Assembly: GCA_023627715.1 (NCBI GenBank)
Contig: JAMAHW010000133.1
Coordinates: 1 to 64,000, forward strand
Source: Periconia sp. R9002
Taxonomy: Eukaryota; Ascomycota; Dothideomycetes; Pleosporales; Periconiaceae
Reading direction: 5' to 3'
DNA length: 64,000 nucleotides
The notes beneath the pieces are model-generated. The model was not told the origin of the DNA. It worked only from the letters and a program-made list of their open reading frames with translations, and searched no databases. Numbering within the stretch: the stretch's first letter is position 1; every line of letters begins with the position of its first letter. Of the stretch, positions 1 to 64,000 are shown in pieces. The position numbers and the translations under genes are program-made.

Positions 1-2815
1 GTGGAACCGCCGGCGACGGTGAGCGGGGGTGTTGATGGCGCCGGGGGCACGATGAGGGGGGTTGTTGGGGAGAGGGGGGGGAGGGAGGGGGAGGTGCGTG
101 GGTAGGGGATGGGGGCGATTGCGTTTTCGCCGAATTGGGCTTCGAGGAACATGAAGAGGCGCGAGAGGCGGGTGGCGGGGTCGGGAGTTTTGTGCGGGTG
201 TGGGCCTTTGAAGCGGTGCGCGAGGGGGGAGGGTTTCTGGAGGGAGTCGTCGGGGTCGGAGTGCGTGTGTGAGTGCTGGCGGGAGGATTCTATGTTTGGG
301 TATGTGTGAGTAGATGGGTTTGGGGAGAAGGGGAGAAGCGGGGAGAGGGTACTTACGTCGTACGGCTGCTGGGGAGCTTTCCACTGTGAACAGTACGGCC
401 AAAACGGCGTCGGCGATACCGTCGTTGATCACGTTGCCTTCCCACTCCACTGATACCTTGCCGCCTGGTCGGCACAAGACGTTGACGCAGTCCATGACGG
501 TGTATTTTACGCCAGACCTGCTGATTTCGTCGTCGGATTTCTCTTCGTGGATGCCGTTGCCATTGACCTCCTTGCCCTCGACGGCGCTATCGGTGATGCT
601 TTGTTCTTTGATGGCGCCAAAGGTGCCCTCGAGCGCCCACCGGATCAGATCAACGCCAGCGGCGCTGAGCGTAATGTGCTGGCGGCATACGATGGTGGTG
701 GTCGTGAGACCGGCGTACTCTTTCAGATCCTCGGGCGCCATAAGGGAGATTTTGAAATCGTTTTGAACGAGCACGCCTTCGAGCAAGGTTAGATCCTGAT
801 TGCCTTCTTTGCCGTCCGCGTCGCCGTCCCCGTTGGCTTGGTCTGACGTTGACCTTGGAAGCGGTGGCGGTATAGAGGCGAGCTTGCCGACGACTTTGGC
901 GACTTTGTCCGTCTTGAACGGGATGCGGAGCTCTTCGCAATTGGCGGGTGAAAAGATCTTGACTGGTACGGAGCGGTGGGCGTTGAAACTAAGGAGCTTG
1001 GACTTAAGGCGCGTCATGTTGCCCTTTTCGCCGTGGACTAGGATCTGTAGCATGGTCAATTAATGCTGCTTATAAACGAGCAATATCAGTATTCGTTCAA
1101 AGTACTCACAACAACTGGTGCATTGACCTCCTGCACAAACTCCATATTCTCTTTTCCGTCGACATGCGCAGCGAAACTGTATTCTTGAATCGTACATCGT
1201 CGGGGTATCATAATTTGCTCGCCTTCTTTCTGGCCAGGTCGCCGCGCTGTGTTTGTAGTACGTGTGGTGATGGCAGGGATTTGCTCTGGCTCGTGTACGA
1301 TGTGCTTCGCCATTGTGCCTTCGACGGAATAGCCAGTAATGATGACTCCGTTGCGAGGATCCGGTGCCCAGCGTTCCAAGAGCTCGCGAGATGTACCGGA
1401 CTGCATCATACCAGGCGACGCCAACATGACACATCCACCCATGTCGTCGAACCGGTCCAGCGACTTCAAACTTCGAACAAACCGGAAATCCCATGGACCT
1501 CCTTTGCCCACATCACCCGCTGCTTCGGCTTCCGCCATGCGCTCGCGAAACATGCGCTTGATGTTGTCATTCATGGCAGAGACATAAGTCTGATAAACAA
1601 CCATACACTTTCGAGCAAGGCTGGAATTATAGTAGATAGGTATCTTCTGATACTCAGGATGTTTGGCCCAATACTCATCTAAAATGAGAAGCAGTTCTTG
1701 TGCTCGTCCGAGGGCGAAGACAGGAAGTAGCGCACGACCTCCGCGATTGAGCACATCAGTGATGGATTTCATCAGTTGTGTTTCTCTTTGTAACCTAGGT
1801 GTGTGTGTGGAAATACCAAACGTCGATTCTGTAATCAGTACGTCGATTTTGACGTTTTTCGGGATGGACGCGGAGACCAAATGTCTGTCGTCTTCCCTGG
1901 AGTAGTCCCCAGTAAACAGGATCTTCAAGCCGGCAATTTCTATCTGGAACATGGCTGCCCCCAAAACATGACCAGCAGGATATGGTGTTATTCTTATTCC
2001 AGCTATCGTGTGCGTGGTGTAGAAGTCGATGGCTTCAATCCTGGGGAAAGTGTTGAGATGGTCTTGCTCCGTATACATCTGGACTTTCATTTCCGAAGAG
2101 CTCGAGATGTTGCCAACGCGGACGGAGTCTTGTATGAGCCATTTGTATATAGCTTTTGTGGGGTGTGTCATAAACACGCGGCCGTTGAAATTTGTCTTCG
2201 CAAGAACATACGGCAAAGAGGCGGCGTGGTCGACGTGAAAACTTACTCGAGTCAGCAGGTGAAGAAGGCAATGGGCTAACATAATAGTGCATATAATTGA
2301 CAAAGACAAGAAGCCAGCAGGTGGCATCACCGCAGTCGAACAAACATAAGGCAAATATATTCCATTGTTTTTGATGTACAAAGTCGTTGATTCCTCCATG
2401 TCCGACAGCAGTGATGCACCCGCTCCGTCCTCCACAACGCCGAAGTACATAATGAGAAGGAAATGCAAACAGGAATATCGATAGCACTGCATCGTATAGC
2501 AAGACTTACTGTGAGATGAGAAGGACGTCTACGGTACTCAGGTCGAAGTCGTCGTAGAAAGGCATGGCCGCCAGGCCCTCGTGGGCAGGGTGCATGCCGG
2601 CATCAAGCTATTCCTGGTCAACACTGATCCATCATCCGCGCATTATGAGCTCCATCACGTACCATAACCGTCTTGCCCTTGTATTGTATAATATGACATG
2701 ATCGTCCGACCTCGTTGCCTCCACCCAGGCACAGAAACATGAGTTCATCGGAGGGGTCTACGGGATCATCGTCGTCGGCGCCCATTGCTTCGTGTTTTCT
2801 TTTTGCCGAAGCCAT
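1..2815 (-). CDS. YSH1: Cleavage and polyadenylation endonuclease Ysh1 (CPSF73), 3' end outside window
   Basis: Zinc-dependent endoribonuclease of the cleavage and polyadenylation factor, which cuts pre-mRNA before poly(A) addition in the nucleus. Proposed exons on the minus strand: 2815-2663, 2607-2510, 2241-1110, 1044-357 and 289 to beyond base 1, about 786 residues so far. Joining exons 2 and 3 restores the metallo-beta-lactamase motif HFHVDH (first His about residue 84). The protein then shows [22 protein letters not shown], a beta-CASP region with [17 protein letters not shown] and SPGMMQSG, and the APVVILVHGEK segment after the third intron. Introns are 55, 268, 65 and 67 nt; the 268-nt one is long for this genome but its acceptor is the one that recreates the motif. 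The ATG at 2815 opens a short acidic stretch before [14 protein letters not shown], the usual family start. The C-terminal region runs off the left edge. It is divergent from TAF4, 587 bp apart. Confidence 0.97.
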
Positions 2816-3402
2816 AGTTGCCGTAGCTGTGTTAAGTGAAGTGCTGGGCTGAAGGCGAAAGGGATCTGCGCGGTCTACGTGAAGTATGGAGGTAGAGGAG
2901 GTGAAGGCGGCGGAATGCGCGTCAAGATTTACGAAGGCACAAGGCCCCTCTGTACGTCAGTCGAAAGTCAGATGGATTTGGTATTATATGCTGGACATTA
3001 TATGCGAAGATGAAAATCTGCACAGTCAATAGGAGATTGATCGCAGGTAACGGTGTCGTACATGAGCTATCAAAGCGTTTGTCGTTGGCGGCTTTAACAA
3101 TAGCAATCGCGACTACCGTTGCCGAGATTTAGCCGCGTCTGTGCGGCGTCACTTTCGAGTTGTCTTTGGTGCCTTCACCCTCCTCCATCCCCAAGACAAC
3201 CTCAACGTCCCCCACCCCCATCTTCCGCACATTCTTCGCTGCCATCTCCGCGTCATCGTACGCGCACCTGACGCCGTTCACTTCGAAGCCGAACCGATCC
3301 GCTCCTCCCACCGCGCATCCGTTGATGATCCACCGATAAAGCACTGCGGCCGACGCCTAAGCACGCCTCTTCGGGGGAGAGCAAACGCGCTCGCTGCCCA
3401 CC
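2816..3402. promoter_or_regulatory. Shared divergent promoter region YSH1 / TAF4
   Basis: This 587-bp gap separates the start codons of two divergently transcribed general mRNA-machinery genes. No coding pattern is visible. The right half is C-rich on the plus strand, as is common for fungal 5' leaders. No specific factor site could be assigned with confidence. Confidence 0.5.
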
Positions 3403-5351
3403 ATGTCGCAGTACAATCAGTTCAACCAGACTGCCCACGGCATGCCACCGCTACAGACTCAGAATCATATGCAGAACCAGCCGCGCGCCTACTCCCCTCA
3501 GTCCTACCAGCAGTCTCCCGGAGCCTTGTCCCCTACTTCCACCGGCATTCCCCCCGCTAAGAGGCAGCGACTGTCCCCAGGCCCGCAATCTCCAGCATAT
3601 TCACCCTACTCCGCCTCTCCCTATGCCCCTTCACCTTATGCTACCTCACCTCCGGCTCAGCCTTATGGCCACAGCCAGCCGAGTTCGCCTGCCATGGGAG
3701 TTGCTCCACCCGTCCAATCTTTCCACCAGCCGCAGCCCTACCAGCATCCCAATAATGCCAATGTCAACCATCACCTGACAGGCTCGGGGGCGCTCATGCC
3801 TCCACCAAAGGTTCCCTACAGTAAGACCCAGGACAATGCCGAGCTGGAAAAAGCCAACCCTCGCGATATGGATGTCAACAATATCAGCGACGTTTTGACC
3901 GGGTCGGGTATTGATTTGCGTGCTGAAGAGGAGGCTATGTTGCACAATGTTGGTGGTCGCAACAATTACAATACGTCATTCAACTCGCAAGCTTCTGGAT
4001 CCACCATGTCCCCTCACGGCAGCTTTAATCAATGGGGTCAGCAAGCCGGCCATGGCGCTTTTCAGGGTACCGGTCCATTGAGTCAGCCTGTTTCCGAGGA
4101 GCAACAGCAAGATGAACTATTACGGAAGCACGAACAAGCCGCCCGTGCATTAAATCAGTCCGCTGAACAACCCCTTCATGACCCATTCCTCATGGCCAAC
4201 GCCTTGCGGCACAGGATGGCTAAACGCGCTTACGACCAAGGCATAACAGTCAGTCTTGAAGGTTTGTTTGATAAAATTCCGGACGCGCCTAGAGATGTTA
4301 CCCGCACGTCCCTGGGTGGATCCAATGGCGAGTCGGTTGTAGTACTCCAAGCAAACAGCATTCTTAACAGAGATACCCCCCTGGTCGAACTCATCTCTTT
4401 GGTCTCTCTCGCGGCCCAGGAACGGATACGTACTGTGATTGAGGATGCCTTTGCCCTATCACAGGCTCGTCAGAACACGTCCAGTGGCATTGTTCCTCCT
4501 AGTCTTGCTGACATTGCTGCTGCAAATGGTGAGACGGTTGAAAAGACCGTTGTTCCTGTGAATCTATCGAAGACCACTTGGGAAGCAGCCCCAGACAGTG
4601 CGGTCAGCCCAATGACCAGCACTGCTTCAAAACGTGGGTATACTCGCACCATCATCTAAAGTTACATGCTAAATAGTTTCTTGCAGATCTGCCCAATGCT
4701 ACTCGCTTGCCTACCCCGCCATCGGAAAGTCCACCGACTCCTCAATCTACAATACAGGTCAAGACAAATCACGTGACCGCCGCCCTCAAACGCAAAATGG
4801 AAGAAGATGAACGGTTCGAGAAACTGCGTGTGCAGAAACGGCAAAAACGCCAGCAAGGAAACTCGGCTACGCCAGCAGACACACCTGAGATTGCCCCGCT
4901 TCCCATGCCTGAGAAGTTGACCAAGAAGGAGCGCGATCGTATCAACAAGGCTGGCCAGACAGATGAAGTTCTCCACCAAGCGGCCAATGTCACGGCCAGT
5001 TTAGCCCTTGGCAAAAAGAAGAAGTATTCTTGGATGACCAGCGGCTCTGGATCGGGTGCAGCCACGCCTAGCAGGCTCAATACTGCTTCAAAAGTAAATA
5101 GCGGAACCGCAACCCCTGCCCCTCCCACCATCGATCGAGCCTTGCTCGCGCGCAAGAGAACATTCCTAGGGGGTGAAGTGGAAAGTACAGACATGGGCAA
5201 GAAGATTCAGCTCCGAGATTTGGTGCACGTTTTGGAAAACGATGGAAGGGAGCGCAAAACGTTGGCCCAGATCATATCTCGGATGCGAAGTGAAAATAAA
5301 GATGAGAAGAAGATTGAGGATCGGCGCAGTGCGGTACTACCCCCACGCTGA
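3403..5351 (+). CDS. TAF4: Transcription initiation factor TFIID subunit 4
   Basis: Subunit of the TFIID core, in which the TAF4 histone fold pairs with TAF12 to help nucleate the preinitiation complex. Proposed exons 3403-4633 and 4687-5351 (53-nt intron, donor GTGGGT), 631 residues. The first 230 residues are a Pro/Gln/Ser/Tyr-rich disordered region with repeated SPY/PYA motifs. The conserved TAF4 C-terminal domain follows: a histone-fold-like region containing DPFLMANALRHRMAKRAY, then NSILNRDTPLVELISLVSLA and ERIRTVIEDAF. After the intron come basic KRKMEEDERFEKLRVQKRQK, LTKKERDRINKAGQ and ALGKKKKYSWM segments typical of fungal Taf4. Splicing at C/GTGGGT keeps the frame and yields HLPNATRLPTP. 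The C-terminal segment GKKIQLRDLVHVLENDGRE also fits the family. The start ATG follows a CACC context. Confidence 0.92.
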
Positions 5352-6011
5352 AAGAGAATGAGCGAATGATGTAAGACATTATCTCGGGCCATACTCATAA
5401 AGATTTCGTTTCCAGGGGCGAACACACAGGGGCAAAAAAAACAGCAATTCATTTCTACATATTTTCATCAGCGACGGCGTTACTGCGATATACTTTTGGT
5501 ACTGTGTGTGGTGGGTGTGGGAAACAGAAATCTTCCCTTCTCATCCTCTCCCTGTAGGCCGGAGGAATATGCAAGGGAATCTTTTTCACCTCTTTTTGTT
5601 TACAGATGATGTTATTTCCTCCGGGTCACGATCAACAGATTGGAGGTGATTGTGATCAACGGGGTCTTTTCCAAATGCCGCCCCTCGTAAGTGCTAAAGG
5701 GGTAGTGACTAGCAAGTAATAATGCAAGCCGAAAAAATTGTATTTTGATCGTTCTTGTGAAGCAAAATTGTTTTCAATCATGAACTAACGTATGTTGCAT
5801 AATTCGAGACTTGCTAGAGCGATTCGAACTCCTACTGAACATGCGAACAACTTCAGGGGGAAGTATGAGGACCTCGAAATTCCAAACTATAGCCATTGTC
5901 CATGCAATATCTTGAGCCATATGCAACATTAGGTACCATCCAACTTCCAGTTTTTCTCCTTTTCAACAACCATCCTCCTCCCAATCTTTACAAAACACGG
6001 CTTCCTGCCGA
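5352..6011. other. Convergent intergenic region TAF4 / nitrilase
   Basis: This 660-bp stretch lies between two converging genes and should hold both 3' UTRs. It is AT-rich with no supported ORF. I see no repeats worth naming. Confidence 0.6.
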
Positions 6012-7253
6012 TCACGAAGGTGGCGGATTCAAATCCAAACCCTCCACACTCAGTTTAAAGCTATCCAACCTCCCATAGCTCCCTGCAACATCCAGATCCA
6101 ACCTCCCTCTCTCGCAATCCTCAAAATCTACATCGGCGATAAGTAATTCGTCCTCCTTCTCCCACAAAGGACCAGCGAGGACTTCACCGAAGGGAGAAAT
6201 AATACAGGAGCCGCCGCGGCAGACGTATTCGTCTTGCGCTGTGGACGACGAGGAGGGTTGTTTTGTAGTGGTGGTTGGTGATGAGGGGGTGTCGTCGATT
6301 GCTGATGAGTTAGCGGTGCCGTTGGGAAGGTTAGTTGAAGAATTCTCGTTGGGACCAGCGACTGGCCAGCAGATTTCGTGTTTTTCTTTCGTGGTGGTAA
6401 TTATACTTTGTCTCCGCGGTCTGTGACTCGTTTCTGTGGAAGAGGTTTGTCCATTGCTACTTGTATGGGACGTAGAGCTTCCCGTGATCCACTCTGGCAA
6501 TTGGCTTTTCTTGACACACTGATTCGCGCTCATCACCACGCAACGCCCCTCAATCCCAATAGTTCGCATCAAGCTCGCCCACGTATCCCGCGCATCCGCC
6601 GTCGGTGCAAGCCATAGATTCACGTTCTGCGCATATAGACTCTGTCGAAGTAAAGGCATGTAGTTCTCCCAGCAAATCGCCGACGCGAGACACACCCTTA
6701 CGCCTTTAATCTCTGTAGCTACCGCACGAAGCGTCGACGGTGAGCCCTGGCCCCAGATCATGCGTTCCGCGCCTGTAGGCATAACTTTGCGTCGCTTGCC
6801 TAGCACACCCAGACGAGGGCAGACGTACACGGTCCCGCAGTAGAGGGTCCCCGCGCAGCGTTCTACGAGGCCCGTGACGATGAAGATGTTAGCTTCGCGG
6901 GCGATGCGTTCCAGTTCCTCGCGTGTACCGTCACCGCGGTACGTTTTGCCCTGGGGCAGCGGTAATCGTCGTTCGATCCAGTCATCGCCTGCTCCTGCGG
7001 GGGTATCCCCCAAATCCACGGCGGCGCGGAAGTAGTGGAGGAATTGGTCGCGGCCCTCAGGCGCGCGTCCTCCGACGACATTGCCGAACGAGCATGTTCG
7101 TGGGTACCCGCCTAGGTACGCTTCTGGGAAGAGGATGATGTCGACGCCTTGTTGGGCTGCGCTCTTTGCGGTGCGTTCGAGTGCTGAGAGGGTTTCGGCC
7201 GTTGTGGAGAGGGTCCGGCTTTGGGCGGAGGCGAGTTTTAGAGTTTGCGGCAT
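6012..7253 (-). CDS. Nitrilase (carbon-nitrogen hydrolase family)
   Basis: Predicted cytosolic enzyme hydrolysing a nitrile to a carboxylic acid and ammonia; the exact substrate (aliphatic, aromatic or cyanide) cannot be read from the sequence. Single exon, 413 residues. The catalytic triad is visible: Glu44 in [12 protein letters not shown], Lys156 in [12 protein letters not shown], and Cys194 in [10 protein letters not shown]. The C-terminal block [18 protein letters not shown] and a terminal [20 protein letters not shown] stretch are classic for true nitrilases. Between about residues 265 and 340 there is an inserted Ser/Thr/Asn-rich low-complexity segment not usual in the family. The ATG at 7253 has A at -3; farther upstream in frame there are only non-ATG codons. 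Neighbours give no pathway hint. Confidence 0.93.
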
Positions 7254-8838
7254 TGTTAGGTTTGGGGGATGCTGTGCGATGATTGTGTTACTCTCGATCG
7301 ATGTCAATTGGCCTCAATTGAAGAGATCAATGTGTAATGGCGGGGAAGGGGGAAGATGAACAAAAGCTATCTGTTTGCAGTTAGCACGATGTAGGGGATG
7401 CGGGGGCGGGGAACCTTAGATTGATCGACTTGCAAAGGAGGCATGTCATTTTTCTTTGACGACATGCAGTCATCCTCATGTCGCAATGTTCGACACGTCC
7501 AGGGATATCCTGCCTCCGTCGAAATGCGCGTGGAGTGTGACAGCTGTGGGTATCCTCGATTGGCGATCGAGTTGGAAAAACGCATGATAAAGACAAAATT
7601 TGGCCGTCGATTCGAGCCGTATCGCTCAAAGGATATATTTCGATCCCATTGTTGGATTCAGGAATTTGGCATTGTGTCAATAAGTCTGTTCACGCTCTCA
7701 ATTAAGTGAAGCTTGGAAGAAATCAGACGTTGAGACTCCACGTCTTGGGGCGAGAGTATTATTTCCCTAGTTTCATAAGGCTACAAATATTCATGTTGGT
7801 GATACAGCATAGGGAACACTCGCGTGTATTTTATACTGTTTTGTTTGTGACAAATTTCAGTGCTCGAATGTGGTCTGATTCCTGCAAACATATCTAGTCG
7901 CATCAACATTGGCGCCAATCATCCATGATGGACCCTCTTCACAGTCAAATAGTCTTAGACTGTTACGCTACAAGTTCCATTGCCTCACCAGCTTTGTTGC
8001 GTGTATGTGCTGTGCCACTGTCTGACTTTTAAAATACAAAATCATCGTGACTTCCTCAGTAGCTGATCCGCAGTGTCGAAGGACGATGTTGAGCAATACA
8101 CGCAGCATCCCAGCTAAAGAACCCAGGAAAATCCTGAAAGACACATGGAAGTGAAAAGGGGTCGTTTTACAAGCCACTCCCAAAGTCAAGGATCAGCCTC
8201 TCGGGGATCAAAAAAGAAGAACCGTCGTGGGAGTAACTAAGCCGAGCTATCTACCCTAAAATAAAACAAACATAAGGTTGGCTAATGAATCATGCAGCGC
8301 GGGTCCTCCAATACTAACTCTTGGTGGGGATAATCGGAACAAAGCGGGCAGATGCAGGTTGATACTATTGGGTTTTAGCATTGCCTCTTGTTGCAGTGTG
8401 CCGATTTGAAATATGGCCGTATCCCACGCGAGTGAAGAGTAGCGACTGCCGACCCGGACTGTCAATTTCCCGAAACTGTAATACGATGACGCGCATGCTG
8501 GCTGCGAAAGGAATGCACTGAGGTGGCGCATTGCTAGATTAAGGCCTGTACATACAGATGTTTGCGATAGCGAATGCGAGAGGAAGTTATCGGAAGGAGC
8601 AGCGGTCTTGGGTTGCAAAACTGAAGAGACATGTACAAGTGCTGTACTTATATGGATGAGAAATATCGTCATTCATGGTAAAGCAATCGCGATGGCCACA
8701 ATTAAGTTCGTTGGGTCGTCTTTCATGGCGTTGGATCATCTCAATTAAAAGGGATAAAGTTCGCTAGTTATAACGACAAATCGAAAATAACATCCTTCAA
8801 AACATTGCTCAATTGCGCTATCAAAGCTCCATGACTGA
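7254..8838. other. Intergenic region, no supported gene
   Basis: About 1.6 kb between the nitrilase start and the 3' end of the rhodopsin-like gene. Small ORFs are present (for example an 88-codon one at 7443 on the plus strand and a 138-codon one at 8672 on the minus strand). Neither shows a recognisable family, intron logic or neighbour support, so I treat the region as promoter plus spacer. Confidence 0.5.
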
Positions 8839-10334
8839 TTAGATACGTGCGTTTGCCAACCGCTCAATGTCGAGATCACCAGGCGGTGCTTCCGAAGATC
8901 GCTTGCAGGTCGTCCGACTCCCTGCCCATTGTTCTGGATACGCATTTCGCGGTGGGGGTATGATTGGTATTCTCAAACCGCGCGTACTTGAATGGCTCTC
9001 CACACTCGCTGTTTCCTCAAGATCCTCCACGATGATATTGGTATCATTTCTGACCTGGATGCGATCCAGGGGAATGCCTTGGGTCTGCCAATCTTCCTTT
9101 CTGTTCTCTTTTTGGGATGCCGATCCAATAGTCGTAGTTCCCACCGACGAATTCTTGCCAGACGTCGGCTTTTTGAAACATCCCAGCGACTTTTGTCCCC
9201 CTATTGAACCGTACCCTGATCGGTTCTGGCTGGAATACGTAAAGTAGCGGAGGAAGAACGCTTTTAACGCAGGCGCGGAGGCGCACATTACGCCGAGATC
9301 CGCTTCGATGGCTGTCCAAATCCATCCATAGTAGGCGTACCATGTGATGTCGTAGGTGAAGTAGTAGACGTATATGGCGTAGTAGGTCCGCATTATACCG
9401 CAGACACATGTACTGCAAGACGTCAGTGGATCGTTCTTCCAGAATCTCAAAAGCGATGATGTGTTGACTTACAGCACACCCGCCCCAAAAAGAGCTATCA
9501 ACGCCGTCTTTTGTCGTTTCGGGATCTGTAGGTTCCAGACCAGGAAGATGGGTAGCGCACAGATGATGAAATCTTGCACAGTGCTGATGACTACAATGGT
9601 GACGATGATGATGCCCTCATCATGACAATGCAGCTCATTTTGTGTTCGCCATACGAGGTCGTAAAAATGCCAAAAACCTTCCACTGGCGAGCAAGTAAAC
9701 ATGATGACGAATGTGAAGGTGATGAAGTAAACGACAACTGTGATCATTACAGCCCAGACACCGTAGATAAATACCCGGCTGATGGCCCCATTGGACATTC
9801 TTCGGTAGAAACAAAGGATAGAAATCTTAGTTAGGCTGGTCGCAGCCATATACAACAGTTCAATCGATAGGGTGATCTGCGAGTGTGAGTGGGTATGCGG
9901 GGACATGCGAGTTAACAATACATACTTCACGCGTTGTAATATATGTTGCGGCTGTTTGATCCCACGAATGCCATTGAAACCCGTAGATGCGTACTCCTAA
10001 ACAGATGTGAATAGGAACTCTTATGGCAAGGAAACAAATACACACCGAGAACAACGGCTATTGTTAAGCCGAGCAGAAATATCATGGCCACTGAGATGAG
10101 TGCATCATCCAATCCAGCATTTTTCGCAACCACCCAGCGCGCAGTTATCCGCGCCCCAAACATGGCTACTGTGAGCGCCGTAAGGACGATGAGGGCGATT
10201 GTTCCTGATATGCTATGCGTTTCCGGGTTGATGTGATTCGGTGGCGGCCATGATAGCAACACCTCCGGCGGTGGTTCCACCCCTCCACCACGTTTCCAGA
10301 GAGCAACAGCAGGATTGTGAGGCTGATCGGCCAT
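8839..10334 (-). CDS. Seven-transmembrane fungal rhodopsin-like integral membrane protein
   Basis: Integral membrane protein of the large fungal rhodopsin-domain family (related in layout to Pth11-type receptors but without a CFEM domain). Exons: 10334-10046, 9996-9926, 9876-9473 and 9412-8839; introns of 49, 49 and 60 nt; 445 residues. All junctions keep frame, for example VLG/VRIYGF and GAGVL/TCVCGIM. Hydrophobic helices include IALIVLTALTVAMFGARI, ALISVAMIFLLGLTIAVVLG, VWAVMITVVVYFITFTFVIM and IIIVTIVVISTVQDFIICAL. Family landmarks are KISILCFYRRM, FTCSPVEGFW, LPIFLVWNLQIPKRQKTALI, and WTAIEADLGVMCASAPALK before the last helix. The C-terminal 150 residues form a hydrophilic, Ser-rich cytoplasmic tail. 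Ligand and function are unknown. Confidence 0.9.
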
Positions 10335-11650
10335 CGTGCTGTGCGAATGTGGTCGATGGGTGCGAAGTGTGAGCAGCGACCGTGAACTCAGGCCATGAGA
10401 AGGTGAAGTGAGGGCGTCCTGCGCAATCCAGTGCGAGGAAAGGGTTCAAGGTATAGGTAAGGAAAGAGGTTTAGTTTCTATGATTCAGTTTTAGGTGCGT
10501 AACATGTCACCATCGTTGAACGGATCTGGTATCATTACACTAAGGCGGGATATTAGGGCCTAATTGTTCGGAGGAGTTCTCAGGGTGGCTTGTCTTGGAA
10601 AAGCCCTAGTTTGCCGGCCATGCATTGGATGGGACACTACCGAAAATCAGTCCCTGTTCTGCGAATATGTTACGAAGAATGGTTTCTCCAATTTTTTTTC
10701 GTATTATGCATGGTAACGCAGGCGTGGATGAACAAATCAAAAGCCCTAACTAGTGCTGACAAAACCCCAACTTTGAAGTTTGTACCTCCGCAAGGAGATC
10801 CGCATTCGACCATTTGTTACCAAGTTCCCCAGAATCTTAGCAGTGGTAAAAGATAAAAAGAATTCTGTTCGCTCTCTTTCGTCACGCAATTTAACGGTTC
10901 GTCCGACTCAGGTGTAGCGGGCCCATCATGACATCTCAGAACAGCAGGCCGTCAATTGTATTTCAAGTCGCTGCCCAAATCCCAGGACACCTTGAGCAAA
11001 CCATATTAGGGGATCCTTATCACCTGCATTAGACGGTGGGACTGAGTGTGTGCGGGGCGAATGAGGTTTCTGTCTTTTAAAACTCTAGTCTGCAATCATG
11101 CCTTAGCGCATAGCTCGCTTGCTAGGCCTTCAAACGGGCGGAGAGTTCACGTGGGTTACTCTCCGCTTTCTCAGGGAATGCATGTCCGCCAATTCACTAG
11201 TTTGTGTCTCTGGTTCAGATACCCAATAAGGGACAATGGTAGGTAGTAGTTCTTCAGCCTTCCAATAACGATCCGATGGAACGATGTGAATTTCGTCCAA
11301 TTTAGCTTTTGTTCATCTTGCGATTCATGACAATTGGCATATGGTGTTTCTTTTTGATTCATTCTACCCTTCTCACTAACTGAAATTCCATCAGCTATGT
11401 ATGGGGATAGTGTTGCGGGTTTCCTGATTCTCACAGGGAGGTGGCGTGAGGGAAGCGTCATAGGCAAACTATCACGCATACTGAAACGTACTACGTTAGG
11501 TTCACCTTAAACCTACCTGTCTCTCGGAAAGGATGCCGCGTCCACCTTCACTTCAAAAAATCTGATGGCTGCACAATTAATAATCGCGAATGAGATAGAC
11601 AGGAATTTTCTATCTTGACTTAGAGTATGGTTAAGTTACCAGCTAATTGA

Positions 11651-11697
11651 TTTTTTCAAGAAATCGTTTTAAGGGGTTCCACCTAAACAACAAAAAG
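11651..11697 (+). repeat. Short dispersed element, copy A
   Basis: Core AAGGGGTTCCACCTAAACAA preceded by a T-run with TCAAGAA and followed by CAAAAA. It matches copies at 12432, 25055 and (reverse) 25832. This is the most diverged copy. Confidence 0.55.
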
Positions 11698-12431
11698 CGG
11701 CCAGCTAAAAAAAAATTATGTGATCTTCTCTTGCTGGACCGGCTATAACTACTCGTATCTCGACTCGCGTCGGATAATGGCCCCAAAGTACGTACCGGGG
11801 AATTGATATGTCTGCCTCCAACGCTAATCCTAAGATTCGACTCAGTATCCTAGACATCATGGCATTGATGTCAGGGAGCAGACACGTGGGAGACAATGGT
11901 GACACATGCGATACAATTTGTTTAGGAAACGCCATGAGAACGCACGTCGCCGAATTGACACTGCAGTCTCCGACTTCAGGTTGAGAGACGCCTGTGAACG
12001 ATCTTCATATCCGTTGGTACCGACACATCCCGTCTCCACACTTAACATCGGCGCTATACAACCGCGTACAGCTAGAGGACCGAGTCGCGTTACCATCTCC
12101 AAGAACATCCACAATCCCGCCGCAATATTTACGCGAGGCTACACCGCGTTTGTGCAGAAGAGGTCAGTCTTGAAGGTACGTGCACAGCAATCTTCCGGCA
12201 GATTGCCGTGTTGCGTGTGGAAAATCAATAATCCAGGAGTCAGAATCTTTCGTGAGTGTTGAGATGCGCGAGTCGCGGAGACCGCTTAGGGACCAGGGCC
12301 CGCCCAATTGCCAAGTAGACTACTATTCAGGCAATGTCTGCAAGTCGATCACACTGCTGATGTTGTGATTCATGTCACGTCCGAACTGAGTAAGCTCTAG
12401 CCACGGAAAAGCATGCCATGCCACAGATAGG

Positions 12432-12490
12432 GTTTTTTTTTTCCTTTTCTTTGAACTACTGCAAGGGGTTCTACCTGAACAAAAACAAAG
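12432..12490 (+). repeat. Short dispersed element, copy B
   Basis: T-rich 5' flank, then GAACTACTGCAAGGGGTTCT followed by ACCTGAACAAAAACAAAG. It shares the core and both homopolymer flanks with the copy at 25055. Confidence 0.6.
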
Positions 12491-13466
12491 ACCCAAAACT
12501 AAAAGAGCTTTAAACAAGGCGGACTACATTGGACACAAAAAAATCTTAAGAGGAAAGTCAAGGAACCGCTTGCGTTACGCGCCCACGAGAAATGGAATAG
12601 TATGGCTCTGTTTTATTTTGAGGCTCCATAGTAAAGAAAATGACTAGACGAGGGGCAACTTGATTTCGTAAATTCTCAAGCTTCCACCATGAAGGAAGTC
12701 TAAGGCCGGATTGTGACTGTTGACGGATAAGAATACTTCTAGTAATTCTTATGTGGCAATGCAGCTGTTGTATATTGACAGATATAGCATATGCAGGTCC
12801 CAGTATCTGCAATCTGGGTCATGTGTAAGGCATCTAATACATCAATGATATGTGTAATCCAATTTTGATAGTCGTGTATTGACTTCCTGTATGTGCACTG
12901 CAGTCCAACAAACATTCGGTCTTTACACGTACTTATATTATCGAGTGTGTTGAAGTTATCAATACAACTGCAATTCGATAGCAGTTCAATTGACCGGATT
13001 TTTAAGCAACCTCGAAGACAGAAACGGGAAGGCGGGGCTGAAATCTCACCCATCTACATCCGTTGACAGGGGTATGAGCGGCAAGTCTCGTGATGCGACG
13101 AACTGTTGTTGCAATTTCTACATATCAGTGTATACAATGGTAGCTTATGGTTCTATTGATACTAACAGCAGAATAAAACCCACGTCTTTATGTATCTAAG
13201 ACGTTAATTGGGTCTGCACACCGCACACATGGCCTATATTTCGTCAGTGTTTTTCTCCAGATACATGTTATCTCAGCCACGATGTTTGTCCTCGGCATGC
13301 AGTTACCCCGGTCAGCTTTGGAAGGTGCCAGGCTGAACCGTACGTCTGTATATGTAAGGCTGCAGCCGCTTTCTCATGAACACCATCTTCTGTTTCGCGC
13401 GATTCACTCGTTTCTGTTTGCGCGGTGTGTTTGCTGGTGCTGCTCGCTCACGAACAGTTGACCACC

Positions 13467-16412
13467 ATGACGCGACTGCATCGCAGCCAATATACGGTGG
13501 GGTGGCTATGCGCGGTGTCGATCGAGCTAGCCGCAGCACGAGCAATACTCGACGAAATCCATGAGGAGTATAGCAGCGGAGACTGTATCTTCACATTAGG
13601 TTCGATCGGAGGGCACAACGTCGTGATCGCATGTCTGCCCGCCGGGCAGCTTGGTATCAGCCCTGCAGCCATCGTTGCATCTAGAACGACGGCTGAGTTC
13701 CCGCAAATCAGATTCGGGCTCATGGTAGGCATAGGTGGAGGCGTCCCTGGACACGACGGAGCGAACGGTGTGCGGCTCGGAGACGTGGTGGTGAGCCAGC
13801 CGCAAGGCTACTACGGTGGAGTTATACAGTATGATTCTGGGAAAGCTACACCGGACGGCTTTGAGCGGATAACACAACTCAACTCTCCCCCAACCATACT
13901 GCTTAGTGCACTCAACTTAATGAAAGCTAAGGAGGCAGGTGGCTTCAGCAATTTTCACCAGCACATCGCTCAGCTTGAGAATCATCCACGAACGCCTATT
14001 TTCCGACGGGAGAAGGCAGGGGAGGATATTCTCTTCGATCCAGATTATGACCATCCCGAAGGATTCCCAACCTGCGTCAATTGCTCAAAAGACAAGATAG
14101 TACAACGGGAGCAGCGAGAACAAGGTAGCGAAGTCAGTGTGCATTATGGAAACATTGCATCTGGGAACCAGGTGATCAAATATGCAAGAGAGAGGGACCG
14201 AATCAGCAAAGATCTAGGTGGAATCTTGTGCTATGAGATGGAAGCCGCAGGATTAATGAACCATTTCCCATGCTTAGTCATAAGAGGAATATGTGACTAC
14301 GCAGATTCACATAAGAACAAGATGTGGCAACCATATGCCTCAGCGACTGCAGCAGCTTACGCCAAAGAGTTGCTATTGAATGTTCCAACCGGGCAAATCC
14401 ACCGTCTTCCGACAGCAAACGAGCCGTTGGGAAGAAGACCAATGACACCTCCATATCAACAGCAGCATACCGTATACCCTCCTGGGAATTCCGAGCAACT
14501 TGGCGAATTTACATCGACCTTCCCAAACCACGATGCTAATCCTATAATCAATTTTCCCGATATTCCAACAGTCACAACAAAGAGCAATGGGGAGGGTATT
14601 CCAAGACCCACCATAGCAAACAGTGACCAGGGTCCAGATCGAAGACTGATTGCTAGCCCTAAAACACCTCCAGTACAGCGACCAAACTCCGCAGCAGAAC
14701 AAAGACAGTCGAAACAATATGCACGCTCCAGCCTAGATCCTGCAGCTATCTCGAACGTTGACCAAACTCTCAGCCCAAGACCTATTCAAAAAGTTAATAC
14801 AAAGAAGGATCCTAAACGGGTTGACCGCTCTAAAAGCATATCGACTTCCAGCCCTCGAGTTGATGACTCTAAAATACGCAAAGATCAAGCCTCGTCTAGT
14901 GAAAGTGGGGCTCTTAGCAAGTCAGGCCCAAAACGACCGCTCTCAGCAGAGCCTGTTTCGAAATCAGAAGTCAGAATAACGCCTCCTACCAAATCTACAG
15001 ATCCTCCTGTGAAGAACAAGTTTCAGGAAGCGCAGAAGAATACTGCATCCACATCAAAACCGCCTAAAAAGAATATTGCATCCGCATCTAAGTCGCCGCA
15101 AGAGAAAACTACGTCCGCATCGAAACCGACACAAAAGAATACTGCATCCGCATCGAAATCAACCCAAAATTCAAACAGCAGGGAGCAGAACAAACCCCAG
15201 CCTGGAGGTGCAAAGAAGAATCCTCCAAAGGATGATCAATCGAAGAGCACCACGAAACCAAAATCAGAGAGCGAAAGCGCTTCTAAGTCAAAACCCAATC
15301 GAGAAACAGACTCTACCGTAACAAAGGTTTCACGTCGCTCGAAACGACGAATACCAAGATTACGTGCTGCAGATTGGGAAACACCGAGAGACTTCCTGAA
15401 TGGCGTTAAACGGGACAATGACTTCGTCGAAGGCTTAAAAACAGCAAACCCCAAGATTAGCGAACTGCTAACCAAGGACAGAATTTCGGACATTCCAGAA
15501 ATATTATTATATCTGTTACAATCCGGTCTCGATCCCAGCAACAAACAGTACATCACCACCGAAGGCGAGAATTTCTACAAACTCTTCAATCCGCTCATGT
15601 GGGTTCTTACCAAAGAGTGGGAGGATATCGGACGTGAGCAGCTCTTTCAGGTCGTCAAGCACCTCGCAGATTACGGAGCGGACGTAGTAAACTACCGAGT
15701 CGCAAGCGGTGCAATGGCCGTCCACCGAGCCAGCGGCCTGGGATATGTCCGCGTCTTCGCCGAGATACTCAAGCGCGGCGCTGATATCAACTCCAAAATC
15801 AAAGCCCTAACACCAAGCGATCGCCATGAGAAAACCGAAGACATCACGCCGCTCATGCTCGCCGCTTTCAATGGCCATCTCCCCATCGTGAAATACATTT
15901 TAAATAACTATTCTGCCATCCTCGCCCTCGAAGCCAGGCAATTGGAGTTTGGTGACACAGCGCTCAGCCTCGCGTGCATCGGGTCCTCGCGCTCCCCAAA
16001 CCAACACCTCCTGCCCAATGTCATCGAACTCCTCCTTCAACGCGGCGCGGACATCAATGCGGAGGATAAATTCGGCAACAAGGTCATCCACATCGCGGCG
16101 CGCAACGGCCGCGAGCAGGCCGTGCGTTTGCTGATCAAGTACGGCGCGAAGATGGATACCAGGGGCCATAACGGCCAGTTTCCTATTGTGCATGCGGTTA
16201 GGAAGGGGCATGTTAAGGTGGTGAAGGTTATGCTGGAGAGTGGTGGGTGCTCATTGAAGGTTTGTGAGGAGGCGCTTGAGGCGGCGAAGAAGCATGAGCG
16301 GAGGGAGATTGAGGAGTTGTTGAAGAAGGGCATTACGGTTTTGGGGAAGCTGAGGGAGGTTGAGGAGAGGTTAAAGAAGGACATTCCGGTTTTGGGGGGT
16401 AAGAAGGGGTGA
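13467..16412 (+). CDS. PNP/UDP-phosphorylase-domain protein with ankyrin repeats (NLR-like, no nucleotide-binding domain)
   Basis: Single-exon protein of 981 residues. Residues 10-310 match the nucleoside-phosphorylase-type N-terminal domain that often heads fungal NLR-like proteins: YTVGWLCAVSIELAAARAIL, LGSIGGHNVVIACLP, MVGIGGGVPG, RLGDVVVSQP, CYEMEAAGLMNHFPCLVIRG and CDYADSHKNKMWQPYA. Residues 310-650 are Ser/Lys/Pro-rich and disordered, with four imperfect ASxSK-type repeats near 523-570. Ankyrin repeats occupy about 690-935 (AVHRASGLGYVRVFAEILKR, TPLMLAAFNGHLPIVKYIL, VIHIAARNGREQAVRLLIKY). The C-terminus ends in a small Lys-rich duplication (LKKGITVLG / LKKDIPVLG). No P-loop or NACHT/NB-ARC motif is visible. 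Known relatives may cleave nucleosides or act in self/non-self recognition; that role here is inference. The ATG at 13467 sits in ACCACCATGA; upstream in-frame codons are non-ATG. Confidence 0.85.
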   Translation: MTRLHRSQYTVGWLCAVSIELAAARAILDEIHEEYSSGDCIFTLGSIGGHNVVIACLPAGQLGISPAAIVASRTTAEFPQIRFGLMVGIGGGVPGHDGANGVRLGDVVVSQPQGYYGGVIQYDSGKATPDGFERITQLNSPPTILLSALNLMKAKEAGGFSNFHQHIAQLENHPRTPIFRREKAGEDILFDPDYDHPEGFPTCVNCSKDKIVQREQREQGSEVSVHYGNIASGNQVIKYARERDRISKDLGGILCYEMEAAGLMNHFPCLVIRGICDYADSHKNKMWQPYASATAAAYAKELLLNVPTGQIHRLPTANEPLGRRPMTPPYQQQHTVYPPGNSEQLGEFTSTFPNHDANPIINFPDIPTVTTKSNGEGIPRPTIANSDQGPDRRLIASPKTPPVQRPNSAAEQRQSKQYARSSLDPAAISNVDQTLSPRPIQKVNTKKDPKRVDRSKSISTSSPRVDDSKIRKDQASSSESGALSKSGPKRPLSAEPVSKSEVRITPPTKSTDPPVKNKFQEAQKNTASTSKPPKKNIASASKSPQEKTTSASKPTQKNTASASKSTQNSNSREQNKPQPGGAKKNPPKDDQSKSTTKPKSESESASKSKPNRETDSTVTKVSRRSKRRIPRLRAADWETPRDFLNGVKRDNDFVEGLKTANPKISELLTKDRISDIPEILLYLLQSGLDPSNKQYITTEGENFYKLFNPLMWVLTKEWEDIGREQLFQVVKHLADYGADVVNYRVASGAMAVHRASGLGYVRVFAEILKRGADINSKIKALTPSDRHEKTEDITPLMLAAFNGHLPIVKYILNNYSAILALEARQLEFGDTALSLACIGSSRSPNQHLLPNVIELLLQRGADINAEDKFGNKVIHIAARNGREQAVRLLIKYGAKMDTRGHNGQFPIVHAVRKGHVKVVKVMLESGGCSLKVCEEALEAAKKHERREIEELLKKGITVLGKLREVEERLKKDIPVLGGKKG

Positions 16413-17151
16413 TAGCGGGAGATTTCGCATCGAGAACGATATGACACGATACGACATGACATGGATGGGGGAACGGCTTCGTGGCATAGGCGAGACACAT
16501 GAGGAATCAATCCTCCGTCGAGAAAGACAAGTATCAACAAATATAGCGCTGTTGCACGTCAGTACGTCCCTCTTCCATTTTCCACTTCGGCTCAGCCTCA
16601 CATCCGAACGTACCTCGCCCACGAGAAACACCAAAAGCGAGGAACGTGCATGCACCAGATAACGCCGACCTCCTCATCAATCGATTGACGCGGGAGAAGA
16701 TGCTTTCAATTTCGAGGTGGAAACAACAGCCAAGTCAAGTCAAGTCATCCTACTCCGTCAAAATCTAGCTCTATGGTTGTCCTGTCCATCTCGTCTGTAA
16801 TACAACCAGACACTTCCTCAACCTCTCCTCAGACAAACCGGATGTGGGAATTCAGAAAACGAGCAAAGCAAGCAAAGGAGGAAGGAAAACAACATGCACA
16901 TCTCTCATCCCATGTACAGAAATATCAAATAGCCACCCCCAGAAACCAGACAACACGCAAAAAAGAGGCCGAAGCCTACATAACAGACACACACACGCCT
17001 GCGTCTCATCCAACACGTTGAAAGCATGAAAGCAACATACAAGCATAACAGAGAAGAAAACAAATCACCCACCCTCCCTACGGCCTTTGAACAGTGAAAA
17101 AAGCCAAGAAAACCTCGCAACGCCAAACCAACGCAAGAAGTTCTCTGAACC
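16413..17151. other. Convergent intergenic region PNP-ankyrin / PDE1
   Basis: This 739-bp stretch lies between converging 3' ends. There are AC-rich short runs around 16985-16995. No ORF with family or splice support is present. Confidence 0.55.
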
Positions 17152-19244
17152 TCAAAACCAATAACTCCCCCCACTAACCGCAACCTCGAAAAGACAGCCT
17201 AACCCTTTCCCCCTATCACTCATCTCGCGTTCGCCTTCCCTAAGTTCCCTGAGAATGCCCTCCCCGACAAGCGGGCCGTCAGAGAGACTATCCTTGACAT
17301 GTATGATGACGACCTTGAGTCCCTTGAGCGGAGCGTCAAACGCGGCCGCGAGGACGGCCTTGCTATGTTCTGAGGACACGCTGCTGAGGTTCAGAGGGAC
17401 GGGTTGCGGCGGGTACGTTGTGGAAGTGGCATGAACGGGCGTGTGCGTGCCGGTCGAAGAGCTAAGACGGGTCGTGGTGGTGTTGGGACCGTAGGAGGAG
17501 GGATTCGGGGTTGGCGACGCGCCACCGAGGTCCGTCATGACTTCGTCGTCGGTGGGGACGCCGTATGCTCGCGAGCGCGAGGATTTCCTGGCCGTGTCGG
17601 CGCCGCCTGTAGAACCATCTCCCGTTGCTGTTGACCCAGAGAGTAACCCATTGCTAGCTCGTTTCCTTTTGCGGCCCTTTCTCGCTTCCTCCTTTTCCCG
17701 CTCGTGGCCGATGCGCGCTTCTTTCACCATTTCCGCGAGGTTGGCGAGTTCGGCGAGGAGGTGGCGGGGGGAGAGGTGCCCATAGAGCACGGCGTCGCCC
17801 TGGACGTTGGTGTAGCTGCACTCGATGAAGATGCCCGCGAGGGTGCCGGCCGCGATCTTGGGCGCGGCTTCGGCCCACACTCGCGCCGTACGTGGGGAGA
17901 GGGAAATGGAGTCTGGTTCGACGTCGCCGAAGATGAGGACTTCCTTGGTGGGCGTGGACGGTGTGCTCTCAGCGCGGATGAAGTAGGCGGTTGAGTCGAT
18001 GACGCATTGGTCGGCGGTCGCAGTGTTGGCTGCACCGCTGGAAGCGCGCGAGGCGTCTGGGTTGGAGGCTGTGAAGAGGGGAGTCCCCGGCATACTTTGC
18101 GTGGGGTGGGAGAAGCTGAGGGACCTCTGCTCGCGACCTTCGGCAATGGGGAGGTTCAAATTGGGGTCGATGGAGTGGTGCGTCGAGGCGCGGTGGATGC
18201 CCATGCTGGGTGTTTCTGGGGCTTTTGGCGCGGTGCCGCGATGGATGTGTGCGGGTCCGCGCATGCAGTGGCCGTGGCTTACTTTGAAGCCTCGTACGCT
18301 GAGGCCGTCACAGACTTCGATGTAACCCCTTCCGCTACCTTCGCCGAGCGCGATGTTACCGCCTTCAGCTAGGCGTTGGAAGGTTACCAGACCCACGCCT
18401 CCATCCTCATCCGTAAGGTTCGGCCACACGATGTTGTTGAAGATGTGAGTCTTGATGGCGTTGACCGTAAAGGGAAGCGCGGCGAGGCGTTTGGGCCGCG
18501 ATGTGTTGTGGAACGCAGCCGTGTTGATTACGAATCCGGATACATGGTCGAGATGGGGATGAGTGATTAGATATGTTGAGACATGTTCTCTGACAACATG
18601 CAGCGCATTCGCCCTCGCGCATGCATTGGGGAAAGGCAGACCCGCGAACGCACCATGCTTGAGCGTCGTCAAGACCGTTTCTGGAGCAGCCTCCGAGCCT
18701 GGCGAATCCAGACCTGAAGAACAAAATTCCTCTTCTAGATTGGCGTAAGTGGCATCGTGGGTCGTTCCCGGCGATGGTGTGTCGATATCGTCTCGGGATG
18801 AGGGCGCGCTTCCATTGTCATTGCTACGCGCCCGTGGCAGGTCTTTGTAAACGGGATCAGACACGAGCGGGAAGTCCTTTTGAAGAATGCGCGTAATGGC
18901 TGCGAGATGGGAGCCTGCATCTACAGCAAGAACCGAGTTCTTGCCCCATTTCGTGGCTGTGGAGCGAACGAGGAAGCCTGTGACATTGTCTTCGCTTGGT
19001 CCTCCACCGGAGCCCTATGTAGATCTGTTAGCATAACCATTCTTGAATTCTATATCCCATGCAGATGTGTGTTTTGATGGTATGATGAGTGGGGCTTGCA
19101 TTAACGACTTGAAAATAAGAAAGTGAGACAAACCAGACATATGACCTGGAGGGCGGGTTCGTTTGAATGTCCGCTTGCGCGCCTCAGCTGTACGTGGGCT
19201 TCACTCGCGCGCCTTAGCTGCACATGAGTTTCACTGTCCTTCAT
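17152..19244 (-). CDS. PDE1: Low-affinity 3',5'-cyclic-nucleotide phosphodiesterase (class II)
   Basis: Class II phosphodiesterase that hydrolyses cAMP to AMP and dampens PKA signalling. Exons 19244-19134 and 19014-17152 with a 119-nt intron; 657 residues. The junction ALQVICL/GSGGGPSEDNVTGF recreates the conserved N-terminal strand. The metal-binding signature THPHLDHVSGF is intact, followed by RLAALPFTVNAIKTHIFNN, VSHGHCMRG, ESTPSTPTKEVLIFGDVEPD and IFIECSYTNVQGDAVLYGHL with HLSPRHLLAEL. The family ending CLFEVAVSGGSYWF is present. Low-complexity Ser/Thr-rich insertions occur around residues 430-560, which make the protein longer than yeast Pde1 (369 residues). The ATG at 19244 is the only in-frame ATG before the conserved block. 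The first exon contains a 9-residue direct duplication with core HVQLRRAS. Confidence 0.93.
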
Positions 19245-20810
19245 TACAGCGCATCCAACGCCGAGCTCTCCTGCTCTTGTTTTTCTCTTCAACAGAGAAC
19301 GGTTGCAATTCCTACGAAAATCTGACGAGTTATGATCTCTCAATCAAGATAATTTCTTCTTCGGTGAGGCCAAGTCCTTTTAGGTTTCCTCCTGCGATTG
19401 TTCGCAAAGGCAATCTGGTTCCGGTAATTGTTTCTGTTTCTAAAATCGTGATCGTCGAGCAGTTGGCTGCCACATGTGAATTTAGAGTATTGGGGGATAT
19501 GGAGAGACCGCTTGTCTCAACGCCACAATGGTAAGGCAATAAATCTGCCGTTTATGAAGGGGAAACTTTCTTGTGCTCCCGGTAATTTTCTTTTCTTCCA
19601 CTCAACCAAATGTGGTCTCACTTGCACAGGTGACGAGCAAGCACAAACAGTTCACTTCCAAGGAGCCACAAAGATCCAAATGTAGAGATCTTTTCCGGAC
19701 TCTTCTGCGCGGGAGTCTTCCGTTCTATCTTCTCTCCTCCGGAGGACGGTTCGGCTGGCTGCGGCGTTCCCGTTTCCGTCTTTCTCGTACGTGCGTGCGG
19801 GCGCAAAGCCAAACTGGGAGAAAGACAGTGTTGGAGGATGTCGATAGCCTCTTTTTCTCGCACAGACTACTAGCGCCTTGTCTTTTCCGGCCGTCACCAA
19901 AGGAAAGAGAGAACGAGGAATGAACAAAGGTGGCGGTCGATTCAGAAAGGCCAGCGACCCAGGGGAGATATAAATAAATAAAATGTGGGGGTGGTGGACG
20001 CCGGTACGAAGTATCCAAGAGGCGGTAATGTGATGATTAGTACCTAGTTTGTGGGTTGGATGCGGATTACGGATTGAGGGAGTGGAATCGCATGTATAGC
20101 GGGTGCGCTGTTGGGTCACGGTGTGGATGTGGATGCGGGTGTACTGTGCTTGTGCTTGCTGCAGCCAATATGTGTCGTGTCGTGTTGTCGAGTCCGTGGA
20201 TCCGTGGGCTTGGGATTCTCCGTGGGCTGCCTGCCTGGCTGCGGCGGAACGAACGAACTACGTACGCCAACGCGGATGCCAACCTGAAGGGTCTGACCCT
20301 CACAGCGGACACTTGCACACAGACGACGCCCCAACCCGAGGTACGGTCCTTCAAAGAGCCGCGCACGAACGCCCTCGCTCTTTTTGCTTTTGACGAATGG
20401 GATCTCTTCCGACAGTCGCGACTAGTATTTCAACTGGCTTCTATGCTTTCTTTGCTCTGTTGGGACGCAGAGGCGCAGGCACACGACACGCGACTGTGAC
20501 CGTGGATGAGGGTGAAGGAATTGACGGGTTCCAATGTTGGTGAATGGCGCAACGCAAGACGTCTGGTCTGACACCTTTCAATGACACGTGCCCTTCCTTT
20601 GGGTACTTCCCAGCCACAAATCCCGCCCTAGATAGTAGTCGTAATACTTCGTATTCTCCTTGCCTTGGTGTTTTGTTCTCCACACAGTAGATCAATCCTA
20701 GCTTGTCGCGCGCGCCCACAAGATCAATCTAGCGACGCTGCAACAAGCAGCGACGTTTTCGCCAGCAAGCAGGCAATCGGTGATGGTAGTAGTAGCGCGG
20801 CGGGACACAA

Positions 20811-20829
20811 AGAGAGAGAGAGAGAGAGA
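20811..20829. repeat. (AG)n microsatellite
   Basis: Uninterrupted AG dinucleotide repeat of about nine units in non-coding DNA. Confidence 0.9.
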
Positions 20830-20965
20830 ATAAGAGAAAGAAGAGCAAGGCCAGCCTAAAAGAGAAGAGAAGCACCACAACCACCGCGTCCCCGAAGGCC
20901 TGGCTTCCTTCAAAAGAGCCCCGACCTTCCGGTCGTTGTTGAGGCGGTGCGATTTAAACACGGCT

Positions 20966-21067
20966 ATGATTGGCTCTTGGCCGCTTGTGGCGCTGCCTGC
21001 ATTCTGGGGCCAAAATCACCACCACCTCTGTCAGTCAGCATTGCTGCAATGACCAAGAGCCAATCAT
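20966..21067. promoter_or_regulatory. Inverted pair of extended CCAAT boxes
   Basis: ATGATTGGCTCTTGG at 20966-20980 is the exact reverse complement of CCAAGAGCCAATCAT at 21053-21067, with a 72-bp spacer. Each arm contains CCAATCA, the consensus bound by the fungal HAP/CBF complex. The arms could act as two opposed binding sites or as a hairpin. Confidence 0.5.
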
Positions 21068-21627
21068 GCTGTGCTTAAAGTGGTACTTGTATCTTTGTTG
21101 ATTACATAGCTATTTGCCTGGAAAGGCATTTCGTCCTTGTACTAATCCTGGCCATGGTGCTGGACCTCGCGTTCCACCACAAAGCCAACCCCAACACGAA
21201 ATCCTTCTTCTCACGTTACCTATCAAGGCACAATGCATTCCTCATATTTCAGTCGATGTTACGTCAGACAACATGCCAAACTATCAACTGGACGCTGTCA
21301 ACCCGTCGCCCCGGTAACTTTTCCCAGAATTCCCATGGTGCACGTCCAACTACCAAAGAAACGAGGTACCATCACAGCAAACATCACCTCGCAGGTACTG
21401 GAATCATCGTCTTGATATGGGTCAAAGGCTTCATTGTTTCATCTTTAAAACCCGAGCATGCGTGCAGCAACCTTTTTTTTAGTCTACTGTGCGCAATATG
21501 CGATCAAAAAAATCCATCCCAACCCCCAACCGTTCCATGATCCCTCATGATATCACGTCACCCAAATCGTAACATTCATCCCGTCATTACAGGTCGTCTT
21601 CACGCACTACTCCAGGGGAGAACGCAT

Positions 21628-23153
21628 CTACTTGAAGACCTTACCGTCGGCCCACTCGTACGTCTTGCCGTCAACAACAATGGGCTTGTCCCATGCCCAC
21701 ATGTCGTTGACAAACTCCTTGTCTTCGGGGTTGGTGGGGTCGAGCTTGGTGAATTCGTAGCTCTCGTAGTCGGGGGCGACATCGAAAGCAGGGAGGGCTT
21801 CTTGGCCACGGACCAAGAAAGCACCCTTGATGATGGAGTCGTTGGTGACACCGTACACGGAAGCGGCACCGAAAATGTACTTGCGGGAAGCCTCAAGACG
21901 GGCGAAGAAACCACCTGAGCCTATTAGCAATCTGTCAAGCCAAAGCCCACATGTATTTACTTACCAATCAAGTTGGAGGTCATGAAGGTCATGGTGAGCT
22001 CGTCATTGTACTTGTAGTCAACCTTCCAGAGAGAGTACTCTTCGAAGTTGGTCTTCTCCCAGAACCAGGGCAGAGCAACCTCACGGGTCTCCTCGTTGGA
22101 GTACGTGCGCTTCAAGTCATCGAGAACGAAAGTGGCACGGGGAAGAGCATCGAGAGGGTGCTTGGGCTTGGGAGCAGGCTTCTCCTCCTCCTCCTCGTCA
22201 GCGGCAGCCTCCTTGGGCTTGGGGGCAGCCTTGGCCGGCTTGGGGGGAGTCTCCTTCTTCGGGGGCACATTCTTGATGGCCTCATCGATGAATTCGAGCT
22301 TGCCTGCAACAGCAGTGTAGCTGGGGACGTTGTAGACGGTCTCGTACCAACGGGTGACGTTGGGGTTCTCCGAGCGCCACTTCTTGTCAAAGAAGTACTG
22401 GAAGCCACGGGCAAAGATGGAGGCGGCGAAGATGTCAGCGAGGGTGAGGCGCTCGCCGACGAGGTAGGTGTGAGTAAGAAGGTGCTCCTCGAAGACGTGG
22501 ACGGCCTTGAGTGCGGCCTTCTGTGACTCATCCACGTTCTTCTTGTTGTAGGGGTCACGGCCGATGATGGGACGGAACCAGCCACCGAGAGGGGTGAGAA
22601 CCTCCTGGTTAGCGAATGACATCCAGCGGAGGATGGAAGCATAGTCCTGCTTGGTCTTTCCGAGCAGGCTGGTCTTCTCGTTCTGGGAGGTCACTGCGGG
22701 TGTGTCAGTCTGAGTCACGACGCAAAACCAAGCTACGTGAAAAGAAAACAGAGCGCAATGATATCAGAGTACAAAGATCTCAACAAGTGTGTTCAGACAG
22801 GGATAACTGTATAAATAATCTCATCCTTTTGACGCGGGGCGGGGTACGAGAGGAAAACGTGGCGATGTCACTTACAGTACACTGCGATGGCGATGGCCTC
22901 GGACAGGACATAGCCGTCAGCACCCTCGAAGGTAGGGACCTTGCCGAGCTTGTTGAGCTTGAGGTACTCAGCGGAGGCCTCGCTGGGCTGAGTCTCGACA
23001 AACTCAAGGTCAAGGCCATTCTCCTTTGCAACAGCGAGCAGCGACGTGGTGCGCGGGTTGCCCTGCAAGAAGACGTCAGGAGGCATTCTCAGGGCGCGTA
23101 AAAGCTGTGCGACGTAGACTCACCGCATAGCTGTAGAGCTTGCCGAAAGACAT
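21628..23153 (-). CDS. Translation elongation factor 1B subunit gamma
   Basis: Gamma subunit of the eEF1B nucleotide-exchange complex that reloads eEF1A with GTP (yeast counterparts Tef3p family Cam1/Tef4). Exons: 23153-23124, 23062-22876, 22693-21965 and 21914-21628; introns of 61, 182 and 50 nt; 410 residues, close to the family length. The N-terminal half is a GST fold: FGKLYSYAGNPRTTSLLAVA, LNKLGKVPTFEGADGYVLSE, then GERLTLADIFAASIFARGF. A charged linker (KKETPPKPAKAAPKPKE and a run of Glu) leads to the C-terminal EF1G domain with HPLDALPRATFVLDDLKRTY, ALPWFWEKTNFEEYSLW, GGFFARLEASRKYIFGAASV and FVNDMWAWDKPIVVDGK. The first coding exon has only ten codons. It shares a 281-bp divergent promoter with the mitochondrial ribosomal gene. 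Confidence 0.97.
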
Positions 23154-23434
23154 GATTGCTGTATGTATAAAGGTACAAGGAGTGCAATCAGTGTTCGAGG
23201 GACAAGTCGTGGGTTGACAAAGTTTTTGAATGTTTGACAGATGGCGAGGGGCGGGGTGGGATGGTGGCAGAGCTTTTTGTTGCCAATTTTTCCGGCTGGC
23301 GCTAGCACCAGACAGGCATGGCGCTTGGGCCCAAAGATTTCCCACGTCTCGTTCGTCGTCTCGTCTCGACTCGGGAGAAAGAAGGTCCTCTTGGAGCATC
23401 AACCTCCGCATTTCCACCATCCATTGGGGCCACC
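23154..23434. promoter_or_regulatory. Divergent promoter EF1B-gamma / mitochondrial uS9
   Basis: This 281-bp gap lies between two translation genes facing away from each other, one cytosolic and one mitochondrial. The arrangement allows coordinated expression, though this is inference. CT-rich stretches lie before both starts. Confidence 0.6.
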
Positions 23435-24591
23435 ATGGCACGAAGCGAGCTGTCGAGGACCATCCAGGCGGCGGCCGAGTGCTTCCACATCGCTTCCCGA
23501 CCTCGATATCACTCTTCCGTGCGCTGCACCCAGCGAACTTGGGCGCCTCCAACCTCGCGATACCTTTCTACCACGCCCTCACGCCCAGTTGGCATCGACG
23601 ACACATCGAAACTGTCATCCGTCTCGCAAGGTCTCGAGCCCTTCACCGCCGCCCCGCCCATTGACTTCTCCGAAACGAAAGAGAAGAAACAGGGGGGTGA
23701 CCACAACAAGTTGCTCACCAGGTTGCGTGTCGTGCCGGCCTCTCCATCCTACTTCAGCGCAAAGCCTACCTTTACAGATGACTTCATCAGTCTCTGCGCT
23801 CTTCTTCGAAAATGGGCCACGCTGCCCACCGTCACCCCCGCCGAGGCCCCTAGAGCGGCCTGGAAGACCATCGACCAGTACCGCGTCATGACGAATGAGC
23901 CCGTCAAGGCGCAACGTTATGACAAAATGCTGCTCGTACTGCGGAGACTGAATTGCATACACCCCACACTCATGCCCGAGGAAGTTGCGCAGGCGATGAA
24001 GCGGTACAAAAAAGAGAGCCAGCCGAATGAGATTGTGGCGCCTCCAGGTATAATAGACGAGTGGGGACGTGCCAAGGGTGTCGGTCGACGGAAGGCATCA
24101 TCTGCTATTGCCTTCCTTGTGGAGGGTGAGGGAGAGGTGTTGGTCAACGGGCAGTCGCTCGTCAATTTCTTTAGCCGTCTGCATCTCCGCGAAAGCGCAG
24201 TGTGGCCTTTGAAGGCGACGAATCGGTTGGACAAATACAATGTGTTTGCTCTGGTCAAAGGAGGCGGAACTACTGGGCAGGCGGAAGCCATGACATTGGC
24301 TGTTGCGAAGGCCTTGCTTGTGCACGAGCCTGCGTTGAAACGGGCGCTGCGACAAGGTGAGTCACATCCTTTTGTGAAGCTCTATATATTTTGCATGTCC
24401 ATTTCTTCCCATGTTGTCCATGGACACTGTACCTCCCTTCGAAGGACGCACACACAGCAAATACTCAATGAACATAATTCGCTAACTCATCCACCGCAGC
24501 CGGCACCGTAACCCGCGATCCAAGACGCGTGGAAAGGAAGAAGCCAGGTCACGTCAAGGCGCGCAAGATGCCTACCTGGGTCAAGCGTTAA
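23435..24591 (+). CDS. MRPS9: Mitochondrial small-subunit ribosomal protein uS9m
   Basis: Component of the mitochondrial ribosome small subunit, related to bacterial S9. Exons 23435-24356 and 24500-24591 (143-nt intron), 337 residues. The first 40 residues are Arg/Ser/Ala-rich without acidic clusters after the first few positions ([20 protein letters not shown]), fitting a matrix-targeting peptide. The S9 core starts with [20 protein letters not shown] and continues with [40 protein letters not shown] and [15 protein letters not shown]. The second exon supplies [20 protein letters not shown] and the invariant basic tail ending in KR. The ATG at 23435 (GCCACCATGG, ideal context) is preferred over the in-frame ATG at 23318, which would add 39 residues before the targeting peptide. 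Confidence 0.95.
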
Positions 24592-25054
24592 TCTTCAAAA
24601 GGAAGAAGAAGAAAAAGAAAAAGAAGCATACCGTCTTCCCCTGATCAACCGATATGTGTACATCATATGTACATTATTTTCCCGTCCATATTTCCATCAT
24701 CATCATCGGTTGTGTACATTACCCACCCCACCACCTTGTGTCTAGTCTGTAACATACATGTATGCATACATAGATACATACCTAATGTCATGTATCGAGC
24801 CAGCTCAACAACATGACTTGGCGTAGCCATAAACGCCATTTCTCTGTGTTACACTAGAAAAATAGAAGAATCGAGAAGGAAACAATGAAAACAAAAACAA
24901 GCTTAAAATCTTTTTCACGTTTACATACACGTTGCAAGATTCTTTTTCCGCTGTTGATGTGTGATGATTAGAAAGAAGAAGAAGAAGAAGGTATTTGTTC
25001 GCTCATTATCGAAACACTCCCATCCATCACTACCAAACACCGTGTTCTATCGTG

Positions 25055-25105
25055 TTTTTTTTTTTTGTTGAACTATTAGGAGGGGTTCTACCTCAACAAA
25101 AACAA
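25055..25105 (+). repeat. Short dispersed element, copy C
   Basis: T12 run, then TTGTTGAACTATTAGGAGGG and GTTCTACCTCAACAAAAACA. In this copy the ends TTGTTGA and TCAACAA are perfect inverted repeats around the core, giving a small MITE-like or hairpin structure. Confidence 0.65.
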
Positions 25106-25831
25106 TACCTAGAAGTAAGAAACTGGAAAAGGCAATATGTATCGTATATCTCATCCCCAATTTATCCACCCACCTATCCTTACCCTATCCCCCTTCCACG
25201 ATCCTTCCTTCCATCCTCACCAACCATCCTCCCAACACCCAACCCACCTTTCTAAAAACAGAGACTCCGAAGTAGAAAATCGGGGGAAGTAACCCCCTTC
25301 CTATCCACATCCACCAAAAAAACACCCCTCCACTTCCTCTTCTCTTCCTTCCCCTAAACCCCACACCACCTAACCTGAATTGTTTTACATATCATACACT
25401 CTCCTTCCCCCCTGCCCCATCACAGACAAACTTCTACATATATCTCCCCTGTCTTCTCTTCTCTTTCCTTCTCAGGAAACGAATCAGGAATCGAAAATGT
25501 GCTCTTGACTTCCCTCCTTACCTACGCAAAACCCAGTTCGAAGAATGGATGGCGGGGTGGGGAGGGGAAAAAAAGGGGGAAGGTGTATGGAAGTAACATG
25601 GAAAGGAAAGGAGTAGGAGAAATGTATATGATTACGGTATTGAGGAGGTGTATGCGTTGATGCATGTTCAAAGGAGGTTAGGTGGGGGTGTACATTAAAT
25701 TTTAATGATTGTGATTCCTAACGCCTCGTTGCACCCACCCGCTTAAATCTATTGAAAGAAAAAATTTTGGTTACCAAAAGGTTGTCTGCCCCCCCCCCCC
25801 CTTTTTTTTTGTTTCTTAACTTTTGAATCTT

Positions 25832-25889
25832 GTTTTTTTTTTGTCAAGGTAGAAAGATCCCCTCTCAATAGTTCATCAAGAAAAAAAAT
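25832..25889 (-). repeat. Short dispersed element, copy D (reverse)
   Basis: On the minus strand it reads T-run, CTTGATGAACTATTGAGAGG, GGATCTTTCTACCTTGACAA, A-run. It has the same core order and the same homopolymer flanks as the copy at 25055, in opposite orientation about 0.8 kb away. Confidence 0.55.
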
Positions 25890-28800
25890 TCTGTTGGATG
25901 TTTGTTTGGCTTTATCTGTTGATTCGTTTTGTTTGGAAAGGATTTGGAGGGATATGTGGGGTTTATTTAAGTAGATATGTAGCAAGAGGTTTGCAGAGTA
26001 ATAGCTGGGCGATGTAGGATGGGTGGTGGGTGGATCGGAGGGACGGAACGGATAGATGGAATTTTATACATATATGCACATGTGTGTGTGTAAGTACTGT
26101 GCTAGGTTCCGACAAATTGGCATGCTAACAGGATAGATAGATGGATAGATGGTGAGTATGTGACGATGTAGAAATATAAGGACACAAGAGGACAGAAGGA
26201 CAGGAGGACGAATCGATAAAAGGGTGAAGGGGTTTGCTGTATGTACTTGTATACGTAAAAAAAGATGGATAAATAAAGGAGACCAGTATCTCTTCAAATA
26301 AGAAAAGATGTTTGTATTGAGTTGTGAGTTTAGGGTGTGGTGTGGTAGAAAGGTAGCGGGTTGAAGAAAGAGAAGGGATGTGTAGGTGGGAGGTAGATAC
26401 TTATCCTCTGTACTTAATGTATATGTAGAGGGAGAGGGGAAGGGTATAAAGAGGTCCCTCGGCTGAGGGCATATACATGGGTATAGATTGATATGTAGTG
26501 AGTTGTTGCATATGTATGTAGTGAGTAGGTACATATGTACGATCAAAGGTTGGGATAATGAAAGGTGTGTTTGAATTTATATGTATACTTTGGTTTGCTG
26601 TTTGGGAAGTTGTTGCTTGATTTACTTATTCTTGCTCGGTTCAGAGTATAAAGGATAGACGTGCAACATGTATATTTTAACTGATATCGTGCGTTTTTAT
26701 GGACCTCCCTACTTAGCTACCTAGCTACCTTCGTCCATATGGACGGTACGTGTACCCCTTTCCTTCACCTACTCACTTACCAGTTACCGTGTACCTGGCG
26801 CTATGGTGCAGGTATCTATACAACGGACATGACGAACCACCATCTGTAGCAAGGCTACCGGTACTTTCAAATGTTCATGGCGCAGACTCGCAGTAGAATC
26901 AGCCGGTTTGGTCAATCGCTCGTGATGTGGATACGTATGTAGGTGGACACGGGTAATTTGAACCGCCGAATTCGGAGAAGCAAAAGAAAGGAGAAGAAAA
27001 AAACACGTCTGACGATGAATATGGTTGCAGTTCTTTGTGACACGATGATGTGGATGAAACAAAGTAAAAAGGGAAAAGAAATCGCTCTACCCAAGTCGGT
27101 GGTTTCCCAAGGCATTAACACGGCGTGATGCATCGATCGAGAGATGACGCGGGCATCGGACGACGGTGCTTGTGCGACGGTAAGGGGGATTCAACGCATA
27201 ATTAATTGGGTGTTGTTTTCAGTTTATGCGTTGCTGATTGGGGGTAAGTCAGAGGACGCGAATGCGAGATGATGCCGATTTCCTATTTGCATTGTTCACT
27301 GGAAAACGCTTTATGCGCTGTGCACGGTGAAGAGGTAGTATGTCAACTTTTCTTTCGTGATGGTGCATGTCGGATCGATCTGTTTGCGGTCCAGATTGTG
27401 TGGAGAATCAGATCGGTGGCCATGATTGGCTTGTAATCGTGAAAGCAGCTGGGTAGTCACGCGGACAGTGGTACTTCACAGTCATATGATTTTCCTGGAT
27501 GAAGATGCAGAAGGAGAAGCAAACCTAGGTAGCGACGTTTCGGGATTCATCTCATCTGGTGTCATGTCCATAATAAGTAGGTACCAGGATCGTAAATAGT
27601 CCAAACGATCCTGAGAATGTTTTGGATGGGAAAAATGGGTTGCTGCCGTCGCGTGGTGGTTATTTTTTTTTTTGGTGCTTGCTGGCATCATTGTTTCGGC
27701 ACCCTGTCTGTCCCTGTAAGGCGTTGGGCGTTGGGCAGCGCATGAACCCAAACAGACGCCCCCGTTCGGCAGAAACATGCATCGAAGACGACTTGGGTTT
27801 CAATGGCCGGGGTCAGGGATTCACATGGCAAGAGTTTTGTTATATTTGGTGTTGTTCGTTTCTTGTAACGTCAGAGGTGTAAAAATAGACGAGATGGCTG
27901 CAAGCAAAAGTGAGACTATTTTTGTGGCGCCTTACATGCCTAGGCTATACCTACCTTACCTGCCATGTCGAGTGTTTAGTGGAGCAGCGCATAGTCCATG
28001 GAGACGCAATTGCAAATACGCTTGGCGATGGGGCGAGCAAGCCTGAGTGGAGTGGTGAGTGGAAATCAATAGGGAGATCGACCACAGGGGAGGACTTCAT
28101 AGATCTGTGGCAGCGAGTGTTTGGATGACATGAAGGGCCATGGTGGTTGGCCAATGGGTTGGGAGCACGGGGCGGGGCTCTTTTCTCTCGCAAAGAGACG
28201 AGGATTGGCAAACCATTAGAAAATTTCCTGACGTAGAGAATGAATTGCAAATCAAACGGGGGAACCAATGGGAGGTCGGCGCGGTGCAGTCTCCGCATTG
28301 TTCATGTCGGTGGTTCCAGGCGATCTGAGGGCCGGCGTGTTTTAGCGTCAACGGCTAGAGCATCATTTCCAGTTGGCCCAAAGTAGCAGCAGGCCCGTCT
28401 GCTGGAATTGATTGCTTGCCTGCTTGCTTGCTTGATGCATTGCAACATGGACAACAAGACGTCGCACGCCGATGTGTGGTTAGTGCAGGGACGAGGGGGA
28501 GCGACAGTCAGCTCTCTTCATGATTCATTTTGCTCTGCGGACGCGTGTTTGAAAAGGAAGGAGGAGCAGAGTAGCAGTAAACAATGGTTCTAGAAAAGAA
28601 AAAAAGGGAAGCGACAGACAAGGCGCGCTAGCTTCCGGATCGCCGTAGAATTAAGATTGGATCGCACCCACTACTGGGTAGTACTCTGATCTTTATTAGC
28701 TTCGACAGACAATGCCATGTCTCCTCAGCACCTCGTCCGTGTTCCTAACGTTCTTCTCGACCAGAACGCCTTGCGTTTCACGATTTGTTTTTCTGTCTTT

Positions 28801-30661
28801 CTTTTGGAATCGGATGATGCATTTTGACTCTTGATTCTGCTGTGATGGCGGTTGGTTCTGGATGGCTTCTCCCGAACTTCGCGAACAGGCATGGACATGC
28901 AAGGGAAAGGAGACCCTTGTCGGGACCACGTGAATGGGTACGGAGATAATCCAGGCGATTCGTAACAGGAACATATCCGGCACGACACGACTCTGAGTTT
29001 GTAGCCGTGTAAGTCATGGCCTTGTGCTTTGCAAGCGGTACGGCGTAGGGCCCCCCAGAGGGGGGGAGAGTGACAAGAGAGAGGGTGTGGTGAATGCGTG
29101 GTCCACTAGAACAAGCGTTGCAGCCCATGTCGCTGGCGTGTACCGCGAACCGTGTGTACTACCTCGACTAAGTGCTGCTGCAGACTGGCTATGCCGTGCG
29201 TCGGAGGAATTACTGGCCAACTACCTACTCCAGCTAGCTCCCACTAGACAAGCACTTGCGCACTACGGCGAACTGAAGTCGAGTGGCCCACTCGTCCATG
29301 AATACCCTAGCTAAGTAGGTAGCCGTGAGAACATTGTACACTCTTTCAAGAGCAAGGTGGATTGATGTCAGTGAAAGAGTAATGGGCGTGTCATGTGCCG
29401 GGGGTCTAGCCCTGTTTGGGGATCGGCGAGTGAGGCTGGGGAGGTGCATCTGATTCTGATGCCGAATTTGAATCTGTACGACGGACCCCTGAATCCCGCG
29501 CGCACGGACCCGCCTCTGCATGGAATTGATGCCATGTCAGCCTCCCATTCCTCTTGGTCCAACCTGCTGTGAACACCCACCACCGGATGACGCTGCCCCC
29601 CTCGCCTCTCACACTCCACGAACGCACAGGCACACACTACAGCACGGTATGATTTGACAAGCACCAAAACGAATCAGCGAGTCTGCCCCCGTCGTATCCT
29701 GCCTGCATGAAACACTCCTCTGACACGAGCCGTCGACCAGCCCAATACCGTCCACATGGCACATGGTCATCCAGCAACGGCCCCTCTGCGCTCCTTCTTA
29801 CCCTCCGCCTCTACTCAGCTCATGTAATCGCGAATTTGACCATCTCATGACGGTCGCTTTGGGCTGCAGCTGCACCTGGACTTTGCACCTTGGACCTTGG
29901 CCGGCCCCAAGGCCCTGGCGCTCTCCCTCGCCGTCGCCGTCGCCGTCGCCCACTTAGTTACGGATGCGCTGGGGTGGGCGACTGGGTGGGCCGGAGACGC
30001 CGCCGTCTTCTTGAGCGTCCAAGACCTCTCTCGGTCCTGCTCTACACCACAGCACAGCACGCATGAATGAAAGCAAAGGGAAACGTCGTGTGTCGTGTCG
30101 CGTCGTCTTGTGTCGTGTCGTAACCCAGTCCAATCCAGCCCAGCGCCCGAGGAAGCCGGCAGAGGGCAAGAGAGCAAAAGCAGAGCAAAATGGACTGCTG
30201 ACAGCAGCATCCTTCAGCGCCATGGTCTCGTGGACGGGACGGGGAATGCGGCTGTAGCAAAAAGGAAGCAAGCAACATGGCCATGCAAAAAAGAAAGCAA
30301 CAGTAACAACAGCAAAAGAGAGGATGATGAATCGTAACAAAGGAAGGGCCAAAAACAAAAAAAGATGCCACGCAAACTATCCCATGCCATTTTTGTATAC
30401 GATGCGAAGCCCTGCCATGCGATGCGATGCCCGCCTTCCTGCAGATCAAGTCGATCTCTGTAACCAGGGCGAACAGGGCCTTCACGCACGCACGCTACTG
30501 ACTACCTAACCTAGTCCCAACACCAACTAACTCGAGTTACCTCCATCAATCAATAATGCTACTTACCTATTACTTAGTAGATATGTAACCATCACGCTCG
30601 GAGATCGGAGGATAATCTAAAAGTGCTGTCTGCCCTCTAGCTCCTGCTCTGCCTCTAGCTC

Positions 30662-30686
30662 CTGCACTGCACTGCACTGCACTGCA
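30662..30686. repeat. (CTGCA)5 pentamer repeat
   Basis: Five perfect tandem copies of CTGCA in the pyrimidine-rich leader region of the next gene. Confidence 0.85.
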
Positions 30687-32488
30687 CAGTATTGACACTG
30701 GCACCGTCGGTCCCTTTGAACCCACTCTACTCTTGTCTTGTCCACTCTCCATTCCATTCACTCCTCCACAACCAGCCTCTCCCTCCTCTCTCTCCCACGG
30801 CTGCTGGCGCAAAGCCACACTCACCCTTCAGGCAAGTACCTCGTCTGCCAGGCGCGGCCTGACCAGTTCCCTGGTGCCCTTGCCCTTGGCCGCCCTACCT
30901 ATTTTTGTGGTGTTTATCGCCGCAGTGGCGCACCGTCATTTTTCCTTTTGATTCCTTCCCCTCCCTCTGCCCTGCGGTCCCTGCCTTCCCGATCATCCCC
31001 CTGTCTCGCAGACGTACCCTACCTTACCCTACCTACCTACCCAACCTTACCCTGCCCTGCCCTACCTACAGTACATACACACACAGACAGCCCAGCCATC
31101 AGTCAGGTACCTACAAGCCCACCACTGTCAATCAACCACCATCCAACAATCCATCTATGTAGCTTCGCTCATCAACCCTCCCTCCGCCACTCATCCATCT
31201 TTCCATCCACTCACCCTATCCTATCCCATCCTATCCTGCCTTGGCAGCCCTTTGATTTTTTTTGGTTTCCACCTACTCTCCTTTTGGATTGGAACCGCTG
31301 TTTCCTGCCATCTGCATATCACACACGACGCCTTACTGCTCGTGACGCAAGCTCCCTGTAAAGCCCACTGCCTAATGGGACCACCACCTCTCGACCTCAT
31401 CCATTGAAGGCTTCTGAGAGGGCATCTCATTTAATTGCTGTGGTCAAGGTAGTTGGCACGATTGTCGCACGTCTGTCTTGTCTCGGTCCGAAGGCTTCAC
31501 CAACGACGCTGCACCTGCTCCCTACCGTCCTGTGCGCACACCAGACTACTACGATCGTGACGGCACCAACGCATCGCATCGTAGGGCTGGGAGGCACGCG
31601 TTGACCGAGCCCTTCTTCTGACACCATCTAGCTGTTTAGTTGACCGGAAGCGTTGTGGGTCCATTGCGTTTGGGCTCCTTAAGAGATTTGTGCAAGGAGT
31701 GCCCTACTTAAACCTCGACCGTACCTGAAGGGTGCACTTCCACATCACGCCCATTCCTGCCAGGGTTCTCCACGTTTCTTCTGTGCGCCGCCCTCCTGTC
31801 ATTGAGCTTGCCTACGTGTCTAGGCCGTCTTGTTCTTCTCCAACATTTCCTCTTCGGGACGCCGCCTTCCGGGACCTGCCAGTCGCTGCCAAAACATCCT
31901 CGTCGCAACTCACCGAGGGATATCCTTGCTTTTCACCGGATCCAGTGAGGCTTCAGCGCCCACTGCTTTTTTCTTGCGAGGCTTTGGGCTCCATTGGCTG
32001 TGCGGGCAAGTGATGCGCCAGGACCGTCTTTATATCCATTCGTTGGAAGCTTCGAGCCTTTGCCCTTTCACATATCCAACGTCACCCCTCCCTATCTTGA
32101 CATCCTCATCCCATCTCTGCCGCGAACCCCTCCCCACCTCTTGCCTTGCGTTCCCACTCTCTGCGCGACCATCAATTCCTCCCACCTCCTGTTTTTCCCC
32201 TCCTCCTCTTCTGGGGCCCTCCTCACCTTCGTCGTCTCGTGCTGCACCACCACCACCACAACCACCCCGCATCTGTTGAGCGCAGATCGATCTGCTTGAT
32301 CGCCAACGCCATCTCCTCCAGGCCCTTTCTCCGGTTCTCTTGCTTCGCCCGGTTCTCCCCCAAGTCCGCGCCAGATCTCCCCGCCGGTCCTCAAGCTGGC
32401 AAATTACGCGACTCCGCCAGTGTCGCCCTCGGCGTATCGGGCCCTCGAACCTCCCTTCCCTCCTCAGCTCAAGAACCGGCTTGGTGGG

Positions 32489-33850
32489 ATGGACAATGAC
32501 CGACGAGCACGGCAGAATCCGACTTCAGGTTACGCGAGCCAGCAAGGCACGCTCCTCCAGCCACAAGCTTCCTATCCCGTGGTAAGCGCGTCCGACCGGT
32601 TCAGGCAGGCGCCCTTGACTGCTCATCCGCCCACGTCGGCGGCCTCTGGAAGCAGGGCGGCCGGATCCTCGCAGAGTTACGGTTACGCTTACGGAGAAGG
32701 TTCACAGTTTGTCCCCTCGTCCATACAGCAGTCTGGAGTTTCCTACGGCGCGCAAGACTATGCAGCTGCGGCCGGAGAGCAGCAGACCCCACAGCGGGCT
32801 TCCCAACAATACTCGCAGTATGGTCAAAACGTCATGTACCAGGGCTCTGCAGGCTCCGCGTCACAGTATGAGCCAGTACAACCATACCAGCAGAACCGCG
32901 AATCGGCCATCGAGGTCTTGGGCACCAACTTTGGCGTCGCACAAACGCAATACTACGGGGGCGTGCCCAGCGAGGGGGGTCCCACGAGCGCACCAACAGC
33001 TGCCATTGCGACCCAGAACCTCCCGTCCCAATATCCCTCGCTGGCCTATACAACAGCACAACAGGCCCCCGTCGGACGCGAATCGCTCGCCCCCGCCTAT
33101 TCCGCTGCCGCTGGCATGACAGACCCGCATCCCCCCACCGCCTCGAGCGGCTACTCACAGCAGTCTGCCGGCTACGGCGACCAGCAGCCACAGCAACCGC
33201 AACAGCAGCAGCCGCAGCAACGTCAACCGAGCGGGAACGAGTACGACGACTTCTACAACAACTATCAGAGCGAGTTGAAGAAGACTTTTGAGTATATTCG
33301 TGACGACCGCCTGGCAGAAGCTGCTTCTATGCTGTACCGCATTTCCGACTGGCTGCTCCACTGGGCCGAAACACTGGGTAAGTGCCGTTCTTGCACAAAG
33401 TGGGAACGAGCAGCTGAGAATTGACTATAGGTTTAGTACGCGACGATGAGAACCACCACAGCCAGCGGCTCACTTTGTGGGAGGAATTCAATCACTGCTG
33501 GCTGTCTCTCCTACAAAAACAGAAAGAAATGGTGGAGAAGATGGCCAGCACCGGTCAGCGCCCTCCGCAACCTCGGTCCGTCGTGGAATACGACTACCTC
33601 GAGAAGATGGGCACCCAACTTGTCAAGAACTGCGACAACATGGAGAAGCACGGCTTAGTGGACTACCAAATGGGAGTTTGGGAAGAGGAGATCATTGCGA
33701 GTCAGTAACCCTCTATCGTTGTTTTATCGAAGATCATTCATCTAACTATATCTACTAGTGATAACATCATGCCTCGATCAGCTAGACGAAGTAGGTGCTG
33801 GGTCCACTACGCAACGTACGACCACCTCATCCTCATCACGACGGCGATGA
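32489..33850 (+). CDS. Glutamine-rich conserved fungal protein, function unknown
   Basis: Three-exon gene: 32489-33377, 33431-33700 and 33759-33850; introns of 53 and 58 nt; 416 residues. Residues 1-260 are a low-complexity, Gln/Ser/Tyr/Ala-rich region with a Gln/Pro run near 240-255, resembling a transcription-factor activation domain or prion-like segment. Residues 265-390 are a charged, helical domain: YQSELKKTFEYIRDDRLAEA, ASMLYRISDWLLHWAETLG, the first intron, LVRDDENHHSQRLTLWEEFN and HCWLSLLQKQKEMVEKM, ending YQMGVWEEEIIAMITSCLDQ. This domain looks conserved, but I cannot name the family. The second donor is GTCAGT, slightly non-standard; it was chosen because it yields an amphipathic continuation, while a GTAACC donor 4 nt later is the alternative. 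The start ATG at 32489 follows non-ATG in-frame codons. It stands alone between two gene deserts. Confidence 0.8.
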
Positions 33851-35625
33851 AACAAAGCGAGATGACCAGTCCTTCGGCAGTCGATTCAAATATAATGATT
33901 CTAATGTCTTTGAGCTGGTGCGATTCCCTCCTGCAATCTGGCCACCTCATGTTTCAGCCACTTCTCTTTCGTGTATATTATTGATTGCATCTCGTCTGAT
34001 TTTTTTCCCACGTCCTCTTCTTCTTCTTTTACTTTTTCCGTCTCTGTCCATGGTCTTCGGATGGTTGGAAGTCAGCATCTCTTGGCTTAGCGCGCATACG
34101 AATACGGTGCGGCTGTCCGGCGACCCACTGGTTCCGCAGCCTTCTCTTGGTCTCGATTTAGACTGCATACTGTTTTGCTTTTCTCTCTTGTTTCACGCCA
34201 CCGCTGAAATCTTTCCTTTTATTCCTGTTTTTCATGGAACGCGCGCATTAGACGGGGCATTTGGGGCGGGGCATTTAGGGTTCTCTCGGGCATCTCGGGG
34301 CGCGGTTTTTCACGTATCTTGTCTGTATGTGGAAAAGTTTGGGACGTGGGGACCACTATTGGGCGGCATAGCACTTGGGTTTTTCATTGGGCTTTTGGAG
34401 CCTTTTCTTTTTGTTCGGAAACTCGGGGACATGGGGGTTAATACCAATAGATGGGCCGGTGCAGGCGTCGGTCAGTTTCCTCTCGCGGGAGGAATAGACT
34501 TAATGAACGACAGATATGGAGAGCGCGCTTGGCAGCTTGGTGTATGACGAGGACGACTACCAACAACGTTTATTTTCCTTGACGTCGACATGGATGCGTC
34601 CGGGGCATGAACACTGGTCCGGCTCCGAGTGAAGCGAAAAGCTAATCGGGAGCATTGTCTGGGTGCACGGGGACGACGAGGGAGACTTCTGGTGGCGAAT
34701 TCTCAGCTATCGAATCCTCCAAGCTTGGTAGCCACGAATTGGTCATGACGGTCTATCTGACTCTGAAAGAGATATAGGTTGGGCTTCTTTTTTGTTTTCC
34801 CGTCTTGGGCAGCGGCAAGCAGCAAGCAGTAAGCAGCATGACTCGGCCCCCCATGCTTTCTCTCCCCCATAGAAGTGATAGTGGTCGTTTTGTAGTATAG
34901 ACTTTTTTATATTTTCTTTTTCTTTCCCGATCAAGACTGTATCCAATATTTGGCGATTCGTCAGCCTGTGTTGTGCACATCATATGTATCTGGCTCAATG
35001 TCAAACTCCCACAATCCACCCCAAAGCAGGTCCCAAGTAAAAACAAACCAAGAAAACAATAATCGAAAATCATGACTACCTACACCAACAAGACCAAGTT
35101 CGCCTCTTCCCGCCTTGCCCTGCCCTGCCGAAAACAAAAACAAAAAGTAATGGGAACCAGGGGATCCAGCGAACCACTCAAACACCCCAGACCTCGTTCC
35201 GCCTCACACTTTTGCAAAGATCGACAAGAAAACCTGCATGCATGTAGGTATAGGACGCGTGCATGCAAGCGGCGCCACGACGCCACCATTTACTACGTTT
35301 GTATAGTTACGTACGCATCATTCATATTCATATCCATATGTGCTGAAAATTAGGGATGCAAGAAGGAAAGGTACAGGAGACAAGAGGGGGGAGGGGCTTG
35401 GGCTATGCCGCATACTACGGTATACATACCAAGGCGCGACACGACATCACCATGCACCGCCTCGGCGCCTCCCTTTCACTCGCATAGAAACATAACCCCC
35501 AAAAGAAGATTGAGAAACCCATGCAGGGCGCGCCTCCATTGCTTGAGCCCTCGCCCCCGGTCTTTCTTCCTACCTTCTACAAACCCACTCATTCCAAACC
35601 CATTCATTCCATCGCCTTTACGCTC

Positions 35626-35627
<2 letters not shown>

Positions 35628-35677
<50 letters not shown>
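35628..35677. repeat. (CA)25 microsatellite
   Basis: Fifty uninterrupted bases of CA dinucleotide, the longest perfect dinucleotide run in the window. Confidence 0.97.
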
Positions 35678-35679
<2 letters not shown>

Positions 35680-36188
35680 TACAGTAGTCCCCATACGCAA
35701 GAAGCCTACATAAGTAAGGGGGGCACGTCCACACCACACCGTACCATAATGTCGATCCCCTCCCCTCCCCAACAAAACCCAAAAACCAAACCACAAACCC
35801 GCGACTCTGGTTCCTGGGAACAAATAAAGTGTGAAAGGGAAGGAATACGGACGGACGTGCTTACGTACCTTCCTTCGGAAGCTTCTTCCCCCTTTTTTTT
35901 CCTGACAGAGTAGGAGTAGCAGGTGGGGATGTGCTGATGGATAGAGAGAGACATTTGGGATGAGAGGAAGGAAGGGGCCCGGGCATTGCGCGCGCGCGCG
36001 GTGATATGATTTTGACCCACCGGGCGCGGAGAGGTGGTGGGAGAGAGGGAAAGGTTTGGGACGGGGGGAGGGGATGATACCTTTGGAATGGAAAGGCAGG
36101 GAAGTAGGTAGGTAGGTAGATGAAATCTCACATGCTGCACCGCCCGCCGGGGAATGCCTACGTGAGTAGGTAGGTAGATATATTTGAC

Positions 36189-36208
36189 CGAACGAACGAA
36201 CGAACGAA
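36189..36208. repeat. (CGAA)5 microsatellite
   Basis: Five perfect tandem CGAA units, just right of a TAGG tetramer run. Confidence 0.9.
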
Positions 36209-38929
36209 CGGCTGTCATGTGTTGTATAGATTTATCCGTACGTATGTACAGACGGTCGGTTCAGAATGAGGAATATCGTATGTATGCCATGCAGTTTTTC
36301 TTATTCTAGGTATCCAAATGTTCGACGTACGTACCTACCTGGGCTTGACGAATACTATCAATACCAACGATATACACAAGCCCTCCCTGCCTCCCAAACA
36401 CCCATTAAAAAAATACATTGCGCAAACTTGATCCATCCATCCACTCCTTGCCATCCACCTCACACACAACACCATCAAACCTTCTCCTCCCCTGTGTTCA
36501 ACACACAGACTACCTACCCATCACAACCAGAAACCCCCCCTTACCCTCACCCTTACCCACCCATGACAATTTACTTCCTTCCCTACTCGTTCATTTGATA
36601 TATAAATACCCACCTACCTACACTCTCTGCTCTGCGCCCGGCGGCAGGGGCGGCGGAGTCGTACCGTACCCATCGCATCGTTCCTGACTGTACCCTACCC
36701 TACCTACCTACCCAGCAGCTAGGGTAAACGATGAGCTCAGCTGGCGTTTTTTCTTTTCGCCTTACGCGTGGTGCGTGCGCTTGCGTTGCGTACCGACCGG
36801 GGGGGTGTTTAACCTCGGGACCGGGAAGGAGGAAGGGGAAGGGGTGATAAAGGATGATTGATGATGATGACGAGACTGCTGACTACATAGGTAGGTATTG
36901 GAAACCCACCAAAACAGGACGGAATGAGGAAAGGGAAAGGGAAAAGTGAGGCTGGGAGTTAAGGTAAGGTATCGGTTAATTATTGGAACGAGCGTGTGTC
37001 TGTCGATCTCCTTCTCGATAGGATGCACACACACTCCGGGAGCTACGTACCTACGGGGCTTAGGTAGGTAGGGTACATATTGTCAAAGTTTGACATTTAT
37101 TACCTACATCGTCCGCGGCGAGCACACACACACACACAACGCCGAGGTATGTAACCTACATACAAACCTACCTAGGTACAAACCTACCTCGGCGGTCCCA
37201 AACAGAAAAAAGTCCCAGCGAGCCGGAGACGACGACGAAGACGACAAGGGGGAGGGGCGGGCTTTTCTCGTCTCCATTGAGTCAGGCCCCCGGGGGCCCG
37301 CGCCCTTCCCCCCCTCCATCCCATCCCCGGTAGGTATGTGAGACCGACCCATGTTCGATTGGTTGCGCTGTGTGCGCGTGCGTGCGTGTGCCGCCCAGCG
37401 ATGGCTGCTGTCGCGCGCTGACTGCATGGTTGCTTGAGGTTAGGGGAGTAGGTACTCTGTGTGTGTGTGTGTGGTTTCGGGGGGATGTACCTTTTTTGGA
37501 AGACTGGGATATGGTGGGATGGGATGGGGGATGGGGGAGGGAACATGAGGATGTTTCTTTGGGGGACTAAGATGTGACTAAAGGTGAGTTCGGTAATGTT
37601 TTGTCCTCGCTTTCTTTCTTCATTGTCGATTACCCATCTAGGTAGACATGCATATCTGGTCCGTCGGGTGATTATCTTATGGTCTCAAGATCCTTTGTTT
37701 TTGTTTTCGGTCTTCGGTCGTCGCATGGCTTGCTTCCTGTTCGGCGAGGGCTTGATGTACCTACATCATGTAGATCGGTGTCTACAATCATGCGCAGGCC
37801 TGCACGCGCGCGCTATTTCCTTTTGATGGAGGTTCATCATCGACGTACGCTAAACTAACCTACCCGCATAGTCTACATATCTCCATACGCGTAGTTAGTT
37901 CTCTTCCACGAACTAAACCCACCCACTTCCCTCAACCTCAACTCCTCATCTCCATCCACCACCAAGCCCACCCTCCCTCGCAAACACACACACACATACA
38001 CATGCGCGCAACGCACGTCATATCCTGTCGTGTCATCTCACCTCATCAATATCCTGTCATATATACGAGCCCCGGCCGGCCGAACGACGCACGAACGACC
38101 CAGTCGGGTCGCTCCCATTTGCGCCCCCCTCCTCTTTCCTCTTTGAAATTTCGTATACAGGCGTTCGGCCGGTTTGTCGGTACGTGGTGATCGGTAACTA
38201 GGTGACTTAGGTCAGCTGGTGGGTAGGTACGGTAGGTGGAATACGAGGAATCGTGACGGGCGTGTTACACACGAGGTCGTCTGCTGGAAATAGATGTTGT
38301 GGCGCGCACGCGCACGTGTGTGTGATTTTGGGGGTGGAGTTTAGGTGGTGGTGGGGTTGTGTTGGGGAAAGGATGAGGGGCGGGGGATGTTTTTGGGGAT
38401 GGAGAGATGGGTGGGGATGTAGATGAAACGTTTTCTACGTGGGTGTTTTGGTACGTTGGTGGTTTGGGAAGAACATCACTGTAAGTACCTAAACGTACAC
38501 ATACATACTTGGGATTTACCATCACCGTCAGTCTCTGTGCATTTCCCTAAGAAATCAGGCTCGCGCGTGAGACCGCAAAGGCTTCTTTTCACTGCGATCA
38601 TCTCGTCTTCACAATAATATTCAAGGGGGATAGTGGTCGCATCTTGCTTCTAATCGTACCGCAACCACTTCTTCTTTGTCTTGTATAAACTAATTCTCCA
38701 TCTGCCTATCATCCCACCCAAATCCCACAATACATTCTCCATCTCATCTCCCCAATCCATGTGTCCCCCTCTACCACCAAAACGCGAGCTGCTCATGGTA
38801 AGCATGAGCGCCAAAACATACCTTCTCGGAAACATCATCCGGAAGGAACACCACATCCTCGAAGACGATCCAGGCCTCGCACAGTAAAACTTCTCAGCCT
38901 GCAAAACCGAAGCCAACATCTACCTACCT

Positions 38930-39420
38930 CATCCTAGGCACCCACCACCCACCCCCTCATCACCAAACACCTCTCTAACAACCCCTCGAAAGAATCCATC
39001 GACCTCGAATACTACCCCCACGGCAACCTCAAAGACTACATCAAGACAAAACTATACAAGCATTATAGAAACAGATCTCCTCAAATAATTCAAAGCGTCG
39101 CGTACATCCCAAGATTCCAAAGGCGTCATCCATTCTGATCTCAGACCAGACTCGACCAGTGAGTGGCTCATCGATACCGACCTCTCCGCCCCGGGCGCCT
39201 CAGCGACTTCACCGCCTCGCCGAGGGGTTCTCCGACCAGCCCGGTGTCAGTTTGACAGCGACACCAGCACAGGGATTTGAAGTGATGACGCATTCCATCC
39301 CTTCGCGACCCCGAGGCGGAGAATACGGTTGCGTCGGATTTGTTCGCGCTGGGGTCGTCGCTGTATGAGCTTGGGGTTTTGGGGAGAGGTTGTATGAAGG
39401 ACGGGGTGAGGAGGTGGTTG
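38930..39420 (+). pseudogene. Broken protein-kinase pseudogene (fungal small-kinase type)
   Basis: Kinase landmarks occur in the right order but in different frames. ILGTH is at 38931. The hinge-like LEYYPHGNLKDYIK starts near 39001 and runs on to VAYIP (39100). The catalytic-loop-like KGVIHSDLRPD starts at 39119-39122 in another frame. SDLFALGSSLYELG starts at 39334, back in the earlier frame. At least three frame changes and in-frame stops lie between them, and no GT-AG introns reconcile them. The HSDLRP loop (Ser in place of the usual Arg) is what I associate with small fungal kinases found in expanded families. Upstream sequence from about 38680 may hold a decayed N-lobe but is not clear. 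It is probably a dead duplicate; sequencing errors are a less likely alternative. Confidence 0.65.
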
Positions 39421-40009
39421 AGAGGTTGTTTCTCGAAGGGGGGGTTCTCCGAGTGTGGAGGGGGTGGGGTGTTGGAGGGAGAGGGTTGGTTCTACGGAAG
39501 ATGTTGTGATTTACGGTGAGAAGGGATTGGGATTGGAGGGAATGAGTAGAGGTATGGATGTGGAGGAGATGTTGGGGTAGTGGAGGATGGTATTCAGTGA
39601 GGATGGTCCCCTTGAAAGAAGAGATGGAGATGGTGTTATATATCCTATAAGCACGGTCTAGCGAGCATGATTCAAACATGAATGCTAGTTATGGACTTGG
39701 GTACGGAGGGGTTCTGGACAGGACCGGGGATTGAGTGACGGATTATAATCCAATGAGGGAGAAGGAAACGGGAGAAACATTCAGACTTGGGAAGAAAAAA
39801 AGGAGGCGAAGAGATGACTTCAAACACCCTGTTTCCCTTTTTCAAAGCAGTGGCTTTCCGACGCGAAGGCATCCATGGTGTAAAGTGTACAAGTACCATT
39901 CTACATATACAAACGTACACGCTCATGCAGTGCATCGCGCCAGTAGAAAACCATACAAAGACAAAGCAAAGCACGTAACCACATCCACATCCCATCTAAC
40001 ATTTCCAAC
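39421..40009. other. Intergenic spacer
   Basis: Between the kinase pseudogene and the repeat-containing ORF. G-rich at left, A-rich at right, no supported features. Confidence 0.5.
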
Positions 40010-40813
40010 CTACTTCCTCCCTGCCCTCGCAACAATCCTCTCAAACTCCCTCCTCACTCCCTGCTCCAAAAACTTGACCACCACAACCTTCCGTCTCCCT
40101 CCTTTCACAATCCTGCCAAACTCGCGCCTCGTTCGTGCTGTTTCGAACCGAAGTACCACAAGAGACTTTCTTCCTCCCCTCATCTCTTCACGCTTAACGA
40201 TCCTCTCAAACTGCCTCCTCGTTCTCTCTTGCAGGAAGTTAAGCACGACGATATGTTTTTCTTTGTCCGCGCAATCACCGTCCTGGTCCAGCAAAAACCC
40301 GTACCAGTGCCTGCAGTTCGCACAGGAAGGTTCCAGGCAGGGTGCAGATAGCGTGATACCGCTTTTGTCGCTGTCGTTGTGGTATTTATAGGTGAAAGGG
40401 TTCCGGCCGGGATGGAATGTGCATTTCCGCGCCTTTCGGTGTCGTTTGGGGGTTGCGGTGGTGGTGGGCAGAACTGGTGATGGAGAGCGTTGGGTTAGAG
40501 TAGGGGATCCAGAAGGCGGCGATGACGGGGCGTGGAGATCTATTAGTGTAGGGGAGGGAGATTGGCGGTGGGTGTTCCATATTTGGCTTGGGAAATAAAG
40601 TTTTAGAGGGGGAAATGATCGTGGTGGAGGAGTACGAAAAGACCGTGAATATTTGGAAAGACGGTTTGGTGGCGTTGACGGAGGTGACTGTGAGCGTGAA
40701 AGAGGTGGTGTTGGCATTTGGAGACCTTGACTCATGCACTTTGAAGGCGGAGGTAAGTTGTTGGGTAGCGGTGTGTGTATGGGACTTGAGGATAGAGTGA
40801 ATGAGGAGTCCAT
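40010..40813 (-). CDS. Hypothetical protein with three C-terminal RREFERIV repeats
   Basis: Single ORF with a true ATG at 40813, 267 residues. I do not recognise a family. The N-terminal half is Pro/Ser-rich and probably disordered, with RHRKARKCTFHPGRNPFTYK leading into a Cys/His cluster (CLEPSCANCRHWYGF). The C-terminal 80 residues contain three imperfect repeats of about 26 residues, each a hydrophobic strand (HIVVLNFL, SLVVLRFE, KVVVVKFL) followed by a basic helix-like unit (TRRQFERIVK, TRREFGRIVK, VRREFERIVA). The repeats preserve amino acids better than bases, which favours real coding sequence. There are no introns and no neighbour support. It could be a lineage-specific gene or a remnant of a longer one. 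Confidence 0.45.
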   Translation of the reverse strand: MDSSFTLSSSPIHTPLPNNLPPPSKCMSQGLQMPTPPLSRSQSPPSTPPNRLSKYSRSFRTPPPRSFPPLKLYFPSQIWNTHRQSPSPTLIDLHAPSSPPSGSPTLTQRSPSPVLPTTTATPKRHRKARKCTFHPGRNPFTYKYHNDSDKSGITLSAPCLEPSCANCRHWYGFLLDQDGDCADKEKHIVVLNFLQERTRRQFERIVKREEMRGGRKSLVVLRFETARTRREFGRIVKGGRRKVVVVKFLEQGVRREFERIVARAGRK

Positions 40814-41204
40814 TTTCTTGTTTGCGCGATGATTTTATTTTTGTAGAGCGGTTTGTGGTGCTGTCTATAACTCCGCTGGTAATTCGGTAGGGGATGATTG
40901 TGGTTTCCTGATTGTCAAACTGATGCTGTGGAGAAAGTTTAGTCGTCGTCGTGCGAATGATGTGTCATTTGAGGATCCGTCAATGCTATTGTTTGTACTC
41001 TTTGTTTGGTTATGACTGTACCAAAATAGAACACAAGAGACAAAGGATAATTGTGACTGGCTCCATTGTGAATGCACAATGTACAGGCGAGACATGACAT
41101 GGCAGAGCAAAAGAGATATGCATTTAGATTTTCGTTGTGAGGTTGCGTAACTGTATCCTTGTATATGCGATTGGTAAAGAAGAATGTACGACGTTGAGAA
41201 ATGC
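40814..41204. other. Intergenic region
   Basis: About 390 bp between the hypothetical gene's start and the 3' end of the phosphatase. AT-rich with no recognised feature. Confidence 0.5.
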
Positions 41205-42768
41205 TCATGTAAAGCACTGATCCCAATGTCCACCACTCCTGGCGAAACTCTGACTCTCGACAAAATTGCTCAAAGTGCAGCGGCCATGCTTGTCACCCCC
41301 GCAGAATTCTAAAGGCGCAACTCGATCGTTCATAATCACTCTGACAAACTCTTCCTTTTCTCCTTCGCACTGCAGTTTCTCGACGTACATTCTCGCAGCA
41401 AAAGGCACTGTCCATGCTGCAGAGAACCCGTTGGTCTCATCCGTGCCTTCTATCGTGCTGTTTGACAAAGGCTTGGTGCTATTGTATAGACCAAGAGCAC
41501 CGAAGATAGCGCTCATGTCATTGTCGTGGCTGAAGTCGGCGTAGGCCTTACGGGCAAGCGGGAAGGTGGCCGGATCGGAGTCGAGAGTCGAATTAGTATT
41601 CGTATGGTCATCGACTGGCTTCTCCGTTAAGCGTGCGAGCAGCTCGTTAACATAACCCACACCTTGCGTAGGCCCAAGTGGATTACCATTCCCGTACCCG
41701 TAGTATTTGCCCAAGCTCTGGTAGTAATCATACTGGTGCCATTCCTCATCGCTGAAAATGTGGCAAAATTTCGATACTGTAGCTTTGGGAGAAGATAGCG
41801 TATCAAAAGGGCACATGTCCATTAGGTAAATGATTTCGGTCGGCGCAAGTGTGACTCCCAATTTCGCATTGACCCGTTGTTGGATCGGTGGAACGAACTT
41901 GGCTACCCAGGTCGCCTGCGCGTTGTCCCCAATCTTGTCTAGAGGACCTCCCTCAAAATTGACGCATATCTCGTGTGAAAGCGTGTTGTTCTGGCCCTTT
42001 GTCTCCGGGATGCTGACGTCGATCTTCCCAACCTCCTCTCTCTTTCCTTCCTGCGCAAATCCTGCCAGCCATTTCTCTGCGCTTTCGACCACGCGATCCT
42101 GCCCGGATGATCTAACAAACGGTGTCTTGTTTTCCAGAAACTTTGCGTAGCGCCTGTAGAAGTGAGCCCCAGAGTTGACCATCTCTTGCCTCCCTGCATC
42201 CGTCAACTGGTCGGCACCCAGCGTATATTGGTAATCCTTCAAGAACGCGAACTCGTCTTTAAACGTGGTAGTTGAGTTCTGTATGTATCCAATGAGAGCC
42301 CCGTAGGCAATGGCCTTGCTGGCTGTAGGATCGCGACCGCCATGCCTCGATAGCACAGATGCGAAGCTTACATCGCAACCTGGTGGCGGAAGGACGGAGA
42401 CCTCGGAGGGTACAGAGAACCACAGAGAGTACTGGCCCCAAAAATGGGTGGTCTCGGGGCTACAGCGGTAGCCATGGTCGATGGTATCGCAGGACTTGTT
42501 GCCGGTCGGGGCAGCGATGGATCTTGGAACGGCCGTCAACGAGGCAAGCAACAGGGCGAGGAAACGCGAGAGCCTACCTGGTGAGGCCATAGATACCGAC
42601 AAGAGAGCCAAAAGCTACAAAGGCGATGACGATAGTGCGGAACGTGGGAGCGCCGTTTTTGTAGTACTTTGAAGGAATCGAAGAGGTCTGTTTCTCGTCG
42701 TCACTCAGGGGCAGATGCTCGTAGGACTGCGAACGCGAGCCTCTTATCCGCCGCCAGAGAAGGGCCAT
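41205..42768 (-). CDS. Histidine acid phosphatase (phytase-like), predicted type II membrane form
   Basis: Enzyme of the branch-2 histidine acid phosphatase family, releasing phosphate from phytate or other phosphomonoesters outside the cytosol. Spliced model: exons 42768-42578 and 42522-41205, 55-nt intron with TTGAC branch site, 502 residues. Catalytic motif SRHGGRDPT (family RHGxRxP, with Gly where Ala is common) and proton-donor motif FSHDNDM are both intact. Other landmarks are HFWGQYSLWF, FVRSSGQDRVVESAEKW, MDMCPFDT and the ending FARSGGHWDQCF; NxS/T glycosylation sites are frequent. The first exon gives a short cytoplasmic N-terminus (YEHLPLSDDEK) and one membrane helix (TIVIAFVAFGSLVGIYGL). 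If the intron is kept, an ATG at 42590 instead begins a convincing signal peptide (SRFLALLLASLTAVPRSIA) and a 461-residue secreted enzyme. Confidence 0.9.
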
Positions 42769-44473
42769 AATGGCAAACAAGGTTATAAATGTGTAACGGG
42801 TATGGGTGGTGGAAAGCTGCGGAGATGAAGTATCGAATCGGAGAAGAAGCGCCGATCTGCCGCCGCGTACGCAATAGGGGCCACGAACAGCTACACGTGC
42901 ACCTGCAAAGAGGCAGTGGTCTGCAAAATATCTTTTAACGGCTTCCTTTAACGGAAATTGGAACAGTTAATCGAGAAGGACAGGCGAGTTGTTGAGTAAC
43001 TGTGTGTGAGGTAGACTGTGGTTCACACGGGTGGATGCCGAGACAAGAAATCGAGTTCTGCCAAGCCTCCAAAGTCCCTCAATGAACCCTCGCATTTCGA
43101 ATTCTCAGATCCTCGACAGTGGGTAATCTTTCCATAGGGATTGCAGTGTGTATTCTGAATACCTTCGCACTCATATTATGGGTTTGTATGGATACATACT
43201 GTTTACCTGGATCCAGATATGATTCAGTGGTCTGCCTGTCCGTCCCAGATATTCAAAGTTGATACGTGCACATTTTGGGAGCATGAAGGGTTGGAAATAT
43301 TCATGGCTATTACATACCTACATATGTATATCATTTGAACCTTATCTGAGATGTTTACACATACAAGAACGTACCTACACAGTGATACTTATCGTTATCG
43401 TTCGATATCGCTCTCGGCACGAACCAGCCGCACTAAATGGGAGATCCACAGAGAGTGGACCCAATATGCATTTATCCACCCACATACAATGAGACCGGTT
43501 CAATACAATCACTGATTATCAGTAACTAGAAGAGTAACCAAACAATGAATGTCAGCAAAATACAAGGATTTGTATGACTGCATGTGGATTATATGAGTGA
43601 TCACGTGATTTAATCCGTTGAACGAATCAAAGAATTTAAATTGTCTTCCGATTGCTCCTTGGATTGTTACTTGACAATCATTTGTCGCATAAATGACGGG
43701 TTTTGCACATACACCAAGTTGTATATAGATAGAGAACTATACTTATTCATGGAGTGGACGGTACCTACATGTAGGTAGATTGATGATGAAAGGTGGCGAT
43801 CGTGTCCTGGTGCATGTAAGACAGGCGCATTCCTGTCGCATCCTTTCTCTCCTTTTCATCTTCTATTCCAATCTGTCATTCTATGGTTAACAACATTCGG
43901 CGACGGCAACGACAGCACGGATCATCTCAATAGATAACATAGCTCGTTCTCCCCCATCTTGTCCACACACAATTCCTCGGAGTTTTACAAGGATGAGGCC
44001 GGGTGGTGCTGTCAAATACACCCTGCTAGGGGACGCTGAACCGCAAAATGAGCTTGCAATTCTCACCACCCAAGGGTCCAGCACAGGACAAGAAACGAGA
44101 GAGAGTTGCTCCATTGATTCGGTATGTAAATATCGCGTAAGCAGGTTTCTCCGCATTATCGCCTTTATGCGGCTGAAATGCTTCGCTCAATTAAGCCTTT
44201 TCTACCCCAGAAAAAGCCCGGAAATCCACGCATACACCTTCCCAATCGGGGGCGAGATCAACGTCTACCGCTGACGACAACGCTAAATGACATCGGCCAT
44301 TTCCCCCTCAATCCTATCGTCTAGTCCGATTCGCACCGCCCTACACGCTGTCGAGAATAGAGCTTAGCTCCAATGGGGATAAACAACCCAGACTCCCATC
44401 ATGCCTTCGCCTCAGACATTTCTCTGCTCCTTCCTCACTTCATATTCGCAAGCAATTGAGCTCTGTACTGACA
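42769..44473. promoter_or_regulatory. Divergent region phosphatase / permease
   Basis: About 1.7 kb between two divergent nutrient-acquisition genes. AT-rich, with short ORFs (for example 93 codons at 43993) that I do not recognise. No specific regulator site is claimed. Confidence 0.45.
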
Positions 44474-46214
44474 ATGGCGGACCAGTATGAGAGCAATGAC
44501 GACGAACTTCGTTTGGAAGCCCTGGGGCATAAAGGCGAGCTTCAAAGGAACTTTTCGCCACTTGCTATGTTGGGATTGGCATTCGCAATTCTGAATTCAT
44601 GGACAGCGCTTTCAACTTCGCTTTCTCTTGCTCTACCAAGTGGTGGCTCTACCAGTGTGATTTGGGGATTGATCACGGCAGGAGTGTGCAATTTGTGCCT
44701 GGCAGCTAGCCTCGCGGAGTTTCTTTCAGCGTATCCGACAGCAGGTGGCCAATATCATTGGGTGGCTGTCATTTCGTGGAAAAGTTGGGTACCACTTCTC
44801 TCGTGGATTACAGGTTGGATCAATGTATCAGGGTATGTGTGTCCAGAGATGAAGATGGTGATGAGAGCGGTGGTACTCAAAATCGAGAGGACTTTCTTCC
44901 TCTTCCTCAAAGCCATATCCGCTAACTTCCGTCTTTCATTTTAGGTGGATAGCACTCGTCTGCTCTGGAGGCCTTCTCGGCTCCCAACTCATTGTCGGCA
45001 TCATCGCATTGTTCCATCCTGATTATGTTCCGGAACGCTGGCATCAATTCCTCATATATATTGCGTATACTGTGATTGCATTTCTCATAAATGCTTTCAT
45101 GAACGACCTCCTACCATATGTCAACAAAGGAGCCATTACCTGGTCGATTGCCGGCTTCGTCATAATTTCCATCACAACCCTCGCCTGCGCATCACCCGAT
45201 TATGCTTCAGCGAAGTTCGTTTTTACCAATTTCATCAATGAGACAGGATGGCCTGATGGGATCTCCTGGCTTCTGGGACTTCTCCAGGGAGGGTTGGGGC
45301 TCACGGGATACGACGCTGTTGCTCACATGATCGAAGAGATACCGAATCCCTCGGTAGAGGGACCGAAGATTATGATCTATTGCGTTGCTATTGGAACATT
45401 TACCGGATTCATCTTCCTAATGGTTATGCTTTTCGTTTCGGGGGGAGATGCTGAAGCAATTATATCTTCGCCTTTCGGACCTCTTGTTTACATCCTCGAT
45501 CATGCAACAAAGAATCGCGCAGGTGCCGTCTGCTTGCTTGTGTTCCCGCTTTTGTGTCTTCTATTTGCGACTACATCCATTATGACCACCTCGTCGCGGA
45601 TGACATACGCTTTTGCAAGAGACGGGGGCCTGCCTGCTTCCAAATTCTTTGCCAAGGTGCATCCGAAACTCGGACAACCTCTCAATGCTCTCCTGGCTTC
45701 GACCATTCTGACGATTATCTTTGGATGCATTTTCTTGGGCTCAAGCAGTGCTTTCAATGCCCTCATTTCAGCCTCGGTAGTAGCACTCGGTGTCAGCTAT
45801 GCGATACCGGTCGCCATCAATCTGGTGCGTGGTAGAAAGATGCTGCCGCCGAGAGCGTTTGTTCTGCCGACTGCGTTCGGTTGGTTCGCCAATATCCTCG
45901 GTGTTGTTTATGTCATTATAACAACTGTCCTTTTTCTTTTTCCCCCAGAACTTCCTGTGACTGGGAGCAATATGAGTGAGTATGACTTTGTCAGTTGTGA
46001 AGTGACATACTAACTTTGAACAGATTATTGTATTGTGGCCTTCGCCATCATCATCATAATCAGCACTATACAGTGGTTTGTTGACGGGCGAAGAAACTTT
46101 ACTGGGCCAAGGTCAGATGCAGGATTGGAGGTATTAGAAGCAGCACAAACCCATCAAGAGAGCTACGTTGCTCCGCAATCTCCCAAGGCTGCAGACGAGC
46201 TCCAGTCCAAATAA
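44474..46214 (+). CDS. Amino acid/choline/GABA-type permease (APC superfamily)
   Basis: Plasma-membrane or vacuolar transporter of the APC family, closest in pattern to fungal choline and GABA permeases (Hnm1/Uga4 type); the substrate is not determinable. Exons 44474-44832, 44945-45975 and 46024-46214; introns of 112 and 48 nt; 526 residues. Hallmarks: RNFSPLAMLGLAFAILNSWT in the first helix, LPSGGSTSVIWGLI, SLAEFLSAYPTAGGQYHWVA, GLTGYDAVAHMIEEIPNPSV, TTSSRMTYAFARDGGLP and HPKLGQPLNALLASTIL. About twelve hydrophobic segments are present. Junctions read INVSG/WIALVCSGG and GSNM/NYCIVAFAI. The start ATG at 44474 is preceded only by non-ATG in-frame codons. The C-terminal tail is short and hydrophilic. 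Confidence 0.93.
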
Positions 46215-46814
46215 CGAACACACTCTATATCGACCTGTCTCATCTGCCTCCTCCGGTATATATAACCTCAATATGTAGTATATATCTCATGCAATCGATA
46301 CAATATCCACTGTAGCTCCTATTGAAAGTCTAGCACAATGCTCTGCAATGCTATTGTGAGCAGATTTCTGTCTCGCCGGCCTACGTCATCGCCTGCCCTA
46401 GTTGCCCTCAGCGCGTTCTCAGTTGTTCACTCACCACCCACGTACCACCCACGTGACACAGGCCTGCCTGGTGCGTGCGCGCGTTTGAAAAACACAACAC
46501 CTCGTCCGCCTCCCACCTCTCTTTTCCATACCCTCTCGACTTTTGTGCACCTGTCTGTAGGTGCACCTTTGTCTGCTTTTCTTCTGCTTCTTCTTCTTCT
46601 TCTTCTCTTTTCGCCCCCTCCCCCCCCTTCTCCTCTGCGCCCTCTTCCGCCGCCGCCCTGCCCTTGTGGCACCCAAGACGACAACGGTGCAGATTTTTTC
46701 GACATCTGTACTTACCGCAGCGGCCTCGGTCGTCTGTACCCTTTTTACCGCAGCAACCTCGGTTGTCTGTACCTTTTTTACCGCAGCAGCTTCGGTTGTC
46801 TGTACTTTTTCGCT
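46215..46814. promoter_or_regulatory. Upstream/leader region of the SF1 helicase gene
   Basis: Contains the 3' UTR of the permease, a CT-rich tract with TTC repeats at about 46580-46610, and C-runs. It ends with three tandem hairpin units (46713-46811) abutting the helicase ATG. The helicase frame stays open back to an ATG at 46338, but the translated product is Leu/Pro runs and the repeat itself, so I do not call it coding. Confidence 0.55.
46713..46811 (+). repeat. Three tandem 33-nt hairpin/T-tract leader units (helicase gene)
   Basis: Units start at 46713, 46746 and 46779, each exactly 33 nt: TACCGCAG, a 4-5 nt variable loop, YTCGGT, then YGTCTGTAC and a pyrimidine/T run. ACCGCAG and CTTCGGT pair imperfectly to form a small hairpin. 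The third unit ends 3 nt before the ATG at 46815. A partial unit (CGACATCTGTACT) precedes them. The same three-unit array precedes the protease gene at 54444. Confidence 0.9.
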
Positions 46815-49800
46815 ATGTCTGTTAACCAGAAAAGCACTGCTCAGGATGTTAATCCTGTAGCTCCACCACAAGTAGTGAACACTCCGGCACCACCAGCGGA
46901 TGTAGAGATGACGGACGCTGAGCAATCAAACATCAGTGAGCAACCAAACATCATTGATGAGGATGTAGAAATGGCGGAGAGTGCTCCTCGAGTCAAGCGC
47001 GCCTCTAAAGTGACTTCTCATCCGAAACGCTACATTAGCTTGAAGGATATGGGCCCAGAGCTGAGGGATCTAGTGCTTAAGATGGATAAAGACTTATACC
47101 CAGATTGGATTCCACTCCCCATGGGTTATAAAATCAACACTCGAGACATTTTCGAACTCCGGGGAAACGATGACCCACCTACCTCTTCTGCACCATCTTC
47201 TTGGTCATCTGTAAAGAAACATCCAGTTATTATGGGTGTGTCAGTCGAAGACAGCTTCAAGTGGTTCGGAAAGAACATGGTTCTTAGCGTTGAGGAAGCT
47301 AAGCAAATGGCCACCGGAGCGCAACTCAATCCCGCAAAAATTCCTCGCCATGGTAGTGTCAAGGTTCAATTTTGCATGGACACCCAGACACCCTATGTTC
47401 TGGTCCAGATCATAGACAAGCAAACCAACCGCCCATTCTCGGCCAAGATCTTCGGTGAACGTCTGATGTGGGATGTTGAATCAATGGATGAGGAACACAT
47501 GGAACCTGCTATCCTCATCCAACACGAGGAGGTAGGAAAGGAATTTGAAGCATCAGACGATGGCTCTGAACAGCAAGCAATCCTATCTCAGATGTACGAC
47601 ATGGGAAAGCACAGCGTGGTTCGGGTTCGCGTATTCCTTCCTGGAAAACTGGAATACGTTGATACGGATGGGAACACGGTTCAGCAGAGCAACGATCTCT
47701 GCTGGGAAGCATCATCTCACAAGCGCCTTCAAGAGATAATCAACCCGATGATGCCGTGCACCGAGGGTACTACGCAATGCAGCGAATTTTACCAAGCCCT
47801 CGAATCCGCGTGCCAACTCGATTTCTACCTGGCGCTCGGTCGGTCGCAAATCAAAGGATGGCTAGATCTCGCAGACTATGCCAACCGCCTGTTTGCCCTC
47901 TCCAGTTGGATGCAGAACTTCTGGTTCTATCGCGGTCAGCTATGGATTGACGGCAACGATGAGGATACCAATGCTGGTGGGATTGAAGCCGTGGAACTCG
48001 CACCTATAGACTGGGTAACACCACGCTGGCTAGTCAAGGAGTACATGTTTGATGTAATCACAGACTCCAACGGTGCGATCCGCCTCGAGAACCCGGTCCC
48101 CTCGAAGTTCGCAAGCCATAGGATTCCCCAGAGTTATCCCCATCCAGATGAACTCGCCTTCTTGCTGAAGCTTGCGATCAAACAGGAAGGAGATGAACAA
48201 TTCAAACAGCTCTCCAGCCTGATGCAGAGTAAAAACAACTTTGTATTTGAAGGCCGATTCCACAAGGCTCCAGGGCATGAGGACCTTTTCGCCGTTGAGA
48301 TCTTCTCAGGGATCGAAGCGGAAATGCAGGAGCTGCAGCTCAAGGAACCGATGCCTGGCACTCGGATCGTCATCGAGGCAGATCCAATGTCACCTTTCGA
48401 CCCCCAGGAGGCTCAGTTGGTGAAGATGACAGGAGTCGTTGTCACCGAATCGTTCCACCAAGGCGCCACGTTTGCAGCCGTTGTTACCGGTCCGAGGTTA
48501 CCTGTCCAGGAAGACGCGAAAGTCCCGGTCATGGTTTCTTATGTCGAAGCTTCACTTCCACGAGAGAGACAAATGGGGTCTGTAGAAAAGATCCAAAAAA
48601 TTGACTCGGATCGCAAGCCTTTTGGACCGGACGTGAAAGGCTTGATCCTGGCCTGCGACAAACCTGTCACTAATGTTTGGGAATGGGTAATTACGGAAGA
48701 CCAGAAGAACGAAGTGCTGGCTCATCTCCACTCACGCACGCCGAGCCCCAACAAGGCCCAAGAAGACGCCATCATGGACACCATCCTCTCCAATACCCGT
48801 TCAACGGTGGTTCATGGCCCTCCTGGTACTGGTAAAACGAGAACCGAGGCCTTGATGGGTGAGGTTCAGGCTGAAGTGCTTGGGCACAGGGTTATGTTCA
48901 CAGCCCCACAGAACTCTGCTGTCACCGGATTAGTCAAGGTATGGCAGAACCGTTCCAACCCGAAGCTGAAGGATTATGAATGGGTCCATTTCACGGGTGC
49001 CCATTTCTCTGTTGCTGCCGCCGAACGGCTTCGCAAGCGCCAAGTCCTTCTCGACGAAGTTCAACGCAGCTATGAAAACGCCATCATCGACTGTGTTACG
49101 GATTCGAATGAACGTGGCGCAAACCCCGAATATGCGACGACCTTTGGATACAAGAGGGAGCAACGCATCGATGCGTGGGCACTGGATAAGGACCACCCTC
49201 AACACGAGGATGCCCGTGCGTACGTGGAACTGCGCAACCAAGTACGCTACACCTTCGCCAAAGCGACGAGACGGAAGCTGCAGGCACAGCTCAGGGAACT
49301 GGAGTATGACCTCGGCGTGTATTACATGAAAAACGAGGTCAAAGTCGTCTTCTGCACCTTGACAGCAGCTGGACACGACATGTTGCAAGAGGTGGACCTT
49401 TGGCATACGGTGATTATCGACGAAGCCGCCCACGAGAACATGGCCGGTTTGTGTGTCGTCCTGGGTTCCCTAGTCGGCAAAATGAACCATCTTGTCTGGG
49501 CCGGCGACCATCACCAAGGCCAGGGAATGATCGCTTCGCAAGGGGCAAACGTTGGATATGCCATGATTTCTCGTAACGTCTTTAGGACCCTTGCGGAAGA
49601 AGAGAACGATGAAGACCTCAAGGCCCCTGCCCCGGGAGTTTTCCTCTTGAATCACTGCTATCGAATGTCCAAGGATCTCTTTGGGTGGTCTTCGAAAAAT
49701 TGCTACGGCGGTAAATTGGAGGCGGTTCCTGGAGTCGACAAGAGGGACGTAGAGCTTCGCCAGACCCTAGATGCATTCTTCTCTCGCATGCGGAGGGGCA

Positions 49801-50576
49801 ACGGCTCCAACTACAACGTTGGCATCGACGTCACTGCCGACAATATTCGTAGTCAAGTGGTTCCCGGTCAAACTACCAAGCGGAATATGGGCGAGGCCGA
49901 GGTTATTGCTTGGCTTGTATCCTCAATGATATCATTCACCCCTCCCGCTGGTGGGCGACGAATCGTGGCCGACAGCATCTACATCATCTCGAACTACACT
50001 GGTCAGGTCCGCGCCATTCGAGATTGCATCCACGAGATATCCAAGAGGCTGAACGCTTCTCTGGCCGCCGAACTCCGAAAGATTCAAGTCATGACGACGG
50101 CGACAGTTCAGGGACGCGAGCGCGACATCGCCATCTATAGTACCGTGCTGGCAACTGGCAATACTAGGATGAGTGCAGAAGACCATCTGGGATTCGGCTT
50201 CATAGCTGATAAGAGCAATCTCAATGTTTCCATCACTCGGCAAAAGGTCGCCCGCGTGATTGTCGGGGCTCTAAAGCTGTTTTGTCAAGCCAAGTCAGAT
50301 GGTCACCCGGCTGTTGCCCGCGCCGGTCGTCCGTTTTTCGAATTGTTCTGGGACATGTTGAACAATGACCAGATCATCTCGTATGATCAAATTCAACATT
50401 TCCGAACGAAGAATGAGAAACCGGTCGAAGTTCCCGGTGTGACCATACTCCCCAAGCCGTCTGCAGCGACTTCCGCTCCGCGGGGAGGTGGTGGTGCCCG
50501 TGGCCGAGGTGGTAATCGCGGTCGAGGCGGAAATCGCGGTCGCGGTGGCCGAGGCGGTCGAGGCGGTGGCAATTAA
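46815..50576 (+). CDS. SF1 RNA/DNA helicase, UPF1-like, with C-terminal RGG tail
   Basis: Intronless gene of 1253 residues. An N-terminal region of about 640 residues is not recognised (acidic start, then mixed alpha/beta). The superfamily 1 helicase core follows: Q-motif region NKAQEDAIMDTILSN, Walker A HGPPGTGKT (Lys674), motif Ia FTAPQNSAVTGLV, Walker B IIDEAAHEN (Asp869), motif III-like VWAGDHHQGQGM, FLLNHCYRM, motif V-like TVQGRERDIAIYS, and motif VI NLNVSITRQK with Arg1142. The order and DEAA box match UPF1/SMG2-, ZNFX1- and DNA2-type helicases. The tail (about 1215-1253) is an RGG box with repeated GRGGNRG, typical of RNA binding and arginine methylation. No CH-type zinc domain of true Upf1 is visible, so this is not the NMD orthologue. 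The role in RNA silencing, decay or genome defence is open. Start at 46815 is preferred over 46338. Confidence 0.88.
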   Translation: MSVNQKSTAQDVNPVAPPQVVNTPAPPADVEMTDAEQSNISEQPNIIDEDVEMAESAPRVKRASKVTSHPKRYISLKDMGPELRDLVLKMDKDLYPDWIPLPMGYKINTRDIFELRGNDDPPTSSAPSSWSSVKKHPVIMGVSVEDSFKWFGKNMVLSVEEAKQMATGAQLNPAKIPRHGSVKVQFCMDTQTPYVLVQIIDKQTNRPFSAKIFGERLMWDVESMDEEHMEPAILIQHEEVGKEFEASDDGSEQQAILSQMYDMGKHSVVRVRVFLPGKLEYVDTDGNTVQQSNDLCWEASSHKRLQEIINPMMPCTEGTTQCSEFYQALESACQLDFYLALGRSQIKGWLDLADYANRLFALSSWMQNFWFYRGQLWIDGNDEDTNAGGIEAVELAPIDWVTPRWLVKEYMFDVITDSNGAIRLENPVPSKFASHRIPQSYPHPDELAFLLKLAIKQEGDEQFKQLSSLMQSKNNFVFEGRFHKAPGHEDLFAVEIFSGIEAEMQELQLKEPMPGTRIVIEADPMSPFDPQEAQLVKMTGVVVTESFHQGATFAAVVTGPRLPVQEDAKVPVMVSYVEASLPRERQMGSVEKIQKIDSDRKPFGPDVKGLILACDKPVTNVWEWVITEDQKNEVLAHLHSRTPSPNKAQEDAIMDTILSNTRSTVVHGPPGTGKTRTEALMGEVQAEVLGHRVMFTAPQNSAVTGLVKVWQNRSNPKLKDYEWVHFTGAHFSVAAAERLRKRQVLLDEVQRSYENAIIDCVTDSNERGANPEYATTFGYKREQRIDAWALDKDHPQHEDARAYVELRNQVRYTFAKATRRKLQAQLRELEYDLGVYYMKNEVKVVFCTLTAAGHDMLQEVDLWHTVIIDEAAHENMAGLCVVLGSLVGKMNHLVWAGDHHQGQGMIASQGANVGYAMISRNVFRTLAEEENDEDLKAPAPGVFLLNHCYRMSKDLFGWSSKNCYGGKLEAVPGVDKRDVELRQTLDAFFSRMRRGNGSNYNVGIDVTADNIRSQVVPGQTTKRNMGEAEVIAWLVSSMISFTPPAGGRRIVADSIYIISNYTGQVRAIRDCIHEISKRLNASLAAELRKIQVMTTATVQGRERDIAIYSTVLATGNTRMSAEDHLGFGFIADKSNLNVSITRQKVARVIVGALKLFCQAKSDGHPAVARAGRPFFELFWDMLNNDQIISYDQIQHFRTKNEKPVEVPGVTILPKPSAATSAPRGGGGARGRGGNRGRGGNRGRGGRGGRGGGN

Positions 50577-50634
50577 ATACCTCGCCCCCCTTCCACTTGT
50601 GACATCAAAATGATACCTTTGTGTTTCAAGTTGT

Positions 50635-50649
50635 GGGAGGGTGGGTGGG
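50635..50649 (+). promoter_or_regulatory. G-quadruplex motif in helicase 3' UTR
   Basis: GGGAGGGTGGGTGGG, four G3 tracts with single-base loops, 58 nt after the stop on the sense strand. It could form a very stable RNA or DNA quadruplex. The same 15-mer recurs at 58473 downstream of the protease gene. Confidence 0.8.
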
Positions 50650-50661
50650 CGTAACTTCAAG

Positions 50662-50715
50662 GGCGATTATAACATTGGTATAATCGAACGAACAAAGAGT
50701 GGGTGGGGCTTTGTT
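50662..50715 (+). repeat. 54-nt hairpin block, copy 1
   Basis: GATTAT/ATAATC inverted arms (50665-50670 and 50680-50685), followed by AAAGAGTGGGTGGGGCTTT. A diverged copy lies at 52227-52280 with the same arms and the same trailing motif. Confidence 0.65.
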
Positions 50716-50745
50716 CAAAAAAAAATTTTTTTTTTCAAACATTTG

Positions 50746-51256
50746 GTAAGTCTTCACCGATTCCTTCGATTGCAAGTCTTGAAACTAACTCTGGAGAAGT
50801 AATCTTCTTTCAACTTGGCTTCTGTACGCCGGTATCCATCTTTAAGAGCAAAAACAAAAAACAAAAAACAAAAAAACAAAAAAAAAAGAAAAGAAAAAAA
50901 AAACATCAACCACATCAACCACATCGACCGCATCGATCGCATCACCCACATCAACCACATCGATCGCATCACCCACATCGACCGCATCACCCACATCAAC
51001 CACATCGACCGCATCGATCGCATCACCCATATCAATCAACGACATCACCCATATCAACGACAAAAAGCAGAAGACTACGAAGAGTCTTGAACTTCGCAAC
51101 TGTCACTATATCTGGCTAGTGAGCCATTCACCCCAGCGAGGTTTCTGATTAGTCTCTCGGCCACCACTTTCTACTTCTTAGACTTTCATTCTCAAAATCC
51201 GGTAAGTGGTTACCGAATCCTGGGTGGCAAGTCGTAAAGCTAACCATCTTACAAAG
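50746..51256 (+). repeat. Pair of homologous intron-like segments
   Basis: 50746-50796 and 51202-51256 both read GTAAGT, then ACCGA-TCC, GCAAGTC, a CTAAC branch-like site and a terminal AG. They align over their whole length although the flanks differ, so either the intron alone or a decayed exon-intron unit was duplicated. A third, weaker relative lies at 58494-58545 behind the protease gene. Confidence 0.5.
50903..51060 (+). repeat. CATC-based minisatellite
   Basis: About 158 bp of tandem 6/9-nt units alternating CATCAAC, CATCGAC, CATCGAT and CATCACC, arranged in higher-order blocks, preceded by an A-rich tract from about 50852. It is open in several frames, so ORFs over it are not evidence of a gene. 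Confidence 0.85.
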
Positions 51257-52016
51257 GTCTCCTAAAGTCTTTCAAATTCCTCGGAGCAAATTCCATTCAC
51301 ACAACAAGTCATTTCATTGAAAACCCCGCAGTCTAAGGGTGCCATATCTGTGCCGGTCATTCTAGTTCAACGACATCCGCGGTTCGAATCTCCAGAACGA
51401 TTCGCAAAGAGAAGAATTTTCCACGTCAGCCATACACCGATCACATATCAATGTCGCTTGTGTGGACTCTACCAAACGAGGTGAACACCGATCAAATTAA
51501 AAAAAAACCGGATGAGGATCGACGCTTTGACAAAGGAAATGGCAGTGAGTTTGAAGCAGCCATCTTCATTGGTAATCTTTACTTACAAGTTATCACCAGG
51601 TCTATTCGTTGTCAACAGGGACATCCAGATTGACATGCATTATCTCATTTTCGCATTCGACCCACAATATCACCCTCCCGACGATACATGACTGTTCAAA
51701 GACTTTATTTTCCAACGCTCGGCTTTCGTATACCAAAAGATACTCCACAAGATCAAACAACGATTTTCCAATTCACCACCTCTGGAACTACCTACATCTG
51801 CTCTCCCGCTTTGAACGGCTCTATAACTTGACCTGGGGAAGATCTCCGGAGTTCCGCACTGGACCATATGTACGACTCATCAACAACTTTCCAATACTTT
51901 GCGATGGTCAAGTTCATAATTTGCGTTTACGACTTATCCTGTCAATTCTTTGGTAGCGGACATGCATAGACATTAGTCGTAGGGACTGCTTCTCACTATC
52001 TCTCCTTTACGCGGGT

Positions 52017-52307
52017 ATGGACAACCAGGATTCAGAGCCCCACGATCAAATTCAAAGACGAATGGCCAACTTCAACTTTGCACCTGCAATCGGACACTGT
52101 CCATCATACGCGGCGGTTCTCTTGATTTTCTTATGTTTCCTTGTTTTACTATTGGTTTCCATATTGTTTTTTTCTTTGTTGGGGATTGCAGAAAAGTCGA
52201 TAGGAGGACAGACAAACAACATTCCGGGCGATTATGGCTTTGGCATAATCGATCAGATAAAGAGTGGGCGGGACTTTATCTACCAAATCTTTCGTATCCG
52301 AGGATGA
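52017..52307 (+). CDS. Possible small membrane protein
   Basis: A 96-codon ORF with true ATG. Residues 1-30 are polar (DNQDSEPHDQIQRRMANFNF), then one long hydrophobic segment AAVLLIFLCFLVLLLVSILF, then a tail that runs into the 54-nt hairpin block and the 165-bp tandem duplication. No family recognised. The tail overlaps repeats, so either the ORF is accidental or its true end is an intron not seen here. Low confidence. Confidence 0.25.
   Translation: MDNQDSEPHDQIQRRMANFNFAPAIGHCPSYAAVLLIFLCFLVLLLVSILFFSLLGIAEKSIGGQTNNIPGDYGFGIIDQIKSGRDFIYQIFRIRG
52227..52280 (+). repeat. 54-nt hairpin block, copy 2
   Basis: GATTAT at 52230-52235 and ATAATC at 52245-52250 with AAAGAGTGGGCGGGACTTT after them. 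It matches the block in the helicase 3' UTR at about three quarters of positions and runs directly into the tandem duplication. Confidence 0.65.
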
Positions 52308-52595
52308 TCTGGTAAGCCGCCACCTATACTTTGGAGAAGAAGCCACAACACTAATCATTCTAGGAGCCATCAAATTCCCATCTACTTCTCCTCCTTATGG
52401 TGGCCTTTTCAAATCTCTGCCAACCAGAGTGAGCGGGACTTTTTCCTATCAAATCTTTCGTATCGAGGATGATCTGGTAAGCCGCCGCCTATACTTTGGA
52501 GAAGAAGCCACAACGCTAATCATTCTAGGAGCCATCAAATTTCTTCCCATCCATGTCTCCTCTTTATGACGGCCTTGTCAAATCTCTACCAACCC
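52262..52595 (+). repeat. 165-bp tandem duplication with an internal intron-like segment
   Basis: Copies start at 52262 and 52427. Each contains ACTTT, CAAATCTTTCGTAT, GAGGATGATCT, then a 52-nt intron-like segment (52312-52363 and 52477-52528; GTAAGCC to CATTCTAG with a CTAAT branch-like site), then GGAGCCATCAAATT and a CAAATCTCT-CCAACC end. The copies differ by a few substitutions and one short indel. Confidence 0.8.
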
Positions 52596-53548
52596 CCTCA
52601 AAGCGACCTGTCACAAAAACCCCCTCTGAATCACAACTAAACCTTTTCTCTCGATCAAAAGGACGATTATTCGATAACTTTCCGCAATTCTCGTCTGCTC
52701 ATACATACCTAGTTATGTGCATTCAGGTCCATTTCTCCCTAGCTCTAGTCGCGGCTTATGAGCTTCAGCACGCGCACATCACTTGGTGCACATTTCATCG
52801 CCATACATGGTCACACTAGCACCATAGCCGATGGTATCTTTTTGCGCTGAGGTAGCTCTGGCCTCTGTCCGCATCCAAGGATATTTCGGTTTGAAAGAAC
52901 GGTTCCATTCTACCCGCTTAACTTCTCCTGGACTCCGTTTCCACATTCTTCATTGCAGTGGGCTGTACCTAAGAATTTGGCAACGAGAGTGATACTCTGG
53001 CAGACAAGCATACCTTAGGATCAAGCGTAGGCGACAGAAGCTGCAATACGAGGGTTCAGAGTGAGGACGTCTATTGGATGGTGTCGATGGAGATCGTTGA
53101 ATGGAGGGCGCCGTGAAGCGTGGAAGGAGAACGAGGAGAGAGGATAAGAAAGATATCTGAGAGATTTAGGGAGATAGTAGTCAGCTTGCAGAGAAATTCT
53201 AGACTACCCCTATAGCTTAATCTTTTGCAACAGTTACCCATCTCCTATCCTAAAGTGCCTAGGTACAGTAGGTTTCGTGTGTGGAGTCTTTCCATTCTGG
53301 CGCGATCAATTGATGGTACGGTAGTGGTCTGGGTATGCTGATGCGTAGAAAGTTTAGACTGTGAGATGGTCTTTCTACAAAAACATACCAGTGCATCTGG
53401 TGCTCCTAGACGAAAGAATCAGAAGTGGGCTGGGGTGTAATGGCCCAGTGTCAAAGTTTCTCAGGCAAAGGTATTAGAACACATTAGACATTACAGGGAT
53501 TGGTTTAATTCGGAACAGAGTGTCAACCGCACTTCCCGCTCTAAAGTA

Positions 53549-53642
53549 CTGCGAGGTTATGCACCCTGAGAGGAGGAAGGCGCGGATGAGCCCCGGACAT
53601 CCATGGATACATATAGGCATAGCTAGCTAGCATACCATACAT
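53549..53642 (+). repeat. LTR-like dispersed repeat, copy 1
   Basis: GCGAGGTTATGCACCC, GGAGGAAGGCGCGGATGAG, CCGGACATC, ATATAGGCATAGCTAGC and CATAC. The same order occurs at 63626-63720. A TATA-like ATATAGG centre and the repeated context suggest part of an old LTR or another transposon end, but no internal transposon genes were found. Confidence 0.55.
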
Positions 53643-54137
53643 CACCCATACATGAGCCCCTTACAAGTACTACGAAACAGCTTTTCAACAAACCTTCTAT
53701 ATGCTGTTCACAGTTATTCTAGACTTTGATTTCTGTCAGACAGCATTCCCAGGGTGTGCCAAACCCCGTAATGCATACAGGCTGCTCTCAGGTCACGTGT
53801 GCCAATGGAAGATTCACACCCATGATCAAATATTACATTGTGGTTTTCAGCTAGGCGTACAACAGACAATTGTCGACATTCCACACTTGAGCACACTGTT
53901 AAACAGTCTGTAGGCGGTACGTTAATTTTTTCACTAGACATGTCACAAGTATCTCAAGGTAGAAAGTGTGGTTGGGACCCTTTCCCCAGGCCTGCCAAAC
54001 CCCGTAATGTACATCTTGATATGTATCCAAGTCTCGTAGTTTTGACGCATTATAATCAATTGATTACTGAAAGCTACACATGTACACACATAGGTAGGTA
54101 TGCATGATGTTTGACGCGTTGACACGTGCTAGTCGCG

Positions 54138-54185
54138 ACCCATGTGCGAACATTTCCCAAACGGAAAGAACGACCGCACATGGGT
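54138..54185. repeat. 11-bp inverted repeat upstream of the protease gene
   Basis: ACCCATGTGCG at 54138-54148 and its exact reverse complement CGCACATGGGT at 54175-54185, 26-bp loop. It lies about 260-300 bp before the ATG. Confidence 0.55.
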
Positions 54186-54334
54186 AGGCGTGCCAAGCAT
54201 CGTGAGGTACGCCAGTCAAAGGACCTCGCCATTCTCCCCCCTTTCCTCCTTAGAATCATTGACGCTTTCCGAGGGTTTCCTTGTTGTTCACAAGCAGAGA
54301 TTCTCACTGTACGAATACCTAGTATTTGTACTTT

Positions 54335-54435
54335 TACCGCAGAGGCTTCGGTCGTCTGTACTTTTTCTACCGCAGTGGCTTCGGTCATCTGTACTTTTTT
54401 TTCACCGCAGTAACTTCGGTTTTCTGTACTTTTTT
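54335..54435 (+). repeat. Three tandem hairpin/T-tract leader units (protease gene)
   Basis: Units start at 54335, 54368 and 54403 (33, 35 and about 33 nt). Each reads YACCGCAG, short variable loop, CTTCGGT, TCTGTAC and a T run of five or more. The array ends 8 nt before the ATG at 54444. It matches the three-unit array of the helicase gene, while the sequences farther upstream do not match. Confidence 0.9.
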
Positions 54436-54443
54436 AAGACATC

Positions 54444-57400
54444 ATGTCTTACTGGCAAGAGCGAGCTCGGGGTCTCAAGGCCCGCCATCAAGCCCAGCTG
54501 AGAAAACCCTTTCCTGAAAGGATCCTTGCGAAAATCGCAGAGCTTCCACTCGAGGTAAGGAGAAGACCATTCGGCCGTTCTATGAACAGAGTGCTTTTGG
54601 TGAAGTGTCTCTGGTCTGGCTTATACCCAGAAAGTGCGTTCATGCACTACCAACATGAATGGGCTGCGTGGACAGGGTTTCTGAAGAAACGGGAAGCAAG
54701 TCCGTCGGCAGAGCTTCCACCTGCAAAGAAGCCGCGTCTTGAAAATGGGACACCGAGCGAGGAAAATGCAGCTGTTGATGCTGCAGACGATTCAGCTCAT
54801 CCTGCCGGCAACGTGCTAGCAACGAAGGCGGGTACAGGTGATGCGAGCGAAACGCCTGTGTCAATCAGCTCAGGAGGATCAACCCCATTCTCTGACGACG
54901 CGGATGCCCCAGACAAAGCTGCTTCAGCTAACGCTTCCTCAGGTATCCCTCGCAGAGATCCTCCCCTACCCAATGACGAGGAGATGGCCGATGGTCTCGA
55001 GAGTCCGCGTCCGCAAGACGACGACGATATGCCTCTTGTCGGTGCCCCCGGCGATGACGAAGATATGCCCACTTTGCGTCCGGAGGATGAGGATGACGAT
55101 ATGCCCCTTGAGGATCCCGCCGATGATGCAGACGAAGACCCGTTCGATATAAACAACGACCACTTGTTTAATGATGGCATAAACACCAGCGAAACAGTCG
55201 GAGCTGCAAAGGACGGTCCGCAGCTAGGGTTGACAGCCCTAGCCGCAGCAGACAGGATCTCTGCCGAGGATACAAAGATCCTCATCGATCACATCATGAA
55301 TAGTACCCATCACGTCGATCAACAGATCAAGGCCCTTATTCAAGATGTCGTGGATAAACCTAATCAGGCCGTCCACATCCATCCAATAAGTAATAAATCC
55401 CTTATGCTGGCAGATCTCCTCAGTCTCAAATACATGGAGGATCGCGGGCCAACGGCATGGTTTACCGAGGGGGTTATTCGATTGTTGTTCGAACTTGAAA
55501 TAGCTCTAGGTATTCCAGTCGCAGCCCAGAAGCTCAAACGGAAAGCGGCAGAGGTTTTCTGTTTCGATAATGCTACTATGTTCCTAGGCAGCGGTCATAT
55601 ATTCGAAGAGTTATTCAAGGATGAAATCCAGGCCGGTATCAATGGCGAGCTACCAAGCCTAGGATGGCCATTTCAGGGATTAGAGCCCAGGCATACTCGA
55701 GTGCTGTTCGAAGTCAATCCCCGCGGTAACCATTGGATGGTGCTGGAGATCATTTTGGGCGCTCAAACCAAAATCTTGTTGTACGACCCTCTGAATGCGA
55801 TATCTAGCACTTCCAGAAAAGTGCTACAGAGGGATCTCCCGCATTTTCTGCAGCATGTCAGCAGGCAGCCTGGGTCGCCGCTCGCAGGTATCGACTGGTC
55901 GAAGATTCAGATGGAAGCCGTTAGATGCCCACAGCAAGGATATGTCGGCGTTGATTGCGGCCCGCACACAGTATACATGCTCACGAAGCGCCTGTACGAT
56001 TTGCCGTTTGCGTCCGAGAATGACCAGAGCAGCGACGAGTCGCGCCATGTCTTTTCTCAGACTCTCCGCGAGCAATGCATCAAAGCATTGTACATGTACA
56101 AACGCCTGTCGGATTCGGATTCGGATTCGGTTGTGACCCTTCGCCATCTTTTTGCGGATATGGAGAGTGGCGGTACTTCGCGTGCGGATGGAACCGGCGA
56201 GCTTGACGTCGGTGGTGAGGCTGCTGGCGCTAAGGTTCGCACAAGCCGTCGCCTTGCCACAAAGGCCCATGACGTCGGTGGTGAGGCTGCTGGGGCTAAG
56301 GTTCCCACGAAAGCCACTCCCCGCTACTATGCGGGCAGCAGCAATGACAATGGTCATGACGGCGGCAATCAGCAAACTCGTGATGATGATGACGATGATG
56401 ATGATGCTGATGCTGATGCAGGTGGCCCAGATCAAACTGCCAACAATCCTGGCGAAGCGGTTGTTCGTAATGGCTTTATCATCGACGATCCGTCCCAGGG
56501 CGACCCTCGTACGCTTGACGAACAATTTGCCGAGCTCGCAGAGGGCGTGGATTATCGCCCCAGAAAAGGACCATGGCGATTCTCGTTGACTAAAGGAGGA
56601 AATAAATCAGTTGTGGTTTGCTTTCGTCACTCAGCTCGCAGGAATCACAAGAACCTTTCTATTAAGAATTTCCTCAGACTAAAGGAGAAGCAGATAACTC
56701 AATGGTTCCTATCGTTCAAAAAGATGACAAAATCAGCGCACACAATCGAAGACGTCGTAGTGGTAGGGTCTAGTTATGTCCAGACACGATACACTCCAAC
56801 TCTCAAAATAGCCAACCCCTCGACCGAGATACACCCCTCGACCGAGATACACCCCTCGACCGAGATACACCCCTCGACCGAGATACACCCCTCGACCGAG
56901 ATACGACAAAAAGATGATACAAGCAAGGGGGGGGGACACATCATAATCGCCCGATGCCCGTTGTGCAACAAGGCCGTTCGTGCACACAGTCCCCGTAATT
57001 TTTATCAACATGTCGGAACCCATGGAATCAAGACTTTACGTGGACATATAACTGTTCAGCACGGCGGCAAGAACATCTGGAGCTGCCCCAACTGCAACTT
57101 GACAGCTCCTTATGGTGATGGCACGCAAAGGGCCGCGGTTCGCCAGCATATTGGGAAGGAACATATTCTTCCTGACATAGAAGCACAAGGAAAGCTGATT
57201 GAGATTAGCTGCACTGCCTGTGATTATAAGACATCTTGCCAAAACCTCGAGCACAGGCATCTGAAGGAGTTCGAAAAGCATACTAATCGGGACGAGTCTA
57301 GAAAGCGTGCTAAATATACATGCCCATGGTGCGGACACTCTTGTGCCAGCATGGAGGCTATCCAAGGCCATTTCCTGTGCCACCAAGACGAGCAGCTGCC

Positions 57401-58349
57401 CCCTGGTTACATGCGTTGCAAATCCCTGTTACCAGAAGAGGGCATGACTTGGCGCGAAATTCTTGAAATTAGTACACAGCTTCGGTATTCCTTACTCAAC
57501 AGTGTCCTACTACAGCATGGCGGAGTATGCCCTTGGTATATTGCAGGAACGAAACAATGCTCTACCAGTCGGCAATTCAAATCCACAAGTGCCTTATCTC
57601 TCCACATTCGAAGCAGCCACTACGATTGTACATGGCCGCAGCCACCATCGCCCTGCAACAAAGTATACGCAGACATTGCGTCTTTTCTTGAACACCAGAA
57701 ATTACATGTTGTGCCAGCTGACCCTGAACAGGCACCAAAACCTAAAAAGGCACCAAAACCTAAACGGGCACTAAATCGACAGCAGGAAGTGGCTAGAAGG
57801 AGTAGGCCTGCATGTATCTTCAGCAATATTATTACAACAGATCTCTATCGAGCTCGCGACCACTTTCCGGTCCTACTGTCAATTGGACTTGATGGTTTCT
57901 CTTGCAATGCGAGCCTCATGTCAACCTGGCTCCAAGAATTAGGCTTCGATTTTATATTCTCTTGGATTAGTGACAATTGCAGGTCGCTTAATCCAGAACT
58001 GGTTGAGCAGAGAGTAAGTTCTTTTCCCAAATAATTTCTAGGCCTCTGATTAATGCTTTATAAAATATAGATAATCAATGGTTCAACTACGTACTACTGT
58101 GGACAGTACTCTTCGTCGACCCTTATATCTGCCTGCCAAAACCCCGACTCGGTGCCACCAGAATACAAAGATCTTGTTCTGTGGTGGGGTGTAAAACAAA
58201 ACCAAAAAAATATACAGAGCAGCCATTACAATGCCCGCAACAATGCACCGACGTCTGATTTGGAATCAAGTGGAAACGAAACCGGCAGCGACAGTGAAAG
58301 CGAAGACGACGAGAGCGAACTTGGGATCGACACGCTATTTGACAATTAA
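54444..58349 (+). CDS. Ulp1-type (C48) cysteine protease with C2H2-like zinc fingers
   Basis: Exons 54444-58013 and 58071-58349 (57-nt intron), 1282 residues. The N-terminus is basic with a likely nuclear signal PPAKKPRLE (about residue 95) and then a long acidic low-complexity region rich in DDDMPL-type repeats. The protease domain spans about 320-540: His430 in NHWMVLEI, Asp448 in LLYDPLNA, Gln497/498 in CPQQGYVG and Cys505 in VDCGPHTVYML, the full Ulp1/SENP catalytic set, so it probably removes SUMO or a similar modifier. Then come a duplicated DVGGEAAGAKV unit, a poly-Asp run, five HPSTEI repeats (about 792-820), and at 838-1110 several Cys/His pairs (CPLCNK..H, CPNCN..H, CTACDY..H, CPWCGHSC..H). 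The C-terminus is acidic. Protease-zinc-finger fusions of this kind occur in transposon-associated and lineage-specific fungal genes, but no transposase is adjacent. Confidence 0.8.
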
Positions 58350-58450
58350 CCCGTCGATCAGCCAAAAGCACGTATTCAGAGCGCAATTCAAGACACGCTT
58401 AAGAACGCAAGCTAATATTCGTCGCCGCTACATGTACCCATAACTAATTT

Positions 58451-58465
58451 GGGAGGGCGGGTGGG
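58451..58465 (+). promoter_or_regulatory. G-quadruplex motif 1 in protease 3' UTR
   Basis: GGGAGGGCGGGTGGG, 101 nt after the stop. Four G3 tracts with single-base loops on the sense strand; one base differs from the helicase motif. Confidence 0.8.
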
Positions 58466-58472
58466 TAGATTT

Positions 58473-58487
58473 GGGAGGGTGGGTGGG
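58473..58487 (+). promoter_or_regulatory. G-quadruplex motif 2 in protease 3' UTR
   Basis: GGGAGGGTGGGTGGG, identical to the helicase motif at 50635, 7 nt after motif 1 (a tandem copy with an ATTT/GATTT-type leader before each). A GTAAGT intron-like segment follows at 58494-58545. Confidence 0.8.
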
Positions 58488-61218
58488 CTTACTGTAAGTT
58501 TTCCGAATTATCGACTAATTGATCAATTGAGCTGATTCTCGACAGATGACACAATCTTTTCGTCATTTTTCTTTCAATTTCGATCTTTCGTTGTCTATAT
58601 ATATTTGCGACTTGAATCTTTTAAACCGACTACTTTCGAAAACACCATACGGCAACACAAAATTTACTTTGATCTTCTAAACTTTATTTTCACTATATAC
58701 ATTGGCGACCTACGTAGTTGAATCAAAGTTTCTCGAACACATTATGGCACGAAATCTATTTTCGTCTTTGCGATTCGACAGCTACGCATACGCGTGACGC
58801 CGGTCACGTTTGGCAATCGTTGATTCACCACCCAATCCGACACTTCTATCATTATGACATCGTTCTCGTTGCAACATCCAGAATATCTCCTCTCTTCGAT
58901 ATCTGTCTATATCTTGTTCATTTATTTCAATTCTTACCTTTCCGCTCCCGTTCTAATATACCGAAAGATCTCTTCATTCTGCTTTTTAAATTATACACGT
59001 TTTCATGACCAACATCTCTGTGTCTGGGAAAGCTATTTCAAACGACTTAGTTCGGGGATACCGATATTGTTCGGTACGCAGATTCTCAATACATGGCGAT
59101 AAAGGGCTCAGTGCTAATTCTCCCAGATCCTAGAGGCCTTCTCAGACTGGGAGTGGTGGACTTGTCTTCCAGAGCATGCGTCAGTGGAAAAAGGTATACA
59201 TTCGCGTCACTGAGTTACACGCTAACGTTTCAAAAGGATGCGAGACGTGCAGAGCTTCATTTCGTACGAGTGTCGGCCCATTTAAAGAAAGCTTTGTGGG
59301 CCATCATCCTTTTGTCCTCCATTGCTTAATACCCGTGTTGCGACTGGCATGACACCGCCATATGAATGTCGCATCATGGGAGAGCCGATTCAACACATAG
59401 AACCCAGGCGTACATAAGTTCTATTCAATCTCCACAGCAATTATTAACACTGCTGGTATTTTTGCCGCAACAAGCATTGCAACAACCAACAAAAACCCCC
59501 CCTCTTTACACACGTCAACAACTGCCGCAATCTTCGATCACTGCAATGTGAAATGCCTAGCAGCATCAAGATTGTTAATCGGCTGAAGGGGATTCCTATT
59601 CATTCTTTCTTCAGCGGAAAGTCGAAGAGCAGCCTCTCAATCGAATTGTGATGCAGATCCTGGATGATCAGTCTATCCTCCCCGTCCGAAGATTATCCTT
59701 TTCTAAGCTTTCAACTTTCGCCAACTTTATCTCTAATGTCGCACCTTCGGATGACACAGTGCAATTCATCATGTCCGTCATGCATGATTCACCCGAAAGT
59801 TGAAAAGGTCCATGTCCTCCAGAGTCTCATTATCCACCGGATTCTTCTCAATCTCAAGAAGCGATGGAATGTTGATCCACGCCGCGATCCGATTGCTGTA
59901 CCATTCAATGAACACCATCGCCATCTATCTGATCGTATCATCCCAGAGAATATACACATTTCCGATTCTTCGAAACACATTACCCGGCCTAAAATAGCTG
60001 AGCACATAACCCAGCTCCAAGCGCCCTTCAAAATCCACCGCGACAGCTCGGCTTCTATCGCTACATATTTCACGCGAGCATGACAGCTGGCCTGCTCACC
60101 ATTCTTGATTCCGGACATTCCCATTCTAGAAGAGCGCCACACGAACCTATTAACATTCAATCCTTACAGACGTCATCTATTGGAAATTGATACGAACTGT
60201 GACCGTCATCGCCACCACCAATCATAGTGTGATTAGTTATTGTCATCTAAGGTAATTCAGGAGCTCTTATGGTATTTACAATATGCTCATCTGATTTTGC
60301 AAGATCCAGTGCTTCAAACCTAACTGCGGCCGATGGCGCGTTGTCTCTGCTCGGTCCGCCTGATTATTCTGGCCGACCCTATCGTCTAGAAAGGAGCACT
60401 TGAGGGCAGTCTTGGTTGGCTGGGAGCACCATGGAGCTTACAACATCTATAGTGAGTACAGCAGGGCAGTCTTGTTTAAAATCTACTAATCATCTCCGCA
60501 GCTTCTCTAAGGAATCCCGCTTGGCATAGCAGATTCGCTTTTGAGATAAACGGTACGCTCCAACAAAAGCCTCAACGCTCACATGCATCCTTCATTGCGA
60601 GAGCAAAAGGCTCTATACATTGCCTATCATTCCATTTGGGAATTCCTCGAGTGGATTTACTCTACTAGTGTGCACCATACTGCATGGCGATCAACCATCA
60701 CTTTCCTAACAACTCGCATTCAGCTCTCGAATTCACGACCATCAAAACTTTCGCTCTGCGACCCCTGCCTTCTCTTCACATCAATTTGTCAGAACACCCT
60801 ATTTCCAGATGAATCAATTACACCAATCCATCGCGAAGAAGAAAACACTTTTAATCCGGATGAATCACGACTGACGACTGCGCACCCAGCGGGACGCGAC
60901 GCTTCAACAGACAGCAGAGTCATGACTCAACCACGCCCACCATATCCGTACCCCAGACTCTGACGTAACTAGACAAGGACCAGGCTTGCGTTACTAGTCT
61001 TGGCAGGCTCTGGCACCTTCTCCCCACAAACCCACGCAAGACAATCACAACAAGAAAATGTCTAATATTTGCTGCAACATCGCTCCATCTCCTCGTCAAA
61101 ATCTGCAGGAAGGCGGATCGTACTGTCCTCCCTGTGCAGTGAGACGTGGCTCCTCGACGTACGAATAGAACCTGATTTCGCAGCCGCTACCGCCGCCGTC
61201 CATCCCGTTAATTTGATT

Positions 61219-61431
61219 TGCCATTGTTTCTTTGCCATTATTTCTTTACCATTGTTTCTTTGCTATTGTTTCTTTGCTATTGTTTCTTTGCTACTATTTC
61301 TTTGCTATTATTTCTTTGCTATTATTTCTTTGCTATTATTTCTTTGCTATTGTTTCTTTACTATTGTTTCTTTGCTATTGTTTCTTTTCCTTTGTTTCTT
61401 TTCCTTTGTTTCTTTTCCATTGTTTCTTTTC
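61219..61431 (+). repeat. 14-nt minisatellite (TTTGCTATTGTTTC)n
   Basis: About fifteen imperfect tandem units of TTTGCTATTGTTTC with CCATTG, TACTAT and TTTTCC variants at the ends. Translating it gives Leu/Phe/Cys-rich pseudo-membrane ORFs in all three forward frames, which are artefacts. Confidence 0.9.
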
Positions 61432-62210
61432 CACTTTCTCTTCCAATTCTCTTCTCTTTATACCGCAGCCGTAACTCTGCAACGAACGTTTACACGGACT
61501 TTGCCCTTAGCCAGGCAGTAGTAACGAGGTTAGTGCCACCATCGCATGATCAAGTCACCGCCTAACGTTGGTACGAAGGGAATATTGCGACTGCCGTTTA
61601 CCAGTACCACGTACCCATTTTCCTCCATAGAAATTCCCGTCCACGGACGGAGAGCAAAAACCAAGCAAAGACAAGCACCCTTCCCCAACCGCAAAGATGC
61701 ACTTACAATGGTTTGCCGCGATGTCGGCAATCGAAGAAGACCATAATCATACGCCTACAGACCGTGTTTGAATATATACGAATCAAACCAGTGAAATCGT
61801 CGGTCGGTCTATTGTTACCTCTCTGACAATAATAATCTTCTTTGTCGCGTGGCAATATGGTCGCCCACGGTATTAACACATCAACGTCCTCGGACGCGCA
61901 CACACCACTTAACAAAGAAGAAATGGGGAGTAGGGAAAAGGCTATCATCAAGCCATCGTATTCCACGGTACATCGACCACAAACCGTCGGTCGATTGCAG
62001 AAACTTCACCAGCCTCTCGCTAAGTTCGCGAACTTTCATATATATCAGTCGATCAGCCCATCGAGCTGAGCATATATATGCTCCCAATCCACCAACGTGC
62101 ACCCATTCCTCCGTTCGAAAACGACGTACGCTTACACACAACGATATCAACTTCACGACAATGAGCGCTTTCAAAGACCCAGGCGTGAAGCGTTCTTGGC
62201 TGGATGTACG

Positions 62211-62477
62211 TTCAATGCAAAAGGCGTCCCATCCGACCAATCTGAGTGGGGCCATCCTGAGGTGGCTATTCTATTCACCGTACTGGCTCACTACGACAGC
62301 GGCTTCAGTCTCGAACAAGTTATGTACGCCAGAGTCTACGCTTGTCGCTCGGTCTGATAATCCAGCTCGAGCTTACCAAGTTTTATCCACGCCGCGATCC
62401 GATTGCTGTACCGTTCAATGCAAAAGGCGTCCCATCTGACCAATCTGAGTAGGGTCATCCTGATGTGGCTATTCTGC
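62211..62477 (+). repeat. Direct duplication of a 62-bp coding-like segment
   Basis: 62211-62271 and 62416-62477 share TTCAATGCAAAAGGCGTCCC, ATCYGACCAATCTGAGT and GTGGCTATTCT at about 90 percent identity, 205 bp apart. In the second copy a TGG codon has become TAG, a G-to-A change consistent with RIP. Confidence 0.75.
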
Positions 62478-62782
62478 TCCTGCTCCGAATCCTCCACCCA
62501 TATCGCTATGACGTATCTGCCCCTGGATACTAGGCTGCAATATGTCCGGAGACCCTTTCAAGCTCACCTATAAGCCTGCTCTCTCAAATCGTGACAATAC
62601 TTTGGCCCGCCTGCTCGACTACGAATACAATTAGTCCTATAACGACCCGCTTGAATATCTTCGACAGTTCGCGCCTGCTAGCAGTTTATCTACACATAGG
62701 CGCTCGAGCCGTTACCAACTTGGGCCGTGACAAGTGCATCCAGTAAGACGAGTGGTCTCAGGATGAGCGCGTCTTTGGGAGC

Positions 62783-63055
62783 TGACTACGTCTTGAGAGG
62801 CTTGTATCACCACCTAGTTCTCCCCTGGCGTGTATGGTCACCTTCTTCTGTCTGCCGGCATCGCAAAGCAGCCATGGCGGACGCAGACTACGTCTTAAGA
62901 GGCCTATATCACCATCTAGTTCTCCCCCAGCGTATATAGTCACCTTCTTCCGTCCCGCCGGCCGCCAGCCATCGCAAAGCAGCCATAGCGGACGCAGACT
63001 ACGTCTTGAGAGGCCTATATCACCATCTAGTTCTCCCCAGCGTGTGTGGTCACGG
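62783..63055 (+). repeat. Three tandem copies of a ~105-bp unit
   Basis: Units begin with GACTACGTCTTGAGAGGC at 62783, 62886 and 62997 (spacings 103 and 111 bp). Each continues TATATCACCAYCTAGTTCTC, CAGCGTRTATGGTCAC and GCATCGCAAAGCAGCCAT. The third copy is truncated after the GGTCAC. Differences are largely C/T and G/A transitions. Confidence 0.85.
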
Positions 63056-63625
63056 TACTGCTCACCAACCGAGCCGTCAAGCATACAAATAAACACCTTC
63101 TCCAATCCCATCCTACGTAAACGGACCTTTATTAGATTCGTAAGCATGCTGCATATGTGTCGATCACCCTTGCCACCAGGGAACCACAAGACCTTGTCGC
63201 GCCGAATGGACTGGAATACCTTCATTGTTACGGGCATTGATGGAGATTCCTGGAGGCCTGCGAACCTCTGAGGTATCTCACTTTCTGCATCTCTTACACC
63301 TATTGACTGCATCGATGGTCGCAAACTGGCAGGAGCACGAGGAATCGCAGAAGCAGAAACTAACTCTGATTGGCCCTTTGAACATCTTTCTTTCGACACC
63401 ATCCACCGAGATTCACAATACCTGCTTGAAAATTGTCAGGAAGGTGTTCGAACAGTTTGTCTTACACGGCCAAGCTGAACTCCACAAGCTAGATAGAAGG
63501 TAAGATTAAGCTGTCTGAATATCTGGATAGTAGCTGACTGCGCGGTAGTTTTGGCTCTAGACCCTCCCATCCCGATCTTACTACCCCTGTCATGGGTGCT
63601 GAACGAATCGTCGTTCTACTATACT

Positions 63626-63720
63626 TGTGAGGGTATGCACCCCCGAGGGAAGGAGGAAGGTGCGAACGATAGCCGGACATCAGCATATATAGGCATATAG
63701 CTAGCATACATAGCAATACA
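63626..63720 (+). repeat. LTR-like dispersed repeat, copy 2
   Basis: Same block order as 53549-53642: GTGAGGGTATGCACCC, GGAGGAAGGTGCGAACGA, CCGGACATCAG, ATATAGGCATATAGCTAGC and CATAC. It is in the same orientation 10 kb away, flanking the protease gene on the other side. Confidence 0.55.
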
Positions 63721-64000
63721 CATATACTCCACCCAATCCATGTACTGTAACAATACTCAATCACATCTTTAGCCTATTGCTCATCCAATTACATCTATCA
63801 CGCATTTCAAGGAACGCGACGGTCTCCCTAGATTGTCAACCCAGCAAAAAGGATGACATCTTCATAGAAGCGGCTTAACTTCCACTGGAATTATATGTTA
63901 CTCACACAACGCATCACCTTGGGGGGGGAACCTAATAGCCGCAATGCGCAGGACTCCTTGAGTGAACAAGGGAAAAAGGTAGAAAGGAAAGCGGAGAAGG

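Follow-up and report, generated by a model that had tools for sequence, protein, structure and literature searches.

In the ascomycete Periconia sp. R9002, two unrelated genes (one for an SF1 helicase, the other for a Ulp1-like cysteine protease) each carry, directly before the start codon, a leader array of three tandem bulged hairpins. What is shown of the hairpin unit is its sequence, the conservation of its structure, its placement and its rarity: at the sensitivity of our pattern searches, eight convincing copies occur in the 42.9 Mb genome (six in these two arrays and two on another contig), and seven of the eight stand in leaders, in the sense orientation, before an ATG. These observations suggest a small RNA control element, so far undescribed. 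Our preferred reading, to which we give an even chance, is that the arrays are 5′-UTR RNA elements that give a few genes shared post-transcriptional control. The main rival is that they are the remnants of a mobile or copied hairpin without function.

Tandem arrays before two start codons

The window analysed here is a stretch of 64,000 nucleotides (contig JAMAHW010000133.1 of assembly GCA_023627715.1, positions 1 to 64,000 of the forward strand), and coordinates given without a contig refer to it. Its left part is occupied by genes of ordinary kinds (TAF4-like, ribosomal S9, phytase-like, permease); the phytase-like protein (41205-42611) is 91% identical to a Periconia macrospinosa protein and 86% identical to one from P. 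digitata. The helicase and Ulp1-like genes follow from about 46.6 kb, with these features:

46568..46655, + strand: pyrimidine-rich tract upstream of the helicase leader, found by eye, likely core-promoter region
46707..46814, + strand: leader of the helicase gene, four TGTAC/T-run boxes (at 46707, 46735, 46768 and 46801) and three hairpins
46713..46745, + strand: hairpin unit h1, CUCG loop, -10.5 kcal/mol
46746..46778, + strand: hairpin unit h2, CUCG loop, -9.3 kcal/mol
46779..46811, + strand: hairpin unit h3, UUCG loop, -8.1 kcal/mol
46815..50576, + strand: SF1 helicase gene, UPF1/IGHMBP2 type, 1253 aa, AAA_11 and AAA_12, C-terminal RGG-rich tail
54230..54251, + strand: pyrimidine-rich tract upstream of the Ulp1-like leader, found by eye, likely core-promoter region
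54327..54443, + strand: leader of the Ulp1-like gene, four TGTAC/T-run boxes (at 54327, 54357, 54390 and 54425) and three hairpins
54335..54367, + strand: hairpin unit u1, UUCG loop, -6.2 kcal/mol with the common stem imposed
54368..54402, + strand: hairpin unit u2, UUCG loop, -7.8 kcal/mol, two extra T before u3
54403..54435, + strand: hairpin unit u3, UUCG loop, weakest fold, -4.2 kcal/mol
54444..58034, + strand: Ulp1-like cysteine protease gene, 1196 aa, Peptidase_C48 domain

The initial annotation had placed three tandem 33-nt units within 3-8 nt of each ATG. Both arrays are confirmed: array h (46713-46811) ends 3 nt before the helicase ATG at 46815, and array u (54335-54435), whose last T-run ends at 54435, leaves 8 nt before the Ulp1-like ATG at 54444. 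The unit length holds for array h (spacing 33 and 33 nt) but not throughout array u (33 and 35 nt). TRF calls the two arrays independently. A 26-nt core of the unit, with up to three mismatches allowed, was found at six places in the window, all six of them exact, and in none of 100 shuffles of the window. Across the six window units, 23 of the first unit's 33 positions never vary, and both ACCG and TCGGT are present unchanged in all six.

It had also been claimed that the likeness stops at the units, which needs a small correction. When the 300 nt upstream of each gene are aligned locally, the best match starts 9 nt ahead of unit 1 in the helicase leader and 11 nt ahead of it in the Ulp1-like leader, and reaches no farther upstream. 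This alignment takes in a fourth TGTAC box (46707, 54327), so each array is better described as three hairpins, each flanked by TGTAC/T-run boxes, four boxes in all. Counted from the start codon, TGTA occurs at -108, -80, -47 and -14 in the helicase leader and at -117, -87, -54 and -19 in the Ulp1-like leader, with one more at -136, outside the array. No ATG lies upstream of either start within 250 nt. The same 250 nt hold no site for CNYUCNYU, the Ssd1-type motif.

Could the helicase array be coding sequence? The helicase reading frame extends upstream to 46338, and array h lies within it without a stop, so that the unit would form an 11-codon repeat. The variable columns, however, fall at codon positions 1 or 2 in 8 of 10 cases and at position 3 in 2 of 10, where chance would give about two thirds at the first two positions; the count is thus unsupportive of coding and not evidence against it. 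Array u is out of frame with the Ulp1-like gene, and its spacing is not throughout a multiple of three. With no silent pattern and one array out of frame, we rejected the coding repeat, a reading that we find barely credible.

Hairpin fold and suggestive covariation

Small hairpins are predicted, as had been proposed, but ACCG/CGGT is not the best stem (-2.0 to -2.1 kcal/mol); it was rejected for its weaker energy and the absence of both-sided changes. The best hairpin is GCAG-NRRC-YUCG-GUYN-U-CUGU, which has eight pairs, one bulge and a YUCG loop (-4.2 to -10.5 kcal/mol in the six window units with the stem imposed). Folded singly, all six window units form the GCAGNRRC/GUYN-U-CUGU stem, u1 in a shifted form and u3 with one pair fewer. 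Compared with shuffled sequences, z-scores are -0.99 to -2.92 for the single units, -2.91 for array h and -1.24 for array u, the last only slightly better than its shuffles.

Covariation was assessed on an alignment of eight units, that is, the six of the window and the two on contig C70 that are described below. The stem pairs in 61 of 64 cells of this alignment, against 30 to 48% in controls in which the stem was slid. Columns 10/20 hold GC in four units, AU in three and UA in one, and columns 9/21 hold CG in four, GU in one, UA in one and other combinations in two. Changes on both sides affect two of eight pairs (6/64 cells), counted over eight related units with few independent events. Among 500 shuffles, two reached as many both-sided cells and as high a covariation score, and four as high a percentage paired. 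On the other hand, shuffles often reached the alignment's count of pairs that change on both sides (220 of 500) and its count of further pair types (233 of 500); related units, moreover, can beat shuffles without any structure. For these reasons we regard the covariation as suggestive of an RNA structure, short of proof. The split between G-C and A-U at columns 10/20 may represent one inherited event, with the U-A of gene A's unit (see below) as a second.

The stem also bears on a reading at the level of DNA, in which the units would be promoter elements, repeated transcription-factor sites (e.g. CCG-N9-CGG) that co-regulate the genes. CCG-N9-CGG is a form of zinc-cluster factor sites, and both the regular spacing of the units and the invariance of ACCG and TCGGT in the window would fit such sites. 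Against this, the covarying pairs belong to a hairpin that is asymmetric and bulged and is centred elsewhere, one copy lies inside a tRNA-like gene, and 3 to 8 nt before an ATG is an unusual position for factor sites. We therefore hold promoter elements to be rather unlikely.

The initial annotation had left the choice between a common module, a common mobile origin and control at the RNA level. This is partly supported, in that selection at the RNA level appears to be favoured: the stem is kept with some compensatory changes, the variation lacks the pattern of a coding repeat, array u is out of frame, and no ATG precedes either start.

Distribution of the unit in the genome

Two predictions about the unit had been set against each other, a family of genes with the same array and a common dispersed repeat. 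We searched the whole genome (42.9 Mb, 267 contigs, the window lying within contig C133, which has 64,421 bases) with several patterns, each paired with a reversed-pattern control. The 26-nt core with up to three mismatches gave ten matches, six in the window and one each at C167, C10, C39 and C70:204833, and the control gave three. The C70 match here, which is the unit of gene A, is thus at the limit of the pattern search, on the same level as the three others and the control. A gapped exact pattern gave seven matches (the six window units and C70:206841; control 1). The junction TGTAC-T-run-ACCGCAG, with up to two mismatches, gave 19 matches against 17 in the control, and the three of the 19 with fewer than two mismatches all lie in the window. 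Beyond the window and C70, pattern matches were about as many as in the reversed-pattern controls. More diverged units may lie below the search thresholds.

A structured profile separates the two C70 units from the remaining matches. It was built from the six window units only and run on 75,605 bases in eight loci picked by pattern or protein matches. It recovered the unit in the tRNA-like gene (E 7.5e-6) and that of gene A (E 5.3e-4), with one chance match at E 4.1. Scaled to the whole genome, these E-values become about 0.004 and 0.3, respectively, and the model's E-values are rough. With structure added to the profile, the score went up from 13.1 to 25.5 bits for the unit of gene A and from 21.8 to 32.7 bits for that of the tRNA-like gene, although scoring differs somewhat between the two model types. 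A decoy on C167 that scored 17.2 bits on sequence, above gene A's unit, was absent with structure at E 10. The pattern matches on C167, C10 and C39 were rejected, being equal in number to the control (3) and missed by the structured profile at E 10. A descriptor written after the units were known, with the loop frame, the closing C-G pair and the T-rich tail fixed and seven of the eight pairs demanded, was run on 266,680 positions of eight sources. Besides one chance match, it picked up all six window units and the unit of gene A; it missed the tRNA-like unit, which has an extra base. Moreover, the C70 units are hardly due to chance, because they lie 2.0 kb apart on the same strand.

At the sensitivity of these patterns, its rarity shows that the unit is neither a common dispersed repeat nor the mark of a large regulon. 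The predicted family is found in a weak form: one gene and one tRNA-like gene join the two window genes, each with one diverged unit. Outside this genome, viral contigs gave no match to the unit, and 257 Gb of prokaryote genome contigs gave four single matches against about 7.5 estimated by chance.

Two further units: gene A and a tRNA-like gene

The two units on contig C70 belong to the leader of a third gene, unrelated to the two in the window and here called gene A, and to a tRNA-like gene:

C70:204832-204864 (L023:4833-4865): gene A's unit, 13 nt before the first ATG of gene A
L023:6806-6915: tRNA-like gene, predicted by ARAGORN with introns allowed; a 36-nt intron in the anticodon loop holds the unit

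Gene A's unit is on the same strand as its gene, as in both window arrays. The protein has no Pfam match at E 1 and has a paralogue on C1 (32% identity, E 7.6e-23). Because one stop interrupts its frame where the C1 paralogue reads on (by eye), gene A may be broken or may contain a small intron. Farther upstream in its leader, two TATAC/TATAT boxes with array-like spacings were seen by eye and are possibly decayed units. The best alignment of its 120-nt leader was reached by 0 of 1000 shuffles with array u and by 23 of 1000 with array h. Neither the whole leader (z -0.13) nor the unit alone (z 0.41) folds better than shuffles, and the same holds for the tRNA-like unit alone (z -0.63). The stretch between the two C70 units contains a piece of a helicase, 45-48 residues long and 56-58% identical.

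The tRNA-like gene has one acceptor-stem mismatch and an uncertain anticodon, and in the ARAGORN drawing its intron falls between 33 and 34, a non-canonical place. No second copy was found, and the Rfam tRNA model gave no match for it at gathering score on L023. Nor is it among the 59 matches, mitochondrial ones included, that were listed when tRNAs were searched for across the genome and 63 of 1247 candidates were scored. Introns are common in tRNA genes here: the predictions listed for the loci fetched for these matches include 26 other distinct ones that bear an intron and exceed 78 nt. On 56 fetched tRNA loci the structured profile gave five matches with E 2.2 to 8.4, which is chance level.

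A unit at the intron position of a tRNA-like gene, together with its make-up of a hairpin and a U-tract, raises the idea that the hairpins are processing sites (cleaved by an RNase III-like or a tRNA-splicing enzyme), which would connect the mRNA leaders to the biology of tRNA introns. Inspection by eye, however, revealed neither a bulge-helix-bulge nor any other known cleavage signal, and the non-canonical intron place and the uncertain anticodon speak against it; we consider processing sites very improbable. The tRNA-like copy otherwise fits recognition at the RNA level and, equally, a mobile or copied hairpin.

The genes behind the leaders and their paralogues

Both protein assignments of the initial annotation hold. 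The gene behind array h matches the AAA_11 and AAA_12 core of SF1 helicases (its score of 116 bits against TIGR00376 is below the NCBIfam cut-off of 349). The gene behind array u is Ulp1-type by its Peptidase_C48 domain, which scored 23.7 bits (E 4.8e-5; cut-off 20.7) when scanned alone; the whole protein had no Pfam match at E 0.001 and no C48 match at E 1. A structure prediction for the Ulp1-like protein reached a pLDDT of 38, and a protein-database search with its residues 1-620 matched none of 7994 candidates. The same kind of search with the helicase returned one weak match, to a tick SMUBP-2; the words for this search were drawn from residues 1-500, which precede the helicase domain, and its outcome is therefore no evidence for a lack of relatives.

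Within the genome, a paralogue of the helicase on C16 is open over 1249 aa and lies head to head with a 202-aa ORF. Compared singly with the Ulp1-like protein, this ORF is similar to residues 232-345 (E 1e-5, 25% identity over 125 columns). A genome-wide search with the whole Ulp1-like protein did not return it at E 0.001, and the case for the likeness therefore depends in part on the helicase next to it. If the likeness is right, helicase and Ulp1-like genes are neighbours at two loci, the second without the leader, which suggests that they form an accessory module and are not chance neighbours. There is also an N-terminal paralogue of the Ulp1-like protein on C38 (37% over 242 columns) and a further helicase paralogue at C70:136 kb.

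The profile found no unit in the leaders of the helicases on C16 and at C70:136 kb or of the Ulp1-like ORF on C38. Leaders of 120 nt were compared with arrays h and u by shuffling (five leaders and two arrays, that is, ten tests, with gene A's leader as the fifth). The alignment score was reached by 281 (array h) and 383 (array u) of 1000 shuffles for C38, by 525 and 8 for C16, by 556 and 259 for C70:136 kb, and by 23 and 465 for the gene A paralogue on C1. The leaders of C16 (8 of 1000) and C1 (23 of 1000) are not claimed as relatives of the arrays.

These loci bring the main rival into focus. A tiny hairpin without regulatory role may have entered a few leaders and a tRNA-like gene, either by insertion or by the copying of leaders within an accessory gene module, and then have been amplified in tandem. 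Pieces of the helicase, Ulp1-like and A genes do travel together (the C16 pair; the helicase fragment beside gene A), one copy sits inside the tRNA-like gene, and arrays h and u differ in unit spacing and T-runs, all of which this history would explain. What counts against it is that so few convincing copies exist, that all but one are in the sense orientation in leaders before an ATG, and that dead copies are not expected to show stem-compatible changes. We judge such a history possible, on the unlikely side.

A proposed role in the mRNA leader

In the preferred reading, that of 5′-UTR RNA elements, the mRNA leader would present three bulged hairpins with YUCG tetraloops on single-stranded UGUAC/U-tract linkers, in a row ending 3 to 8 nucleotides before the AUG. 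The hairpins would most likely work together, either by offering a multivalent site to an RNA-binding protein, the probable mediator, or by hindering the scanning ribosome in a graded way. A small set of genes, made up of the UPF1-like helicase, the Ulp1-like protease and gene A, would thereby come under shared control of translation or mRNA fate. A transcribed leader fits the position and strand of the arrays, the hairpins with their U-tract linkers, the lack of an ATG in 250 nt and the pyrimidine-rich tracts upstream. Against this reading stand the few independent changes in the stem, the folds of array u (only slightly better than its shuffles) and of gene A's leader and the two C70 units (no better than theirs), the absence of a unit from the leaders of the three paralogues, and the place of gene A's unit at the limit of the pattern search. 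We infer that the leader is transcribed and bound by protein, as we do the direction of any effect. Its RGG tail makes the helicase a candidate binder; if it did bind its own leader, which is a guess, the control would be autogenous.

A bolder version is a private RNA-protein circuit of the accessory module. One factor, perhaps the RGG-tailed helicase, would read the hairpin both in the leaders and in the tRNA-like intron, the latter being a possible sensor or sponge. We think this version decidedly unlikely.

Relation to known elements and significance

The arrays resemble several known systems. Cis-regulatory hairpins of 5′ UTRs are a general kind of element, and the arrays share with them short stable stem-loops near the AUG, on the sense strand only. 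They differ in consisting of three tandem, near-identical bulged hairpins with U-tract linkers that are common to unrelated genes. Small palindromic dispersed repeats are likewise a known kind; these too have a short inverted-repeat unit, and the present unit also interrupts a tRNA-like gene, whereas here the convincing copies number eight in the genome and lie, but for one, in leaders before an ATG. A third likeness is to roX, a long non-coding RNA of flies. For roX RNA, an entry in the reference list of PMC10926079 points to tandem stem-loops and U-rich boxes bound by an RNA helicase. Both systems have repeated stem-loops beside U-rich stretches, but roX is a fly non-coding RNA, while the fungal elements stand before start codons and are known from sequence.

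Rfam 15 gave no match over the arrays at gathering score in a scan of the window and L023, where the sole match was a snoRNA at 22758-22835. With E up to 10, two and three matches fell over the arrays, at 10 to 13 bits and far below the cut-offs. A search of the PMC literature, outside which most subscription-journal papers lie, found no description of the element.

To our knowledge, few cis-acting RNA elements are known in filamentous fungi. A repeated hairpin on very few unrelated genes and a tRNA-like gene offers a concrete, testable case of shared leader control, and hairpin leaders of this kind are a possible handle on the self-regulation of accessory gene modules.

Repeats and RNA genes

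Beyond the hairpin units (about 33 nt each, in threes before the helicase and Ulp1-like ATGs), the window holds further repeat tracts and a snoR38 snoRNA whose Rfam match lies above the cut-off:

22758-22835, (-), snoR38, C/D-box snoRNA
50850-51062, A-rich tract, then a satellite of 9-nt units (ACATCAACC); the two lie a few hundred bases 3' of the helicase stop
61217-61429, 14-nt tandem repeat TTTGCTATTGTTTC, about 15 copies

On contig C70, a tRNA-like gene (L023:6806-6915) holds a hairpin unit in its anticodon loop; a second copy of this gene was looked for and not found. Gene A, the C70 ORF with one unit before its first ATG, has a paralogue on contig C1 (ATG at L100:1023), directly upstream of which lie three tandem ATTTTATCGCTACAGC-like repeats (L100:938-998; spacing 16 nt, n = 3). 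These differ in sequence from the hairpin-unit arrays, although T-runs and CAG are common to both.

A possible recurrence of the helicase/Ulp1-like pair on a second contig

Contig C16 carries a helicase paralogue and a Ulp1-like ORF, placed head to head:

L025:2748-6497, (-), helicase paralogue
L025:6842-7450, (+), Ulp1-like ORF

The helicase/Ulp1-like pair of the window seems to recur on C16, arranged differently. Downstream of this helicase paralogue, L025:2096-2365 is 87-91% alike to window 62205-62475, which lies near the contig end; the two stretches are copies of a repeat.
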